Assembly: GCA_029213195.1 (NCBI GenBank)
Contig: JARGNI010000028.1
Coordinates: 1 to 51,298 of the forward strand
DNA from: Verrucomicrobiales bacterium
GTDB taxonomy: Bacteria; Verrucomicrobiota; Verrucomicrobiia; Verrucomicrobiales; DEV007
Direction: 5' to 3'
Length of the DNA: 51,298 nt
In this document: piece after piece, positions 1 through 51,298 of the stretch
How positions within the stretch are numbered: position 1 is the stretch's first letter
Layout: the number at the start of each line of letters is the position of its first letter
The notes under the pieces: generated by a model
Databases searched by the model: none
Seen by the model: only the letters and a program-made list of their open reading frames with translations
Told to the model about the DNA's origin: nothing
Position numbers and translations under genes: made by a program

Positions 1-7
1 TACCGCA

Positions 8-1378
8 TTACTTCTCAACGAACGTGTCGTTATGGAGAAAGAAAAGCAGCTTTTTACTGAGATCGGGCGAGCCGTCCGCATCCGCTGGCGTGCCCACGGC
101 GACGAGCAGATTCGCGTCGGGCGCCAGGGTGACTTGGCCTGTGTAGGCGGAAGAATAGAATTTCGGAAACTGGATCGAAGGCTGCCATTTTCCATCAACA
201 AGAGCCCGATAACTGACGGAATGTCCATGAGCGGAAGAGAGTTCCATTCGCTGGTTCACATCGATCCGCCCGTTGTTGCTCATGGTCGGATCAATCTCCC
301 AAATCACTCCCAGTTCATGAGAGCGAAACTCTTCGGGAACCGCCCTGGCTCCTTTCTCCGAAGGAGGATCAAAGGCGGTGGCGTAGTCCTGCCTTTCACC
401 CATGTGCGTCTTCGCACGATTTCCACTCCTTCCTCGAATTCTCGGTGCCGCCAGAACCGATACCACATTCCCTTCTTTCGCCCGCGCTTCTTCGACACGC
501 TTCCAGGCACCGCCATCAAAAAGGGCGGGAAGATCCGAAGAGGTCAGCCAACCATGCCATACGTCCGCATCGATTTGAACGGCCGTGCTGCGGAGATTCA
601 ATTCCGAACCCTCCGGCATTTTCTCGGGTGGGACGACAGCGGAAATTTCCACCAGGTCCGTTCGGATAAAAACCAGCAGCACCTTTTTTTTCGCTGCCCC
701 TTCGTCTTGATCTGCCTCGAACTTCGTGAGCAGGCGATACTCCCCAATCGTGAGAAGCGACTGCGCAGAAATGCTCTGCTCCCAGAAAGAAGGGTTCATC
801 ACGTCCGTATCGGTGAGCCTTTCGCTCGGCACTCGAGCTCCTTCCGTTTCACCGAGATGACGGGAGAGTTCGAGAGCGTAGCTGAGATCCAAAGACTTTT
901 GGTCCGCACTCAGCACAGGGGCGATTTCAAAGCTCATCCCGACGGAACGCGTTCTCACCTCGTTGGGATAGTCAGGCCCACTGGGATCGAAGGCCAGCAA
1001 AGTCCGCTCGGTGGGCACGAAAAGTTCCAGGTGGCTGACGATTTGGGTTCGCTGACCACTCCCCGCAAGCATCGCCATCGAGTTCGCAATGCGAGCCGTC
1101 CCTGCCTTGACTCTTTCTCCCACAAAGTCGCGCCATTCGCCATCGGTGAGATTGTCTCTTTCCCCTTGCATGACCTCATCGAGCGATACCTCGATGAACT
1201 GCAAATCGAGAACAAGATTGGTGTCCGCAGTGGGAGCGTCTGGCTTCGTCTTTTCTCCCCCCGCCTCTCGAGTGTAGGGATCTTTCTTTTTCGGTTCCTC
1301 CTGAGAAATGACCTCTCCCACCAAGGCGAAAGTCAAAGCACCGAGGACAACGGTAGTTAGGTAGCGTAGATTTTTCAT
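8..1378 (-). CDS. Exported secretin-like protein with two tandem secretin-type modules
   Basis: The predicted protein has 456 residues and a Sec signal peptide (MKNLRYLTTVVLGALTFALV). The ATG at 1378 is preferred because the frame upstream opens only from a TTG and adds non-signal sequence. Two modules of about 190 residues follow. Each has a beta-rich stretch resembling the C-terminal half of secretins: the second contains VLAAPRIRGRSGNRAKTHMG, comparable to the secretin pattern 'APR-x-x-T-x-x-G-x-x-A-x-x-x-x-G', and then GVIWEIDPTMSNNGRID, comparable to 'G-x-x-x-x-x-x-P-x-x-x-x-x-G-x-I'. No N0/N1 domains or type II/III neighbours are present, so a working secretion pore is unlikely. The secretin-like fold is inferred from these motifs. 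It may instead be a periplasmic or outer-membrane protein of unknown role. Confidence 0.6.
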   Translation of the reverse strand: MKNLRYLTTVVLGALTFALVGEVISQEEPKKKDPYTREAGGEKTKPDAPTADTNLVLDLQFIEVSLDEVMQGERDNLTDGEWRDFVGERVKAGTARIANSMAMLAGSGQRTQIVSHLELFVPTERTLLAFDPSGPDYPNEVRTRSVGMSFEIAPVLSADQKSLDLSYALELSRHLGETEGARVPSERLTDTDVMNPSFWEQSISAQSLLTIGEYRLLTKFEADQDEGAAKKKVLLVFIRTDLVEISAVVPPEKMPEGSELNLRSTAVQIDADVWHGWLTSSDLPALFDGGAWKRVEEARAKEGNVVSVLAAPRIRGRSGNRAKTHMGERQDYATAFDPPSEKGARAVPEEFRSHELGVIWEIDPTMSNNGRIDVNQRMELSSAHGHSVSYRALVDGKWQPSIQFPKFYSSAYTGQVTLAPDANLLVAVGTPADADGSPDLSKKLLFFLHNDTFVEK

Positions 1379-1517
1379 ACGAAGCGAATCTACCAGCGCG
1401 ACGAAAGTCTGCGTCAAACCACGGTGAACGAACTGTAAAAGTTCTGTAAAACGATTCTGCGCGGGACGTTTCGTCCAGACGAAGGAGGAGGCGCAGTCGA
1501 GTAAGGAGCGAGAAATG

Positions 1518-1550
1518 TCAAGAGTTGTCACCTGACCCGAATGGCACTGC
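1518..1550 (+). repeat. Inverted repeat, copy A
   Basis: A 33-bp sequence that recurs on the other strand at 2964-2996 with 30 of 33 positions identical. The core CTGACCCGAATGGCACTGC is exact in both copies. It lies about 140 bp upstream of the secretin-like gene and upstream of the barrel gene. The two copies point at each other and enclose 1551-2963. Possible explanations are terminal inverted repeats of a lost or non-autonomous mobile element, or members of a dispersed intergenic repeat family. No transposase is present. Confidence 0.75.
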
Positions 1551-1663
1551 AATCGAAACGGAGCAGACCGGACGACTCAAATTTATCTGACCCCTATCTA
1601 TCGGGGGGGCTTGCATTTTAGATCTCACGGGGCAATATGGGTCTGTCTCAAAACTCCTGTGTT

Positions 1664-2413
1664 ATGAAAATTAAAACGAAAACGATCCTAATCACCTCTC
1701 TCCTTCCGGCTCTCAGCCTCATGAGCCATGCCGGTGAAGAAACCGCCGAACTGGCACCCGTTGCCAGCGGCTCCGGCAGCTGGTACTGGTCTGCCGAAGC
1801 CGGATTCAACTACACTCACAACCTCGAAATCGAATACCCGACCCTGCTCGGCTTGTTTGGCCCAGCAGCCGGATATCAAAATCTCGAGATGGATGATGGC
1901 TATGCGGCTGGCCTGGCCCTCGGCTACGCCATGGCAGAAGATGCATCCGGCCAATGGAGTTTTGAACTCGAAGCCCTGTTCAGCAACAACAGCTTCTCGG
2001 GAAGCTCCCCGCTGCCAGGTCCCAACGTTCGCCGAGTCAGTGGTGACCTGGATCAACTCAGCCTGATTCTGAGTGCCCGCCGTTCATTCTCCAAGTGGGA
2101 ATCATTCACTCCATACATTGGACTTGGCATCGGCGGTTCCTACAATTGCATGGATGTGACCCAGCAGCGCTTCACCTTCGGCACCCTTTCCAATCAAATC
2201 AATGCCGACGATGAGGACATCGCCCTTGTTTATCAGGCCACCTTGGGTGTCGAGATTCCAGTCAGCGAAAGCTGGACTTTCTTCACCGAATACCGCTTCA
2301 GCGAAACCCATGACTCCGAGTTCATTCTGGGTCAAGGTCCGGCAGGCAACACCAACGTGGATGACGAGATCCAGAATCACAGCCTGCTCTTTGGCTTCAA
2401 AACCGAGTTCTGA
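1664..2413 (+). CDS. Outer-membrane beta-barrel protein (OmpW/opacity-like)
   Basis: The 249-residue protein starts at the ATG of MKIKTKTILITSLLPALS, a good Sec signal ending near SHAGEE. An ATG nine codons upstream (1637) would put an uncharged tail before the signal and is less likely. The mature part alternates hydrophobic and polar residues in strands (WYWSAEAGFNYTHNLEIEYP, YIGLGIGGSYNCM, WTFFTEYRFSETH). It ends in SLLFGFKTEF, with the C-terminal aromatic residue typical of BAM-assembled porins. The size fits small 8-stranded barrels. A rho-independent terminator follows 26 bp after the stop. The gene is enclosed by the inverted repeats at 1518-1550 and 2964-2996. Substrate or role is not visible. 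Confidence 0.8.
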   Translation: MKIKTKTILITSLLPALSLMSHAGEETAELAPVASGSGSWYWSAEAGFNYTHNLEIEYPTLLGLFGPAAGYQNLEMDDGYAAGLALGYAMAEDASGQWSFELEALFSNNSFSGSSPLPGPNVRRVSGDLDQLSLILSARRSFSKWESFTPYIGLGIGGSYNCMDVTQQRFTFGTLSNQINADDEDIALVYQATLGVEIPVSESWTFFTEYRFSETHDSEFILGQGPAGNTNVDDEIQNHSLLFGFKTEF

Positions 2414-2439
2414 TCCAACCGAAGCATACTCTTAATCAT

Positions 2440-2474
2440 GACCCGGCACCCTGAAAGGGGAGTCGGGTCTTTTA
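2440..2474 (+). terminator. Rho-independent terminator of the barrel gene
   Basis: GACCCG at 2440-2445 pairs with CGGGTC at 2464-2469, with an inner CCC/GGG pairing, and TTTTA follows immediately. The T-run overlaps the stop codon of the convergent sulfatase remnant. Confidence 0.75.
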
Positions 2475-2960
2475 TTTCGGCGCGGGCTTGTCGAACTTGG
2501 TCCACTCGCGGTGTTCATGCGGCGGGCCCTCTTCCAAAACGGGTTTTTGCTCGGCGACAGTCGCGAGCACTTCCTCCTTGGCCATGCGATGCCATTCCTT
2601 GGCCATTTTTTCGACGATATCGGGATGCTCGGCCGCGAGATCGTTCAGTTCACAACGATCCTCGGCGAGGTTGTAGAGCTCCCACTTCTTGGCGCGGTAG
2701 CTGACCAGTTTCCAGTCGCCTTGGCGCAGACCACGATTTGGGCCAAACATCAGATGAATGGGCGGGCGGTTCTCCAGCGCCTTGCCCGCAAACACCGGCA
2801 GCAGTGAGGTCCCGGCGAGCGGTGTAGGCTCACGGCCGGGAAACTTGTCGGGGCTCTTCGCCCCCGCCATCTCGGCCAGGGTCGGCAGGATGTCGACCAG
2901 ATGCGCGGGTTGGTGAGTGATGCCGCCCTTGGCTTTGATTCCTGCAGGCCAATGCATGAT
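2472..2960 (-). pseudogene. Sulfatase remnant, C-terminal third only
   Basis: The 161-residue frame begins at MHWPAGIKAKGGITHQPAHL, the point where intact arylsulfatases read '-HWPAGI-' after their catalytic half. It continues with VDILPTLAEMAG, LRQGDWKLVSY and ELYNLAEDRCELNDLA, all typical of the sulfatase C-terminal domain. The N-terminal catalytic domain, including the C-x-P-S-R formylglycine motif, is absent. The frame upstream meets a stop (TGA) after eight unrelated codons. The break, at about 2960, lies directly beside the inner end of inverted repeat copy B. The remaining 3' part has no frame disruption, so the truncation may be recent. Confidence 0.85.
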
Positions 2961-2963
2961 GCA

Positions 2964-2996
2964 GCAGTGCCATTCGGGTCAGTCGACAAATCTTGA
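2964..2996 (-). repeat. Inverted repeat, copy B
   Basis: On the minus strand this reads as the partner of 1518-1550, with three mismatches in 33 bp and an exact 19-bp core. Its inner end is three bases from where sulfatase homology starts in the truncated gene, which suggests that insertion of or recombination at this repeat removed the 5' part of that gene. Confidence 0.75.
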
Positions 2997-3265
2997 ATAT
3001 CTTCTCCTCCATTCTCAAATTTCTCGATCCTATTCTCGCTCTTCCATTGCAGCGAGTCGCCGTATTCTCTGGCTCACGTTCGCGCCGCTTCGAAATCCGG
3101 TGAGGGGACCAATCTCGTTCTCGTCCCGAAGAAGCGGTCAGGCTGGCAACGCCCTGGCTGGATGCGGTCGTGCACCAGAGCAAGTGGAACTGGAAACAGC
3201 CCCCGCCGCCGGATCAGCCCCGGCCTCCCCGGAAGGAAAAGAAACAGTGAAGCGAGGCACCCGGC
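2997..3265 (+). other. Gene-free stretch
   Basis: No convincing gene was found between the repeat and the amphi-Trp gene. A plus-strand frame from about 3108 to 3250 encodes roughly 48 residues ending in a proline/lysine-rich tail (QPRPPRKEKKQ). It has no start codon or recognisable domain and may be debris of a lost gene. Confidence 0.4.
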
Positions 3266-3514
3266 TTACTCCTCCTCGTCGGAGGAATCCACTCCCGAGT
3301 CCCACTTGATCTGAAACTCGATCTCCTCGGTGCCGTCTTCCCTCTCGTGCTCGATATTGTATGCCGCCCGGACCGGAACGTAAATCCGTTCGCCGGCGAT
3401 CTGGATCTCGAATTGCTCCCCGTTTTCCAGGCAGTCCGCCAGCCGGCGAATCTTGGCGATGAAATCCTCAATGGGATAGCTCTTTTCAACGTCGCGATCT
3501 GAGTCTTCTGACAT
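3266..3514 (-). CDS. Small amphi-Trp domain protein
   Basis: The 82-residue acidic protein starts at MSEDSDRDVEKSYPIEDF. An upstream alternative start at 3577 adds 21 cysteine- and arginine-rich residues unlike the family. It matches the amphi-Trp domain pattern: an N-terminal helix with 'IRRLADCLENGE', a beta pair 'FEIQIAGERIYVPV', then an acidic strand 'EIEFQIKW'. The family is small and cytoplasmic, and its function is not established. The C-terminus is SDEEE. No operon partner is apparent. Confidence 0.75.
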   Translation of the reverse strand: MSEDSDRDVEKSYPIEDFIAKIRRLADCLENGEQFEIQIAGERIYVPVRAAYNIEHEREDGTEEIEFQIKWDSGVDSSDEEE

Positions 3515-3772
3515 GCCACCAAGAATCGAACCGTTTTCCCGATCCGCGACTGCCCTCGGGCAACATTTTCGATACAATTAGCCCACCTCCAACCCGGGGC
3601 AATGCGCGGTGATGGAACCGCAGGGTTGAAAAAGCAAAAATGTTGAAGCCAGGGCTGAGTTCAAGAAAGCTCGCCTGCCCCTCTGACCGAGGATCTATCC
3701 CCGAGTCTTTTTCCTTCTCTCAATCCTTTTCCTTTGCTCCGCACTGGAAAGGAATCCAGAACAACCCGGCTT

Positions 3773-4216
3773 CTATTCGCCCCGCTCGAGTTCCTCGATG
3801 TCAGCCAAATCCACCGCCCTCGCGGCTTCCCGCTTCGCGGAAATAAGATCGGCCTTTGAGAGATACTGAATCGTGATCTCATCCGAAGTGGTGGTCTCGC
3901 GATTCTTCCAAGCTTGGTCAAACTGAACACCAGGGAGGGTGGTGAGGAAATCGATCGCCACGGGAGGCATTCCAACATTGAGCTGGGTGCCTTCGGTCTC
4001 GAAGTCCTTTCGATCGAGGCCAAAAGTCGAGACACCGAACTTGGCAAAAGCCCGCATCACCTTTTCTGCATTGTCCGGAGTCGGCTCAAGCCAGATATCC
4101 AGATCCTTGGTGTAACGTGGCTGGGAATGGAAGATGACCGCATAGCCACCGACAACCAGATACCTAACGTCTTCCTGATCGAGAATGACCAACAGATCTT
4201 TGAAGTCGGAGTTCAT
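3773..4216 (-). CDS. Nucleotidyltransferase of the DUF6036/AbiEii-like class
   Basis: The 147-residue protein carries the minimal nucleotidyltransferase core. VVGGYAVIFH (residues 21-30) holds the GG nucleotide-binding turn, KDLDIWLEP (37-45) holds the D-x-D metal-binding pair, and PPVAIDFLTTLPG supplies the probable third acidic residue. A C-terminal helical stretch follows (YLSKADLISAKREAARAVDLADIEEL). The gene overlaps the preceding 78-residue gene by 53 bp, so the two are very likely translated together. Such pairs are often toxin-antitoxin-like or of unknown regulatory use. The amphi-Trp gene is 258 bp further on. Target and phenotype cannot be read from sequence. Confidence 0.8.
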   Translation of the reverse strand: MNSDFKDLLVILDQEDVRYLVVGGYAVIFHSQPRYTKDLDIWLEPTPDNAEKVMRAFAKFGVSTFGLDRKDFETEGTQLNVGMPPVAIDFLTTLPGVQFDQAWKNRETTTSDEITIQYLSKADLISAKREAARAVDLADIEELERGE

Positions 4217-4400
4217 CTTCTGTTTTTCCTTTCACAGTCATCCAATAGTCACGAGCCAACTCCCAGGCGGCGGCGAGTCGTTCCTCGGGGGGACGACTTT
4301 GCCAGTCCAGCACCTGCTGCCGGCGCAGTTCATCGAAGCTGTCGAACTTTCTCACCGACCAGTTCTTTCGCTGCTCCGCTCTCTCTTCCAGGGAACTCAT
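4164..4400 (-). CDS. Small partner of the nucleotidyltransferase
   Basis: The 78-residue charged protein starts at MSSLEERAEQRKNWSVRKF. The middle part (DELRRQQVLDWQSRPPEERL, then AAWELARDYWMTVKG) resembles small proteins encoded just upstream of DUF6036-type nucleotidyltransferases. The 3' end overlaps the nucleotidyltransferase gene by 53 bp in another frame, so the last 17 residues are encoded in shared DNA. It has no signal peptide or membrane segment. By position it could be an antitoxin or accessory subunit, but that is inference. Confidence 0.7.
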   Translation of the reverse strand: MSSLEERAEQRKNWSVRKFDSFDELRRQQVLDWQSRPPEERLAAAWELARDYWMTVKGKTEDELRLQRSVGHSRSGRR

Positions 4401-4567
4401 CTTGAAGCAGGTTACCAGACAAATTCCCCAACCGCCAGAGCGAAGCGATGGATTCCCCTACTGCGGAGGTTCAGTTGACTCATAAATAGGACACCGTGCG
4501 CACAGAAGGGGTCCATCGACATCTTTCATTCAAACGGGAGCAAACGTAAAACCCTGACTCCCACTTC

Positions 4568-7081
4568 CTACTCCCCAAATTCCCCCTCCCAGTCCCTCAC
4601 CGCCTCCTCAATCATCCCGCGCAACTCCTGTCCATCTTTCCCCATCCTCTTCGGATCAAACTCCGGATACCGCTGCAACACCTCCTTCAAACCCGCCACC
4701 ACCGGCGCACCGTCCTCACCCAGCCCTTCCAGCACCTTCAAAATCCCGGGCTGCCATTTGCTTCCCTTGATCAACCAGACGCTGTGCTGGTAGTAGGGTT
4801 CCCAGGTTTTCAGATACTGCACAAAGTCTTCGATCAGGTAGGGGTAAACTTCGGGATCGAAGTGTTTCAGGATCATCATCGTGCGATGAGCCGCTTCGTG
4901 GGTTCCTCCTGTCCCATACCCTAACACGACACCGACGTCGTGAGTGGTCGATCCGAGGGTGGTGACGGCATGTTTCCAGACGGCTCGATCGAAGGCGACC
5001 TTGTCACTCTTGAGCAGCATCTTGAATCCCCCGTCGTAAGACGACCGTTCGTAGACGTGTCGGGACTCCTTGTAGATGTGGGTCAGGAATTGAAACTCTT
5101 CGCCGGTGATCGTTTCGTGCAGTCCAATCGTGGCCCAGAACGCGCCTTCGCGGAGATACCAGTCGGGATGGCTGGCATACCTCTCGATCAAGGAGAACTG
5201 CTCGCGGATGTCCTCGGGTCGGGCTCGGCCGAGAGCAAAGAGGGCGCCGTCCTTCTCCCAACACGCTGCGTCCGGGCTGGCGAGAGTCGATTGGATCGAG
5301 GTGAGGAATTTCTCCGACACCACGGCGGGGGCCATTCTTCCCTTCATCGGTCGCCCCCAATTGTCATACCCGGAGATCGCATCAAAGACGGCCCGCCGGA
5401 CGCGCGGATCGGCATGGGTCACGGCTTCCTCAAGAACGGCGATGGCGGCCTCGTTGTTGAGCTCACTGAGACGACGCGCCGCCCAGGTCCGAACGAGCGG
5501 GCTGTAGTGACGAAGGTATTTCGCTCCATCCGCCGCGGTGGCTTCCTCTTTACGGTCCTTGAGGAGGAGATGGTAGATCTCGTGAGGCTCGTGGGTTTCT
5601 TCTCCGAATCCCTCGGCGGAATCGGTTCCGAAGAAGGTGAGATCGGCTTCCGTGCCCCAGGTGAACTCGGGAGGCGCCGCCACGACGCTGAACTCAGTCG
5701 GTGGTTTCCCGGTGATGCGAAGGGTGCGAAGTGGAGCCGTGTAGGTCAGTCCCATCGCGCCGGTGCCCCAGGCCAACCCACTGTAGCGGGCATTGTTCGG
5801 AGGAGTCGGTAGCATGGAGAATCCCCCACCCGGCTGACGACAGAGGTCGTAGTACCACTTCAGATAGTTCATCTGTCTCCGGTAGTTGCCGACTCGGGCC
5901 TCCGGAACGTGGACGGACGCAATCCCCCGCCACATGACGTTGAACCCGCCACCGGTGTGACCGAACTCCGGCTGGAAATAGGAATCGGTGACGAGGGTGG
6001 CGAGATGCTCCGAAGCGGCCTTGTATTCCGTCAGGGAATCGAGAAGAGCGAAGGCACAACTGAGCATCCCGTTGCGGCCGTTCGTATTCGACCACCACAG
6101 TTCGCTGCGGTGATCGCCATAGGCAATGCAGCCATGACCCGTCATGCGATACATCAGCTTGATGGCGCGGGCGTAGGCTTCGTCGTCCACTTCGATCCCG
6201 CACTCGCGCGCGAGGATCAGGGTGATGAGGATGGGCAGCCCGGCATGATTCATGAGTCCGCTCTGGACATAACCGGGGCCGACCTTTTCGCCATGCCCCC
6301 AGCCTCCGGCGGCCTGGTTGTCGAGACACCAGCGACACAGTTCCTGCAGACCGGGAAGGACGGACTCGTCCCCGGTGCGGAGGTAGTACTCACTGAGAAG
6401 AATGCCCTGGTAGCCAAGCTGCCAGTTCACATGGCCTCCCGCGTTCTTGCGGGTCTCTGCCAGATTCGCAAGGGGGTGAACGTGCCGTTTCACATTCTCG
6501 AGATATTCATCCCTTCCCGTCGAGAGCAGAAAGAGGCTGGTGAGGCAGCCCTTGAGATCATCCCGAATGGGTCGTGTCCGGTCCTGCGCGCCTCCGCCAG
6601 ACCGCCCTTCTCTGAATCGGTAGGAACCATCGGAAAGCTGGGCATCGATGATGAACTCCGCGGTCGCCTGCACGATCTGTTTCGACTTTTCACAATCCTG
6701 TGGCCAGGAGGGAGAGTAGGCACCCAGGACAGGGATCTTCACTTCGATCTCACGCTCCTCGCTCCCTCGCCGCGTTCCGATGAGGAGGATTCCATCCTTC
6801 GCCTCCGCAGAGGTGATGGCCCTGCCGAGAGGAACCCGAGGATCTCTCACCGCCAGCGATTGCCCTTGTATGGAGGTCAGGATATCACCACGAGCGAGAG
6901 ACGACGACGCGGCCGGGGACCCTTCCCGAATCGAGTGGACGGTGACGACGAGCCCTTTCTCGATCGTGGCATGGATCCCGGTCGGTCCGATCGCGAACTC
7001 CGGGTAGACGACGTCGTTTTTCAATTCCTGGCCGTGAGCAAACGCAAAGACGAAAATCCCGAGAATGAGAACGAAACGCAT
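4568..7081 (-). CDS. Exported DUF6288-type protein: PDZ, alpha-toroid and HEAT repeats
   Basis: The 837-residue protein starts with a Sec signal (MRFVLILGIFVFAFAHGQ). Residues about 25-110 form a PDZ-like domain (VVTVHSIREGSPAASSSLAR, GDILTSIQG). Residues about 125-480 look like an alpha/alpha toroid of the terpenoid-cyclase/prenyltransferase type (QLSDGSYRF, WQLGYQGILLSEYYLRTGD, WCLDNQAAGGWGHGE). The C-terminal 300 residues are HEAT-like (HYSPLVRTWAARRLSELNNE, THADPRVRRAVFDAIS). This order matches the DUF6288 family, found widely in Planctomycetes and Verrucomicrobia. Its substrate is unknown. It is transcribed divergently from the Ig-like gene at 7262, with 180 bp between. Confidence 0.75.
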   Translation of the reverse strand: MRFVLILGIFVFAFAHGQELKNDVVYPEFAIGPTGIHATIEKGLVVTVHSIREGSPAASSSLARGDILTSIQGQSLAVRDPRVPLGRAITSAEAKDGILLIGTRRGSEEREIEVKIPVLGAYSPSWPQDCEKSKQIVQATAEFIIDAQLSDGSYRFREGRSGGGAQDRTRPIRDDLKGCLTSLFLLSTGRDEYLENVKRHVHPLANLAETRKNAGGHVNWQLGYQGILLSEYYLRTGDESVLPGLQELCRWCLDNQAAGGWGHGEKVGPGYVQSGLMNHAGLPILITLILARECGIEVDDEAYARAIKLMYRMTGHGCIAYGDHRSELWWSNTNGRNGMLSCAFALLDSLTEYKAASEHLATLVTDSYFQPEFGHTGGGFNVMWRGIASVHVPEARVGNYRRQMNYLKWYYDLCRQPGGGFSMLPTPPNNARYSGLAWGTGAMGLTYTAPLRTLRITGKPPTEFSVVAAPPEFTWGTEADLTFFGTDSAEGFGEETHEPHEIYHLLLKDRKEEATAADGAKYLRHYSPLVRTWAARRLSELNNEAAIAVLEEAVTHADPRVRRAVFDAISGYDNWGRPMKGRMAPAVVSEKFLTSIQSTLASPDAACWEKDGALFALGRARPEDIREQFSLIERYASHPDWYLREGAFWATIGLHETITGEEFQFLTHIYKESRHVYERSSYDGGFKMLLKSDKVAFDRAVWKHAVTTLGSTTHDVGVVLGYGTGGTHEAAHRTMMILKHFDPEVYPYLIEDFVQYLKTWEPYYQHSVWLIKGSKWQPGILKVLEGLGEDGAPVVAGLKEVLQRYPEFDPKRMGKDGQELRGMIEEAVRDWEGEFGE

Positions 7082-7261
7082 GCCCGAGACTGAATCTGCG
7101 CGAGGTCTTTGTAAATGGGAGAATCCAGGAATCCTCCTGCGAGAAGACTCTCCCTCGTTGCGGAATCATGACAGATTTTTTGCATCAGGGACTCTCCTGG
7201 TTCGTCCATCTCCCCACGCCCGGCCTCGTCTGGCCGGAAACGAAACACCGATACCGCAGCC

Positions 7262-8299
7262 ATGATGAAACACACGATATGGGGAGCTCGCTCCCTCGAT
7301 CTTCGCCACACGTCTTCCACCTGGTTCCGATGGGCAGCCTGCTTTGCTGTCGCATTGTCAGGATTCGCCTTTCTGCCAGAAGCCGAAGCACGCACGCAGC
7401 TGAAAATCCACACGACACGTACCACACCGGCGGTGGGCCAGTCGACCGACATCTTCCTCCAGGTCAGTCCCCTCGACTCCAACGCCCGGATCACGATCCA
7501 GGTGCTCGAACCAGGCAACCGGACCTGGACCATGCTGACCCGGAACGCGGAACGATCCGGCGGCATCCCCCGGGTCACCTGGCACCCGCGACACGAAGGA
7601 GCCCACACGATCCGAGTCGACTACGTTGCCCCCGGGCAACGGGAAATCCGGAAAACCCAACGGATCAACGTCGAGCGAGATGCCGTCCGACTCGACATTT
7701 CCGGCGGAGTCCCTGCCGTGGGAAGCAGTGTCATCCTGACGGCCGATTACGAAGGGAGGGGTCATCGCAGCCTCGCTTTCGCCGTCAAATACGATGACGA
7801 GAATCGCTGGCTCCCGATCAATGGCGCCCGCGATGGCAAAACGATCCGCTGGTTTCCCTACCGGGACGGAGGTGCCGAACTGCGGGTCCGAGCGACTCCC
7901 TCCTCGGGCAGGACCATCGAAGGATTCTCCCGGGTCCTCGTACGACCTCGTCCCGAACCCGTTCGCATGACGGGAGAGTCGCCGCTGAACCGGAAGTTTC
8001 CCGCTTTCAAGCATCTCGTTACCATCGATGAAACCCGGGCCTATGCCGGGGAGCGCCGAAAGATCATGGTCAACCTGTGGGGAGAGCCACGCCGGGATCG
8101 AAAGATCCGGATCCGCTTGCGCCACGAAACTCGTGACAACGCCTGGGTCGTCCACCGCGAAAACGCAGATCGCCTCAACACCCGCTGGACTCCCTGGCAT
8201 CCCGGCACCTATCGCATCGAAGTGGAGCTGACCGAAGCGAACGGAGACCTGGTGCGACGCGAGGAGATCGAGTTTATCGCCCTGGATCCGCGGCGGTGA
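7262..8299 (+). CDS. Exported protein with three Ig-like repeats
   Basis: The 345-residue protein has a long leader with hydrophobic core WAACFAVALSGFAFLP and probable cleavage after EAEA. The remainder falls into three units of about 95 residues. Each ends in a similar strand pair: ITWHP-like 'PRVTWHPRHEGAHTIRVDYV', 'IRWFPYRDGGAELRVRAT' and 'TRWTPWHPGTYRIEVELT'. The pattern W-x-P-x-x-x-G-x-x-x-(I/L)-x-V is typical of bacterial Ig-like beta sandwiches. The next ATG (7265) is an equal candidate start. No catalytic motif is visible. It could be a surface or adhesive protein, but function is unknown. Confidence 0.65.
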   Translation: MMKHTIWGARSLDLRHTSSTWFRWAACFAVALSGFAFLPEAEARTQLKIHTTRTTPAVGQSTDIFLQVSPLDSNARITIQVLEPGNRTWTMLTRNAERSGGIPRVTWHPRHEGAHTIRVDYVAPGQREIRKTQRINVERDAVRLDISGGVPAVGSSVILTADYEGRGHRSLAFAVKYDDENRWLPINGARDGKTIRWFPYRDGGAELRVRATPSSGRTIEGFSRVLVRPRPEPVRMTGESPLNRKFPAFKHLVTIDETRAYAGERRKIMVNLWGEPRRDRKIRIRLRHETRDNAWVVHRENADRLNTRWTPWHPGTYRIEVELTEANGDLVRREEIEFIALDPRR

Positions 8300-8668
8300 C
8301 CAAAACGCGACCAAGCGGGCGAGAAGGAAAGGGAAGGACAAACCCAGCGCCTTCATCTGGATGGAGCTGTAGTCGGTCGCTGCGAGGCCGGGGAGGAAGC
8401 GTAGATTTCCAACGAGACGCATTCTTTCGGAATCGTGGCCGATTCCGCTACAGGGTTTCAGCAGGCAGAAGGTGGTCAGACCTGGCAAGAGCTTTGCGCG
8501 GCACGAGAATCATACCCGTCCGATGGCCCGTGAATCGGCGATCTTTCTGCATGGATTCAGCAGATTTTTGCAACTTCTTCTACGAACCGCCCGGCCTCAA
8601 GGGCTCGGAAACCCGGCTGCCATTGCAAAAGTACTAGCCAAGTCGGGGTTCTTCCCCAGAATGGATGG
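8300..8668 (+). other. Intergenic stretch containing a hairpin repeat
   Basis: No gene is supported in these 369 bases. They carry the CTGTAG-bounded repeat described separately (8367-8453). The last 100 bases before the SASA esterase gene probably hold its promoter, though no clear -35/-10 pair stands out. Confidence 0.5.
8367..8453. repeat. CTGTAG-bounded hairpin repeat
   Basis: The unit is bounded by CTGTAG (8367-8372) and its inverse CTACAG (8448-8453). Next to the right boundary is a perfect 8-bp hairpin, CGGAATCG (8428-8435), loop TGGC, CGATTCCG (8440-8447). Next to the left boundary is an imperfect hairpin, CGGTC/GGCCG. Read on the minus strand, the right boundary CTGTAG plus CGGAATCG is identical to 23975-23988. 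It looks like a dispersed intergenic element. Confidence 0.6.
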
Positions 8669-10189
8669 ATGTTCCCTCTTCGATTCGCCCTTCTTCTGGT
8701 TTGCACCTGCCTCCTCGGTTTTGGCCACGCACAAGGCGCAGACTTTTCCCTCGCCTCGCCTTTCACCGATCACATGGTCCTGCAACGGGACCAACTTGTT
8801 CCCGTCTGGGGAAATGCCCAAGCGGGCGCCAAGGTCACGGTGACGTTTGCCAACCAGGAAAAGACAACCGTCGCTGACGGCGACGGAAAATGGCAACTGA
8901 CCCTGGATTCGCTCTCCGGCTCCGCCGAGGGCAGGAGCTTTTCCGTAACGACGGATCAAGGAGATGAGATCTCGCTCTCCGACGTCGTGGTCGGGGAAGT
9001 CTGGATTTGTTCCGGTCAATCGAACATGCAGATGGGCAGAGGCGGAGTGCCCGAGCTGAAGGACCTGTCGGAGAAGAACCTCCGAACCTTCGAAGTGAAG
9101 CGCACCGTTGCTTTCACCGAACAGGATCGAGCCGAGGGCACGTGGGCCGTGGGTGGGCCGGGCAGCGCGGTTGCATTCGGATTCGCCCATTTCCTCGCGA
9201 AGCAAACGGATGTGCCCATCGGGATCATCCTTGCGGCCTGGGGGAGTTCCTCGATCGAAGCCTGGATGCCTCGCGACATGACGGAACAGTTTCCGCATTT
9301 CAAAACGATCATGGAGGAGTGGGACGCGAACACCGAGGCGCAGGAGAAGATCAAGGCTGCTCTCGCCAAGGAAAAGTGGAGCGGTCCGGAGGATGTCTTC
9401 ATGCGTCGCCAATCCTGCATCGTCTACAACGCAATGATCGCCCCGCTCGCCCCTTACGCCTGCCGAGGGCTGGTCTGGTATCAGGGAGAACGAAACACCC
9501 GCTACATCAGCGGAATGCCCGATGAACCGTGGTTCCATCGAGTCGCCGGGATCCGCGAATACGATGAGGTTCTCCAGGGCTGGATGCAGCGCTACCGCAA
9601 GGAGTGGGGACGCGACGATTTTCATTTCCTCCTCGTGATGCTCCCTGGCTACGGGAGCCTTCTCCAGTCCGGCCCAACGATGAACCCTGACCATCCCACT
9701 TCTCACTCCTGGGCCTGGATGCGAGAATCCCAGCTCGCCTCCCTCGAGCTCCCTGCCACCGGTGTGGCGAACACGATCGATCTCGGCGATGTGAAAAACA
9801 TTCATCCCAAGGACAAGGCACCGATCGGGCAGCGACTCGCACTGCTGGCGGCTCGGGATACCCTGGGACTCGAGATCGAGGCGAGTGGCCCCGTTTTTCG
9901 AAAGGCCACCACCAAGGGCGATCGCCTCGTCATCCAGTGGGATCATGCAGCAGGCCTCAGCACGACCGACGGGGCGGCACCGAGAGAATTCTGGATCGCG
10001 GACGAAGCTGCCGAGGACTGGAAACCTGCCACCGCGAAGATCGTCGGAGAAACCATCGAGCTCCACTCGTCCGAGATTGCAAAGCCGGCAGTGGTTCGGT
10101 ATGCCTTCACCGGCAAGCCCAAGGTGAACCTGGTCAATGGGGCCGGGCTGCCCGCCTACCCGTTTCGCAACGACAACGAGGCGCCCTGA
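8669..10189 (+). CDS. Exported sialate O-acetylesterase-family (SASA/SGNH) esterase
   Basis: The 506-residue protein has a Sec signal (MFPLRFALLLVCTCLLGFGH, cleaved near AQGAD). An N-terminal beta domain (DHMVLQRDQLVPVWGNA) is followed by the SGNH nucleophile motif SGQSNM with Ser118. VVGEVWICSGQSNM is the hallmark of the SASA family. LAAWGSSSIEAWMPR and WYQGERN (usually WYQGE-x-N) are further family blocks, and NIHPKDK near residue 384 supplies the expected catalytic His. It probably removes O-acetyl groups from sialic acid or other acetylated sugars in the periplasm. It is first in a plus-strand run of four exported-protein genes with gaps of 114, 59 and 65 bp. Confidence 0.88.
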   Translation: MFPLRFALLLVCTCLLGFGHAQGADFSLASPFTDHMVLQRDQLVPVWGNAQAGAKVTVTFANQEKTTVADGDGKWQLTLDSLSGSAEGRSFSVTTDQGDEISLSDVVVGEVWICSGQSNMQMGRGGVPELKDLSEKNLRTFEVKRTVAFTEQDRAEGTWAVGGPGSAVAFGFAHFLAKQTDVPIGIILAAWGSSSIEAWMPRDMTEQFPHFKTIMEEWDANTEAQEKIKAALAKEKWSGPEDVFMRRQSCIVYNAMIAPLAPYACRGLVWYQGERNTRYISGMPDEPWFHRVAGIREYDEVLQGWMQRYRKEWGRDDFHFLLVMLPGYGSLLQSGPTMNPDHPTSHSWAWMRESQLASLELPATGVANTIDLGDVKNIHPKDKAPIGQRLALLAARDTLGLEIEASGPVFRKATTKGDRLVIQWDHAAGLSTTDGAAPREFWIADEAAEDWKPATAKIVGETIELHSSEIAKPAVVRYAFTGKPKVNLVNGAGLPAYPFRNDNEAP

Positions 10190-10292
10190 GTCGAATCCAC
10201 GATCCCGCCCACTCTCGACTCTCTTTCGCGTGTCCCGAGAGCCGCCATCAAGCCGAGAGTGGCGTTGCTTCTCGAAAGGGAACTTTCTATGA

Positions 10293-10298
10293 GGGAGG
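10293..10298 (+). promoter_or_regulatory. Shine-Dalgarno site that fixes the start of the FG-GAP gene
   Basis: GGGAGG lies five bases before the ATG at 10304. It selects that start over the in-frame ATGs at 10259 and 10289, which lack a comparable site. Confidence 0.7.
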
Positions 10299-10303
10299 CA
10301 GTG

Positions 10304-11914
10304 ATGCGTCTTTCTTTTCCCCGATCTCTCGCCTGGCTCTTCCCCGCTCTCTTCACCCTGTGGCTTGGTCCGGAATCTACGAATGGAGAAGAGATTCGCT
10401 TTGTCGACCGGACCGAGGGCAGCGGTTTGCGAGAGGGGCTCCGTGGCATCATGGGTCATGGCGGTGCCGTCGGTGACATCGATGGAGACGGTCATCCGGA
10501 CTACTACGTGGGGGGCTTCGCAGATCGCCCCAACGAAGAGTACACCCCACTCTCGGCTCCTCCGACGAATCGACTGCTGAAAAACCGGGGAGATGGTACC
10601 TTCGAAATCCTGGATCAGCCTGCTGTCGAGATCTATGCCCGGACCAGCGGAGCGGTCTTCGCCGATCTCGACAACGACGGAGATCTCGATCTCTATTGTG
10701 CGAACAATGCCAAGGGCTCGTCGAAGCGCGAGATGGAGCCCCAGCGCTCGGCAACGACGAATCGGTCGAAGCTCTTTCGCAACGATGGAGGCACCTTCGT
10801 CGATGTCTCGGAGGAGTCGGGCGCTTGTCCCGAATCCGTTCTCACCGCACGAAACGTCGGGGTGTTCGACTACGATCTCGATGGACGCCTCGATCTCTTC
10901 GTCGTCGAAGATCGATTCACCAAAGATTCCGGCAGTGTTCTCCTGCGAAACCTGGGCGATCTGCAATTCGAAGTCGTCAACGAGAAGGTCGGAATCCCCG
11001 ACGGAGTCTTCGGGTTGGGAATGGCGGTTGCGGATCTCAATGCCGATGGTCGACCCGATTTCTTTGTCGGGCACAGCAATCGCCTGTTTCTCTCCCGGGA
11101 AAATGGCACCTACCACGAAGACGAGGCGCTGAACGAACTCTTTGCCTGGGAGCCCCTCGACGGAGAGGACTGGCCCTGCGGAGCTGCCTTTGCCGATCTG
11201 AATCGAGACGGTCGACTCGATTTGATTCTTTCGATTCACTTTCGCGAAGCGAGGAACCGCATCTTTCTCAATGAAGGAGTGAAAGACGGTGGGCCTCAGT
11301 TCCGGGACATCACCCCCGAGACGGGACTCCCAGCTGCCGAAGCCGAGAAATCGCCACATGTCGAGGTGCAGGATTTCGACAACGACGGCTGGCCCGACCT
11401 CTACTTCTCCACCGCGAAACTGCGGGAAGACGGAACCGCGATTCCATTGGTCTATCGCCACACTGGACTCGCGGACGGGGTTCCGCAGTTCGAGCCGATC
11501 TCCGCGTGGAAAGAAGAGGGCGATCTCGTCTACTATCCGGCAGGCCCGACCTGCGATGTCGATGGTGACGGTCGGATCGACCTTCTCCCCATCAACTGGT
11601 TCCGCGGCAACCACTCTCGCTTGTTGCAGAATGAGACGGAAACCAGAAACTCGTGGCTGCGAATTTCGGTTCGAGGAAAGACCTTCAATCAGCAGGGCAT
11701 CGGAACCCTCATCGAGGTGTTCGCCGATGGGGAACGTGTCGGGTGCCAGGAGATCACCACCGGATACGGCTATGCCAGCGGTCAGGAAGCCAAGGCCCAT
11801 TTCGGACTGGGCGAGACGTCCACAGTCGATCTGAAAATCCGTTTTCCCGATGGGACAAAGCGAGAGGTCAAAGCCGTCACCGAACTCGACCGAGAGATGG
11901 TGCTCGAGGAGTAA
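10304..11914 (+). CDS. Exported FG-GAP/VCBS repeat protein with ASPIC/UnbV C-terminus
   Basis: The 536-residue protein starts at MRLSFPRSLAWLFPALFTLW, a Sec signal. At least seven calcium-binding-like FG-GAP loops are readable: DIDGDGHPD, DLDNDGDLD, DYDLDGRLD, DLNADGRPD, DLNRDGRLD, DFDNDGWPD and DVDGDGRID. They build an integrin-like beta-propeller. The last 90 residues (WLRISVRGK, GIGTLIEVFADG, SGQEAKAHFGLGE, IRFPDGTKREV) match the ASPIC/UnbV domain that often ends such proteins. It is predicted to be extracellular or periplasmic and to act as a binding scaffold; the ligand is unknown. It lies between the SASA esterase and a second propeller gene. Confidence 0.88.
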   Translation: MRLSFPRSLAWLFPALFTLWLGPESTNGEEIRFVDRTEGSGLREGLRGIMGHGGAVGDIDGDGHPDYYVGGFADRPNEEYTPLSAPPTNRLLKNRGDGTFEILDQPAVEIYARTSGAVFADLDNDGDLDLYCANNAKGSSKREMEPQRSATTNRSKLFRNDGGTFVDVSEESGACPESVLTARNVGVFDYDLDGRLDLFVVEDRFTKDSGSVLLRNLGDLQFEVVNEKVGIPDGVFGLGMAVADLNADGRPDFFVGHSNRLFLSRENGTYHEDEALNELFAWEPLDGEDWPCGAAFADLNRDGRLDLILSIHFREARNRIFLNEGVKDGGPQFRDITPETGLPAAEAEKSPHVEVQDFDNDGWPDLYFSTAKLREDGTAIPLVYRHTGLADGVPQFEPISAWKEEGDLVYYPAGPTCDVDGDGRIDLLPINWFRGNHSRLLQNETETRNSWLRISVRGKTFNQQGIGTLIEVFADGERVGCQEITTGYGYASGQEAKAHFGLGETSTVDLKIRFPDGTKREVKAVTELDREMVLEE

Positions 11915-11973
11915 ATGTCAGGGTAGCCGCGGGTGACCCGCTCGCAAAACGAAAGCAGAAAAACGAGTCGGAT

Positions 11974-13395
11974 ATGAATCGAGATCACTGGACCCAGGAA
12001 GCCAATCGCTCCCCATTCGCAGCCCACCCAACCCTGCCAGGGCGACAGAACTCCTTCGTGGGAATCCTTCTCCTGATCATCGCCTCCTCTTTCGGACTCG
12101 GACAAGCCGAGGAAGTTTCCTGGCCTCCGACTCTTCCAAACGGAAAGGCATTTGCCGTCGTCGAAGGGGCGAAACTGCTGAGCGGCGTCGGTGCCGAGCT
12201 GCGGGAAGGCGTCGAGATCGCGAAGAAGGCTCCTCGGGTGACCTTCCATTTCTACGACTGCCAGACCTACGAAGGGAAGCCCTGGAGCGTCTGGGGCGAC
12301 GGTCTCGCGATCGGTGGAAAATACTATTCCGCGGTGGGAGATCACCTCAGTCCCGAAGGCAATGCCTGGGTCTACGTGTTCGATCCGGAAAAGAATGTGC
12401 TCACTCCTTTGACGAATGTCAGGAAAATTCTGCAACGCCCCGACGGGCACTACACCCCGGGAAAAATCCACAGCCAACTCGGGATGGGAAAGGATGGCTG
12501 GATCTATTTCTCGACGCACCGGGGATCGACCCGGGTCGCACTCGATCCGAAGAATCACTTCCAGGGAGATTCGATCTTCCGAGTTCACCCCGAATCGGGG
12601 GACGCGGAGATCGTGGCCGAGATTCCGCTGCCGATGCAGTGCCTGCCGACCGGGAGTCTCGATGGCGAACGCATGATCTGGTATGCAGGCAGTGCCGACG
12701 GACTCAACGAAAAGGAACCCCAGTTTCTCGCCTACGACATCGAGGAGGGGCGCATTCTTTACCGGGATGATCGTGGTCCCTACCGGGCCATGATCCTCGC
12801 TCGATCGACCGGAAAACTCTATTTCCACGGCGGAAAGCCGGGAGGCAAGGGACGTTCCGGGGAGGCTCCTCTTTACCGCTTCGATCCGGAGAATCCGGCC
12901 CCTCCGACCAGGATCGACGCCTCCGTGGGACTGCGGGCCGCGAGTGAGGAATCACCTGAGGGAAAGGTCTACACGCTCGATCGGGATGAGATCTGGGAAT
13001 TCGATGTCACCAACGAGACGGCTCGGTCCCTCGGCGGATCGGCGGTAGCGTCGAAAGACTACACGACCAGTCTCAAGCTCTCGCCTGACGGCCGCTTCCT
13101 CTACTACATCCCGGGAGCCCATGGCGGCTCGGAGCAGGATGGCACGCCCGTGGTGCAGTTCGATACTCGGACCGGGAAGAAGAAGGTGATCTGCTTTCTT
13201 CATCCGGCGATCGAGAACGCGACGGGATATGTCCCCATCGGGTCCTTCGGGTCGGGTCTATCGGAGGACGGATCGACTCTCTACGTGACCTGGAATGGCG
13301 CTCACGACCTGACCGGCGAAGAGAAGAAGGTGCCCTTCCGATCGGTCGGCATGACAATGATCGAGATCCCGGAATCGGAACGGTTGACCCAGTGA
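11974..13395 (+). CDS. Exported beta-propeller protein of unknown function
   Basis: The 473-residue protein starts at ATG 11974. The open frame extends upstream but overlaps the previous gene. The first 45 residues carry a hydrophobic export segment (FVGILLLIIASSFGLGQ). The rest has repeated propeller-like blades with SPDGRFLYYIPGA, GLSEDGSTLYVTW, GKDGWIYFSTHRGS and GKVYTLDRDEIWEF. No heme, PQQ or lyase catalytic motif was recognised. The blades resemble those of oligogalacturonate-lyase-like or SMP-30-like proteins, but this is only fold-level similarity. It is the third gene of the run beginning at 8669. Confidence 0.65.
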   Translation: MNRDHWTQEANRSPFAAHPTLPGRQNSFVGILLLIIASSFGLGQAEEVSWPPTLPNGKAFAVVEGAKLLSGVGAELREGVEIAKKAPRVTFHFYDCQTYEGKPWSVWGDGLAIGGKYYSAVGDHLSPEGNAWVYVFDPEKNVLTPLTNVRKILQRPDGHYTPGKIHSQLGMGKDGWIYFSTHRGSTRVALDPKNHFQGDSIFRVHPESGDAEIVAEIPLPMQCLPTGSLDGERMIWYAGSADGLNEKEPQFLAYDIEEGRILYRDDRGPYRAMILARSTGKLYFHGGKPGGKGRSGEAPLYRFDPENPAPPTRIDASVGLRAASEESPEGKVYTLDRDEIWEFDVTNETARSLGGSAVASKDYTTSLKLSPDGRFLYYIPGAHGGSEQDGTPVVQFDTRTGKKKVICFLHPAIENATGYVPIGSFGSGLSEDGSTLYVTWNGAHDLTGEEKKVPFRSVGMTMIEIPESERLTQ

Positions 13396-13460
13396 TTCGC
13401 ACGACCTGGAGGCGATCCAACCTTGGCAAAGAGGAAAGATCCTGCTAACGCTCAAACGAG

Positions 13461-14474
13461 ATGAAACATATCAGGCTGATTGCCTTCCTCCTCCCCCTCT
13501 CGCTTGCCTGCGCAAACGAGAAGGAACTCTTCGAACTACTTCCGGATCCCGAGCAAACCTGGGAACACTACACCGAACACTACTTCCCCAAGATCGAAAA
13601 CCGGACGAAGGTTCTCCATCTCGTCACCACTCGGTCCACCAGGGGAGAAGTCCATTGCCTTTCCCTGCTGCGAGAAAACGCGGAGGACGGATGGATCAAC
13701 ACGCTCCACTTCCGAACCCTGTCCGCCGACGGATCGGAAGAAATCGAGAATCTTCAGGTGGAGATTTCGACTCCCCTGACTTCCAGTTTGAAGAATTTCA
13801 GTTACTCCGTCCTGAAATTCACCCAGGCAGAGCCTCGGGCATCCGCAGTGCAGGGTGAGACCACGACCTTGTATTTTCTCGATGGCTACCAAAGGCCACT
13901 CGGCAGAACCACCGATCCGGCCGAGAAGTCTGTCCCCGCCCAGGCCATCTCCTTGTTCGCAGCGCTGGAAGAGGATGCCGCCGATGGGGTCCTCGATGAC
14001 GAGGCCTGGGAGGATCGGGTATGGCAGGCCAAGAAAGATCTTCCCCAGCTCCCCTGGGTTCCGACCTACTCGGAGTTTCGAGGCCCAGACATCATCAAGA
14101 AGGATTTGGAGATCATGAAAAACTGGAAGCTGACCCACCAGGTCGAGCGCCTCTCCATGGATGGCTACAAAGATTCGGAGAGCATCAATTTTCGCCAGGA
14201 GCTCGCGGAAGCCCTTGCTGAGGTGGCTCCCAAGGAATGGAAGGAACTGATGAGATCCTCGGGGAACATGCACAATCCAAAAGTGCTACCGATCCATGCA
14301 CACCTGGACGAAGCAACTCGACAGACTCGCTCTGCCGGGCTCGTCAATCAGGTTCTCGATCCTTACGGGCTCGAGGTCACCGGGCTCAGCGCCGAGAAGC
14401 TTTCCTTTGCGACCAAGACGGGTGGCGGGCTTCCCGATGCGATGATGTATCTTGAGGTGGGACCGAAAGAGTGA
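13461..14474 (+). CDS. Exported protein of unknown function
   Basis: The 337-residue protein has a signal peptide (MKHIRLIAFLLPLSLACANE). The SLAC sequence resembles a weak lipobox, but the -3 residue is Ser, so Sec cleavage at ACA-NE is equally likely. The mature part is mixed alpha/beta and acidic, with no family motif recognised. Segments such as WEHYTEHYFPKIENRTKVLH and YFLDGYQRPLGRTT could help a profile search. It follows the propeller gene by 65 bp and may end the transcript that begins at 8669. It converges on the rhodanese gene. Confidence 0.6.
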   Translation: MKHIRLIAFLLPLSLACANEKELFELLPDPEQTWEHYTEHYFPKIENRTKVLHLVTTRSTRGEVHCLSLLRENAEDGWINTLHFRTLSADGSEEIENLQVEISTPLTSSLKNFSYSVLKFTQAEPRASAVQGETTTLYFLDGYQRPLGRTTDPAEKSVPAQAISLFAALEEDAADGVLDDEAWEDRVWQAKKDLPQLPWVPTYSEFRGPDIIKKDLEIMKNWKLTHQVERLSMDGYKDSESINFRQELAEALAEVAPKEWKELMRSSGNMHNPKVLPIHAHLDEATRQTRSAGLVNQVLDPYGLEVTGLSAEKLSFATKTGGGLPDAMMYLEVGPKE

Positions 14475-14591
14475 CCCTCGGGAAGCGCACGAGCCCGCAA
14501 TTCTCATCGCCTGACAAGCCCCCACTTGGATGGCTCCGCCCCGCACTCAGGGTTGGTTCTTTTTCTCTCGCTGCCGAGATGGATGATCCAA

Positions 14592-15584
14592 CTACACTCG
14601 GCCGGGCAACTCGTCTTCCACAGCAGTGGGATCGCAATACGCCACTTCGTTCTCGTCCGTCCACGACCAGCCATAGAAACCATCGTCGAAGTTCTTTGCT
14701 CGATACCCTAACAAGTTCGCCACGAGGAACGACAGACTCGAACGCCAGCCGGTTCCGCAGTAAAAGATCAGGGGCGTGTCTCCTCGTTCGACACTCTCAT
14801 CGACGATACCGAGCTCGATCCAGCGACGTCGGACTTCGGTCAGGGCAGGTCCGACTTTGCGGGTTTCCCCGTCGACCAGGTTGATCCAGTTGCCCTGGAG
14901 AACCGCACGCGGAATATGACCGGCCTTGGAAAAGAAGGGATAGTATTTCGTTTCCGACCCATCATACTCCCCGGGACGGCGAACGTCGACGAGACGACTC
15001 GTTGCTCCCATTCCCGATGAGGCGATCTGTTGAACTTCGGCCAGCGAGGCGAGGAATTCGGAACGCACTTTCCAGTCGGGAGCGATCCCAGGCAGTTCGC
15101 CCACCGATCCAGCAAGGTCGACCGCATGAGGAATCGAGGAGACCGTCGCTTCGCCGGCAGCAATCCAGGCCTCCAACCCACCGTCGAGGAGCCGAATCGT
15201 CTCGACCCCGGCATAAAAGAGTCCCCAGATCAATCGCGCCGCCGCCATGATGCCATCGGGTTCGGTTCCATAAATCCACACTTCGCGATCCGAGCTGATC
15301 CCGAGAGCGGCGAGCGCTTCCTTGAGGCGATCCGGAGACAGCACATTTCCGTCGGAGGGACACTCGTAGTGAGGATAATACTTCGACTGGTCCGTGCCCG
15401 CTTCGAGATAGGAAGGGTGGATCTGGATCGCCCCAGGGAGATGACGTGAGACCGGCTGATCCCCATCGAGAGGATGATCGAAAGAGGAAAAGTGCGCCTC
15501 CAGCACCAGGGGAGGATCTTCTCGATCCGAAGCGGTCAAGCGCTGGGCGAACTCTTCGGGGCTAACGAGGGCAAAATCAGTCAT
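14592..15584 (-). CDS. Tandem-rhodanese sulfurtransferase
   Basis: The 330-residue protein starts at MTDFALVSPEEF (ATG 15584); the ORF's upstream extension is not rhodanese-like. There are two rhodanese domains. The N-terminal one (about 5-145) has VWIYGTEPDG where an active-site loop would be and lacks Cys. The C-terminal one (about 190-320) has the active loop CGTGWRS with Cys276, preceded by LVDVRRPGEY and GHIPRAV. This matches thiosulfate or 3-mercaptopyruvate sulfurtransferases, which transfer sulfane sulfur to cyanide or thiols. There is no signal peptide, so it should be cytoplasmic. The loop sequence differs from CRKGVT and CGSGVTA, so the substrate cannot be assigned. Confidence 0.88.
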   Translation of the reverse strand: MTDFALVSPEEFAQRLTASDREDPPLVLEAHFSSFDHPLDGDQPVSRHLPGAIQIHPSYLEAGTDQSKYYPHYECPSDGNVLSPDRLKEALAALGISSDREVWIYGTEPDGIMAAARLIWGLFYAGVETIRLLDGGLEAWIAAGEATVSSIPHAVDLAGSVGELPGIAPDWKVRSEFLASLAEVQQIASSGMGATSRLVDVRRPGEYDGSETKYYPFFSKAGHIPRAVLQGNWINLVDGETRKVGPALTEVRRRWIELGIVDESVERGDTPLIFYCGTGWRSSLSFLVANLLGYRAKNFDDGFYGWSWTDENEVAYCDPTAVEDELPGRV

Positions 15585-15805
15585 CCGTGGGGATTGGAAA
15601 GGGAGAGGATGCGACGGTAACCCAATGGACGAATCCATGCTCGAGATCTTTCACAAAACGGGAAGAAGAAAGGCGTTTCCCGTTTGAAAGGCCGACCTCG
15701 ACCCAACGCTAGGAAACCTTGTTATAGAGGGAACAATGACAATTGAGGCGAGGTCCTCTTGTCGATTGAGGGCTAGCGTTTTAGGTAAGTCTAACCAGCC
15801 CTCCG

Positions 15806-17338
15806 ATGAAACTTCCTCCTCCTGCTCTTGCCACCCTACTGCTTCTCTACCTCGTCCCTTTCGGCTGGTGTGAGGTCGAGACCGAACCGATTCCTGGAAA
15901 GGGAACCTGGGTCGATTCCCGGCTCGATCGATTCCCGGACGAAAAGCCCGTCCGGGTCACGGTCTGGTTCGAAGAACAATTCCTCGGAGACGGGGAGGGA
16001 TTTCTGCGGCGAGCCAGGGAGTTCGACGTGCTCGGTCGATCCGAGCTCCGCGAGAAAGCAATCGCCGCCCTGAAATCGGCAAGCGACTCCGCTCAGGAGC
16101 AGGCTTCCCCTGCCCTGAACCCGATGCTGGAAGCCGGCGTGATCACCGATCTGGAGTTCCACTGGATCGTGAACGGTTTTTCCTGTAGCACCACCCCGAA
16201 GGAACTGGAGAAATTGAAGGACTTACCCGGGGTCCGGACGATCTTTCTTTCCGGTCCCGTCCGGGGCGCGCTTCCTGAGCCGAACTATGAAACCCTCCCC
16301 CCGCAGAAGAAACAGGCTTCTCCTTTCGACCCGGAAACCAAGGATCCCCTCTGGTATGTGAAAAAGCTGAAGGTCGATCGGGTCTGGAAAGAACTCGGAG
16401 TCACCGGCAAAGGAGTTCTCAACGTCATTCACGATGGAAATTTCGTGATCTCCGACTGGATCAGCGAATCCATCTATTGGAACCCGGATGAACCACGCGA
16501 TGGAGAAGACAGCGATGGCAACGGATTGATCGACGATGTGAACGGTTTTAATTTCATCGCTCAAACCGGGAACATGACCCGACAGCCAATGGTCGAGGGA
16601 CGGGGGAATCCATCCATCCTGCATGGACATCAATGTGTCGCGATCATCTGCGGACGAGGAGGACCCGGACGAGAAGTACAACCCGGACTCGCACCGGATT
16701 CGCAATGGGCCGGGGTCATCGCGATGCAGAATATCGAAGCCGCCGTCGAATGGGCGATCGAGCACGGTGCCGACACCTACAGCATGAGTTTTTCTCGTCC
16801 GAATCTCGGAGAATACCGCTCTCACTGGCGCAAGATCGCCGAGCACGGTGCTTTCTGCGGTGTGCATTTCGTATCCGGGGCCGGGAACTTTGCCCAGTCC
16901 GAATCCATTCCCGTGCAGATGCGGATACCCGAAGACATTCCACTCGCGGTGCTTGCCGCGGCCGGAGTGCAGCGCGATCTCACCCGCACCCCCTTCTCGA
17001 GCCAGGGACCCGTCGAGTGGATGACCCACCACTATCGCGACGGTCGGGTCGACAAACCCGAAGTCTGCGCCTTCAACGCTAGGATCCCCCTGCTGCTTCC
17101 CAACGAGGAGAAGCCCACGAGAGTGGCCAACGGCAACTCCTTTGCCGGCCCCATGTATTGTGGCACCATCGCCCTCATGCTCTCGGCCAATCCGGAACTC
17201 AAGCCATGGGAAACGCGACAGATCATCATCGATACCGCGACCGACATTGCCGAAGAAGGATTCGATTTTCAAACCGGACACGGACTCATCAACGCCTTCG
17301 AGGCAGTACGCCTGGCCTTGGAGTCGAAAAAGAAATAG
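15806..17338 (+). CDS. Exported S8 (subtilisin-like) peptidase with altered Asp motif
   Basis: The 510-residue protein has a signal (MKLPPPALATLLLLYLVPFG), an N-terminal propeptide-like region (about 45-155, VRVTVWFEEQ to VRTIFLSGPV) and an S8 core. The His motif is HGHQCVAIICG (His273), the oxyanion Asn is in SGAGNF (Asn361), and the Ser motif is NGNSFAGPMYCG (Ser445). The Asp motif, normally V-x-V-I-D-(S/T)-G, reads LNVIHDGNF. His209 sits where Asp is expected and Asp210 is shifted by one. A Ca-loop-like DSDGNGLIDD follows. Activity is therefore uncertain; it may use Asp210 or be a binding pseudo-protease. It is followed by a small membrane protein gene. Confidence 0.8.
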   Translation: MKLPPPALATLLLLYLVPFGWCEVETEPIPGKGTWVDSRLDRFPDEKPVRVTVWFEEQFLGDGEGFLRRAREFDVLGRSELREKAIAALKSASDSAQEQASPALNPMLEAGVITDLEFHWIVNGFSCSTTPKELEKLKDLPGVRTIFLSGPVRGALPEPNYETLPPQKKQASPFDPETKDPLWYVKKLKVDRVWKELGVTGKGVLNVIHDGNFVISDWISESIYWNPDEPRDGEDSDGNGLIDDVNGFNFIAQTGNMTRQPMVEGRGNPSILHGHQCVAIICGRGGPGREVQPGLAPDSQWAGVIAMQNIEAAVEWAIEHGADTYSMSFSRPNLGEYRSHWRKIAEHGAFCGVHFVSGAGNFAQSESIPVQMRIPEDIPLAVLAAAGVQRDLTRTPFSSQGPVEWMTHHYRDGRVDKPEVCAFNARIPLLLPNEEKPTRVANGNSFAGPMYCGTIALMLSANPELKPWETRQIIIDTATDIAEEGFDFQTGHGLINAFEAVRLALESKKK

Positions 17339-17400
17339 GGTAAACGTGTGACAGCGGACCGATCAGATCTTCGCGCTTGCCCACTACCCAGATCTTCCCG

Positions 17401-17808
17401 ATGAATCCCCAGGTCATTCTCACCGGAGTTGCGATCGGACTTCTCTGTTCTCTCATCGCTTTCCTTCTCTGGAGAAGTATCCGAAGCTTCCAGGCGAGGG
17501 CGATTCGAGTGAAAGGAAAAGTCATCGAACTCATCCCTGACGATGGGGTCTACTACCCGGTCATCGAGATCCAATCGGAGGAACTGGGTGACTTCGTTAC
17601 CCAGCTTTCGTTTGGATCGAATCCCCCGGTTGGACAGGTCGGCGAAACCAAATCGTTTCTCGTGGACCCGAAAGATCGGGAGAACATCCAGGTGGATTGC
17701 GAGGGTTTTCTCTACCTCGGAGTCGTCATCCTGGGACTGATCGGTTTCTTCGGAGTCTTCGTCTTCGGCCTGGTGGGAGTCACCCAGCTTTTCCTCCCAG
17801 GAAAATAG
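17401..17808 (+). CDS. Small membrane protein, DUF3592-like
   Basis: The 135-residue protein starts at MNPQVILTGV; the ATG at 17401 is chosen over a start eight codons upstream. It has two hydrophobic segments, one N-terminal (VILTGVAIGLLCSLIAFLLW) and one C-terminal (LGVVILGLIGFFGVFVFGL). Between them is a soluble beta-rich part (RVKGKVIELI, YYPVIEIQSEE). That arrangement, with 'G-x-V-x-x-x' and 'Y-x-P-V-x-x', is typical of DUF3592 proteins. It sits 62 bp after the subtilase gene and 98 bp before the PQQ-type gene. Role unknown. Confidence 0.7.
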   Translation: MNPQVILTGVAIGLLCSLIAFLLWRSIRSFQARAIRVKGKVIELIPDDGVYYPVIEIQSEELGDFVTQLSFGSNPPVGQVGETKSFLVDPKDRENIQVDCEGFLYLGVVILGLIGFFGVFVFGLVGVTQLFLPGK

Positions 17809-17906
17809 GCTTTGGCTTTGGTGCCTGAAGGCTCAGAGCAAGATTCGCCTGCCCTCCAGATTTTCTCATCGCACCGACCATCCCTTCTTGAAGAAGTCGA
17901 ATCAAA

Positions 17907-19280
17907 ATGAAACGATCGCGCCTACCGAATGTTACTTCTCTCATGAATTCGAATCTTCCTTTCGTCACTCTCAGCATCAGCTTGCTCCTCACATTTTTCA
18001 TCCAGAACGGAGATGCTTCCGAAAACTGGGCGCACTGGCGAGGACACGGAGCAAATGGAGTCTCGCTCACGGCCACTCCTCCGACGCAATGGAGTGAAAA
18101 CCAGAACGTGAAGTGGAAGAAGGAAATCCCGGGGCGGGGTTCCGGCTCTCCCGTGATCTGGGAAAATCGAGTATTTGTCGTCTCGGCGGTTTCCCAGAAT
18201 AGCGAAAGTGTGGGCGACACTCCTCCTCCACGAGGTGGCAAAGGTGGGAAAGGAAAAGGCGGCGGTCGCTCCGGTGCCCTCCCCATCCTGAGTTTCCAGC
18301 TCTTCTGTTTTGATCGCGAGACGGGCGAGTTGCTGTGGAACGAGACGGCGGTGGAGGCTAAGCCCCACGAAGGCACCCACCAGACGAATGGGTTTGCCTC
18401 GGCTTCTCCCTGCACGGATGGCGAGCGGGTCTATGCTCACTTCGGCTCACGAGGGCTTTTCTGCTACGACCTCGAAGGAAAGCAGCTTTGGAGCCGGACC
18501 GATTTTCCGCCGATGATGACCCGTGCCGGATTTGGGGAGGGTAGCTCTCCCACCCTTGCAGGCGACAAGATCCTCGTGCCCTGGGATCACGAGGGAGACT
18601 CCGCCCTCTACGCGCTCGACAAGAAGACCGGGGAAACGATCTGGAAGACCGATCGAGACGAGCCCACCTGCTGGGCAACGCCATTCGTCGTCGAGGGCAA
18701 CGGAACCACCCAAGTCGTCATGAACGGAGAGAACTTTGCCCGTGCCTACGATCTCGAAACAGGAGCGGAGCTCTGGCGCTGCGATGGACAAACCGCTCGT
18801 CCCGTCGCATCGCCGGTCAGCTCGGACGACCTCGTCTTCATCGGAAGTGGATTTCGCGGTTCTTTTCTTGGGGCTTTTCACCTCGATGGCAAAGGGGATA
18901 TCGAGGACAGCGAAGCGGTGGCCTGGAGCACCTCGGACGACACCCCCGATATTGCATCGCTGTTGCTTTCCGAAGGACGGCTCTACTTTCACAAGGGGAA
19001 GACTGGGATTCTCACCTGCCTCGAAGCGAAAACCGGTAAGGTGCTTTTCGGCCCCGAGCGAATTCCCGGAGTCTCTTCCACCTACGCCTCCCCGATCGCC
19101 GCAGGCGGTCACATCTACCTGACCGGTCGCAGCGGAACCATCACCGTGATCAAGGATACCCCCACTCTCGAGGTCGTCGCCACGAATTCTCTCGGCGAAG
19201 GCGTCGATGCCACACCAGCGCCCGTCGGCAAGGAGCTATTCGTCCGGGGAGAGCGTCATCTCTTCTGTCTCTCGGAGTGA
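17907..19280 (+). CDS. Exported PQQ-like beta-propeller protein
   Basis: The 457-residue protein has a positively charged leader followed by FVTLSISLLLTFFIQNGDAS. The ATG at 17943 is an alternative start that gives a shorter signal. Blades show the PQQ-repeat signature: NWAHWRGHGANGVSLT at the start, then FCFDRETGELLWNE, YALDKKTGETIWKT and YDLETGAELWRCD. This family is common in Planctomycetes and Verrucomicrobia and usually lacks bound PQQ, acting as a BamB-like or polysaccharide-related propeller. A glycine/lysine-rich insert (PPPRGGKGGKGKGGGRSG, residues about 111-128) interrupts an early blade and is probably a surface loop. It converges on the GH16 gene with 19 bp between. Confidence 0.85.
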   Translation: MKRSRLPNVTSLMNSNLPFVTLSISLLLTFFIQNGDASENWAHWRGHGANGVSLTATPPTQWSENQNVKWKKEIPGRGSGSPVIWENRVFVVSAVSQNSESVGDTPPPRGGKGGKGKGGGRSGALPILSFQLFCFDRETGELLWNETAVEAKPHEGTHQTNGFASASPCTDGERVYAHFGSRGLFCYDLEGKQLWSRTDFPPMMTRAGFGEGSSPTLAGDKILVPWDHEGDSALYALDKKTGETIWKTDRDEPTCWATPFVVEGNGTTQVVMNGENFARAYDLETGAELWRCDGQTARPVASPVSSDDLVFIGSGFRGSFLGAFHLDGKGDIEDSEAVAWSTSDDTPDIASLLLSEGRLYFHKGKTGILTCLEAKTGKVLFGPERIPGVSSTYASPIAAGGHIYLTGRSGTITVIKDTPTLEVVATNSLGEGVDATPAPVGKELFVRGERHLFCLSE

Positions 19281-19299
19281 GGAGAAGATCCCAGCCTCT

Positions 19300-20343
19300 C
19301 TACTCCGCCCACTGGTAGACACGCACATAGTCCACCTCCAGCGTCTGAGGAAACGCATCAGGGGCGAGAAGATCGGCCTTCTGGTCGGTCTTGTCGAAGA
19401 AACCGCCATCGACGGCCACATTCATGATGAGATGGAACGTCTGGTCGAATGGGGCGCTCGGATTGTCTTTCGCGTTCTCGGAAAACCACTCCTCCTTCTT
19501 CCGGACCTGGCAGAGCTCGCCGTCGACGAACCACTTGATCTCGTCGGCGTTCCACTCCACGACGTAGAGGTGGAAGTCTTCCGCGGCATTCTTGTCAGGA
19601 AAGGTATAGCTGTGGGATAGATACGTGTTCCGCGGCCAGGCGCCGCCAAAGTGAAGGGCTCCGGTGGTTTCGTGAACGGCACTGCCACGGGATTCAATAA
19701 TATCGATCTCCCCTCCGGCGGCCCATCCTCCGTACTTCGATCCGGTCGGCAGCATCCAGACGGCAGGCCAGATCCCCTGTCCATCGGGCATCTTCGCGCG
19801 GACTTCGAACTTCCCGTACTGCCAGTCCCCGCGCTTCCGACTGCGAATCCGGGCCGAGGAGTAAGGCTGGGTCTTTCCATCACTGGTCGTGTGTGGATCC
19901 CGAAACACATGGAGCTTGAGCAACCCATCCTCGACAACGCAGTACTTGGAATCCGTCCGGTAAGCCTGTCGCTCGTTGTTTCCTCCGCCGTAGTTGTTCT
20001 CTTCCTTCGCCCATTTCGAATAGTCGAGATCCTCTCCGTTGAACTCATCGGCCCATACCTGGACCCATTGCTGAGAAGGGATCACGACACGATACTCTCC
20101 GGCGGGAAGGAGTTCGGTGAGCGACTCTCCGGTCCCTTTCACCGCATAGCCCACATTCTGCCAGTCGTTCCCACTTCGAGCCTGAACCTGGTAGAACTTC
20201 GCCGACTCGGTGGCAAACTCGAGCTTCACTGCGCCCGACTGAGAAGACTCCGAAGGCGTCGGCTCGGCCTCAACGGTAGGAAAAGACCAAACGACCGGGA
20301 AAACGAACAGGACAAGAGCTCTCGAGAAATCAGAAACGCGCAT
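19300..20343 (-). CDS. Exported GH16 beta-glucanase (laminarinase-like)
   Basis: The 347-residue protein has a Sec signal (residues 1-26, cleavage near VEA-EP). An N-terminal beta-rich module of about 60 residues (35-90) precedes the GH16 domain (about 92-347). The catalytic signature is GGEIDIIESRG, with Glu212 as nucleophile and Glu217 as acid/base (E-x-D-x-x-E). Family blocks include WADEFNGEDLD, KFEVRAKMPDGQGIWPAVWM and LEVDYVRVYQ. It likely hydrolyses beta-1,3 or mixed-linked glucans in the periplasm or outside the cell. It is divergent from the PmoA-like gene, with 249 bp between. Confidence 0.93.
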   Translation of the reverse strand: MRVSDFSRALVLFVFPVVWSFPTVEAEPTPSESSQSGAVKLEFATESAKFYQVQARSGNDWQNVGYAVKGTGESLTELLPAGEYRVVIPSQQWVQVWADEFNGEDLDYSKWAKEENNYGGGNNERQAYRTDSKYCVVEDGLLKLHVFRDPHTTSDGKTQPYSSARIRSRKRGDWQYGKFEVRAKMPDGQGIWPAVWMLPTGSKYGGWAAGGEIDIIESRGSAVHETTGALHFGGAWPRNTYLSHSYTFPDKNAAEDFHLYVVEWNADEIKWFVDGELCQVRKKEEWFSENAKDNPSAPFDQTFHLIMNVAVDGGFFDKTDQKADLLAPDAFPQTLEVDYVRVYQWAE

Positions 20344-20592
20344 AAGTAGGATAGGATCATGTTGCGTGAGAAGATCGTCGCCTCCTCACCAAGGGAGAGA
20401 ATATGGCGGAAGAGTCGGCCGCCTGTCAATGACCAGGCAGCCAAGCTCTTTTCCAGCGAAACGCCCGATCCGACAGCAGGAAAAGCGGACAGTGCGATCG
20501 CCGTTGCCTTCCTGCATCAAGCCAGGATCGCAATACGAACCTACCTCGGATACGTGATTGCCCATCGCAGCCGAAACCAGTCTTCTGGGAAC

Positions 20593-21612
20593 ATGAAGTT
20601 GTTCCCCCTTTTCATCGGGATCGTCTCATCGATTCAAATTGCTCTCGTCTACTCAGAAGAAACGGGAATCGAACGATGTGAAGTCCTCCCCCTTCCCGAA
20701 CACCAGGTCTCTCTTCAGGTCGATGGTGAAGAAAAAACTCGCTGGCACTTCGGGAAGGAATACCCTCGGCCCTTCTTTTACCCTTTTCTCGGCCCCTCAG
20801 GCAGCGCCCTCACCCGCATGGGACATCCCGGAGCGCAGAATCACGACCACCATCGCTCGATCTGGTTCGCGCACCACGATGTCAACGGCCTCAGTTTCTG
20901 GTCGGATCAAAATGAAAATCAAATCCGGCAGAAGCACTGGTATGCCTACCGGGACGGGGAAACCGAAGCCGTCATGGCCTCCGTCACGGGGTGGTTCGAT
21001 CCGGACGGAATCGAGTTGATGGAACAGGACCTCGTCGCCGCCCTACGTCCCGGCACCGGTGGAGAGACCTTTCTCGAATTCCAGATCACGATGCGTCCCG
21101 GTGCCGGACAGGAAAAAGTCGAACTCGGGAAAACCAACTTCGGCCTTCTCGCGGTGCGCGTCGCCAAGTCACTCTCGGTCCACTTCGGTGGAGGAGTGCT
21201 CACCAACAGCGAGGGTAAGGTCGGGGAGCCAGAAATCTTCGGAGAACCAGCCCGCTGGATGGATTACTCGGGACCGGTTGCGGCAGGGACGGGAGAAAAT
21301 CGCAAGACGGTCACCGAGGGAATCACCTACTTCGATCACCCGGACAATCCCCGCTACCCCAGTCGCTGGCATGTTCGCTCCGATGGCTGGATGGGTTCTT
21401 CCTTCTGCATGGAAGAAGGATTCACGATCACTCCCGAGAACCCCCTGACACTACGCTATCTTCTCCATGCTCATGGTGGAGAATACGATGCAGAGACGGC
21501 GGAGAAAGTCGCGTTGGACTTCGCGCGGCAGGCAAGGTTTGAAATCGGAAAATCCGAACGCCCGCATCGTCAGTTCGACGTATGGCGATCGGAAGAGGAC
21601 GTGCCCGAGTAG
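20593..21612 (+). CDS. Exported PmoA-like (DUF6807) protein
   Basis: The 339-residue protein starts at MKLFPLFIGIVSSIQIALVY, a Sec signal; the ORF's longer upstream extension lacks one. It shows the histidine-rich blocks of the PVC 'PmoA family' (DUF6807): PFFYPFLGPSGSALTRMGHP, QNHDHHRSIWFAHHDVNG, DHPDNPRYPSRWHVRSDGW, then LRYLLHAHGGEYDA. The annotation name derives from weak similarity to a methane monooxygenase subunit and does not mean methane oxidation. The clustered His residues suggest metal or sugar binding in a jelly-roll fold. Neighbours (GH16, sulfatase remnant) fit polysaccharide use. Confidence 0.85.
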   Translation: MKLFPLFIGIVSSIQIALVYSEETGIERCEVLPLPEHQVSLQVDGEEKTRWHFGKEYPRPFFYPFLGPSGSALTRMGHPGAQNHDHHRSIWFAHHDVNGLSFWSDQNENQIRQKHWYAYRDGETEAVMASVTGWFDPDGIELMEQDLVAALRPGTGGETFLEFQITMRPGAGQEKVELGKTNFGLLAVRVAKSLSVHFGGGVLTNSEGKVGEPEIFGEPARWMDYSGPVAAGTGENRKTVTEGITYFDHPDNPRYPSRWHVRSDGWMGSSFCMEEGFTITPENPLTLRYLLHAHGGEYDAETAEKVALDFARQARFEIGKSERPHRQFDVWRSEEDVPE

Positions 21613-21648
21613 ATCGACAAGGGCCTGCACCACAATACCGAAGCTTTC

Positions 21649-22137
21649 CTAGATCTTTGCCGTCGGCCCGAGCTTCGACTCGAGCAACTCGCGGAAGGCG
21701 TCCAAATCATCTTCCGTGGCAAAGGCTCGCTTGGGAATGATGGAAAACGATCGCTTCGAAATCATAGGGAGAAAAAAGAAATCACTCTCCATCGCGCTCA
21801 GGTAAACTGACCAAGACAACCTGGATTCCCCGACGAGACTGACCACCTCGATGACCTCGTCCTCGAAGCTGACGGACGTCAGTCCTGAAAAAGCCGGATT
21901 CTCTCGATAGGCGCGCCGATGCAGGAAAGAACGAATGGGAACAAGCGCCGCCAGAATCACTCCTGCAACGAGCAGGATCCATCCGATCGGGCTCGCGGCA
22001 GAGAGCAGTGCCACGCCACCGATGACGGCCGCCGCTCCGCAAATCAACTCGGTCTTCCCGCCGAGATTTTTCGATCTCCAGAAGGCCTCGTAGGCCTCCA
22101 TGAAGTCGTCTTCTGATATCTGATATTCGAGCTTCAT
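21649..22137 (-). CDS. YcxB-like membrane protein
   Basis: The 162-residue protein has two adjoining hydrophobic segments (LICGAAAVIGGVALL and IGWILLVAGVILAALV). They are followed by a beta-rich region ending in SFSIIPKRAFATEDDLDAFR, the C-terminal pattern of YcxB-like proteins. The N-terminus (MKLEYQISEDDFMEAYEAFW) fits the same family. It probably sits in the inner membrane with the C-terminal domain cytoplasmic. Function is unknown. It converges on the PmoA-like gene (36 bp). Confidence 0.75.
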   Translation of the reverse strand: MKLEYQISEDDFMEAYEAFWRSKNLGGKTELICGAAAVIGGVALLSAASPIGWILLVAGVILAALVPIRSFLHRRAYRENPAFSGLTSVSFEDEVIEVVSLVGESRLSWSVYLSAMESDFFFLPMISKRSFSIIPKRAFATEDDLDAFRELLESKLGPTAKI

Positions 22138-22237
22138 TGGCTTGCGGCAGGAATACCCGGACCGTCGGACAAACGTCCACGCTCATTTCGTCGACCAGCC
22201 ATTGTGGAATCTAGCGGACACGACGAAAATCACCACG

Positions 22238-22434
22238 TCATTTCTTCCGCGCCGCCTTGGCGAGTTCCACGAAAGTCGGCATGAGATCGATGAGATGAGC
22301 GACATCGTGAAGCAGCTCCCCTTTCGCAGCGATGCCCTTCGTCCAGTGAACGATCATCGGAGCCCTGATTCCCCCCTCGTGATTCTCCCGCTTGTAGCGG
22401 CGAAACCGAAAAGCAAGGTCAGGAGGGACTTCAT
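22238..22434 (-). pseudogene. Second sulfatase remnant with out-of-frame signal peptide
   Basis: On the minus strand, a frame from about 22435 to 22238 encodes FRRYKRENHEGGIRAPMIVH, then W-T-K-G-I, HLIDLMPTFVELAK and a stop. This is the middle of a sulfatase, after the catalytic half and before the C-terminal domain. An ATG at 22434 in another frame starts MKSLLTLLFGFAATSG, which looks like a signal peptide, and stops after 26 codons. The simplest reading is an internal deletion that joined the start of the gene to its middle out of frame, plus loss of the 3' part. No functional product is expected. Confidence 0.75.
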
Positions 22435-22531
22435 AGACAACTCTTCAGTGGTAGCAATTGACGTCAGGGAGGTCCAATCAATCCGGTGGTCACTCTTCAA
22501 TCGGAAAGCATGACATCGGAGAGTTCCCCCC

Positions 22532-23740
22532 CTAGTAACGAGGCATCGAGTGGAGCGGGTACGGTTCGAGCGATGGATCCACGTATCCGGTCATTCGTTG
22601 ATCACTCCCCGTGAAGGCCGCGAGCCCCTGCTCGTGCTGAACGGTGATCGCGTAGCCGCGATAGCGAACCTTGCTCCGAGCGCGCTCCTCCTTGGAAAGT
22701 TCATCGTGATCATCGGCCTTCCCCTTGTAGCTGCTCTCGGATTTCGTGTAGAGGTCCAGCATGCGGCCTTCGCCGGGTCGCAAGCGGAGGGTGTGAGTCG
22801 TCTCGGACATCAGGTAGGAATCCCTCTTCTTGTAGGTCGTGCCTACCAGCCAGACCTGGGCTTCCACCTCGGTCGGATGGGAGGAGAGATTCTCAACATA
22901 GACCCTGACTCGCCAGCGATTCCCGGTCTTCCGGGAAGGGGTCGCCTCCATTTTCCCCCGAACTCGAATCGTCGGCATCTGGGCGACGGCTTCCGCCCCG
23001 GCCTTTTCCGCGGCCTCCTTCCACAGCCGCTCCTGATCTGCCTTGGTCTCGCCCATCGCATTGGTCGGCCCCTGGTTTGGCAACTTCGGCGTGTTCTTTA
23101 TATAGGCACGCCGTGCCGCCTGCTCGGTTCGTTCCTCGATCATCTTGACGAGCTGATCCTGAAAGGCAGCCTCGCGAGTCGTCAGCGGAGTCTCGGAAGC
23201 TCTCATTTTCTCGACCGGAACGAGACGAAGGTTGGCCAGTTGATTGGAAGCGGGCGGGTAAGTCTCTGCGGGAACGACGTGCTCGAAAACCGCCTCGCCT
23301 CCGGATGCCCGGCCCTTTCGAATGCGACGACTGAAGTCTCCGGAGTCCTCGAAAAGACCCATCGCCTTCGCCTCCCGCCAGCTCGTGAGGATGGAGTGAG
23401 TCACGATCATCGCTTCCCATCGCCCCACATCGGATCGGTATTCCAGTGCCTTCGACAGCAGGCTGTCCGGGGAGGGCCCACTCGAACGGCTCGATCTCTC
23501 GAGAATCTCGAGGATAGAGATCATTCTTTCCGCGACTTTCCCCACATCCTTCTGGGGAGACTTGGCCGGTGCCGCCGGAGCGAGAAGGGACGAGAGCCGC
23601 TTTGCGTCCCCATCGATCTGTGGCTTTGCGAAAGACGAGGAAACCGGCAGAAAAATGAGGAGCGCCGCGAGCGCGAGGGCAAGAAACTTTCGCCCGCAGG
23701 ATACGAGAGAAGAATCGAAAGATCGCAGGGAAACCTCCAT
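22532..23740 (-). CDS. Exported protein of unknown function
   Basis: The 402-residue protein starts at the ATG of MEVSLRSFDSSLVS; an upstream TTG start is less likely. A signal segment FLALALAALLIFLPVSSSFA follows. The middle is helical and basic (residues about 60-250). The C-terminal 150 residues contain a beta-rich part (WRVRVYVENLSSHPTEVEAQ, SETTHTLRLRPGEG) resembling an Ig-like or NEW3-type domain. It ends with MTGYVDPSLEPYPLHSMPRY. No catalytic motif or known family was recognised; it may be lineage-specific. It is downstream of the hairpin repeats and MsrB, with a 319-bp gap. Confidence 0.6.
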   Translation of the reverse strand: MEVSLRSFDSSLVSCGRKFLALALAALLIFLPVSSSFAKPQIDGDAKRLSSLLAPAAPAKSPQKDVGKVAERMISILEILERSSRSSGPSPDSLLSKALEYRSDVGRWEAMIVTHSILTSWREAKAMGLFEDSGDFSRRIRKGRASGGEAVFEHVVPAETYPPASNQLANLRLVPVEKMRASETPLTTREAAFQDQLVKMIEERTEQAARRAYIKNTPKLPNQGPTNAMGETKADQERLWKEAAEKAGAEAVAQMPTIRVRGKMEATPSRKTGNRWRVRVYVENLSSHPTEVEAQVWLVGTTYKKRDSYLMSETTHTLRLRPGEGRMLDLYTKSESSYKGKADDHDELSKEERARSKVRYRGYAITVQHEQGLAAFTGSDQRMTGYVDPSLEPYPLHSMPRY

Positions 23741-24059
23741 CACGGAGGGTAGGCAAACACCACGGAAAAGAGCGAGCAAAAAAGGGGTGTGAATGAGAGT
23801 GACGGCTAGGAACCGGGCAAATCAATGAGAAGCTTCACGGATAGTTTCCCCTGTCTCCGGGATCACAAAGGGAGGTGGGACGGTTGCTCGGGGCTGTAGC
23901 CACGCTCGGGAGAGCGTGGAAGGTCTGCGCACGGTGCGTGTCGGGTCCCCCTTCTTCCGAAGGGGGCTACTTTTCTGTAGCGGAATCGGCTACAACTTCA
24001 TCCGGATGAAGGCGCTGAGCTTATCCTTCACTTTCATTCACGCCTACAAAAAAGAGGCC
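23741..24059. other. Intergenic stretch with hairpins
   Basis: No gene is supported in these 319 bases. The right half is occupied by the stem-loop cluster annotated at 23894-23993. The left half (23741-23890) probably contains the promoter of the minus-strand gene ending at 22532, but no clear promoter elements were seen. Confidence 0.5.
23894..23993. repeat. Cluster of stem-loops tagged CTGTAG
   Basis: Three stem-loops lie within 100 bp. CTGTAG (23894-23899) is followed by CCACGCTC (23900-23907), loop GGGA and GAGCGTGG (23912-23919). CCCCCTTC (23947-23954), loop TTCC, pairs with GAAGGGGG (23959-23966). CTGTAG (23975-23980) is followed by CGGAATCG, where GTAGC (23977-23981) pairs with GCTAC (23989-23993). 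The tag plus the CGGAATCG arm is shared with 8440-8453 on the other strand. Possibly a dispersed REP-like element; the second hairpin could also act as a transcription barrier. Confidence 0.65.
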
Positions 24060-24647
24060 CTACTCGGCCTTCTTCTTCTCTTCGTCTTTCTTGGCCTTCT
24101 CGGCCGCAGGGACGAATTTCAACACGGTACCGTTGATACAGTAGCGCTTGTCGGTGGGCGTATCGAAGCCCTCGCCTTCGAAGACATGACCGAGATGACC
24201 ATCACAGATCTTGCAGCGGACTTCGGTCCGGGCATACCCGAGATGGAAATCCGTTTTGTATTTCACGTTCTTCGCTTTAGCAGGATCGTAGAAGGAAGGC
24301 CATCCGCAGCGGGAATCGAATTTCTCATCCGAAGTGAAAAGCTCGGCGTCGCAACCCGCGCAGTAGTAGGTTCCGGCTCCCTGCTTCTTGAATTCATCAT
24401 AGACTTTGCCGTTGGCACGCTCGGTTCCTTCCTCACGAAGGATGCGATACTGTTCGGGTGTGAGGATTTTCTTCCACTCTTCCTCGGTTCGCTCGACCGG
24501 TTCCTTGGGCTGCTTGGGAGCTTCTTTCATGACCTTGATGATGGTTTCTTTTTCGTCAGTTCCGGACTTCTCGTCATCGGCCTGGATCCAGGCAACGGCG
24601 GCGATCAAGGCAAAAGCCAGGGTGAGGGGGAAGATCGTTTTCATCAT
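24060..24647 (-). CDS. msrB: Exported methionine-R-sulfoxide reductase
   Basis: The 195-residue protein begins MMKTIFPLTLAFALIAAVAW, a Sec signal (the second ATG at 24644 is equally possible). Residues about 70-180 are the MsrB domain. It has zinc-binding pairs CAGC and CKIC (YYCAGCDAELF, VRCKICDGHLGHVF), RCGWPSFYDP, and the catalytic RYCINGTVLKF. MsrB reduces methionine-R-sulfoxide in proteins, here probably in the periplasm. The C-terminus is lysine/glutamate-rich (EKAKKDEEKKKAE). It lies 68 bp after the DUF1501 gene on the same strand and may be cotranscribed with it. The family and symbol are well supported; partners are not. Confidence 0.92.
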   Translation of the reverse strand: MMKTIFPLTLAFALIAAVAWIQADDEKSGTDEKETIIKVMKEAPKQPKEPVERTEEEWKKILTPEQYRILREEGTERANGKVYDEFKKQGAGTYYCAGCDAELFTSDEKFDSRCGWPSFYDPAKAKNVKYKTDFHLGYARTEVRCKICDGHLGHVFEGEGFDTPTDKRYCINGTVLKFVPAAEKAKKDEEKKKAE

Positions 24648-24715
24648 TCGTAAAAAGGGATTCAAGGGTATCAGGTTCCGGGGCAACAAACCCCAGCCCA
24701 CTCTATTTGAGACGT

Positions 24716-26107
24716 TCAGGCAAGGATTCCGTTCACTATCTTTCCATGGATATCGGTAAGACGAAAGTCTCGACCGGAGTAACGGTAGGTCAATTTTTCG
24801 TGATCGAGACCGAGTTGGTGAAGCAGCGTCGCGTGAAGATCATGGACATGAACCTTGTTCTCGATGGCATGCATTCCGAACTCGTCAGTCGCGCCCCAGG
24901 TCGTGCCGCCCTGGATTCCGCCTCCGGCGAGAAGCATGGAAAATCCCGTGTGGTGGTGATCTCGTCCTGCCTTTTTCTTGTTCTTATCCTTGCCGAGCTG
25001 GGAATACGGAGTCCTTCCAAACTCTCCGCCCCAGACAACGAGGGTGTCTTCGAGCAATCCTCGCTCCTTGAGATCCTGGAGAAGAGCCGCAGTGGCACGA
25101 TCGCTGTCGGCACAGAGGGTACGGTGCCGGGCGTCGTTGTTGTTGTGGCTGTCCCAGGGCTGCTTGTTCTTCTTATCGACGTAGTAGACCTGGACATAAC
25201 GCACGCCCGCTTCGGAGAGACGGCGGGCCAGCAGGCAACTCTGTCCGAACTTGGTGTCGCCATACCGCTCCCGGGTGGCCGCCGATTCCTTGGAAATGTC
25301 GAAAGCTTCCGAAGCCTCCGCCTGCATCGAGTAGGCGAGTTCCATCGCCCGGATCTGCGATTCCAGCTTGGCTTCCCGCTGACGCTTCTCGAGGTGAATC
25401 CGGTTCAAGGCTCCCACGAGATCGAGCTGCTCGCGTTGCTGCGGTCGGCTCAGGTGCGGGTGACGCAGGTTGGCGATGAGTTTCTCCACCTCCATTTCGT
25501 TCGTGTCGACCGCGGTGGCCTGGTGCTCGCCGGGAAGAAAGCCATTCGACCAGAGCTGAGGCCCCACGACAGGTCGCCCCGCGGTGAGGGCGATGTAGGA
25601 GGGCAGGTTCTGGTTCTCGCTCCCGAGACCATAGGAAATCCAGCTCCCCATCGAGGGACGGATCGGCTGCGGATTCCCCGAGTGCATGATGAGCAGTCCC
25701 GGCTCATGATTAGGCTGATCGGTATGCATCGATCGGACGAGGCAGAGATCGTCCGCATGCTGGGAAAGATGAGGAAAAAGCTCGCTCATCACCATTCCGC
25801 TCTCGCCGTGGGCAGAAAACTCGAAAGGGCTCGGCATGTATCCGCTGCTCGCCTTCTTCCGCGCCCCCTGCTCATCCGGCACCTTTCCCTCGTACTGGGC
25901 GAGGGCCGGTTTCGGATCGAAGGTATCGACGTGGGAAGGCCCCCCATTCATCATCAGGAAGATGACGCGCTTGGCCCTGGGGGTGAAGTGGGGCTGGGTC
26001 GTGGCCCCGAGCAGATCGGAATCGCTCAACGCTCCCGCCAGACCCAGGGCACCGAATCCATTCCCCAGTTTCTGGAGGGCTTCACGACGAGTCAGGAAAG
26101 GGTTCAT
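24716..26107 (-). CDS. Tat-exported DUF1501 protein
   Basis: The 463-residue protein starts at MNPFLTRREALQKLGNGFGA, a twin-arginine-type leader. The DUF1501 blocks are clear: VIFLMMNGGPSHVDTFDPKP, VWGGEFGRTPYSQ, GRDHHHTGF and FRLTDIHGKI at the C-terminus. The fold belongs to the alkaline-phosphatase/sulfatase-like superfamily, but no activity has been established for the family. It directly follows a DUF1549/1553 gene (25 bp), the usual PVC pairing. Confidence 0.93.
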   Translation of the reverse strand: MNPFLTRREALQKLGNGFGALGLAGALSDSDLLGATTQPHFTPRAKRVIFLMMNGGPSHVDTFDPKPALAQYEGKVPDEQGARKKASSGYMPSPFEFSAHGESGMVMSELFPHLSQHADDLCLVRSMHTDQPNHEPGLLIMHSGNPQPIRPSMGSWISYGLGSENQNLPSYIALTAGRPVVGPQLWSNGFLPGEHQATAVDTNEMEVEKLIANLRHPHLSRPQQREQLDLVGALNRIHLEKRQREAKLESQIRAMELAYSMQAEASEAFDISKESAATRERYGDTKFGQSCLLARRLSEAGVRYVQVYYVDKKNKQPWDSHNNNDARHRTLCADSDRATAALLQDLKERGLLEDTLVVWGGEFGRTPYSQLGKDKNKKKAGRDHHHTGFSMLLAGGGIQGGTTWGATDEFGMHAIENKVHVHDLHATLLHQLGLDHEKLTYRYSGRDFRLTDIHGKIVNGILA

Positions 26108-26132
26108 GGAATTTCTGCAAGAGAAGGTTCGT

Positions 26133-27908
26133 TCAGTCGAGCCAGGAAAACTCGTTGGAAACGAGAAGGGCCTGGGCGTAGTCGGCGGGATCGTGGTTCT
26201 CCAAATAGCGAAGACCCAACTCTTTCTCCTCGGCCAGTGGCTCCCGACCAAAGAGCTGCCGGTAGGCGATCTCGATCGACTGCTCCGGATCTCCTGCCAT
26301 CTTCTCGGAGAGTTTCTTTGCCGCTGCGACGGGGAGCGGGTGATTCATCACGAAGAGCTTCTGGATCGGGGTCGTCGTTTCAGACCGTCCCGGGCTGTGG
26401 AGATTCGGATCGGGAAAATCGAAGAGCGCCAGCATGGGGTCGAGTTGGAGACGACTGACTCTTGCATAGACGGTGCGTCGATTCGCCTTCGGATCGCTGG
26501 CCTCGAAGGAAGCCCCCCCGACCTTCCGGTCGAGGTTTCCTCCCGCGACAAGAAGGGAGTCCCGCCACATCTCCACGGGCAGTCGGCGACGATTCATTCT
26601 CCAGAGGAGTTCATTTCCTGGATCCACTTCCTCCTTGGTAGCAACGAGATCGCTTGATTGGCGATACGTGGCGGATTGCACCATCTCGCGGACCAGCCAT
26701 TTCAGGGACCAGCCGCCTTCGTTCATGAAGCGGTGGGAGAGGTCATCGAGCAGGGCCGGATGAGTTGGCTTCTCTCCCAGCTTTCCGAAATTGCTCGTCG
26801 TCCGAACGAGAGGCGTCCCGAAGATCTCCCCCCAGACTCGATTCACCCAGACGCGCGCCGTCAGCGGGTTCTGCGTATCGACGATCTCCTCGGCGAGCTC
26901 GAGACGACCGCTGTCTTTTCCGGAAAAGGTGGCCCGCTCGCCATTGCCCAACACGGTCAGAAAACCCCGGGCCACCGGCTCTCCGGGAGAGGTGACGTCG
27001 CCTCGGTGAAACACCGGAACGTCTTTGACCTGCTTAGCCTCCCTCACGAGATGGATCGCCTCTTCCGCTTTCTTGGCTTGCCCGTTGTCATTGGTTTCGC
27101 AGTCCCCATCGATCGGGCGATTGAACATCTCGGTGCTCGCGAAAACGCCGGCGAGCGCATAGTAATCGCTGGTCGGAATCGGATCGTAAAAGTGATCGTG
27201 GCACCGGGCACAGGAGACGGTGAGCCCCAGTACCCCACGAGTCAGGGTGTCGACGCGGTCTTCCCATTCGTCCGCCTGCACGGCAAGGTCGTTCCGACGA
27301 TAGTATTTCGGTCCCAACCCCATGAAGCCGAGGGCAGCCTGCATCGAGGCATCTTGCGGATCGAGGAGATCTGCGGCCAGCTGCTGTCGCACAAACTGAT
27401 CGTAGGGAAGATCCTCATTGAAAGCGGCAATCACCCAGTCTCGAAAGCGATACGCATTGGGATAAGTCAGGGCAGTGTTGTTGCCCACGATGTGTGCCTG
27501 GTCCTCGGCGTAGCGTGACACATCGAGCCAGAGGCGGGCCCAGCGCTCCCCGAAATGTGGTGAATCGAGCAGGATGTCGACCTGCTCTTCAAAGGAATAG
27601 CCAGCCAGTCCCTCCCATTCCGGAGGAAGTCCGGTGAGATCGTAGCTCAGGCGACGCAGGAGGGTTCGGGAATCTGCTTCGGGGTTCATCTCGAGTTCGG
27701 CTTTCTCCAGCCTCGAGAGAATGAAGGGATCGATGGCATTGCGGACGCGCTTCTGTGCCCGGACCACGGGGGCATCCTGGGGCTGAGGAGTCTTCAAGGA
27801 CCAGAACTCCCGGGCTTTGGCGTAGTCGAACGCATCCTCCCCACGGCAAAGGGATCCCGAAAACACGGGGATCAGCAGGGAAATTACAGCGTAGCGAAAG
27901 AGGCGCAT
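26133..27908 (-). CDS. DUF1549/DUF1553 protein without N-terminal cytochrome domain
   Basis: The 591-residue protein starts at ATG 27908 (MRLFRYAVISLLIPVFSGSL, a Sec signal); a GTG four codons upstream is less likely. After a short N-terminus it goes directly into DUF1549 (about 50-270, RLSYDLTGLPP, SPHFGERWARLWLDVSRYAE, CARCHDHFYDPI) and then DUF1553 (about 330-560, NPLTARVWVNRVWGEIFGTP, LGEKPTHPALLD). The CARCH motif is the conserved CxxCH of DUF1549. The usual N-terminal PSCyt1 heme domain, present in the gene at 48439, is missing. It is divergent from the ThuA-fusion gene with 121 bp between and is the first gene of a probable DUF1501-msrB transcript. Confidence 0.9.
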   Translation of the reverse strand: MRLFRYAVISLLIPVFSGSLCRGEDAFDYAKAREFWSLKTPQPQDAPVVRAQKRVRNAIDPFILSRLEKAELEMNPEADSRTLLRRLSYDLTGLPPEWEGLAGYSFEEQVDILLDSPHFGERWARLWLDVSRYAEDQAHIVGNNTALTYPNAYRFRDWVIAAFNEDLPYDQFVRQQLAADLLDPQDASMQAALGFMGLGPKYYRRNDLAVQADEWEDRVDTLTRGVLGLTVSCARCHDHFYDPIPTSDYYALAGVFASTEMFNRPIDGDCETNDNGQAKKAEEAIHLVREAKQVKDVPVFHRGDVTSPGEPVARGFLTVLGNGERATFSGKDSGRLELAEEIVDTQNPLTARVWVNRVWGEIFGTPLVRTTSNFGKLGEKPTHPALLDDLSHRFMNEGGWSLKWLVREMVQSATYRQSSDLVATKEEVDPGNELLWRMNRRRLPVEMWRDSLLVAGGNLDRKVGGASFEASDPKANRRTVYARVSRLQLDPMLALFDFPDPNLHSPGRSETTTPIQKLFVMNHPLPVAAAKKLSEKMAGDPEQSIEIAYRQLFGREPLAEEKELGLRYLENHDPADYAQALLVSNEFSWLD

Positions 27909-28029
27909 AAGGTGAGTCACCTTCTATCCTATCGCGAGAGGCAATTCTCACAACTGGTGCATTCGAGTGATACCGCAACGACGCATCCACGGATTGACCT
28001 GGCCCGATTTTTCCGGTGTGCTGACAGAG

Positions 28030-31000
28030 ATGCATGTTCCCACTTTCTCGATTCCGCTCTTTCAACGCACCCTGCGGTTCGTCCTCGTTTTCCTTCTTCT
28101 CCTGACCTCGGCGGAAACCGCCGAGATCAAAGAATGGCAAACCTACGAGGGCTATCAGCCCGAGGGCTACGGAAGACACATCGTCTTCATTTCCGGAGAC
28201 GAGGAATACCGCTCCGAGGAAGCCCTGCCCATGCTCGCGAAGATCATGGCAGTGCGTCATGGATTTCGATGCACGGTTCTCTTCGCCCAGGATCCGGAAG
28301 CTCCCGGAATCATCAATCCCCAGGTGCTGGATCACATCCCCGGTCTCGAGGCCCTGCGGACGGCGGACCTCATGGTCATCTCGACGAGATTCCGAGCCCT
28401 CCCCGATGAGCAGATGGAGGAAATCGAAGCCTATCTCAAGAGTGGTCGACCCGTCGTAGGACTGCGCACCGCGAACCACGGATTCCGATTTCCCGAAGAC
28501 TCGAAGTGGCATCACTACAGTTGGAAATACAACGGAGGGAAAGAGGAGTGGGCCGAAGGCTTCGGAGGGCTCGTCCTCGGCAGCTGGTTCTTCAGCCATC
28601 ATGGATGGCATCGCAAAGAGAGCACCCGAGGAATTGTCGAGAAGGGGGCCGAAAAGCACGAAATTCTCCAGGGCATTGCGGCGGGATCGGTCTGGGGCCC
28701 GACCGATGTCTACGGAGTGAAGGAACCAATCCCGGGAGAGGACGTCGAGATTCTTCTCCGTGGGCAGGTGCTCCAGGGAATGAACTTCGACGATCCCCCG
28801 ATCGGAAAGGGTCCCTATGAAAAGGCACCGGACTACATCGTCGAGGGTAACAATGACAAGAACGACCCGATGCAGGCTCTCGCCTGGACGAAAACCTATC
28901 AACTCCCCGGGGGCAGGAAAGGAAGAGCCTTCTGCACGACGATGGGATCCTCGACCGATCTCGCAGCGGAAGGGACTCGGCGCCTCGTCGCCAACGCAAT
29001 GTTCTGGTGCCTCGGAATGACCGTCCCTGCGAAGACGGACGTCACTTTCGTCGATCCCTACGAACCGACCGAATACCGCACCCACAAGCGCGCCTACTGG
29101 GAGGAACGCCAGCTCAAGGTATCGGATTTCGATCTCCAGGCCCGTCTCTTCGAACCCGGAGGCGAACCCCATGGAGAACCTTCCGCTCCCTACTTCGATG
29201 TCACGGAGGGACGCGACGGACTCGGATACGAATTCGCGGACCATCCCGTCAATCGACATCGCCTCTACAACTTCCATCGCAGGCAAGCGGCCCACTTTCT
29301 CGCGCCCGAAAACGAAACACCCCCTCTTCTCCCCGGAGTTCCCGAACTCGACGGAGGCGTCTTTGGACACTGGGGAAAATTTCACAAGAACGGCTACAAG
29401 GATCGACGCTGGAACCTCATGGACATCGGCCCGGTTATGTCCGGGGTCTTCCGCGCTGCCGGAAAAACCTATCCACGTGCCATCGCGGTAAGGCTCGACT
29501 CGGAAACCAGCTGCGCCTTCGATACGGAGACGCTGCGTGTCGTCGCCCTCTGGAAAGGTGGCTTTGTCAGGTTTCAACCGAACCGCTGGGGCATCGGAAA
29601 CGGGATCCAACCCGATGGGAAGCTGGTCGACTACGAACCGGGTAAGCCGGTTCCGGGCCAATTCCTCGGAACCCACGTCGTTTCCGGGAAGGCTTCTTTT
29701 CGCTTCGAACAGAACGGTCTCGAAAACCTCCTCACCCCTGCCGTCGATGACGAAGGCACCTTGAGAGTGTTTGCCACGCTCGCATCCGATGAATCCCCGG
29801 GGTTCTCCAAGCAGCCCGCACAAACCCCCACCGCGATCACCCTGTCGGGAAAGATCGGGGAACGCATCCCGGACAGCCCCTTTGCAATCGATCGCATCCC
29901 CGTGCCGCATCACAATAAATTTGGAGCGATGATGTTCCTCGGCGGGCATGACTTTTTCTCCAATGGAGACGCGGCGGTCTGCACGATGATGGGAGATGTC
30001 TGGCGAGTCACGGGGCTCGACGAGAAACTGGAAAAGGTCACCTGGACCCGCATCGCAACCGGACTGAGCCAGGCTCTCGGGCTGGCGATCCATGAGGACA
30101 AGATCTACGTAACCTGTCGCGATCGCATCGTCCGCCTCGACGATCTCAACGAAGACGGCACGATCGACTACTACGCGAATTTCTGCGATGACTTCCAGGT
30201 CTCTCCGGGAGGCCACGATTTTTCGGTCGGGTTGCAACGGGATGGAAATGGTTACTTCTATTTCGTCTCGGCCAAGGAAGGTGTCGTTCGAATCTCCCCG
30301 GATGGCTCGACGGCCGAATCGCTCGCTTCGGGCTTGCGCAACAGCAATGGCCTCGGCGTCACTCCGAATGACGATGTCGTTGTCGTGAGCACCAACCAGG
30401 GAGACTGGACTCCCGCCTCAGCCGTCTTCGAAGTGCGCGACGGTGATTTCTATGGTCGCAGAGCGCGGGAGGACGGCCCACCCATCGCACCCGCGATGTG
30501 CTACCTTCCCCGCTCCTACTGCAACTCGACCGGCGGCCAGACATTCGTCGACTCCGAGAAATGGGGAGCTCTCGACGGAAAACTGCTCACCTTTTCCTTC
30601 GGGGCCGGGATCTGGCAGATGATTCTCCGGGACACCTCGGGAGAAGATCAGCGCACCCAGGGGGCGCTTGTTCCCTTGCCCGGAGATTTCGAGAGCGGTG
30701 CCCATCGCGGGAACTTCAATCCAGCCGACGGACATCTCTACGTCAGTGGATCGGATGGCTGGGGGAACTACGCCATCACCGACGGGAGTTTCGCTCGGAT
30801 TCGCTATCTCGGCGACGAACACTCTCATCTCCCGACCGGGTGGACGGCCCATCGCAATGGACTCCTCATCGAGTTGACCCAGCCTCTCGATCCAGTATCG
30901 GCACAACCGGAAAACTTCTTCGCGCAGACATGGAATTACGAATACTCGGACTCCTACGGCTCGCTGGAATACTCTCTCGCACAGCCAGACCTGCCCGGTC

Positions 31001-31659
31001 ACGACCCACTCTCGATCCGCTCGGTTCATCTTCTCGAGGGCGGGAAAAAGCTCTTTGTCGAGATTCCGGATCTCCAGCCCGCCATGCAGGTGCAGCTCTA
31101 TGGCGAGCTGCAAGATGCCTCGGGAGAAGAGTTCGTGCTCGATCTCTACCCGACCATCCTCTGGATGCACGAAGACTGGAAAGAGTTCGACGACTACATC
31201 GCATCCGATCCTGACAAACCCACTGAACTAACCCTCCGGGTTCGCTGGCCGACTCCCTTCACTCCCAAGCAACCACAGGGGAAACCAGGGAGAAAGATCG
31301 ACATCGCGATGGTCTCCGGCCTGCAGTTTTCTCCCACCGAGTTCAAGGTGAAAGCCGGTGAGAAAATTTCCCTCCACTTCAACAACTCGGACTCCATTCC
31401 TCACAATTGGCTCCTCGCCACTCCAGGCTCCTACCAGGAGGTGGGCCTCGCTTCCAGCGAGATGCTGACGGATCCCAACGCCTCGTCGAAGCACTATGCC
31501 CCAGAGATGGAGGAAGTGCTTCATTACACCCCGATGCTCTATCACCGAAACCGATTCATTCTCCACCTCACCGCCCCGAGGACCCCCGGACGGTATCCCT
31601 ATCTCTGCACTTTCCCCGGGCACTGGGCCGTGATGAAAGGAGAAATGGTAGTGGAGTAG
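28030..31659 (+). CDS. Giant exported fusion: ThuA, DUF6797-like, beta-propeller, cupredoxin
   Basis: The 1,209-residue protein starts at MHVPTFSIPLFQRTLRFVLV, with a Sec signal ending near TAE. Residues about 45-310 are a ThuA-type glutamine-amidotransferase-like domain (HIVFISGDEEYRSEEALPML). Residues about 370-600 resemble the DUF6797 module of PVC proteins (GHWGKFH, RWNLMDIGPVMSGVFRA). Residues about 650-1000 are a sorbosone-dehydrogenase-like propeller (GDVWRVTG, LGLAIHEDKIYVTCRD, RDGNGYFYFVS). The last 120 residues are a type 1 copper domain like auracyanin/azurin: His1125 in SIPHNW, Cys1193 and His1198 in YLCTFPGHWAVMKG, and Met1202. Copper suggests electron transfer; the rest is unknown. 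Confidence 0.82.
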   Translation: MHVPTFSIPLFQRTLRFVLVFLLLLTSAETAEIKEWQTYEGYQPEGYGRHIVFISGDEEYRSEEALPMLAKIMAVRHGFRCTVLFAQDPEAPGIINPQVLDHIPGLEALRTADLMVISTRFRALPDEQMEEIEAYLKSGRPVVGLRTANHGFRFPEDSKWHHYSWKYNGGKEEWAEGFGGLVLGSWFFSHHGWHRKESTRGIVEKGAEKHEILQGIAAGSVWGPTDVYGVKEPIPGEDVEILLRGQVLQGMNFDDPPIGKGPYEKAPDYIVEGNNDKNDPMQALAWTKTYQLPGGRKGRAFCTTMGSSTDLAAEGTRRLVANAMFWCLGMTVPAKTDVTFVDPYEPTEYRTHKRAYWEERQLKVSDFDLQARLFEPGGEPHGEPSAPYFDVTEGRDGLGYEFADHPVNRHRLYNFHRRQAAHFLAPENETPPLLPGVPELDGGVFGHWGKFHKNGYKDRRWNLMDIGPVMSGVFRAAGKTYPRAIAVRLDSETSCAFDTETLRVVALWKGGFVRFQPNRWGIGNGIQPDGKLVDYEPGKPVPGQFLGTHVVSGKASFRFEQNGLENLLTPAVDDEGTLRVFATLASDESPGFSKQPAQTPTAITLSGKIGERIPDSPFAIDRIPVPHHNKFGAMMFLGGHDFFSNGDAAVCTMMGDVWRVTGLDEKLEKVTWTRIATGLSQALGLAIHEDKIYVTCRDRIVRLDDLNEDGTIDYYANFCDDFQVSPGGHDFSVGLQRDGNGYFYFVSAKEGVVRISPDGSTAESLASGLRNSNGLGVTPNDDVVVVSTNQGDWTPASAVFEVRDGDFYGRRAREDGPPIAPAMCYLPRSYCNSTGGQTFVDSEKWGALDGKLLTFSFGAGIWQMILRDTSGEDQRTQGALVPLPGDFESGAHRGNFNPADGHLYVSGSDGWGNYAITDGSFARIRYLGDEHSHLPTGWTAHRNGLLIELTQPLDPVSAQPENFFAQTWNYEYSDSYGSLEYSLAQPDLPGHDPLSIRSVHLLEGGKKLFVEIPDLQPAMQVQLYGELQDASGEEFVLDLYPTILWMHEDWKEFDDYIASDPDKPTELTLRVRWPTPFTPKQPQGKPGRKIDIAMVSGLQFSPTEFKVKAGEKISLHFNNSDSIPHNWLLATPGSYQEVGLASSEMLTDPNASSKHYAPEMEEVLHYTPMLYHRNRFILHLTAPRTPGRYPYLCTFPGHWAVMKGEMVVE

Positions 31660-31774
31660 TCTTTCCTCACCTTTCCCCGTCGTTATTGCCAAAAGTTCAT
31701 GATCTCACAGACGTGGGTGTGGGCTTGTCGTTCGCTCGAAAAACCGCTTTGATCACCCTCATTCAACCCCTTGT

Positions 31775-33316
31775 ATGAAAACCTTTCTCTCCCTTGCCCT
31801 TGTCTTGCTTGCCTTCGTTCCCTGCTTCGCAGACAAGCGTCCCAACATCCTCTTCATCATCGTCGACGACCAGTCCCCCCTCGACCTCAATATCTATCGC
31901 CCCGACTCCAAGCAGGAGACGCCCCACATCGATCGTCTCGCCGCGGAAGGGATGGTCCTCGACGCGGCTCATCATATGGGCTCTTTCTCCGGAGCCGTCT
32001 GCACGCCCTCCCGCCACATGGTCATGTGCGGACGAACGGTCTGGCATCTCCCCATCGCCCCGAAAGCAATGGAAACCTGCCCTCCTGAAGTCATCGACAA
32101 TGTCATGGCTGAGGTCTTCAACCGCGCTGGCTACGACACGATGCGCACCTGCAAGCGGGGCAACAGCTACCGGGGTGCCAACGAAAAGTTCACCGTCGTG
32201 CACGATGCGACCAAGCGCGGTGGCACTCCCGAAACAGGAAGTGCCTGGCATGGCGAACGAGTCCTCGAATATCTCAACGAACGTTCCTCGAACAAGGACG
32301 AAGACCCCTTTCTCATCTACTTCGGCTTTTCCCATCCCCACGATGTCCGAGATGGCACCCCAGAGCTTCTGGCAAAATACGAGGCGACGAATCACACCGA
32401 CAAGAACAGCCTCCCCAAAGAGCGTGATGGCCAGCCCGTTCTTCCCAACAACTGGCTCCCGGCCCACCCCTTTCATCACGGCCACCCTGGCCTGCGCGAT
32501 GAGGTCAGCGTAAGGGGCGTCTGGGAAAATCGTGATCCCGCGACGATCCGCAATGAGCTCGGGCGAGAGTATGCCTGCAACGAGTACATCGATATCCAGA
32601 TCGGCCGGGTGCTCGCGAAACTTGAGGAGATGGGGGAACTCGACAACACCTACATTTTCTACACCGCCGACCATGGAATGGCGATCGGCCGCCACGGGCT
32701 GCAGGGGAAACAGAATCTCTACGAACACACCTGGAAGGTTCCTTTCGTCGTGAAGGGCCCCGGGATCAAGGCAGGCTCACGAGCCCCTGGAAACATCTAT
32801 CTCCTCGATGTCCTCTCGACAATGTGTGATCTCACCGGAGTCGACATCCCGAAAACGAATGAAGGAATCAGCTTCAAACCGGTGCTCCTGGGAGAAAAGG
32901 AAGTCACCCGCGATGTTCTCTACGGAGTCTACAATGGCGGCACCAAGCCAGGAATGCGAAGCGTGAAGAAAGGAGACTGGAAGCTGATCAAATATGATGT
33001 GCTCGATGGAGAAGTGCGCGAAACCCAGTTGTTTCACCTGGGAGACAATCCCGATGAGTATCTCAAGGAACACCACGATCCTGCCGTCGCGAAATTGACC
33101 GGGGCCAAGCCCCAGCCTCACCAGGTGAATCTGGCCGGAGATCCGAAGCACGCCGAGAAGCTCGCCGAAATGGAAGCCCTTCTCCTCTCGGAAATGCGGA
33201 GATTGAATGATCCCTGGCGGCTCTGGGATCAGCCGGACGACGGTCTGACTCCTCCTGCCAGGAAGCCGAAGCCAGCGAAGAAAAACAAGCCGAAACCCAA
33301 GAAGCCCAAGGCCTGA
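31775..33316 (+). CDS. Exported formylglycine-dependent sulfatase
   Basis: The 513-residue protein has a Sec signal (MKTFLSLALVLLAFVPCFAD). The metal-binding start is RPNILFIIVDDQSP. The sulfatase signature is GAVCTPSRHMVMCGR, with Cys76 in C-x-P-S-R to be oxidised to formylglycine. Later blocks (IFYTADHGMAIGRHGLQGKQ, YLLDVLSTMCDLTG, MRSVKKGDWKLI) are complete, unlike the two remnants elsewhere. It probably removes sulfate esters from polysaccharide or glycans in the periplasm. The C-terminal 25 residues are almost only lysine and proline (PKPAKKNKPKPKKPKA), possibly a cell-surface or anion-binding tail. It follows the ThuA fusion by 115 bp. A strong terminator follows. Confidence 0.93.
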   Translation: MKTFLSLALVLLAFVPCFADKRPNILFIIVDDQSPLDLNIYRPDSKQETPHIDRLAAEGMVLDAAHHMGSFSGAVCTPSRHMVMCGRTVWHLPIAPKAMETCPPEVIDNVMAEVFNRAGYDTMRTCKRGNSYRGANEKFTVVHDATKRGGTPETGSAWHGERVLEYLNERSSNKDEDPFLIYFGFSHPHDVRDGTPELLAKYEATNHTDKNSLPKERDGQPVLPNNWLPAHPFHHGHPGLRDEVSVRGVWENRDPATIRNELGREYACNEYIDIQIGRVLAKLEEMGELDNTYIFYTADHGMAIGRHGLQGKQNLYEHTWKVPFVVKGPGIKAGSRAPGNIYLLDVLSTMCDLTGVDIPKTNEGISFKPVLLGEKEVTRDVLYGVYNGGTKPGMRSVKKGDWKLIKYDVLDGEVRETQLFHLGDNPDEYLKEHHDPAVAKLTGAKPQPHQVNLAGDPKHAEKLAEMEALLLSEMRRLNDPWRLWDQPDDGLTPPARKPKPAKKNKPKPKKPKA

Positions 33317-33332
33317 TTCGAGAAAAGAAAAA

Positions 33333-33382
33333 ATCCCTTCGCCGGATTCGACAGAGTCGAGCCGGCGAAAGGATCCGTTTTT
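33333..33382. terminator. Bidirectional-looking terminator after the sulfatase gene
   Basis: The arm ATCCCTTCGCCGG (33333-33345) pairs with CCGGCGAAAGGAT (33362-33374), with one mismatch. A smaller inner CGAC/GTCG pairing follows, then a T-run CCGTTTTTC. An A-run precedes it, so it could also stop the convergent ECF operon transcript. Confidence 0.85.
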
Positions 33383-33401
33383 CTCTTCAGGACAGCTCTC
33401 T

Positions 33402-34199
33402 CTAGAGCTTCTTCAGGATCTTTTCGAGTAGCTTGCGCTGCTCCTTGAGCTCCTTCTCGATATCCGAAAGTCGATCGGCGACATCTTCGTCTGCAATCAT
33501 CGCCTGCCCGAACCCGAACACCTGCGCCTGGTTCTTCAAGTCATCGGAGTTGAGCATCTTGATGTCGATGGAATTGAGCGCTTCCCCGAGGGCTTTCTCA
33601 AGCGCCTCCGTACCCAGTTGATCACCGATGCTTTGCGTCTGGACGTTCCCATCCTCATCGACGATGACAACCTTCCCACTGATGGAGCTGGAGACCGAAT
33701 TCTTCGAGGAGCCGGCAGAAGCGGTCGCTTCGGAGATCAACTTCCCGAGATCGATTGTCATGCTCTGTTTGCCGTCCTTGGAGGAATCCACGGAAACACC
33801 TTTCCCGCCGCTGTGACTGATCACCTTCCCATCCGGTCCGATGACCTTGGTGCTGATGGAAACTCCACTCGATTTCCCGTCGGTCTTCACTTCCTTGAGG
33901 TTGACCTTTCCGCCACTGGAGCTGCTCTGTGAGATGACCTTCCCATCCGGTCCGATCACCATAGTGCTCACGGATACCGGGCCGGATTCGCCCTTCTCCA
34001 TGGCCTTCTTGACTTGCTTCAGCATCTCAGGACTCATTCCGGATTTCTCCAGGGCCTGGATGGCTTCTTCCGTCAGCGCCGCATTCGGCTTCGCGGGAGA
34101 TTTCTTCTCCTCTTTCTTGCCATCGGCGCGGGAAGCCCCGGCAGCCAGAAGTACACCTGTCGTCATTGCGAGGATGTACGGGATCGTCTTATTTTTCAT
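33402..34199 (-). CDS. Exported protein with IGPDGKVIS repeats, part of ECF operon
   Basis: The 265-residue protein starts with a Sec signal (MKNKTIPYILAMTTGVLLAA). A helical region (40-70, EEAIQALEKSGMSPEMLKQV) is followed by two near-identical repeats, VSTMVIGPDGKVISQSS and ISTKVIGPDGKVISHSG, and a third divergent one, VVIVDEDGNVQTQS. The C-terminal 35 residues form a coiled coil (VADRLSDIEKELKEQRKLLE). It is the third gene of the sigma/anti-sigma operon (28 bp after the anti-sigma gene). It may be the sigma factor's effector or sensor partner; the function is otherwise unknown. Confidence 0.65.
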   Translation of the reverse strand: MKNKTIPYILAMTTGVLLAAGASRADGKKEEKKSPAKPNAALTEEAIQALEKSGMSPEMLKQVKKAMEKGESGPVSVSTMVIGPDGKVISQSSSSGGKVNLKEVKTDGKSSGVSISTKVIGPDGKVISHSGGKGVSVDSSKDGKQSMTIDLGKLISEATASAGSSKNSVSSSISGKVVIVDEDGNVQTQSIGDQLGTEALEKALGEALNSIDIKMLNSDDLKNQAQVFGFGQAMIADEDVADRLSDIEKELKEQRKLLEKILKKL

Positions 34200-34227
34200 A
34201 TTTTTGTAGTTTAGTTAGAGTAAAGAA

Positions 34228-34764
34228 TCAAGGTTGCACGGTAAGCCTCTGGATCGGCACCAGGAGGGTTCGCCCATCCGGCAGCTCCGCCTGGTAGATG
34301 GCTTTGCTGATGACGGGCTGGAGCCCTCGATCCCTGAGAGCGAGATCGAGCGATTCGATAGCCTGGAAACTGGGCGGCACGGGCGCCGGGGCTTCGGCCG
34401 GACTGACCTCCGCGATGAGAGGAGCTTCGGTCGTGGCGGGATCGGAGAATTGCCGAAAACCTCCACCCAGGAACACCCCGAGGATCATCGCTACGGCCGC
34501 AACCAATACCGTGACAACACGATGCTGTGACGAAGTCTTCGCCGGAAACGGACTCACTTTCTTCGACGCGGCCGCATCGTCTTGAGCTCGAAAGGCGGAA
34601 CGCAACGCCTCCGTCTCGACATAGCCCAAGGCCACCGACCTCCACGCGGCAGGCGCTTCTTCATCGATCCAATGCAGCAAGGCCATTCGCTGCTCGTCGT
34701 CGAGATGTCCATCGACAAGGGATTGGATCCGCTCTTCTAGTTCGGCTTGATTCGTTTCGTTCAT
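34228..34764 (-). CDS. Membrane anti-sigma factor-like protein
   Basis: The 178-residue protein has an N-terminal helical domain (ELEERIQSLVDGHLDDEQRM, LHWIDEEAPAAWRSVALG) like PVC anti-sigma proteins that lack the zinc-binding HxxxCxxC motif. One transmembrane segment is at about 83-102 (VVTVLVAAVAMILGVFLGG). A periplasmic C-terminal part of about 75 residues follows, with IYQAELPDGRTLLVPIQRL. It starts 12 bp after the sigma gene on the same strand, so it is almost certainly cotranscribed and regulates that sigma factor. The signal sensed is not visible. Confidence 0.75.
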   Translation of the reverse strand: MNETNQAELEERIQSLVDGHLDDEQRMALLHWIDEEAPAAWRSVALGYVETEALRSAFRAQDDAAASKKVSPFPAKTSSQHRVVTVLVAAVAMILGVFLGGGFRQFSDPATTEAPLIAEVSPAEAPAPVPPSFQAIESLDLALRDRGLQPVISKAIYQAELPDGRTLLVPIQRLTVQP

Positions 34765-34776
34765 TGCAAAATCTGG

Positions 34777-35325
34777 TTAACTTTCGGAGGCAAGCATTTC
34801 CCGGAAAGAAGTCCGAGCCCGGGCGAGGCGATGCTCGATCACTTTCTCCCCTACGCCCTCCTTGCGAGCCATCTCTGCGACGGTGTGGCCCACGAAATAT
34901 TTCTCACGCAAGATCCTTCGATCTTCTTCGCTCAGTCTCTCCAGCACGCCCTGGATCGTCTCCCGGCGGGATTGCAGAAGGACCCAATCGAAAGGACTGC
35001 GAAGCGGCGACCCTCCCCCTTGCTCCATCCACCGGGTATCCGCCTTCCGTCCCCGAGAGGCCGTTCTCCAGTGATCGGCAACCTTGTGGGAAGCAATCCC
35101 CCGCAACCAGCTGAGAGGATCCTTCACCGGACGTGTCTCGAAATCGTGTCGATGAACCGCGATCGCCACCTCCTGCCAGATATCGCCAGCCAGCCCCTGT
35201 CCTTCCGAACCCAGTTTCCCCTCGATGTAGAGAAGGAGGTCATCCCGATTCTGCTCCAGGATCGCGCCGACGTCTTCAACCGAAGACGGATCGATCTGGG
35301 TGGGACTGGAATCACGGGACGACAT
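34777..35325 (-). CDS. ECF-type RNA polymerase sigma factor
   Basis: The 182-residue protein starts at MSSRDSSPTQIDPSSVEDVG (ATG 35325). Region 2 is at about 20-90 (DIWQEVAIAVHRHDFETR, PLSWLRGIASHKVADHWR), the region 2 pattern of ECF sigma factors. Region 4 is at about 120-175 with a helix-turn-helix (LSEEDRRILREKYF, TVAEMARKEGVGEKVIEHRL). It directs RNA polymerase to specific promoters, probably including its own operon. It is the first gene of a three-gene operon with an anti-sigma protein and an exported protein. Confidence 0.93.
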   Translation of the reverse strand: MSSRDSSPTQIDPSSVEDVGAILEQNRDDLLLYIEGKLGSEGQGLAGDIWQEVAIAVHRHDFETRPVKDPLSWLRGIASHKVADHWRTASRGRKADTRWMEQGGGSPLRSPFDWVLLQSRRETIQGVLERLSEEDRRILREKYFVGHTVAEMARKEGVGEKVIEHRLARARTSFREMLASES

Positions 35326-35336
35326 TCGGCAAAAAA

Positions 35337-35356
35337 GACTCTCCAGAGAAAGAGTC
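35337..35356 (-). promoter_or_regulatory. Leader hairpin upstream of the sigma gene
   Basis: GACTCT (35337-35342) is inverted as AGAGTC (35351-35356), 12 bp upstream of the sigma start. In the leader RNA this could form a small hairpin near the ribosome-binding region. The DNA just upstream contains two GGGAAAAAG/GGGGAAAAAG-like runs. No clear ECF promoter motif was identified. Confidence 0.35.
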
Positions 35357-35486
35357 GCTCGGGACACACTTTTTCCCCAAACTTTTTCCCAATTTCTCTA
35401 CCCGAACTCGAGAAAGGGTTGCAGAGAAGCTTGAACTCGACAAGAACTGAGGCACTTGCCAATCTCGCAGCAGTTCCTCTTTTCGT

Positions 35487-36827
35487 ATGAACCTCCTCCG
35501 ATCCCGCAAGGGAAGACTCGCCGCCTTCAGCGGACTCTACCTCAGCGAAGGTCTGCCCCAGGGCTTCGCCGGTGTCGCGCTAACGCTCGAGTTCAAACGA
35601 ATGGGGATGGATGCGGCAGCAATCGGGGCCTTTGCCGGAACGATCCTCCTGCCGTGGTCTTGGAAATTTCTCGTCGGCCCCCTGGTCGACAATCTGAAGC
35701 TGCGGCGTTTCGGAGCCCGAAAGCAGTGGATCGTTTTTGCCCAGGTGGGAATGCTGGCAGCGCTGTGCACCGCCCTGCTCTGCATGCCGCAGTTCGCTGC
35801 CGGGGGAGTCGTCGGCCTCGGCCTCTTCACCGGACTGATGATCCTGCACAATGTCTTCGCGGCCACCCAGGATGTCGCGATCGATGCCCTCGCCTGCTCC
35901 ATCCTGAAAAAGGATGAACGTGGGCTCGCCAACGGAATCATGTTCGGATCCGCGCAAGCGGGCCAGGCGATTGGCGGGTCCGGTGTCCTCGCGCTCAAGG
36001 AGTGGACCGGCAGTTTTGGAATCGCTTCTCTCCTCGTCCCGCTGCTCCTGACCTGCATCCTCATCGGAGTCCTGACCCTGATCAGGGAGAAGCCGGAAGA
36101 GGAACCCGACGAATTTGGACCGAACGAAACTGCCCTGTCCCGAGCCAGGCAACAAGTCGTCACCTACCTCATCATCGCAGGCAAAACGATCTTCGGATCA
36201 TCCCGAGGCATTCTCGGTTTCCTCCTCGCCCTGCTTCCCATGGGAGGAATGGCTCTGAGCATGGTCGTCTCCACCATTATCACTCCCAGCCTCGGGATGC
36301 AGGATGGAGAAATCGCCAAGCTCAACCTGGTCTGCACCGCGATCTGGGTACCGGCCTGCCTTTCCGGAGGCTGGCTTTCCGACAAGTTTGGCAGGCGCCT
36401 CACGCTGAGCCTGTCCTGCGCGCTATCCGTACTCCCGGGGCTCTGGATCGGCTGGCAACTGAAACAAGCGGGATGGGATCACCCCCCCGATGCGATCGAT
36501 GGAGTCTGGCCAAGGGAAGAAGCCTTGATCCGGCTCTGGTGGATCGCTGCCCTCATCTTTTCCGTGTTTCACGGACTCCTCTACGGCATCAAGACGGCGT
36601 TCTTCATGGATATCATCAATCCACGAATCGCGGGAACCCACTTCACGGCCCTCATGGCGATGTCCAACCTCGTCATCACCTACACCTACATCTGGCAGGG
36701 GCAGGCCCTCTCCACCGAAGCGTGGAACTGGACTCTCTGGCAGATCTTCATTGCCGACTCCGTGTTCGGTCTCGTCTTTCTCCTCATTCTCCCTTTCGTG
36801 AAACCTCAGCAGATTCACTTGGAGTGA
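35487..36827 (+). CDS. AmpG-like MFS transporter
   Basis: The 446-residue protein has about 12 hydrophobic segments. The N-terminus (YLSEGLPQGFAGVALTLEFK) with the following loop (LPWSWKFLVGPLVDNLKLRR) resembles the AmpG/acetyl-CoA (PAT) branch of the major facilitator superfamily. The middle has LSDKFGRRLTLSLSCALSV, with the R-x-G/R-R pattern of MFS loops. AmpG carries muropeptides into the cytoplasm, but this substrate is inferred and no ampC or amidase lies nearby. It is divergent from the sigma operon (161 bp) and converges on the heme dehydrogenase gene (18 bp). Confidence 0.85.
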   Translation: MNLLRSRKGRLAAFSGLYLSEGLPQGFAGVALTLEFKRMGMDAAAIGAFAGTILLPWSWKFLVGPLVDNLKLRRFGARKQWIVFAQVGMLAALCTALLCMPQFAAGGVVGLGLFTGLMILHNVFAATQDVAIDALACSILKKDERGLANGIMFGSAQAGQAIGGSGVLALKEWTGSFGIASLLVPLLLTCILIGVLTLIREKPEEEPDEFGPNETALSRARQQVVTYLIIAGKTIFGSSRGILGFLLALLPMGGMALSMVVSTIITPSLGMQDGEIAKLNLVCTAIWVPACLSGGWLSDKFGRRLTLSLSCALSVLPGLWIGWQLKQAGWDHPPDAIDGVWPREEALIRLWWIAALIFSVFHGLLYGIKTAFFMDIINPRIAGTHFTALMAMSNLVITYTYIWQGQALSTEAWNWTLWQIFIADSVFGLVFLLILPFVKPQQIHLE

Positions 36828-36845
36828 ACGCTTCCCTGGGAACAC

Positions 36846-39659
36846 TCAGTCTTGTGGGGCACTCCTGCTCATGAGATATGCCACCAGATCGCGAACCGCT
36901 TCTTCCGACAGGGTGCGAAGGAGTCCTTCCGGCATCAACGAAATGGGCAGGGTCTCCTTCTTCGCAATCTCATCCCGACGAATCACGATCTGCTCCGCGG
37001 CCGACTGCACCGTGAGCGTTCGCTCATTCTCCTCCGGGACGACACCCGAAATCACTCGTCCATCCTCCAGGGTGAAAACGGTGAGTTGGTAGTCGACGGG
37101 GACGATATCGTTGGGATTGACCGTGTTCCCGAGAAGGTAGTCGAGATTGTGTCGGTCGCTCCCCGTGAGATCGGGCCCCAGCGCACCGCCCTCGCCATAC
37201 AGCTTGTGGCAGGCACTGCAGCTCTGCTGAAAAACAAGTCTTCCATTCGCCAGGTCGGCAGAGGCGATCCGATCACCGGTCAGGAACTGTTTCCACTTCT
37301 CGATCTCCCGCTGCTTCTCCTCTGGCGTGTCTCGAACTTCTCCCCAGGCCACGCGAAGCCTCTCCTGCAGACCCTGGTTTCCAAGGCTGAAAATCTGCCG
37401 CGCCTGGAAGGGACTGATCGCCGATCTAGGAATCTCGCCGCCCTCCACAGCAGAGAGCAATCTGCTCGCATGGGACGCGCGCGACACGAGGGTATCGATC
37501 GCTGCCGATCGGCGGGAGGGGTATCGCTTCCAACTCGCAATCACCTTGCCGGCGATCGAGTTCCCCTCGTAGTGGGCCAGTCCACGAACGGCTTCCGTAC
37601 CGAGGATCTTGTCATTCACCCACTTCTCGAGAAGCGGTTGCAGCTCGTCATCGGGCCGATCAAGAAGGTTCCTCAAGGCAGCGCGACGTGCACCGGGATC
37701 TGCCTCCCCATCCTTTGCCAACGCCAGGAGTTCCTCGCGCGCACGACCATCACCGAAGAGGACGGACAACTCGCGAACCTGGGATTGTCCAGAATCCGAC
37801 AAGTCCGATCCCAGGCTGGAAACGAACTTCTCCCAAGCTTTCGGTTGGGGCGCTTTTCCCCACCCCTTGAGCGCTTCAGCCAGGCCTGCCAGGACCACCT
37901 CGCGTAGCGGAAGGGCCTCCGCTTCCGCCGCCCTCGACAAGAGTTCGGTAACCGAGTCGGAATTGATCTCGAGACCTTCCCCAAGACGACGAGCGATCAG
38001 TCGGGTCACGACGGGAAGCTCGGACTTCAATGCCAGGGTGATCGCTTTGTCAGGATGATCCGGGACGGCGTCCGAGACCCCATACCAGATCATCAGCGAC
38101 TGCTGCCGATCGGAAATATCTTCCGGGAAACCTACCAGGGTCTCGGCGAGCGGAAAACGCTCTGCATGAGGCAAGCGCTGCAAGGCGGCTGCCAGTTCGA
38201 GGCGCACGAGGGGTCGGGGATTGGCCGTAGCGATCTGGTTCAGCGTGTTCCAGGTTTCCGGTTCTTCCGGGTGATCTTCGACGAGCCATCGGACAGCGAG
38301 AGCCTGCTGGCCCTCGTCGAGATCCTCTGCCATCGGATCCAAAGAAATGCCACGGGCGCGATTCGTCAGCCAGGTGGGACGCTCCACGCTGGGAGATCCC
38401 TTTTCCTCCCCCTCGTAGACGATCCGATAGATGCGCCCACTGGTTCGATGGATCCCGTCGTTGTCATGGCATTCGCCCGTATCGGACCAGTCATTCATCC
38501 AGACCTGCCCCTCCGGTCCCGTGATGAGATCGAGCCCACGAAACCAGGGATCCTCCATCATGAGAAAGTCCTCTCCATGACGGGCCACATACCCGCAACC
38601 CTCTCGCTCGAGATGTTCCATATTGATTCGCCTGCCATGGAGATTGCAGGTGAAGACCTTTCCACGATAGGCCTCGGGCCAGACCCCGCCCTCGTAGATC
38701 AGGCACCCCATGTGGGCATGACCACCGCCGAGATCGGAAGTCTCCCTGGTAATCCCCTTGCGAGCCTCATTCCACTTCTCGGCTCCGGTGTCCCAATGAT
38801 AGTGATCGGCTGTATGAGGAATGACCTCGTAGGCATGTGGGTTCAGATGAGCCCCGAACATGCGTTCGTAGTAGGCTCCGGGGATGGCATGCCAGAAATG
38901 CCCGATCACCGTGTTCGTGTAGAAAAGTTGCCCATTGCGATCCCAGTCCATCCCCCATGGGTTGGTCCCCCCATGGGAGAAGACTTCGAACTTCCTTTCC
39001 TCGGGATGAAACCTCCAGATCGAGCAATTGAGCGAGGTCCTCTGGCTTTCCGAAGACCCTGGCACTCCCACCAAAGACGTCGCCGTGATCCCGTGTCGTC
39101 CGTAGAGCCAGCCATCGGGCCCCCACTTGAGGCCATTCACGATATTGTGCCCGATATTCTCGGCATCGAAACCGCCGAGAACGACTTCCGGATCTCCATC
39201 GGCTACGAGGTCTCCATCCGCATCGGGAATAAAGAGCAACTCCGGGGCGCAGGTCGCCCAGACTCCCCCGGCCCCCACCGCGATACTGGTCAGCCGTTTT
39301 CCCTCATCCCAGAAGACCGTTCGCTGGTCCGCCTTTCCATCGCCATCGGTATCCTCGAGAACGAGGATACGATCTCGAAGCTCGAGGTCCCATCGCAGGG
39401 GTCTCTCGGCAAAGGTGTAGCATTCGGCCACCCAGAGGCGCCCCCGATCGTCGAAGCACATCGCGATGGGTTGCTGCACCTGGGGTTCCGAGGCAAAAAC
39501 CTCAAGCCGAAATCCCGGGGGAAGCTTCGCGGTTCGGGCGGCCTCCTCGGCAGGCATGGGAGCACTCCCCTCCGGCTCTGTATTGTAGGGCTCGGGGAAG
39601 TCGCTCGCGACGAGGTTTGCGGTGAGAAGAAGAAGCGAAAAGCTCCAGCGCGGAATCAT
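36846..39659 (-). CDS. PVC-type heme-binding dehydrogenase with HEAT repeats
   Basis: The 937-residue protein has a signal (MIPRWSFSLLLLTANLVASD); the start is ATG 39659. Residues about 30-430 are a sorbosone-dehydrogenase-like propeller (LPPGFRLEVFASEPQVQQPI, FDDRGRLWVAECY, GLKWGPDGWLYGRHG), as in the DUF7133 family. Residues about 450-800 look HEAT-like (LVRLELAAALQRL, ARRAALRNLLDRP). The C-terminus is a c-type cytochrome with CSACH (VFQQSCSACHKLYGEGGALG, LDYLLGNTVNPNDIVP), the PVC-type heme domain. It is the last gene of a minus-strand run with Gfo/Idh, DUF1552 and the TroA-fused cytochrome. Its substrate is unknown. Confidence 0.9.
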   Translation of the reverse strand: MIPRWSFSLLLLTANLVASDFPEPYNTEPEGSAPMPAEEAARTAKLPPGFRLEVFASEPQVQQPIAMCFDDRGRLWVAECYTFAERPLRWDLELRDRILVLEDTDGDGKADQRTVFWDEGKRLTSIAVGAGGVWATCAPELLFIPDADGDLVADGDPEVVLGGFDAENIGHNIVNGLKWGPDGWLYGRHGITATSLVGVPGSSESQRTSLNCSIWRFHPEERKFEVFSHGGTNPWGMDWDRNGQLFYTNTVIGHFWHAIPGAYYERMFGAHLNPHAYEVIPHTADHYHWDTGAEKWNEARKGITRETSDLGGGHAHMGCLIYEGGVWPEAYRGKVFTCNLHGRRINMEHLEREGCGYVARHGEDFLMMEDPWFRGLDLITGPEGQVWMNDWSDTGECHDNDGIHRTSGRIYRIVYEGEEKGSPSVERPTWLTNRARGISLDPMAEDLDEGQQALAVRWLVEDHPEEPETWNTLNQIATANPRPLVRLELAAALQRLPHAERFPLAETLVGFPEDISDRQQSLMIWYGVSDAVPDHPDKAITLALKSELPVVTRLIARRLGEGLEINSDSVTELLSRAAEAEALPLREVVLAGLAEALKGWGKAPQPKAWEKFVSSLGSDLSDSGQSQVRELSVLFGDGRAREELLALAKDGEADPGARRAALRNLLDRPDDELQPLLEKWVNDKILGTEAVRGLAHYEGNSIAGKVIASWKRYPSRRSAAIDTLVSRASHASRLLSAVEGGEIPRSAISPFQARQIFSLGNQGLQERLRVAWGEVRDTPEEKQREIEKWKQFLTGDRIASADLANGRLVFQQSCSACHKLYGEGGALGPDLTGSDRHNLDYLLGNTVNPNDIVPVDYQLTVFTLEDGRVISGVVPEENERTLTVQSAAEQIVIRRDEIAKKETLPISLMPEGLLRTLSEEAVRDLVAYLMSRSAPQD

Positions 39660-39690
39660 GACGGGGATCGTTCTCGATGAAAAAAATCTC

Positions 39691-41007
39691 TCAACCCCAC
39701 GAACGATTCTTCTCCTCGGTGAGGAGGTCGCTCGCTCCCTCATCGCTGATAATTGCCTCTTTGTCAGGATTCCACTGAAGAGGACGACCCACTCGAGCGG
39801 AGACCCAACCGAGGTGACCCGGAGTGATCGATCGATGACCGTTCGCTGCAGGAGCGACGGTTTCCGCCCGTGACTTCACCGAGTCGATGAAATTCCGCTG
39901 ATGCCCGGGAGAACGATACGCCTTCCAGTCCCCCGCTTCGAAATCCTTGGCCAGCCACTCCGCATTGGAAGCCTCGATCTTGCCTCGATCGACCCAGACC
40001 CATCCGTTCTCCCCGATCCACTTGACCCCTTTGCGGTGCGAAGTGGAAATCACGCCCTTTCGACCGTCCCCATATTCCGAGACGATTTCATACTGCACCG
40101 GTGTGTCGTAGACTTGGGTCGTGGGCCAGGTCCAGTTGCGGGATTCGACCCGAGTCGGTCCCGTGCTCTCATATCCCATTCCCCAATGGGCAATGTCATT
40201 GTGATGCCCGATCCAGTCCATGAGGTTTCCTCCTCCATAAGCCGTGTGCCAGCGCCACCAGCGATGATGCCGCGCTTTCATGTAGGGGAGTACCGAGCTC
40301 GGACCGCACCAGAGATCGTAGTCGAGTCCATCCGGGATTTCGAGCACCTCGGTGCTGCCCTGCGCTTCGGCGTGTCCCTCGGGGAGCCCAACCTCGAAGT
40401 GGGAGATTTTCCCGAGATGCCCGTTCCGAACGAGTTCCACCGCCTGGCGAAAGACCGATTCCGATCGTTGCTGAGAACCGACCTGGAAGATCGCTTCCTG
40501 CTTCGCGACCTCGGCCACGACCTGCTGGCCTTCGGCAAACCGGTGGGTCAACGGCTTTTCACAATAGACATCCAAGCCCTTCTCCAAAGCGGCCAGGGTA
40601 ATCGTCGCGTGCCAGTGATCCGGTGTCGCGATGAGCACCGCATCGAGATCATCCCGCTCGAGCATCTCCCGGAAATCGGAGTAGGCAGCACAATCCGTGT
40701 TGCCATATTTCTCATCCACCGCTGCCTTTCCGGGGATTCTTCCCAGAGCCCTTCCCTGTCCCCACTCCCGTTCGCGGTAGTGATGATCATGAACATCACA
40801 AACCGCGACTCCCTGGACGTCGGCGTGATTCAGGAAGGCCCCCATCACCCCGATTCCACGGTTGCCCAGCCCGATGTAGCCCATCGTCACACGATTGCTC
40901 GGAGCCGGTCGATCTCCCTTTCCGAGAACGGAACGGGGAATGATCGTGGGAAAGGAAAGGCCTGCCGCAGAGGCCGAGGAGAGAAAGCTACGTCGGGAAA
41001 TTGACAT
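39691..41007 (-). CDS. Tat-exported Gfo/Idh/MocA oxidoreductase
   Basis: The 438-residue protein starts at MSISRRSFLSSASAAGLSFP, a classic twin-arginine signal. The NAD(P)-binding Rossmann motif is VTMGYIGLGNRGIGVM (G-x-G-N-R-G). The second family motif is EKPLTH, and substrate-domain blocks follow (VGSQQRSESVFRQAVELVRN, HHRWWRWHTAYGGGNLMDW). Exported members of this family are frequent in PVC bacteria and probably act on sugars with bound cofactor. The gene lies 31 bp upstream of the heme dehydrogenase, so the two may couple sugar oxidation to heme; this is inference. Confidence 0.92.
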   Translation of the reverse strand: MSISRRSFLSSASAAGLSFPTIIPRSVLGKGDRPAPSNRVTMGYIGLGNRGIGVMGAFLNHADVQGVAVCDVHDHHYREREWGQGRALGRIPGKAAVDEKYGNTDCAAYSDFREMLERDDLDAVLIATPDHWHATITLAALEKGLDVYCEKPLTHRFAEGQQVVAEVAKQEAIFQVGSQQRSESVFRQAVELVRNGHLGKISHFEVGLPEGHAEAQGSTEVLEIPDGLDYDLWCGPSSVLPYMKARHHRWWRWHTAYGGGNLMDWIGHHNDIAHWGMGYESTGPTRVESRNWTWPTTQVYDTPVQYEIVSEYGDGRKGVISTSHRKGVKWIGENGWVWVDRGKIEASNAEWLAKDFEAGDWKAYRSPGHQRNFIDSVKSRAETVAPAANGHRSITPGHLGWVSARVGRPLQWNPDKEAIISDEGASDLLTEEKNRSWG

Positions 41008-41101
41008 GCCCTCAGTGTGCCGAATCGCGGCACGACGAAACAAGAGTTTTCCCGACGCAAAGCCGTCAAGTGAAGCCCGTCCGCAAATTCGCTGCTTTCG
41101 G

Positions 41102-42496
41102 TCAGATCTCGCGGAGCTTCGCATCTCCGCCCCGGATCGCTTTTCCGTTCAGGTTCATCTTGTCGAGAACGGAGCGGTGGAGCTTGGCGACCGGTTCGCC
41201 CTTCGCCCGAATGTGGCGATTTCCTCGAATCCGCCCACCGGCATTTCCGGCCAGGAGAATGGGGACATTGTTTCCCCCGTGAACCTGCCCCGTGCTGAGA
41301 TTCGTTCCCAGCATCACGACCGAGTTCTCGAGGACATTGGAGCCGCCTTCTTCCATGCTTTCCAGTCGCTTCAGGAAGTAGGCATACTGATCGACAAAGA
41401 ATCGATTGATAAGCGAAAATTTGACGAGGTTCGCCTTCTTGTTTCCGTGGTGAGAAATGGAGTGGTGGTTCCCATCGACACCATCGAGAAAGGACATGTT
41501 GCGACCATTCAAGCCATCCCCGAACATCAGGGTCGAGGCTCGGGTCGAATTGCTCCAGAACGCGAGTGCCATGACATCCATCATGAGTCGACCATGCTCG
41601 CGGTAGGGGATGTTCGGGGCCGCGCGATAGCTTCCGCCCCCGCCCTCCTTGACCGACTTCCCGATTCGACTCCCAGTTTTCTTGATCTCGCTCATGATCT
41701 CCGGGGTGATGACCAGGCCATTGCTCGCCGCGCGAAGAAAGGTGATGCGCTCCTCGACATCCCGGACTGCCGTAAAGTACTCGTCAAGCTTCTGCTGATC
41801 CGACTTGCCCAACCGCTTTTGCAAAGACTTGGCATCTTCGAGAACGGCATCGATGACACTTTTGTCAGGATGAGGTCTCGTCGGCCCCTGCCGCCCGCCC
41901 GAAGAGGTCACCCGCGCTCCTTTGAACAATCGGTCGAAGGCCCGCATCGGATTGATCTCGTGAGGCACCGGGGTCGCCGCCGACTTCCACGACACGAAGC
42001 TGGTGTAGATATGACTGTGCCCGCTCATCGAGACGCCACTTCTCGGAGTATGCAAGCCAAGCTCCAGGGTCGGCAACACCGATTCTTTCTTCGCGGCATT
42101 TCCGATGATTTGATCGAGACTGGGATTCCCCACGTTGACCTCGTTGGCCTTTGCCGTCCGCTTCGGATTCTGCCCGGTCAAGAAAGCCGCAGTGCCGGCA
42201 GCATGGCCGCCTACCGCATTGTTCATCCCGGTGATCACATTCAGATAAGGCTCCAGCCCAGCGAGAGGCTGAAGACTGGGAGGAAGATTCGAGAGGCTGG
42301 ACCCCTTGGGAGTAAATCGACTGTGGTCGACTCCGTTCGGCATGAAGAAACCCGCAAACCGAACCGGGGAAACGCCCGCAGCCGCGTTCGCCCGCCCCAT
42401 CGGGATCATCGCCTCGAGAAAGGGAAGTGTCATCGTCACGCCGACACCGCGAAGTGCGGTTCGCCGAGAAATTTGCCAGGTTTTCGAGTGACTCAT
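41102..42496 (-). CDS. Tat-exported DUF1552 protein
   Basis: The 464-residue protein starts at MSHSKTWQISRRTALRGVGV with a twin-arginine signal. The family hallmark H-x-x-S-H-H is present as NHHSISHHGNK. Other blocks are RFAGFFMPNGVDHSRF and VITGMNNAVGGHAAGTAAFL. DUF1552 proteins pair with DUF1592-family cytochromes in PVC bacteria; their activity is not known. The ATG overlaps the stop of the upstream gene by four bases (42493-42496), indicating translational coupling. Confidence 0.93.
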   Translation of the reverse strand: MSHSKTWQISRRTALRGVGVTMTLPFLEAMIPMGRANAAAGVSPVRFAGFFMPNGVDHSRFTPKGSSLSNLPPSLQPLAGLEPYLNVITGMNNAVGGHAAGTAAFLTGQNPKRTAKANEVNVGNPSLDQIIGNAAKKESVLPTLELGLHTPRSGVSMSGHSHIYTSFVSWKSAATPVPHEINPMRAFDRLFKGARVTSSGGRQGPTRPHPDKSVIDAVLEDAKSLQKRLGKSDQQKLDEYFTAVRDVEERITFLRAASNGLVITPEIMSEIKKTGSRIGKSVKEGGGGSYRAAPNIPYREHGRLMMDVMALAFWSNSTRASTLMFGDGLNGRNMSFLDGVDGNHHSISHHGNKKANLVKFSLINRFFVDQYAYFLKRLESMEEGGSNVLENSVVMLGTNLSTGQVHGGNNVPILLAGNAGGRIRGNRHIRAKGEPVAKLHRSVLDKMNLNGKAIRGGDAKLREI

Positions 42497-44985
42497 GGAG
42501 ACTTGGATTTCTGGGGGTGATAGTCGTCGTTGCGCCGATAGCGGAAAGGGTAACTCAAGGCGACTCGTGAAAAGGCAGTCCGGATGCTCCCGTTTTCCTT
42601 CACGACCTCTTTCGTGATGTTCTCGATGACCTGCCGATCATACGGAGTCAACTCCCGACCGAGGGCGTAGGACAACATTTTCGACACCATATTACGAGCA
42701 AATAGTTCACGATCCTTCATCAGGTTGGCCTTCATCTGGGCAGGTGAAGAAAACTCCGTTCCGTCCGGCATCGTCCCCGCGACATCGAGCGGCTGGCCGT
42801 TCTGGCGGGTCCGGAATCGACCGATCGCATCGAAGCTCTCGAGTCCGAATCCGATCGGGTCGATCAACTCGTGGCATGAGCGACAACTTTCATTCTCCCG
42901 GTGCTCGACGAGGGCTTCCCGGAAAGTCTGGTTCTTCAGCTCACGATCGTCGTCGGGGAGTTGTTCCACGTCCATGGGAGGGTTGGGGGGTGGCGTGCCC
43001 AGGATCTGCTCGAGGACATAGCTCCCGCGAACCGCGGGACTGCTTCGGAGCGGCAACGACGTGGCGGTAAGCACACTTCCCATTCCGAGCACGCCTCCGC
43101 GGTTTCGATCCGTCAACGTCACCTTTCGAAACTCGCGCCCCGTCACTCCGGGGATCCCGTAGTGACGAGCCAGGGTATCGTTGAGAAAAGTGAAATCGCT
43201 GTCGAGCAGGGCATAGGCACTGCCATTGGAGGAAATGAGATACTGGAAATACTCCGACGACTCTTTGTACATTGCGATGCGAAGGGCGAAGGTGAACTCG
43301 GGATAGCGCTTCGCATCTGGATTCGCGCGAGAACGCAGGAGCTCCCATCCGAACCACTGTCCGGCGAAATGCATCGATAGCGCATCGGACTTCGGATCCT
43401 GGAGCATTCGATCGACCTGGGCCTGGATCACCTTGAGATCCTGGAGACGACCTTCTGAAGCCAGCTTGAAAAGCTCGGCGTCCGGCATCGAAGACCAGAG
43501 AAAATAGGAGAGTCGACTCGCAAAGGAAAACTGATCCACGAGATAGGCACTCTTGCCCGGTTTCTCGACCTCCGTTCGATACAGAAAATTGGGAGAAAGG
43601 AGAATCGCGAGCAATGGTGCTTTCATCGATTCCTCGAAGGACTTCTTCTTCGCCCGCTGCCCCTGGAAAAGCGAAACGAGCCGCTCCAGTTCCGGCTTGG
43701 GCACGGGACGGCGCCAGGCAAGCGAAGCCCAGCGATTCAGGATCGTTCTTGCTGCCGCCCTGTCCTTCAGTTCAGGACCGGGTTGAACAAAGAGGTATCG
43801 ATTGCGCGCCACAAAATTCCCATAGACCGCCTGCACGACTTCACCGGCGGCCTCGGTGTAGTTTTCCATGAGCAACGAAGGCAGGAACAAGGCATCGGCA
43901 TTGTTGTCGAAACCGGCTTCTCCTCCCCCGTCCTCCGGAAACTGATCGGCAGGACGCAGGCGGAGCCCAAAGAGATCGCGAATCGTGTAGTTGTATTCAT
44001 TCTTGTTGAGACGGCGGATCGTGGTCCGGCCGGGATCGCTCCCCATCTCCCCCTCATCCCAGCTCGTGATCAATTCCTCGATCCACGAAAGCAGCTGGTC
44101 CTGTTCTTCCGCATCCGGGCGCTCTTTTCGTTTGTGGGGAGGCATCTGCCCCAACTCGATCTGGGCCCGGACCGACTCCCAGAGATCCGGATTCATCTTC
44201 GCGGAAGCGCTCGTGAGAAAGGAATCGAAATTGACCTCCCCTTCCTCGGTATCGCTGTCGTGGCATTCGATGCAATAGCGATCGAGGAGGGGAACGATGA
44301 CCGCCTCATAGTGAGGCAGGTTGGTCGCGGCAATCTCTTCGGTCTTCTCCGATTCGATGCGACTCTTCAACTCGATCCGGTTCGACTCGAGAACGGAGAA
44401 GAAATCTCCCTGCGCGGGACGAATTCGACCCGTGGGAAGAAAGAGCGTAGATCCTTTCTCCTCCGGCCACTCCTTCTGAACCTCCAGAAGACGAGTTTTC
44501 AGGGTCTCGAAATTCGATCGCACCTGGGTCGAATCGGGTTCGATGCGGGTCAGGGCGAGAGCGATCTGATGAAGCAACGCCACCGAGGTTTCGGGAGATC
44601 GCGCTCCATCGAAACGCTTCTCCTTGGGCAGGGTCACGACACGCACCTTGCCGCCCCGGAGCTTCTCCACCCAGCCCGGTCGGTCTCGTTCCGAAACGAG
44701 AAGGAAGTCCACTTGGCGCGCCGCTTCGACCTCCTTCGGTGACGGCTCCCACTTGCCAGGATCGACTCCGGCAGGGATCGGATACACCACTCGAAAATCG
44801 TCTCCCGCCAGCTGATACGCCAGATTGGCGATCGCGTAGTTGGCTCCGATGACCGTCTTCGGGCGATCCGATGCCGAACTCGCCGGATCGAGATCTTTTT
44901 CCTCCGAAGTGCAACCCACGAGAACAAACCCCACCGCGAAAAGCGGGAGGCGTCCGAAAACGAGAGATACCGTTCGAGAGATCAT
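42493..44985 (-). CDS. Lipoprotein: degenerate TroA/ZnuA-like domain fused to DUF1592-family cytochrome
   Basis: The 830-residue protein begins MISRTVSLVFGRLPLFAVGF with the lipobox LVGC at Cys25. Residues about 43-170 resemble the metal-binding substrate-binding proteins of zinc/manganese ABC transporters: VIGANYAIANLAYQLAGDDF, VVYPIPAGVDPGKWEPSPKE, FLLVSERDRPGWVEKL. The family's metal-binding His residues are absent: GKWEPSP stands where PHxWEPSP is usual, and the DPHVWLDP-type block is missing. A c-type heme motif CIECH (238-242) follows. Then come the PSD blocks DUF1587, 1595, 1592, 1588 and 1585 (ESCRSCHELIDPIGFGLESF, LSYALGRELTPYDRQVIENI). The gene heads a coupled run with DUF1552. Confidence 0.8.
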   Translation of the reverse strand: MISRTVSLVFGRLPLFAVGFVLVGCTSEEKDLDPASSASDRPKTVIGANYAIANLAYQLAGDDFRVVYPIPAGVDPGKWEPSPKEVEAARQVDFLLVSERDRPGWVEKLRGGKVRVVTLPKEKRFDGARSPETSVALLHQIALALTRIEPDSTQVRSNFETLKTRLLEVQKEWPEEKGSTLFLPTGRIRPAQGDFFSVLESNRIELKSRIESEKTEEIAATNLPHYEAVIVPLLDRYCIECHDSDTEEGEVNFDSFLTSASAKMNPDLWESVRAQIELGQMPPHKRKERPDAEEQDQLLSWIEELITSWDEGEMGSDPGRTTIRRLNKNEYNYTIRDLFGLRLRPADQFPEDGGGEAGFDNNADALFLPSLLMENYTEAAGEVVQAVYGNFVARNRYLFVQPGPELKDRAAARTILNRWASLAWRRPVPKPELERLVSLFQGQRAKKKSFEESMKAPLLAILLSPNFLYRTEVEKPGKSAYLVDQFSFASRLSYFLWSSMPDAELFKLASEGRLQDLKVIQAQVDRMLQDPKSDALSMHFAGQWFGWELLRSRANPDAKRYPEFTFALRIAMYKESSEYFQYLISSNGSAYALLDSDFTFLNDTLARHYGIPGVTGREFRKVTLTDRNRGGVLGMGSVLTATSLPLRSSPAVRGSYVLEQILGTPPPNPPMDVEQLPDDDRELKNQTFREALVEHRENESCRSCHELIDPIGFGLESFDAIGRFRTRQNGQPLDVAGTMPDGTEFSSPAQMKANLMKDRELFARNMVSKMLSYALGRELTPYDRQVIENITKEVVKENGSIRTAFSRVALSYPFRYRRNDDYHPQKSKSP

Positions 44986-45047
44986 GGCCAGGGAGGGAGC
45001 TACCTATACCGAACTTCCCTGGAATCTGTCGAGTCTATCGCGGCTCC

Positions 45048-46154
45048 TTATTTTCCCTCTTCCCGAAGCCAGCGCTCGAAGAACGAATAGATGACTTCAT
45101 TCGATTCCGGATTCGGACCGTGTTCCGGACGATTGTGCATCGCGACCCGATCCTCGAATCCCAGCAGGCGATTCACTTCCACGGCGTGATTCAGCGCTTT
45201 CCATCGAGAAGGCGGATCCTCGCTCCCTCCGGAAACGAGGAACGGTCGCGGTGCCATGAGCGCATGGAGCTCGTGAAGATCCCTTCCCGCCTTCCGCAAC
45301 TCCGGGTAAAGCCCTCGCGCCGGATTTTCCTCCGACGGGAGCCCTCGCTGTCGCCATGGTTTCGGATGCCACCCAAGATACCAGGGTTCCCAGTAATTCA
45401 CACTGGGTCGAGTATCGAAGACGATCCCGGGATCCGACCAGGCAGCACAGGCAAAGCGATCGTAGAGGCAGGAGGCGAACATCGCCCATTTCCCACCGAA
45501 GGAATGCCCCACGATCCCGATTCGGGACTCGTCGACCTCGGGACGATCCGCAAGAACCTGAAAGGCGTTCGCCGCCGCGTAACCCAGCATCGAGAGCGGC
45601 TGCACCCGGACGTCGTTCTCCGATGGCCAGTAGAGGGAGTAGGCCTTCCTCGCCGTGGCTTCCGTAGTGCCGATCGACAAAGTCACGAAACCTCTTTTCG
45701 TGAGTTGCAACGCAAAGTCTCGATTCTCCTTCCCCTCGCCGATCGCCGTTTCAGGTTCGTAGTAGACCGTCACGACCGCGGGCCGTTTTTCTCCTGCGAT
45801 GCCATTGGGAACGAGAAGATACGCCGTCGTCTTTTCCTTCGGCGTCCAGAGGAATCGAATCGTGTGCTTCGTGAACCCGTCGCGTGGCTCCGTTCGAAGA
45901 ATCTCCACTTCCGGATCGGTGATCACCTTCGGCCACTCTCCGAGAAGATCGGTCCACTGCCTGAAAATCTCGGCACGGCGATTCTCCCAGCCCTCGGATG
46001 TCGTCACCCGAGAGCCATTTTCGAAGACGAGGGGCGAGCGAAAATCCCCCAGATCGTTCTCGTATGCGGGAGGCGCCTCGGTCCACCCGCCCTTCTCATC
46101 CGCATGGAGAAACGCGAGGCCACCGATCACCATCCCTAAGAACCACTTCCTCAT
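45048..46154 (-). CDS. Exported alpha/beta hydrolase, possible carbohydrate esterase
   Basis: The 368-residue protein starts at MRKWFLGMVIGGLAFLHADE (a signal); an upstream extension of 36 codons is not export-like. The nucleophile elbow is GHSFGG with Ser218. Asp in GGSEDPPSRW and His in RPEHGPNPES complete a plausible triad. The middle (YWPSENDVRVQPLSMLGYAA) resembles acetyl-xylan-esterase/glucuronoyl-esterase-like enzymes of polysaccharide utilisation. Substrate is unknown. It is divergent from the SIMPL gene (170 bp). Confidence 0.82.
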   Translation of the reverse strand: MRKWFLGMVIGGLAFLHADEKGGWTEAPPAYENDLGDFRSPLVFENGSRVTTSEGWENRRAEIFRQWTDLLGEWPKVITDPEVEILRTEPRDGFTKHTIRFLWTPKEKTTAYLLVPNGIAGEKRPAVVTVYYEPETAIGEGKENRDFALQLTKRGFVTLSIGTTEATARKAYSLYWPSENDVRVQPLSMLGYAAANAFQVLADRPEVDESRIGIVGHSFGGKWAMFASCLYDRFACAAWSDPGIVFDTRPSVNYWEPWYLGWHPKPWRQRGLPSEENPARGLYPELRKAGRDLHELHALMAPRPFLVSGGSEDPPSRWKALNHAVEVNRLLGFEDRVAMHNRPEHGPNPESNEVIYSFFERWLREEGK

Positions 46155-46324
46155 CCACCAGAGAAAACCAGAAATCTTCTTCACAGGGAAGCACGCGATC
46201 ACCGGATACCGATCAGGCAATAGGGTTGCATGGCCCACCTGACCCTGTTGAATCCCTTCCAACTCCGTGATGGCAAGGAGTTAAGGCTTTCTATTGGTTT
46301 CCTTTTCTGACTACTCTCTTTTCC

Positions 46325-47044
46325 ATGAAAGAGGGTCGCTACCTATTTTTTTCCGCCGTGGCCATTGCCATTGGTATCGGCGCCGCCGGACATTTCATCG
46401 GCGACACCATCTATCGATCGAAAATCGGAATGAACACGGCGCAGGCCAAAGGTCTTGCGGAGCGGAAGGTCAAGGCCAACCTCGGGACCTGGTCCGTGCG
46501 GTTTTCGGTCACCGGGAAAACCGCGGAAGAAGTCCCTGGTCTTTACGTGACCGCAGAACGGCAACAGGAAGAACTGATCAAGGAACTGAAAGCCAATGGG
46601 TTCGAAGACCCCGAAATCACTCCCGGCCTGATCGGGTACTCGAAGCGAGAGTATCGCGATGACGATCACAATCTCGTGGATGAAATCCACACGCTTTCCG
46701 CTTCCGTCGAACTGCGGACCGAAGACGTCGGAAAAATCGCTCCCGCCCGAAAAAAAATCAATCGGCTCATCGCCGAAGGGATCGATCTCTCCAACGATTC
46801 ACCGAGGTATTTCTACACCAAGCTCAACGAGATCAAACCGGCCATGCTCAAGGAAGCCGCCGAGAATGCGCGAATCGCCGCTGCCGAGTTTGCTGAAAAT
46901 GCCAAGGTCAAAGTCGGCAAGATCCGGACCGCAACCCAGGGCGCTTTCTTTATCGAAGACGATGGGCAATCCGGTGGCGACACTCGCTCGGTCGACAAAA
47001 ACGTGCGCGTCGTGACGACCGTCGATTTCTTTCTCATCGACTAG
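46325..47044 (+). CDS. SIMPL-domain membrane-anchored protein
   Basis: The 239-residue protein has one N-terminal membrane segment (FFSAVAIAIGIGAAGHFIG). The remainder matches SIMPL (DUF541) proteins: GLAERKVKANLGTWSVRFSV (with the variation on 'VxGxGxVxxxPD'), then ERQQEELIKELKANGFEDPE and a C-terminal VRVVTTVDFFLID. The family forms oligomeric periplasmic structures; its role is unclear. It has no cotranscribed partner. Confidence 0.85.
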   Translation: MKEGRYLFFSAVAIAIGIGAAGHFIGDTIYRSKIGMNTAQAKGLAERKVKANLGTWSVRFSVTGKTAEEVPGLYVTAERQQEELIKELKANGFEDPEITPGLIGYSKREYRDDDHNLVDEIHTLSASVELRTEDVGKIAPARKKINRLIAEGIDLSNDSPRYFYTKLNEIKPAMLKEAAENARIAAAEFAENAKVKVGKIRTATQGAFFIEDDGQSGGDTRSVDKNVRVVTTVDFFLID

Positions 47045-47065
47045 CCCCTCCCTACACGGAGTCAC

Positions 47066-48442
47066 TCACGCGAGGATCGCCTCGGCGACCGTGCCGTGGA
47101 CATCGGTCAGTCGGAAGTCTCGGCCTGCATGTCGGAATGTCAGGGTCTCGTGGTTCAACCCGAGGAGATGCAGGATCGTGGCGTGGAGATCATGGACATG
47201 CATCTTGTCCCGCTCGGCATAGTAGCCGTAATCGTCGGTAGCGCCGTAGGCCCTCCCCCCTTTGACTCCGCCTCCCGCCATCCAGACGGTGAAACCGTGG
47301 GGATTGTGATCGCGACCATTTCCGCCCTGGGCCGTCGGGGTGCGCCCGAACTCGCCTCCCCAGATCACGAGGGTGTCTTCGAGCATCCCGCGTGACTTGA
47401 GGTCCTTCAGCAGGCCGGCGATGGGCTTGTCGACTTCGGCGGCATTCTTGGTGTGGCCCTGGTAGAGATTGGAATGCTGATCCCACTGCACCTCGCTATC
47501 GGAGTGAGTGACCTGGACAAAGCGAACCCCACGCTCGCAGAAGCGGCGGGCGAGGAGACACTGTCGGCCGAAGTCCTCCGTGACTGGATCGTCGACTCCG
47601 TAGAGCTTCTGGGTCGCCGCCGATTCTCCCGAGAGGTCCTGGGCCTCCGGCATCGAGGTCTGCATGCGATAGGCCAGTTCGAAGGAACCGAGCCGGGCAT
47701 TCATCGCCTCCACTTCCGGATTTTCGCGAACGCTTTGTGCATTCAGCTTGCCGAGGAAGTCGAGTTGCTTCCGCTGGTCGGAAGAAATCGAGGCAGAAGG
47801 AGTGATGTGTTTCACCTTCGCTTCTCGCGAGGAAGCACTTGCCGTCCCCATTGGGGTGCCCTGGCAATACTGGGGAAGAAACGCAGAGCCCCAGTTGTTG
47901 ACCCCACCATGGGCGAGAGTCGGGCAGATCGTGACGAACGAAGGAAGATTGCGATTCTCGCTTCCCAGCCCATAGACGATCCACGACCCCATGCTCGGGC
48001 GGACAAAGGTGTCGCTCCCGGTATGCAACTTCAGCATCGCACCTCCGTGGGCCGGATTGGTGCCATGGACCCCGCGTAGGATACAGAGATCATCGATGCA
48101 TTGGGCGACATGGGGAAAAAGATCACTCACCGGCAGACCGCTTTCGCCGTAGCGATGAAATTGCCAGGGCGACTTGAGGAGGTTACCCTGCTTCGCGAAG
48201 GTGACACGCGGCAATTCGAACGGAGGCGGCTTGCCATGATCCCGATCGAGGAGGGGCTTGGGGTCGAACGTGTCGATATGCGAGGGCCCACCTTTCATGA
48301 AGAGAAAGATGACCCGTTTCGCCCTCGCCGGAAAATGAGACTGGCCGGCTCCATCGGAGGCGAGCAGCGAATGGAACGCCACCTGGCCGAAGCCGAGGGC
48401 TGCGGTCCCGAGAAATTGACGTCGTTGGAGAATCGGGCTCAC
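47066..48442 (-). CDS. DUF1501 protein, second copy
   Basis: The 458-residue protein probably starts at the GTG at 48442, whose GTGA overlaps the TGA of the upstream gene by four bases. A GTG farther upstream (48496) would add 18 residues inside that gene. It begins SPILQRRQFLGTAALGFGQV, a Tat-type leader. DUF1501 blocks: VIFLFMKGGPSHIDTFDPKP, VIWGGEFGRTPTAQGGN, GRDHNPHGFTVWMAGGGVKG, FRLTDVHGTVAEAILA. It is a paralogue of 24716-26107. Confidence 0.92.
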   Translation of the reverse strand: MSPILQRRQFLGTAALGFGQVAFHSLLASDGAGQSHFPARAKRVIFLFMKGGPSHIDTFDPKPLLDRDHGKPPPFELPRVTFAKQGNLLKSPWQFHRYGESGLPVSDLFPHVAQCIDDLCILRGVHGTNPAHGGAMLKLHTGSDTFVRPSMGSWIVYGLGSENRNLPSFVTICPTLAHGGVNNWGSAFLPQYCQGTPMGTASASSREAKVKHITPSASISSDQRKQLDFLGKLNAQSVRENPEVEAMNARLGSFELAYRMQTSMPEAQDLSGESAATQKLYGVDDPVTEDFGRQCLLARRFCERGVRFVQVTHSDSEVQWDQHSNLYQGHTKNAAEVDKPIAGLLKDLKSRGMLEDTLVIWGGEFGRTPTAQGGNGRDHNPHGFTVWMAGGGVKGGRAYGATDDYGYYAERDKMHVHDLHATILHLLGLNHETLTFRHAGRDFRLTDVHGTVAEAILA

Positions 48443-51195
48443 TGGAGATACACGAATTGGTTGGAGGCGAGGAGGCTCTGGCAGAAGAGGTTCCACTGGT
48501 GAGGAGAATCCGGAGCCTCCGCGAGAAACTCGATCGCCAGGTCCCTTTCACCGGCTGCAGGGAGTCGTCCAAAAGCGAGCTGCCAGGCGAGATCGACCCG
48601 CTCTTCGGTCGACTCGGCAGCTCCGAGAATACGGGATGCAAACGCAGCGGAGCTGTCGGTCATGAGAGGAGAGTTCATGAGAAGAAGTGCCTGCGGAGCG
48701 ATGACCGTGGAAGCCCGGTTCCCCGTCGGCATGGTCGGGTCCGGGTAGTCGAAGAGATGCAGCCAGTCGTAGAGATGATTCCGCACGACGGGGAGAAAGG
48801 CGGTCCGACGCAGCGAGTCATAGGAGGTGTGGTCTTTCGAAGTGTGATTGAACACCATCTGGCGATTCCGAAGCGGGATGGACTTCCCACCGCTTTCACG
48901 ATCCAGGCGACCCGAAACGTGAAGAATGGCATCTCGAATCGCCTCCGCCTCCAGTCGACGAACCGGAAAATGGCTCAACAATCGATTCTCGGGATCCACC
49001 TCGCTTCGGATTCCCGGGAGCGGATCCGAGGACAGGCGGTAGGTATCCGAAGTCATGATGAGTCGATTGAGCTTCTTGATACTCCAACCATTCTCGACAA
49101 ACCATCCCGCCATCCAGTCGAGCAACTCGGGATGACTGGGGCGCTCCCCCAGAACTCCGAAATTTTCCGTCGTCGAGACGAGGCCCTGACCAAAGTGCCA
49201 ACGCCAGACCCGGTTCACGATGACCCTCGCGGTAAGAGGATTCGAAGGGTCGGCCATCCAACGGGCCAACTCGAGCCGACCGCTGGCATCGCTCGGAAAA
49301 CGGACGTCCTTTTCCCCGAAAACCGCAGGGAGGGCTCGAGGCACTTCCTCCCCGGGACTGAGATGATTTCCACGAATATGAATGGGCAGGGTGTCCTCGA
49401 TCTTCTCGCCGTCGGCAATCCCCATCGCCGAGGAATAGTCGGGAGCCTCCGTCTCGAGCAAGCGAGCCTCCTCGCTGAGCCGGTGATACTCGGCCAAATC
49501 GATCTCGGAGAACGCGTGTTCGGGCTTGGCCGGAACCGCAAGAAGCCCCGAGTTGTCGAAGAGCGCGGCCCGGTAGGGCTCCAATTCCGGATCGGGGAGC
49601 GTCTTGGCCTTGCTGTTTTCTTTCTGCAGTTGGGAGAAAGCGAGAACCGCCGTCTCGAACTTCTCCTCGTAGAATTCTCGCATCCCGGATTGGTCTCCCT
49701 TCTCGCGATATTTCCACCACGTTTGAAAGACCTTGTCGCCGTGACTGTTGTCGAGATGACGACGCGCATGATAGAGGATGCGGGGATGCAGATCGTATTT
49801 CCCGGCCACTTCGGAAACGGTTGCAAGAGTAGCGGAGGCATCGAACTCGAAACTGGCCACGAGGTAATCGACCGCCTTCGATCTCGCTTCGCCCCGCAAG
49901 GCTCCAATGACCTTGTTCTTGTGGGTGCGGGCCTTTTTCTTGGCCTCGGCAATCGCCTCGTCGATCGGCTTGAGCCGCTCCTTTTCTTCCTCGGATGAAA
50001 AATCGTGCTCATACCAGTGCTTGATCGCACCGGTGTTTGATTCCGCAAAATTCCTGGAATTCCGGAAAATCGCGGCGAGCGAGAAATAGTCCGATTGGAG
50101 AATGGGATCGAACTTGTGATCGTGACAACGGGCACAACCGAGAGTGAGTCCGAGAAAGGCTTTTCCCATCGTATCGAGTTGCTCATCGATCACGTCCATC
50201 TCGAGCTTTTCTCGATCCGGCTCGGCAAGCACTCTTGCCCCGAGGGCGAGAAATCCAGTCGCGACGAGAGTGTCCCGATCCGGGTTCTCGATCAGGTCTC
50301 CGGCAATCTGCTCGATGAGGAACTGGTCGAAGGGCTTGTCTTCGTTGAAGGAAGAAATGACATAGTCCCGATACCGCCAGGCATTGGCGAAGGCCAGATT
50401 CTCATCGAGCCCGTTGGAATCCGCATAGCGCGCCACGTCGAGCCAGTGTCGTCCCCAGCGGACAGCGTAGTCGGGCGATGCGAGTAGCCGATCCACGACA
50501 CGAGTCTCCGCGTCCGGAGTCTCATCCGCGAGGAAGGCTTCGATTTCTCCCGGGGTCGGCGGCAGACCCGTGAGATCGAAAGTCGCTCGTCTCAGCCAGG
50601 TTTCCTTTGAAGCGGGAGTGGTTTGCTTCAGGGACTTCTCCGCCAAACGGGCCTGAATGAAATGATCGACGGGATGCACTCCCGGGGGAACGACCGATTT
50701 TTGAAGCGGACGAAACGACCAGAAGTTTCGCCCCTCCTCCGGATCCATGCCGGTAGGACCCCGCAAGTCATCCTCCACTTCCGAACGAGGATCGGGAGCC
50801 CCCATCTCGATCCAGGTCTCCAGGTCCCTGATCTCCGACTCCGAGAGAGGAGATTTCGGGGGCATCTGGAGATCGCGATTCTGATACCGAACCGCTTCGA
50901 TGAGAAGACTCTCCTCGGGCTTACCGGACACGATGATCCTCTCCCCGTGATCCCCCCCGCGACGAAACGCGGAAGGCGAATGCATGGAAAGCCCTCCTTT
51001 GACATCCTTCTCCGTCGCGTCGTGACAGCGGAAGCAATTCTCCGCCAAGAGAGGGCGGATTTTCTTCTCGAAGAACTCGGCCTGGTCAGGAGAAACCTCG
51101 GTCGCGAAGCCCGGGACCACACCGAGTAGGCACGACATCAGGGCAAAAACCCAAAGGCTTCGTCTCCCACCAGCAACATTATCTCCCCAATCCAC
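48439..51195 (-). CDS. PSCyt1-DUF1549-DUF1553 exported cytochrome
   Basis: The 918-residue protein starts at a GTG at 51195, giving a leader with core SLWVFALMSCLLGVVPGFA. An ATG at 51138 is an alternative but would shorten the positive leader. Residues about 35-120 are the N-terminal heme domain (CFRCH at 54-58, MPPKSPLSESEIRDLETWIE). DUF1549 (about 150-370) has TFDLTGLPPTPGEIEAFL, GRHWLDVARYADSNGLDENL and CARCHDHKFDPI. DUF1553 (about 640-880) has NPLTARVIVNRVWRWHFGQG and LGERPSHPELLDWM. It is the full-length counterpart of the gene at 26133 and is coupled to DUF1501. Confidence 0.92.
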   Translation of the reverse strand: MDWGDNVAGGRRSLWVFALMSCLLGVVPGFATEVSPDQAEFFEKKIRPLLAENCFRCHDATEKDVKGGLSMHSPSAFRRGGDHGERIIVSGKPEESLLIEAVRYQNRDLQMPPKSPLSESEIRDLETWIEMGAPDPRSEVEDDLRGPTGMDPEEGRNFWSFRPLQKSVVPPGVHPVDHFIQARLAEKSLKQTTPASKETWLRRATFDLTGLPPTPGEIEAFLADETPDAETRVVDRLLASPDYAVRWGRHWLDVARYADSNGLDENLAFANAWRYRDYVISSFNEDKPFDQFLIEQIAGDLIENPDRDTLVATGFLALGARVLAEPDREKLEMDVIDEQLDTMGKAFLGLTLGCARCHDHKFDPILQSDYFSLAAIFRNSRNFAESNTGAIKHWYEHDFSSEEEKERLKPIDEAIAEAKKKARTHKNKVIGALRGEARSKAVDYLVASFEFDASATLATVSEVAGKYDLHPRILYHARRHLDNSHGDKVFQTWWKYREKGDQSGMREFYEEKFETAVLAFSQLQKENSKAKTLPDPELEPYRAALFDNSGLLAVPAKPEHAFSEIDLAEYHRLSEEARLLETEAPDYSSAMGIADGEKIEDTLPIHIRGNHLSPGEEVPRALPAVFGEKDVRFPSDASGRLELARWMADPSNPLTARVIVNRVWRWHFGQGLVSTTENFGVLGERPSHPELLDWMAGWFVENGWSIKKLNRLIMTSDTYRLSSDPLPGIRSEVDPENRLLSHFPVRRLEAEAIRDAILHVSGRLDRESGGKSIPLRNRQMVFNHTSKDHTSYDSLRRTAFLPVVRNHLYDWLHLFDYPDPTMPTGNRASTVIAPQALLLMNSPLMTDSSAAFASRILGAAESTEERVDLAWQLAFGRLPAAGERDLAIEFLAEAPDSPHQWNLFCQSLLASNQFVYLQ

Positions 51196-51256
51196 AGGGT
51201 AGAGTATAACAGCCGCAGCGGCGGAAACGATAGCGTGAAAGGGTAATGCGGCGACA

Positions 51257-51298
51257 AGTCACGAGTCACGAGTCACGAGTCACGAGTCACGAGTCACG
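51257..51298 (+). repeat. Tandem 7-bp repeat AGTCACG, at window edge
   Basis: Six perfect copies of AGTCACG fill 51257-51298 and continue to the window end, so the true length is unknown. It lies upstream of the DUF1549/1553 operon in a non-coding spacer. A pure heptamer array can vary in copy number between strains. Confidence 0.9.

Follow-up and report, generated by a model that had tools for sequence, protein, structure and literature searches.

The window, by which we mean the whole 51,298-nucleotide stretch of Verrucomicrobiales DNA analyzed here, carries a gene that joins a TroA-like remnant to a DUF1592-type c-cytochrome, followed by a DUF1552 partner gene. The features are as follows, with the evidence for each in brackets.

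42493..44985, (-): whole gene, TroA-like remnant and DUF1592-type c-cytochrome, a predicted lipoprotein of 830 aa (ORF, ATG start, Pfam)
44911..44985, (-): signal peptide with lipobox-like LVGC, Cys25 (sequence, simple lipobox pattern, hydropathy)
44461..44865, (-): N-lobe and first part of linker helix, TroA/ZnuA type, residues about 41-175 (Pfam, HMM, structure, alignment)
44350..44454, (-): C-terminal strand and helix remnant of the same binding protein, residues about 178-212 (alignment, weak HMM piece)
44134..44274, (-): PSCyt1 c-type haem domain, residues 238-284, CIECH at 238-242 (Pfam)
43825..44016, (-): PSD3 / DUF1587, residues 324-387 (Pfam)
43570..43752, (-): PSD5 / DUF1595, residues 412-472 (Pfam)
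43153..43536, (-): PSD4 / DUF1592, residues 484-611 (Pfam)
42805..43101, (-): PSCyt3 / DUF1588, residues 629-727, second CxxCH (CRSCH) (Pfam, sequence)
42544..42765, (-): PSD2 / DUF1585, residues 741-814 (Pfam)
41102..42496, (-): DUF1552 (HXXSHH) partner gene (ORF, Pfam)

All six cytochrome domains exceed the Pfam cut-off and stand in the order of PVC DUF1592 proteins (PSCyt1, PSD3, PSD5, PSD4, PSCyt3, PSD2). The motifs CIECH and CRSCH are predicted, from sequence only, to attach haem. An earlier note on this DNA had described this part as a PVC cytochrome with DUF1587/1595/1592/1588/1585 blocks, and every one of these was recovered above its cut-off. The full domain order, the two CxxCH motifs and the downstream DUF1552 gene are shared with PVC DUF1592-type cytochromes; PVC cytochromes are described in PMC5615132 as numerous and of unknown function. 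An ATGA overlap joins the stop of the cytochrome gene to the start of the DUF1552 gene. Among the nine window genes around the cytochrome gene that were scanned with Pfam, no ABC family was found.

An N-terminal domain of the TroA/ZnuA type

The earlier note had proposed a TroA/ZnuA-like domain fused to the DUF1592 cytochrome, and both profile and structure comparisons bear this out. Pfam ZnuA (PF01297) matched residues 49-176 with 30.5 bits when the whole protein was the query, and residues 1-222 alone scored 34.7 bits against a curated cut-off of 29. Searched against PDB sequences, residues 1-222 gave a best E of 2.1e-6, and the top 25 of 35 matches (to E 0.078) bore the names of metal ABC-transporter binding proteins or of lipoproteins of this type. 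The structural comparison that the note had recommended also returned TroA-family proteins as the best PDB matches of the N-terminal model. With Foldseek, this model had 98 matches at E <= 0.001 (best E 1.5e-9); judged by their descriptions, the best 50 of these are binding proteins of the TroA family. Such proteins likewise ranked first for the corresponding domain of a related protein, L106 (best E 1.2e-6). VIA-align with the ZnuA-like domain of AdcA gave Z 15.0 over 140 residues (rmsd 2.9). The window protein shares with TroA/ZnuA (PF01297) proteins (AdcA N-domain, 7jj8; PsaA, 1psz) the predicted fold of N-lobe and linker helix, a lipoprotein signal and the order of sequence pieces. Unlike them, it is without metal ligands and a C-lobe core and is fused to a cytochrome.

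The domain had also been described as the first half of a binding protein. This holds for the N-lobe (residues about 41-180), but the C-terminal end (about 178-212) is retained as well, and it is the C-lobe core that has been deleted, leaving N-lobe and helix in place of the two lobes typical of the family. In the C-terminal remnant, LPTGRIRPAQGDFFSVLESN aligned with DPCGN-TPENGDFMTVMTAN of L101/L033. Alignments with free relatives and the HMM put this piece at the C-terminus; it was placed elsewhere when the four fused domains were aligned by themselves with MAFFT. As an HMM piece it scores 3.7 bits, which is weak by itself, and is collinear, and the model has pLDDT < 50 across residues about 178-212.

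Metal ligands and a putative donor subfamily

The metal-ligand His residues are gone, as the earlier note had stated: in our alignment, the canonical H1, H2, H3 and Glu positions are Gly, gap, gap and gap in the window protein. The same positions are T, gap, S and D in L106 and A, gap, S and T in L108. The N-lobe residues W82, P84 and W108 are retained in 3/3 alignable fused rows. An imperfect alignment of the four fused domains has seven invariant columns (A, W, P, L, L, P, L), none of which holds a ligand-type residue. A conserved substitute ligand, for which the note had advised looking, was not found in these columns, and they lend no support to its suggestion that the module binds something other than free metal.

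Binding-protein folds generally change ligands, and the cleft could now bind a sugar, a small organic molecule or haem and present it to the cytochrome. A carbohydrate role has been suggested for PSCyt genes in PMC5615132. However, the C-lobe core, which is half of the cleft, is deleted from the window protein, and the invariant columns are those given above; we find such a switch quite doubtful. Alternatively, the domain could be a residual chaperone that uses other residues to pass metal to the HXXSHH partner or to the cytochrome. Metal binding is part of the donor family's name, the partner family is named after the HXXSHH motif, and zinc-ribbon-like repeats, below cut-offs, occur at the same place in sister proteins. 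This explanation is nevertheless very unlikely, given the loss of both canonical and His-loop positions and the absence of a conserved substitute ligand from the four fused domains.

A free, non-canonical subfamily from the same order as the window (n = 35; motifs NYPLxYF, DPAFWxP, HxHGxxxxHSH, TTWxD, SHPxYQY, WEGxP) has a His-rich loop but neither the H1 nor the H2 ligand. Its HMM columns 139, 141, 149, 219 and 267 are His, His, His, His and Glu in 35/35 free members; L106 and L108 have gaps or other residues there. The free members stand alone and keep the His loop, H3 and Glu, whereas the fused domains have lost all three; both share a C-terminal GDFxxVMxxN piece. With signal peptides removed, the free-subfamily HMM gave 52.6 bits for the window (58.0 with the signal peptide), 53.5 for L108, 44.2 for L106 and 16.7 for L105, and the canonical HMM gave 33.4, 19.9, 12.0 and 3.5 bits, respectively. 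For each of the four fused domains, the free subfamily thus scores above the canonical members, in a comparison that leans towards it because its members were gathered by window or fused-domain queries. As a partial control for this bias, an HMM of the 28 free members found with the window query alone gave 50.2, 50.3, 42.1 and 16.2 bits in the same order. Shuffled sequences reached at most 6.4 bits with either HMM (500 shuffles each), and 500 shuffles of the window's mature stretch reached 2.6 bits with the free-subfamily HMM. In assembling these sets, identical ORFs were counted once, and 16 of 20 ORFs outside the subfamily, those holding 'DPH', were kept as canonical. Judged from these sequences, the donor looks like the non-canonical free subfamily and not canonical ZnuA. 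This likely donor subfamily is already without H1 and H2, which argues against a loss from a normal site as the note had implied.

Relatives of the fusion and other N-termini

The note's authoring model knew of no description of this fusion, and none was found in the portions of the literature searched. A search for further DUF1592 proteins with the same N-terminus yielded at least three (L105, L106, L108), all from Verrucomicrobiales; this count is a minimum, based on those of the listed long DUF1592 frames that were read, and among the DUF1592 proteins searched such an extension is uncommon. L106 and L108 score below the ZnuA PF01297 cut-off and L105 has no match. Both lobes are covered in the alignments of L106 and L108, which are also without ligands; the C-lobe model of L106 has pLDDT < 50. 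A 954-aa ORF of G313 with a ZnuA match was rejected as a fusion, its frame crossing a masked stretch (X).

Of the six named records, five are labelled as MAG. Another contig from the window genome matches a contig of G073, a different genus, with 99.9% identity over 5267 bases, so foreign contigs may be present in one of these two bins. It is still extremely improbable that the fusion arose by chimeric assembly or by falsely joining a binding-protein gene to a cytochrome gene. Assemblies from three genera (G000; G073 and G167; G555) show this architecture with core identity of 57-71%, the reading frame is open through the joint, and the window contig is not the one shared with G073 (63.6% over matching DNA).

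Core trees place the window protein in a clade of seven (100/100; many outgroup rows entered this tree untrimmed) or eight (100/100). L065, which is cut by its contig, is in the trees without a readable N-terminus. Among the N-termini of the eight, four are SBP-like, three are zinc-ribbon-like (repeats below Pfam cut-offs) with a hydrophobic helix, and one, in the close relative L129, is neither; no ligand site is common to the eight. A lipobox-like or TM-like anchor is present in 6/8 members. By a simple pattern, in a survey covering 15/34 rows, the lipobox-like signal is LVGC in the window protein, LSGC in L106 and FAGC in L108, with no clear one in L105. In a freely searched tree of the binding domain, from which L105 was excluded, the window domain falls within the free subfamily and L106 and L108 form a pair outside it, on very long branches (window domain 4.51). 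A tree holding the three fused rows together is slightly better (p-AU 0.631), so the free search is not evidence for two origins; nor does the constrained tree show a clade. The trees are compatible with one fusion event or with two.

The note's statement that DUF1592 proteins normally have nothing but a signal ahead of the haem domain describes the 26 nearest outgroup loci, which start with a short signal region and from which the window protein differs, but some paralogues carry other N-termini. Six long-framed paralogues were read (L133-L138), and it appears that DUF1592 proteins now and then acquire other N-terminal domains. L133 and L134 represent one hydrolase-like extension. L133 (G000:C81), from the window genome, likewise has a domain added before PSCyt1; unlike that of the window it is not ZnuA-like, spanning about 500 residues with a weak Palm_thioest match below cut-off and, by eye, an alpha/beta-hydrolase look. 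The long frame of L135 contains another cytochrome, DUF6797 and, as a weak match, NHL; the extension of L136 is acidic, looks mostly helical and matches no Pfam family; and L137 and L138 look by eye like open frames without coding. Pfam found no ZnuA-like N-terminus in L133, L135 or L136. PSCyt proteins with extra carbohydrate-binding or protein-interaction domains were already known; the Fig. 8 legend of PMC5615132 names CBM, Big_2, WD40 and F5_F8 types and does not name a ZnuA-like one.

A putative role in anchoring and spacing

With modest confidence, we favor a captured TroA/ZnuA-type domain that has lost its metal site and now serves as a lipid anchor and a folded spacer or docking surface. 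The gene would encode a c-type cytochrome of the PVC DUF1592 type that is tethered to the membrane as a lipoprotein. The N-terminal domain may have been captured from the local non-canonical ZnuA/TroA subfamily, some members of which are themselves predicted lipoproteins; the metal site would have been lost after capture, and most of the C-lobe then also deleted in the window lineage. The domain would keep the haem domains at a distance from the membrane, beside the DUF1552 protein encoded by the adjoining gene. The earlier proposal that the module anchors a partner survives in broader form: anchoring, of a partner or simply of the protein itself, would be the best fit. L129, which has neither module, shows that the protein can do without one.

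Neither its fold nor two invariant Trp residues would have to be retained in a pure spacer, so a specific contact may be under selection. The domain could have kept a protein-protein surface that recruits a specific partner, for example DUF1552 or a membrane permease. The N-lobe Trp and Pro residues are retained despite ligand loss, and the DUF1552 gene lies downstream in 6/6 testable loci of the clade of seven (Pfam; the L106 sequence ends with the cytochrome gene and is outside this count). However, DUF1552 also accompanies three zinc-ribbon-like relatives without the TroA-like domain, so a DUF1552 partner does not need it, and most of one lobe is missing from the window copy. We consider dedicated docking possible, though not likely. 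It is also conceivable, if unlikely, that the dead metal-binding protein is one of several interchangeable N-terminal adapters in the clade (TroA-like, or zinc-ribbon-like with a TM helix), which by docking or sensing would couple the cytochrome, and DUF1552, to a membrane complex.

Under the preferred reading of anchor and spacer, the clade ties a PVC cytochrome to captured N-terminal modules that would link it to the membrane. These modules point to a possible membrane-bound electron path and supply constructs for testing it. The fusion would also illustrate well how a binding protein can be put to new use once its ligand site is lost. Compared with the free protein, the fused domain has diverged faster: between the window protein and L106, identity is 60.3% in the core and 22.2% in the fused domain over 90 columns (the window aligned over its first piece only, L105 only near its C-terminus), and the free SBPs of the two genomes are 44.3% identical. 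This divergence could alternatively reflect a new function under positive selection. Within this one clade, the binding-protein module occurs in two-lobed, truncated and missing forms.

Make-up of the N-terminal domain

The fusion is encoded by one open reading frame, as read from the window:

42493-44985, minus strand, fusion ORF of 830 aa

In this protein, Pfam placed ZnuA at residues 49-176, followed in the usual order by PSCyt1, PSD3, PSD5, PSD4, PSCyt3, and PSD2. Residues 1-222 on their own scored 34.7 bits for ZnuA against a cut-off of 29, and a sequence search of the PDB matched them to manganese/zinc lipoproteins (best E 2.1e-6). The earlier note had recognized only the first half of a binding protein. 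An HMM built from 35 free-standing, non-canonical ZnuA/TroA-type binding proteins (the free subfamily, the likely donor type) and an alignment with free binding proteins from the same taxonomic order revealed three collinear pieces in the window protein. In the HMM match, the piece at residues 16-108 scored 49.0 bits, that at 140-174 scored 1.8 bits, and that at 185-208 scored 3.7 bits. Both the HMM and alignment with free relatives identify the third piece as the end of the binding protein; the domain therefore comprises the N-lobe, a portion of the linker helix, and the C-terminal end but lacks the core of the C-lobe.

An AlphaFold model of the domain, made from a four-sequence alignment, had a mean pLDDT of 59.5 (approximately 55-80 in the N-lobe blocks and below 50 in the C-terminal part). 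Used as a Foldseek query, it gave 98 matches at E <= 0.001 (best E 1.5e-9), the best 50 of which are TroA-family proteins judging by their descriptions, and VIA-align superposed it on a TroA-family structure with Z 15.0 over 140 residues. The TroA-like structure proposed from the sequence is thus borne out by the predicted model, and the domain does not lack structural similarity to TroA.

Spread of the fusion and history of the cytochrome core

No account of a ZnuA-DUF1592 fusion appeared among the open-access papers listed in our literature searches. Whole-protein searches returned at least three near homologues (59-61% identity, starting at residue 205-225) among 141 genomes of the order and one more (60%, in G167) among 74 genomes of the family. 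Two peptide patterns scanned against 84,980 species, one genome each, found six loci from Verrucomicrobiales, Verrucomicrobia, or Roseibacillus (L110), five of them in MAGs. Three of the six (L105, and L106 and L108 on contigs of G167 and G073) have a binding-protein-like N-terminus, so the search for further DUF1592 proteins resembling that of the window succeeded. The others (L107, L109, and L110) carry CxxC zinc-ribbon-like N-termini with a strongly hydrophobic segment, their family matches falling below the cut-off. In these three, CxxC repeats and a TM-like helix precede the DUF1592 part, and in G112 and G137 (L109 and L107) the gene is immediately preceded by a second, small zinc-ribbon-like ORF.

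A clade-profile search matched 59 of 386 genomes of the order at E <= 1e-200, and the fusion is present in at least four of these: the window genome, G073, and G167, all of one family, and G555, whose locus encodes the L105 protein. When 384 genomes of the class were searched with a fused-domain profile, the matches listed included no additional credible fusion. The N-terminus alone, used as query, matched in 35 of 56 genomes, its own included; no frame longer than 469 aa other than that of the window was among the matches listed, so these look like free binding proteins. Free members occur in the window genome, G073 (two), G167, and G506 (L110). None was found in G505 (L105), and G112 and G137 gave only weak, other matches. 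At L096 (G313:C2), a free-subfamily protein enters a masked stretch within a 954-aa frame, and for that reason it is not counted as a fusion.

In a tree of cytochrome cores with 34 rows, the window protein, its fused relatives, and the zinc-ribbon-like proteins form a clade of seven (support 100/100), within which the window groups with L105 (100/96), L106 with L108 (100/99), and the three zinc-ribbon-like proteins together (100/99). The first possible start lies 237-382 codons from the first CxxCH in these seven, compared with 29-105 in 26 outgroup loci (L038-L063). When L129, a relative carrying neither module, was added, it was placed beside the window and L105 (89/86), whose own grouping then stood at 91/82. 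The binding-protein-like module may have been gained once and then lost or replaced, or gained twice.

Metal site, divergence, and proposed function of the module

Four positions (H1, H2, H3, and Glu) are what we take to be the metal ligands of the ZnuA/TroA family. All four are kept in 16/16 canonical homologues. In alignments of the free subfamily, H1 is replaced by Ala in 33/35 and H2 by Thr in 31/35, while H3 and Glu are retained in all 35, and an HxHG...HxH loop is nearly invariant (its four His in 35, 35, 34, and 35 of 35). The fused proteins are without the His loop, H3, and Glu as well, in keeping with the earlier remark that the metal His were gone: the window has Gly and then gaps, L106 has T, gap, S, and D, and L108 has A, gap, S, and T. 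The L105 domain is too divergent to align at most ligand and loop sites, and none of the seven columns invariant across all four fused domains holds a ligand-type residue. The loci of this free subfamily, L103:4785-5738 (G000:C49) and 34 more, lack canonical H1 and H2 and have the loop as HxHG...HSH. An ABC ATPase lies within the ~1.5-kb flanks at 5/35 of them, compared with 6/16 canonical loci; consequently, many free members may be orphans.

Between the window and L106, identity is 60.3% in the core and 22.2% over 90 aligned columns of the fused domain, and the free binding proteins of the two genomes share 44.3%. The two g20 genomes show 71.0% identity in the core, while their free proteins share 46% and their fused domains 38% (318 positions). 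As fused-domain identity is below that of the free proteins, the fused copy diverges faster. All three fused domains compared retain the two Trp and the Pro of the N-lobe. An open frame by itself is no proof of selection on the domain, since any stop codon there would also abolish the cytochrome.

A membrane anchor is predicted in most of these proteins, as a lipobox in 3/4 fused proteins and a TM-like segment in 3/3 zinc-ribbon-like relatives. Because this anchor is what the two groups have in common, and the ligand site is not, we favor an anchor plus spacer as the role of the N-terminal module, with a docking adapter as the second choice. PMC5615132 calls the functions of PSCyt genes wholly unknown, proposes a role in carbohydrate metabolism, and names further accessory domains on PSCyt proteins.

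Neighboring genes and other N-terminal additions

A DUF1552 gene shares an ATGA overlap with the fusion gene (ORF reading, Pfam). Across ~14 kb (window:36846-51195), three different PVC cytochrome-type genes, encoding a TIGR02604/TIGR02603 protein, the DUF1592 fusion, and a DUF1549/DUF1553 protein, lie with DUF1552 and DUF1501 genes. Two long ORFs, at 8597-11800 (1067 aa) and 24707-26458 (583 aa), had no Pfam match at E <= 0.001, and their coding frame is uncertain because long opposite-strand ORFs overlap both. A sulfatase gene at 31775-33316 agrees with the proximity of sulfatase and PSCyt genes reported in PMC5615132.

N-terminal additions to DUF1592 proteins occur outside this clade too. 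For example, the window genome also encodes a paralogue in which ~500 residues of hydrolase look precede PSCyt1. The paralogues with such an N-terminus are:

G000:C81:181300-187000, L133, DUF1592 paralogue with hydrolase-like N-terminus
G073:C227, L134, DUF1592 paralogue with hydrolase-like N-terminus

Although the two genomes belong to different genera, the DNA carrying these paralogues matches at 99.9% identity over 5267 bases, which may reflect a recent transfer or a misbinned contig.
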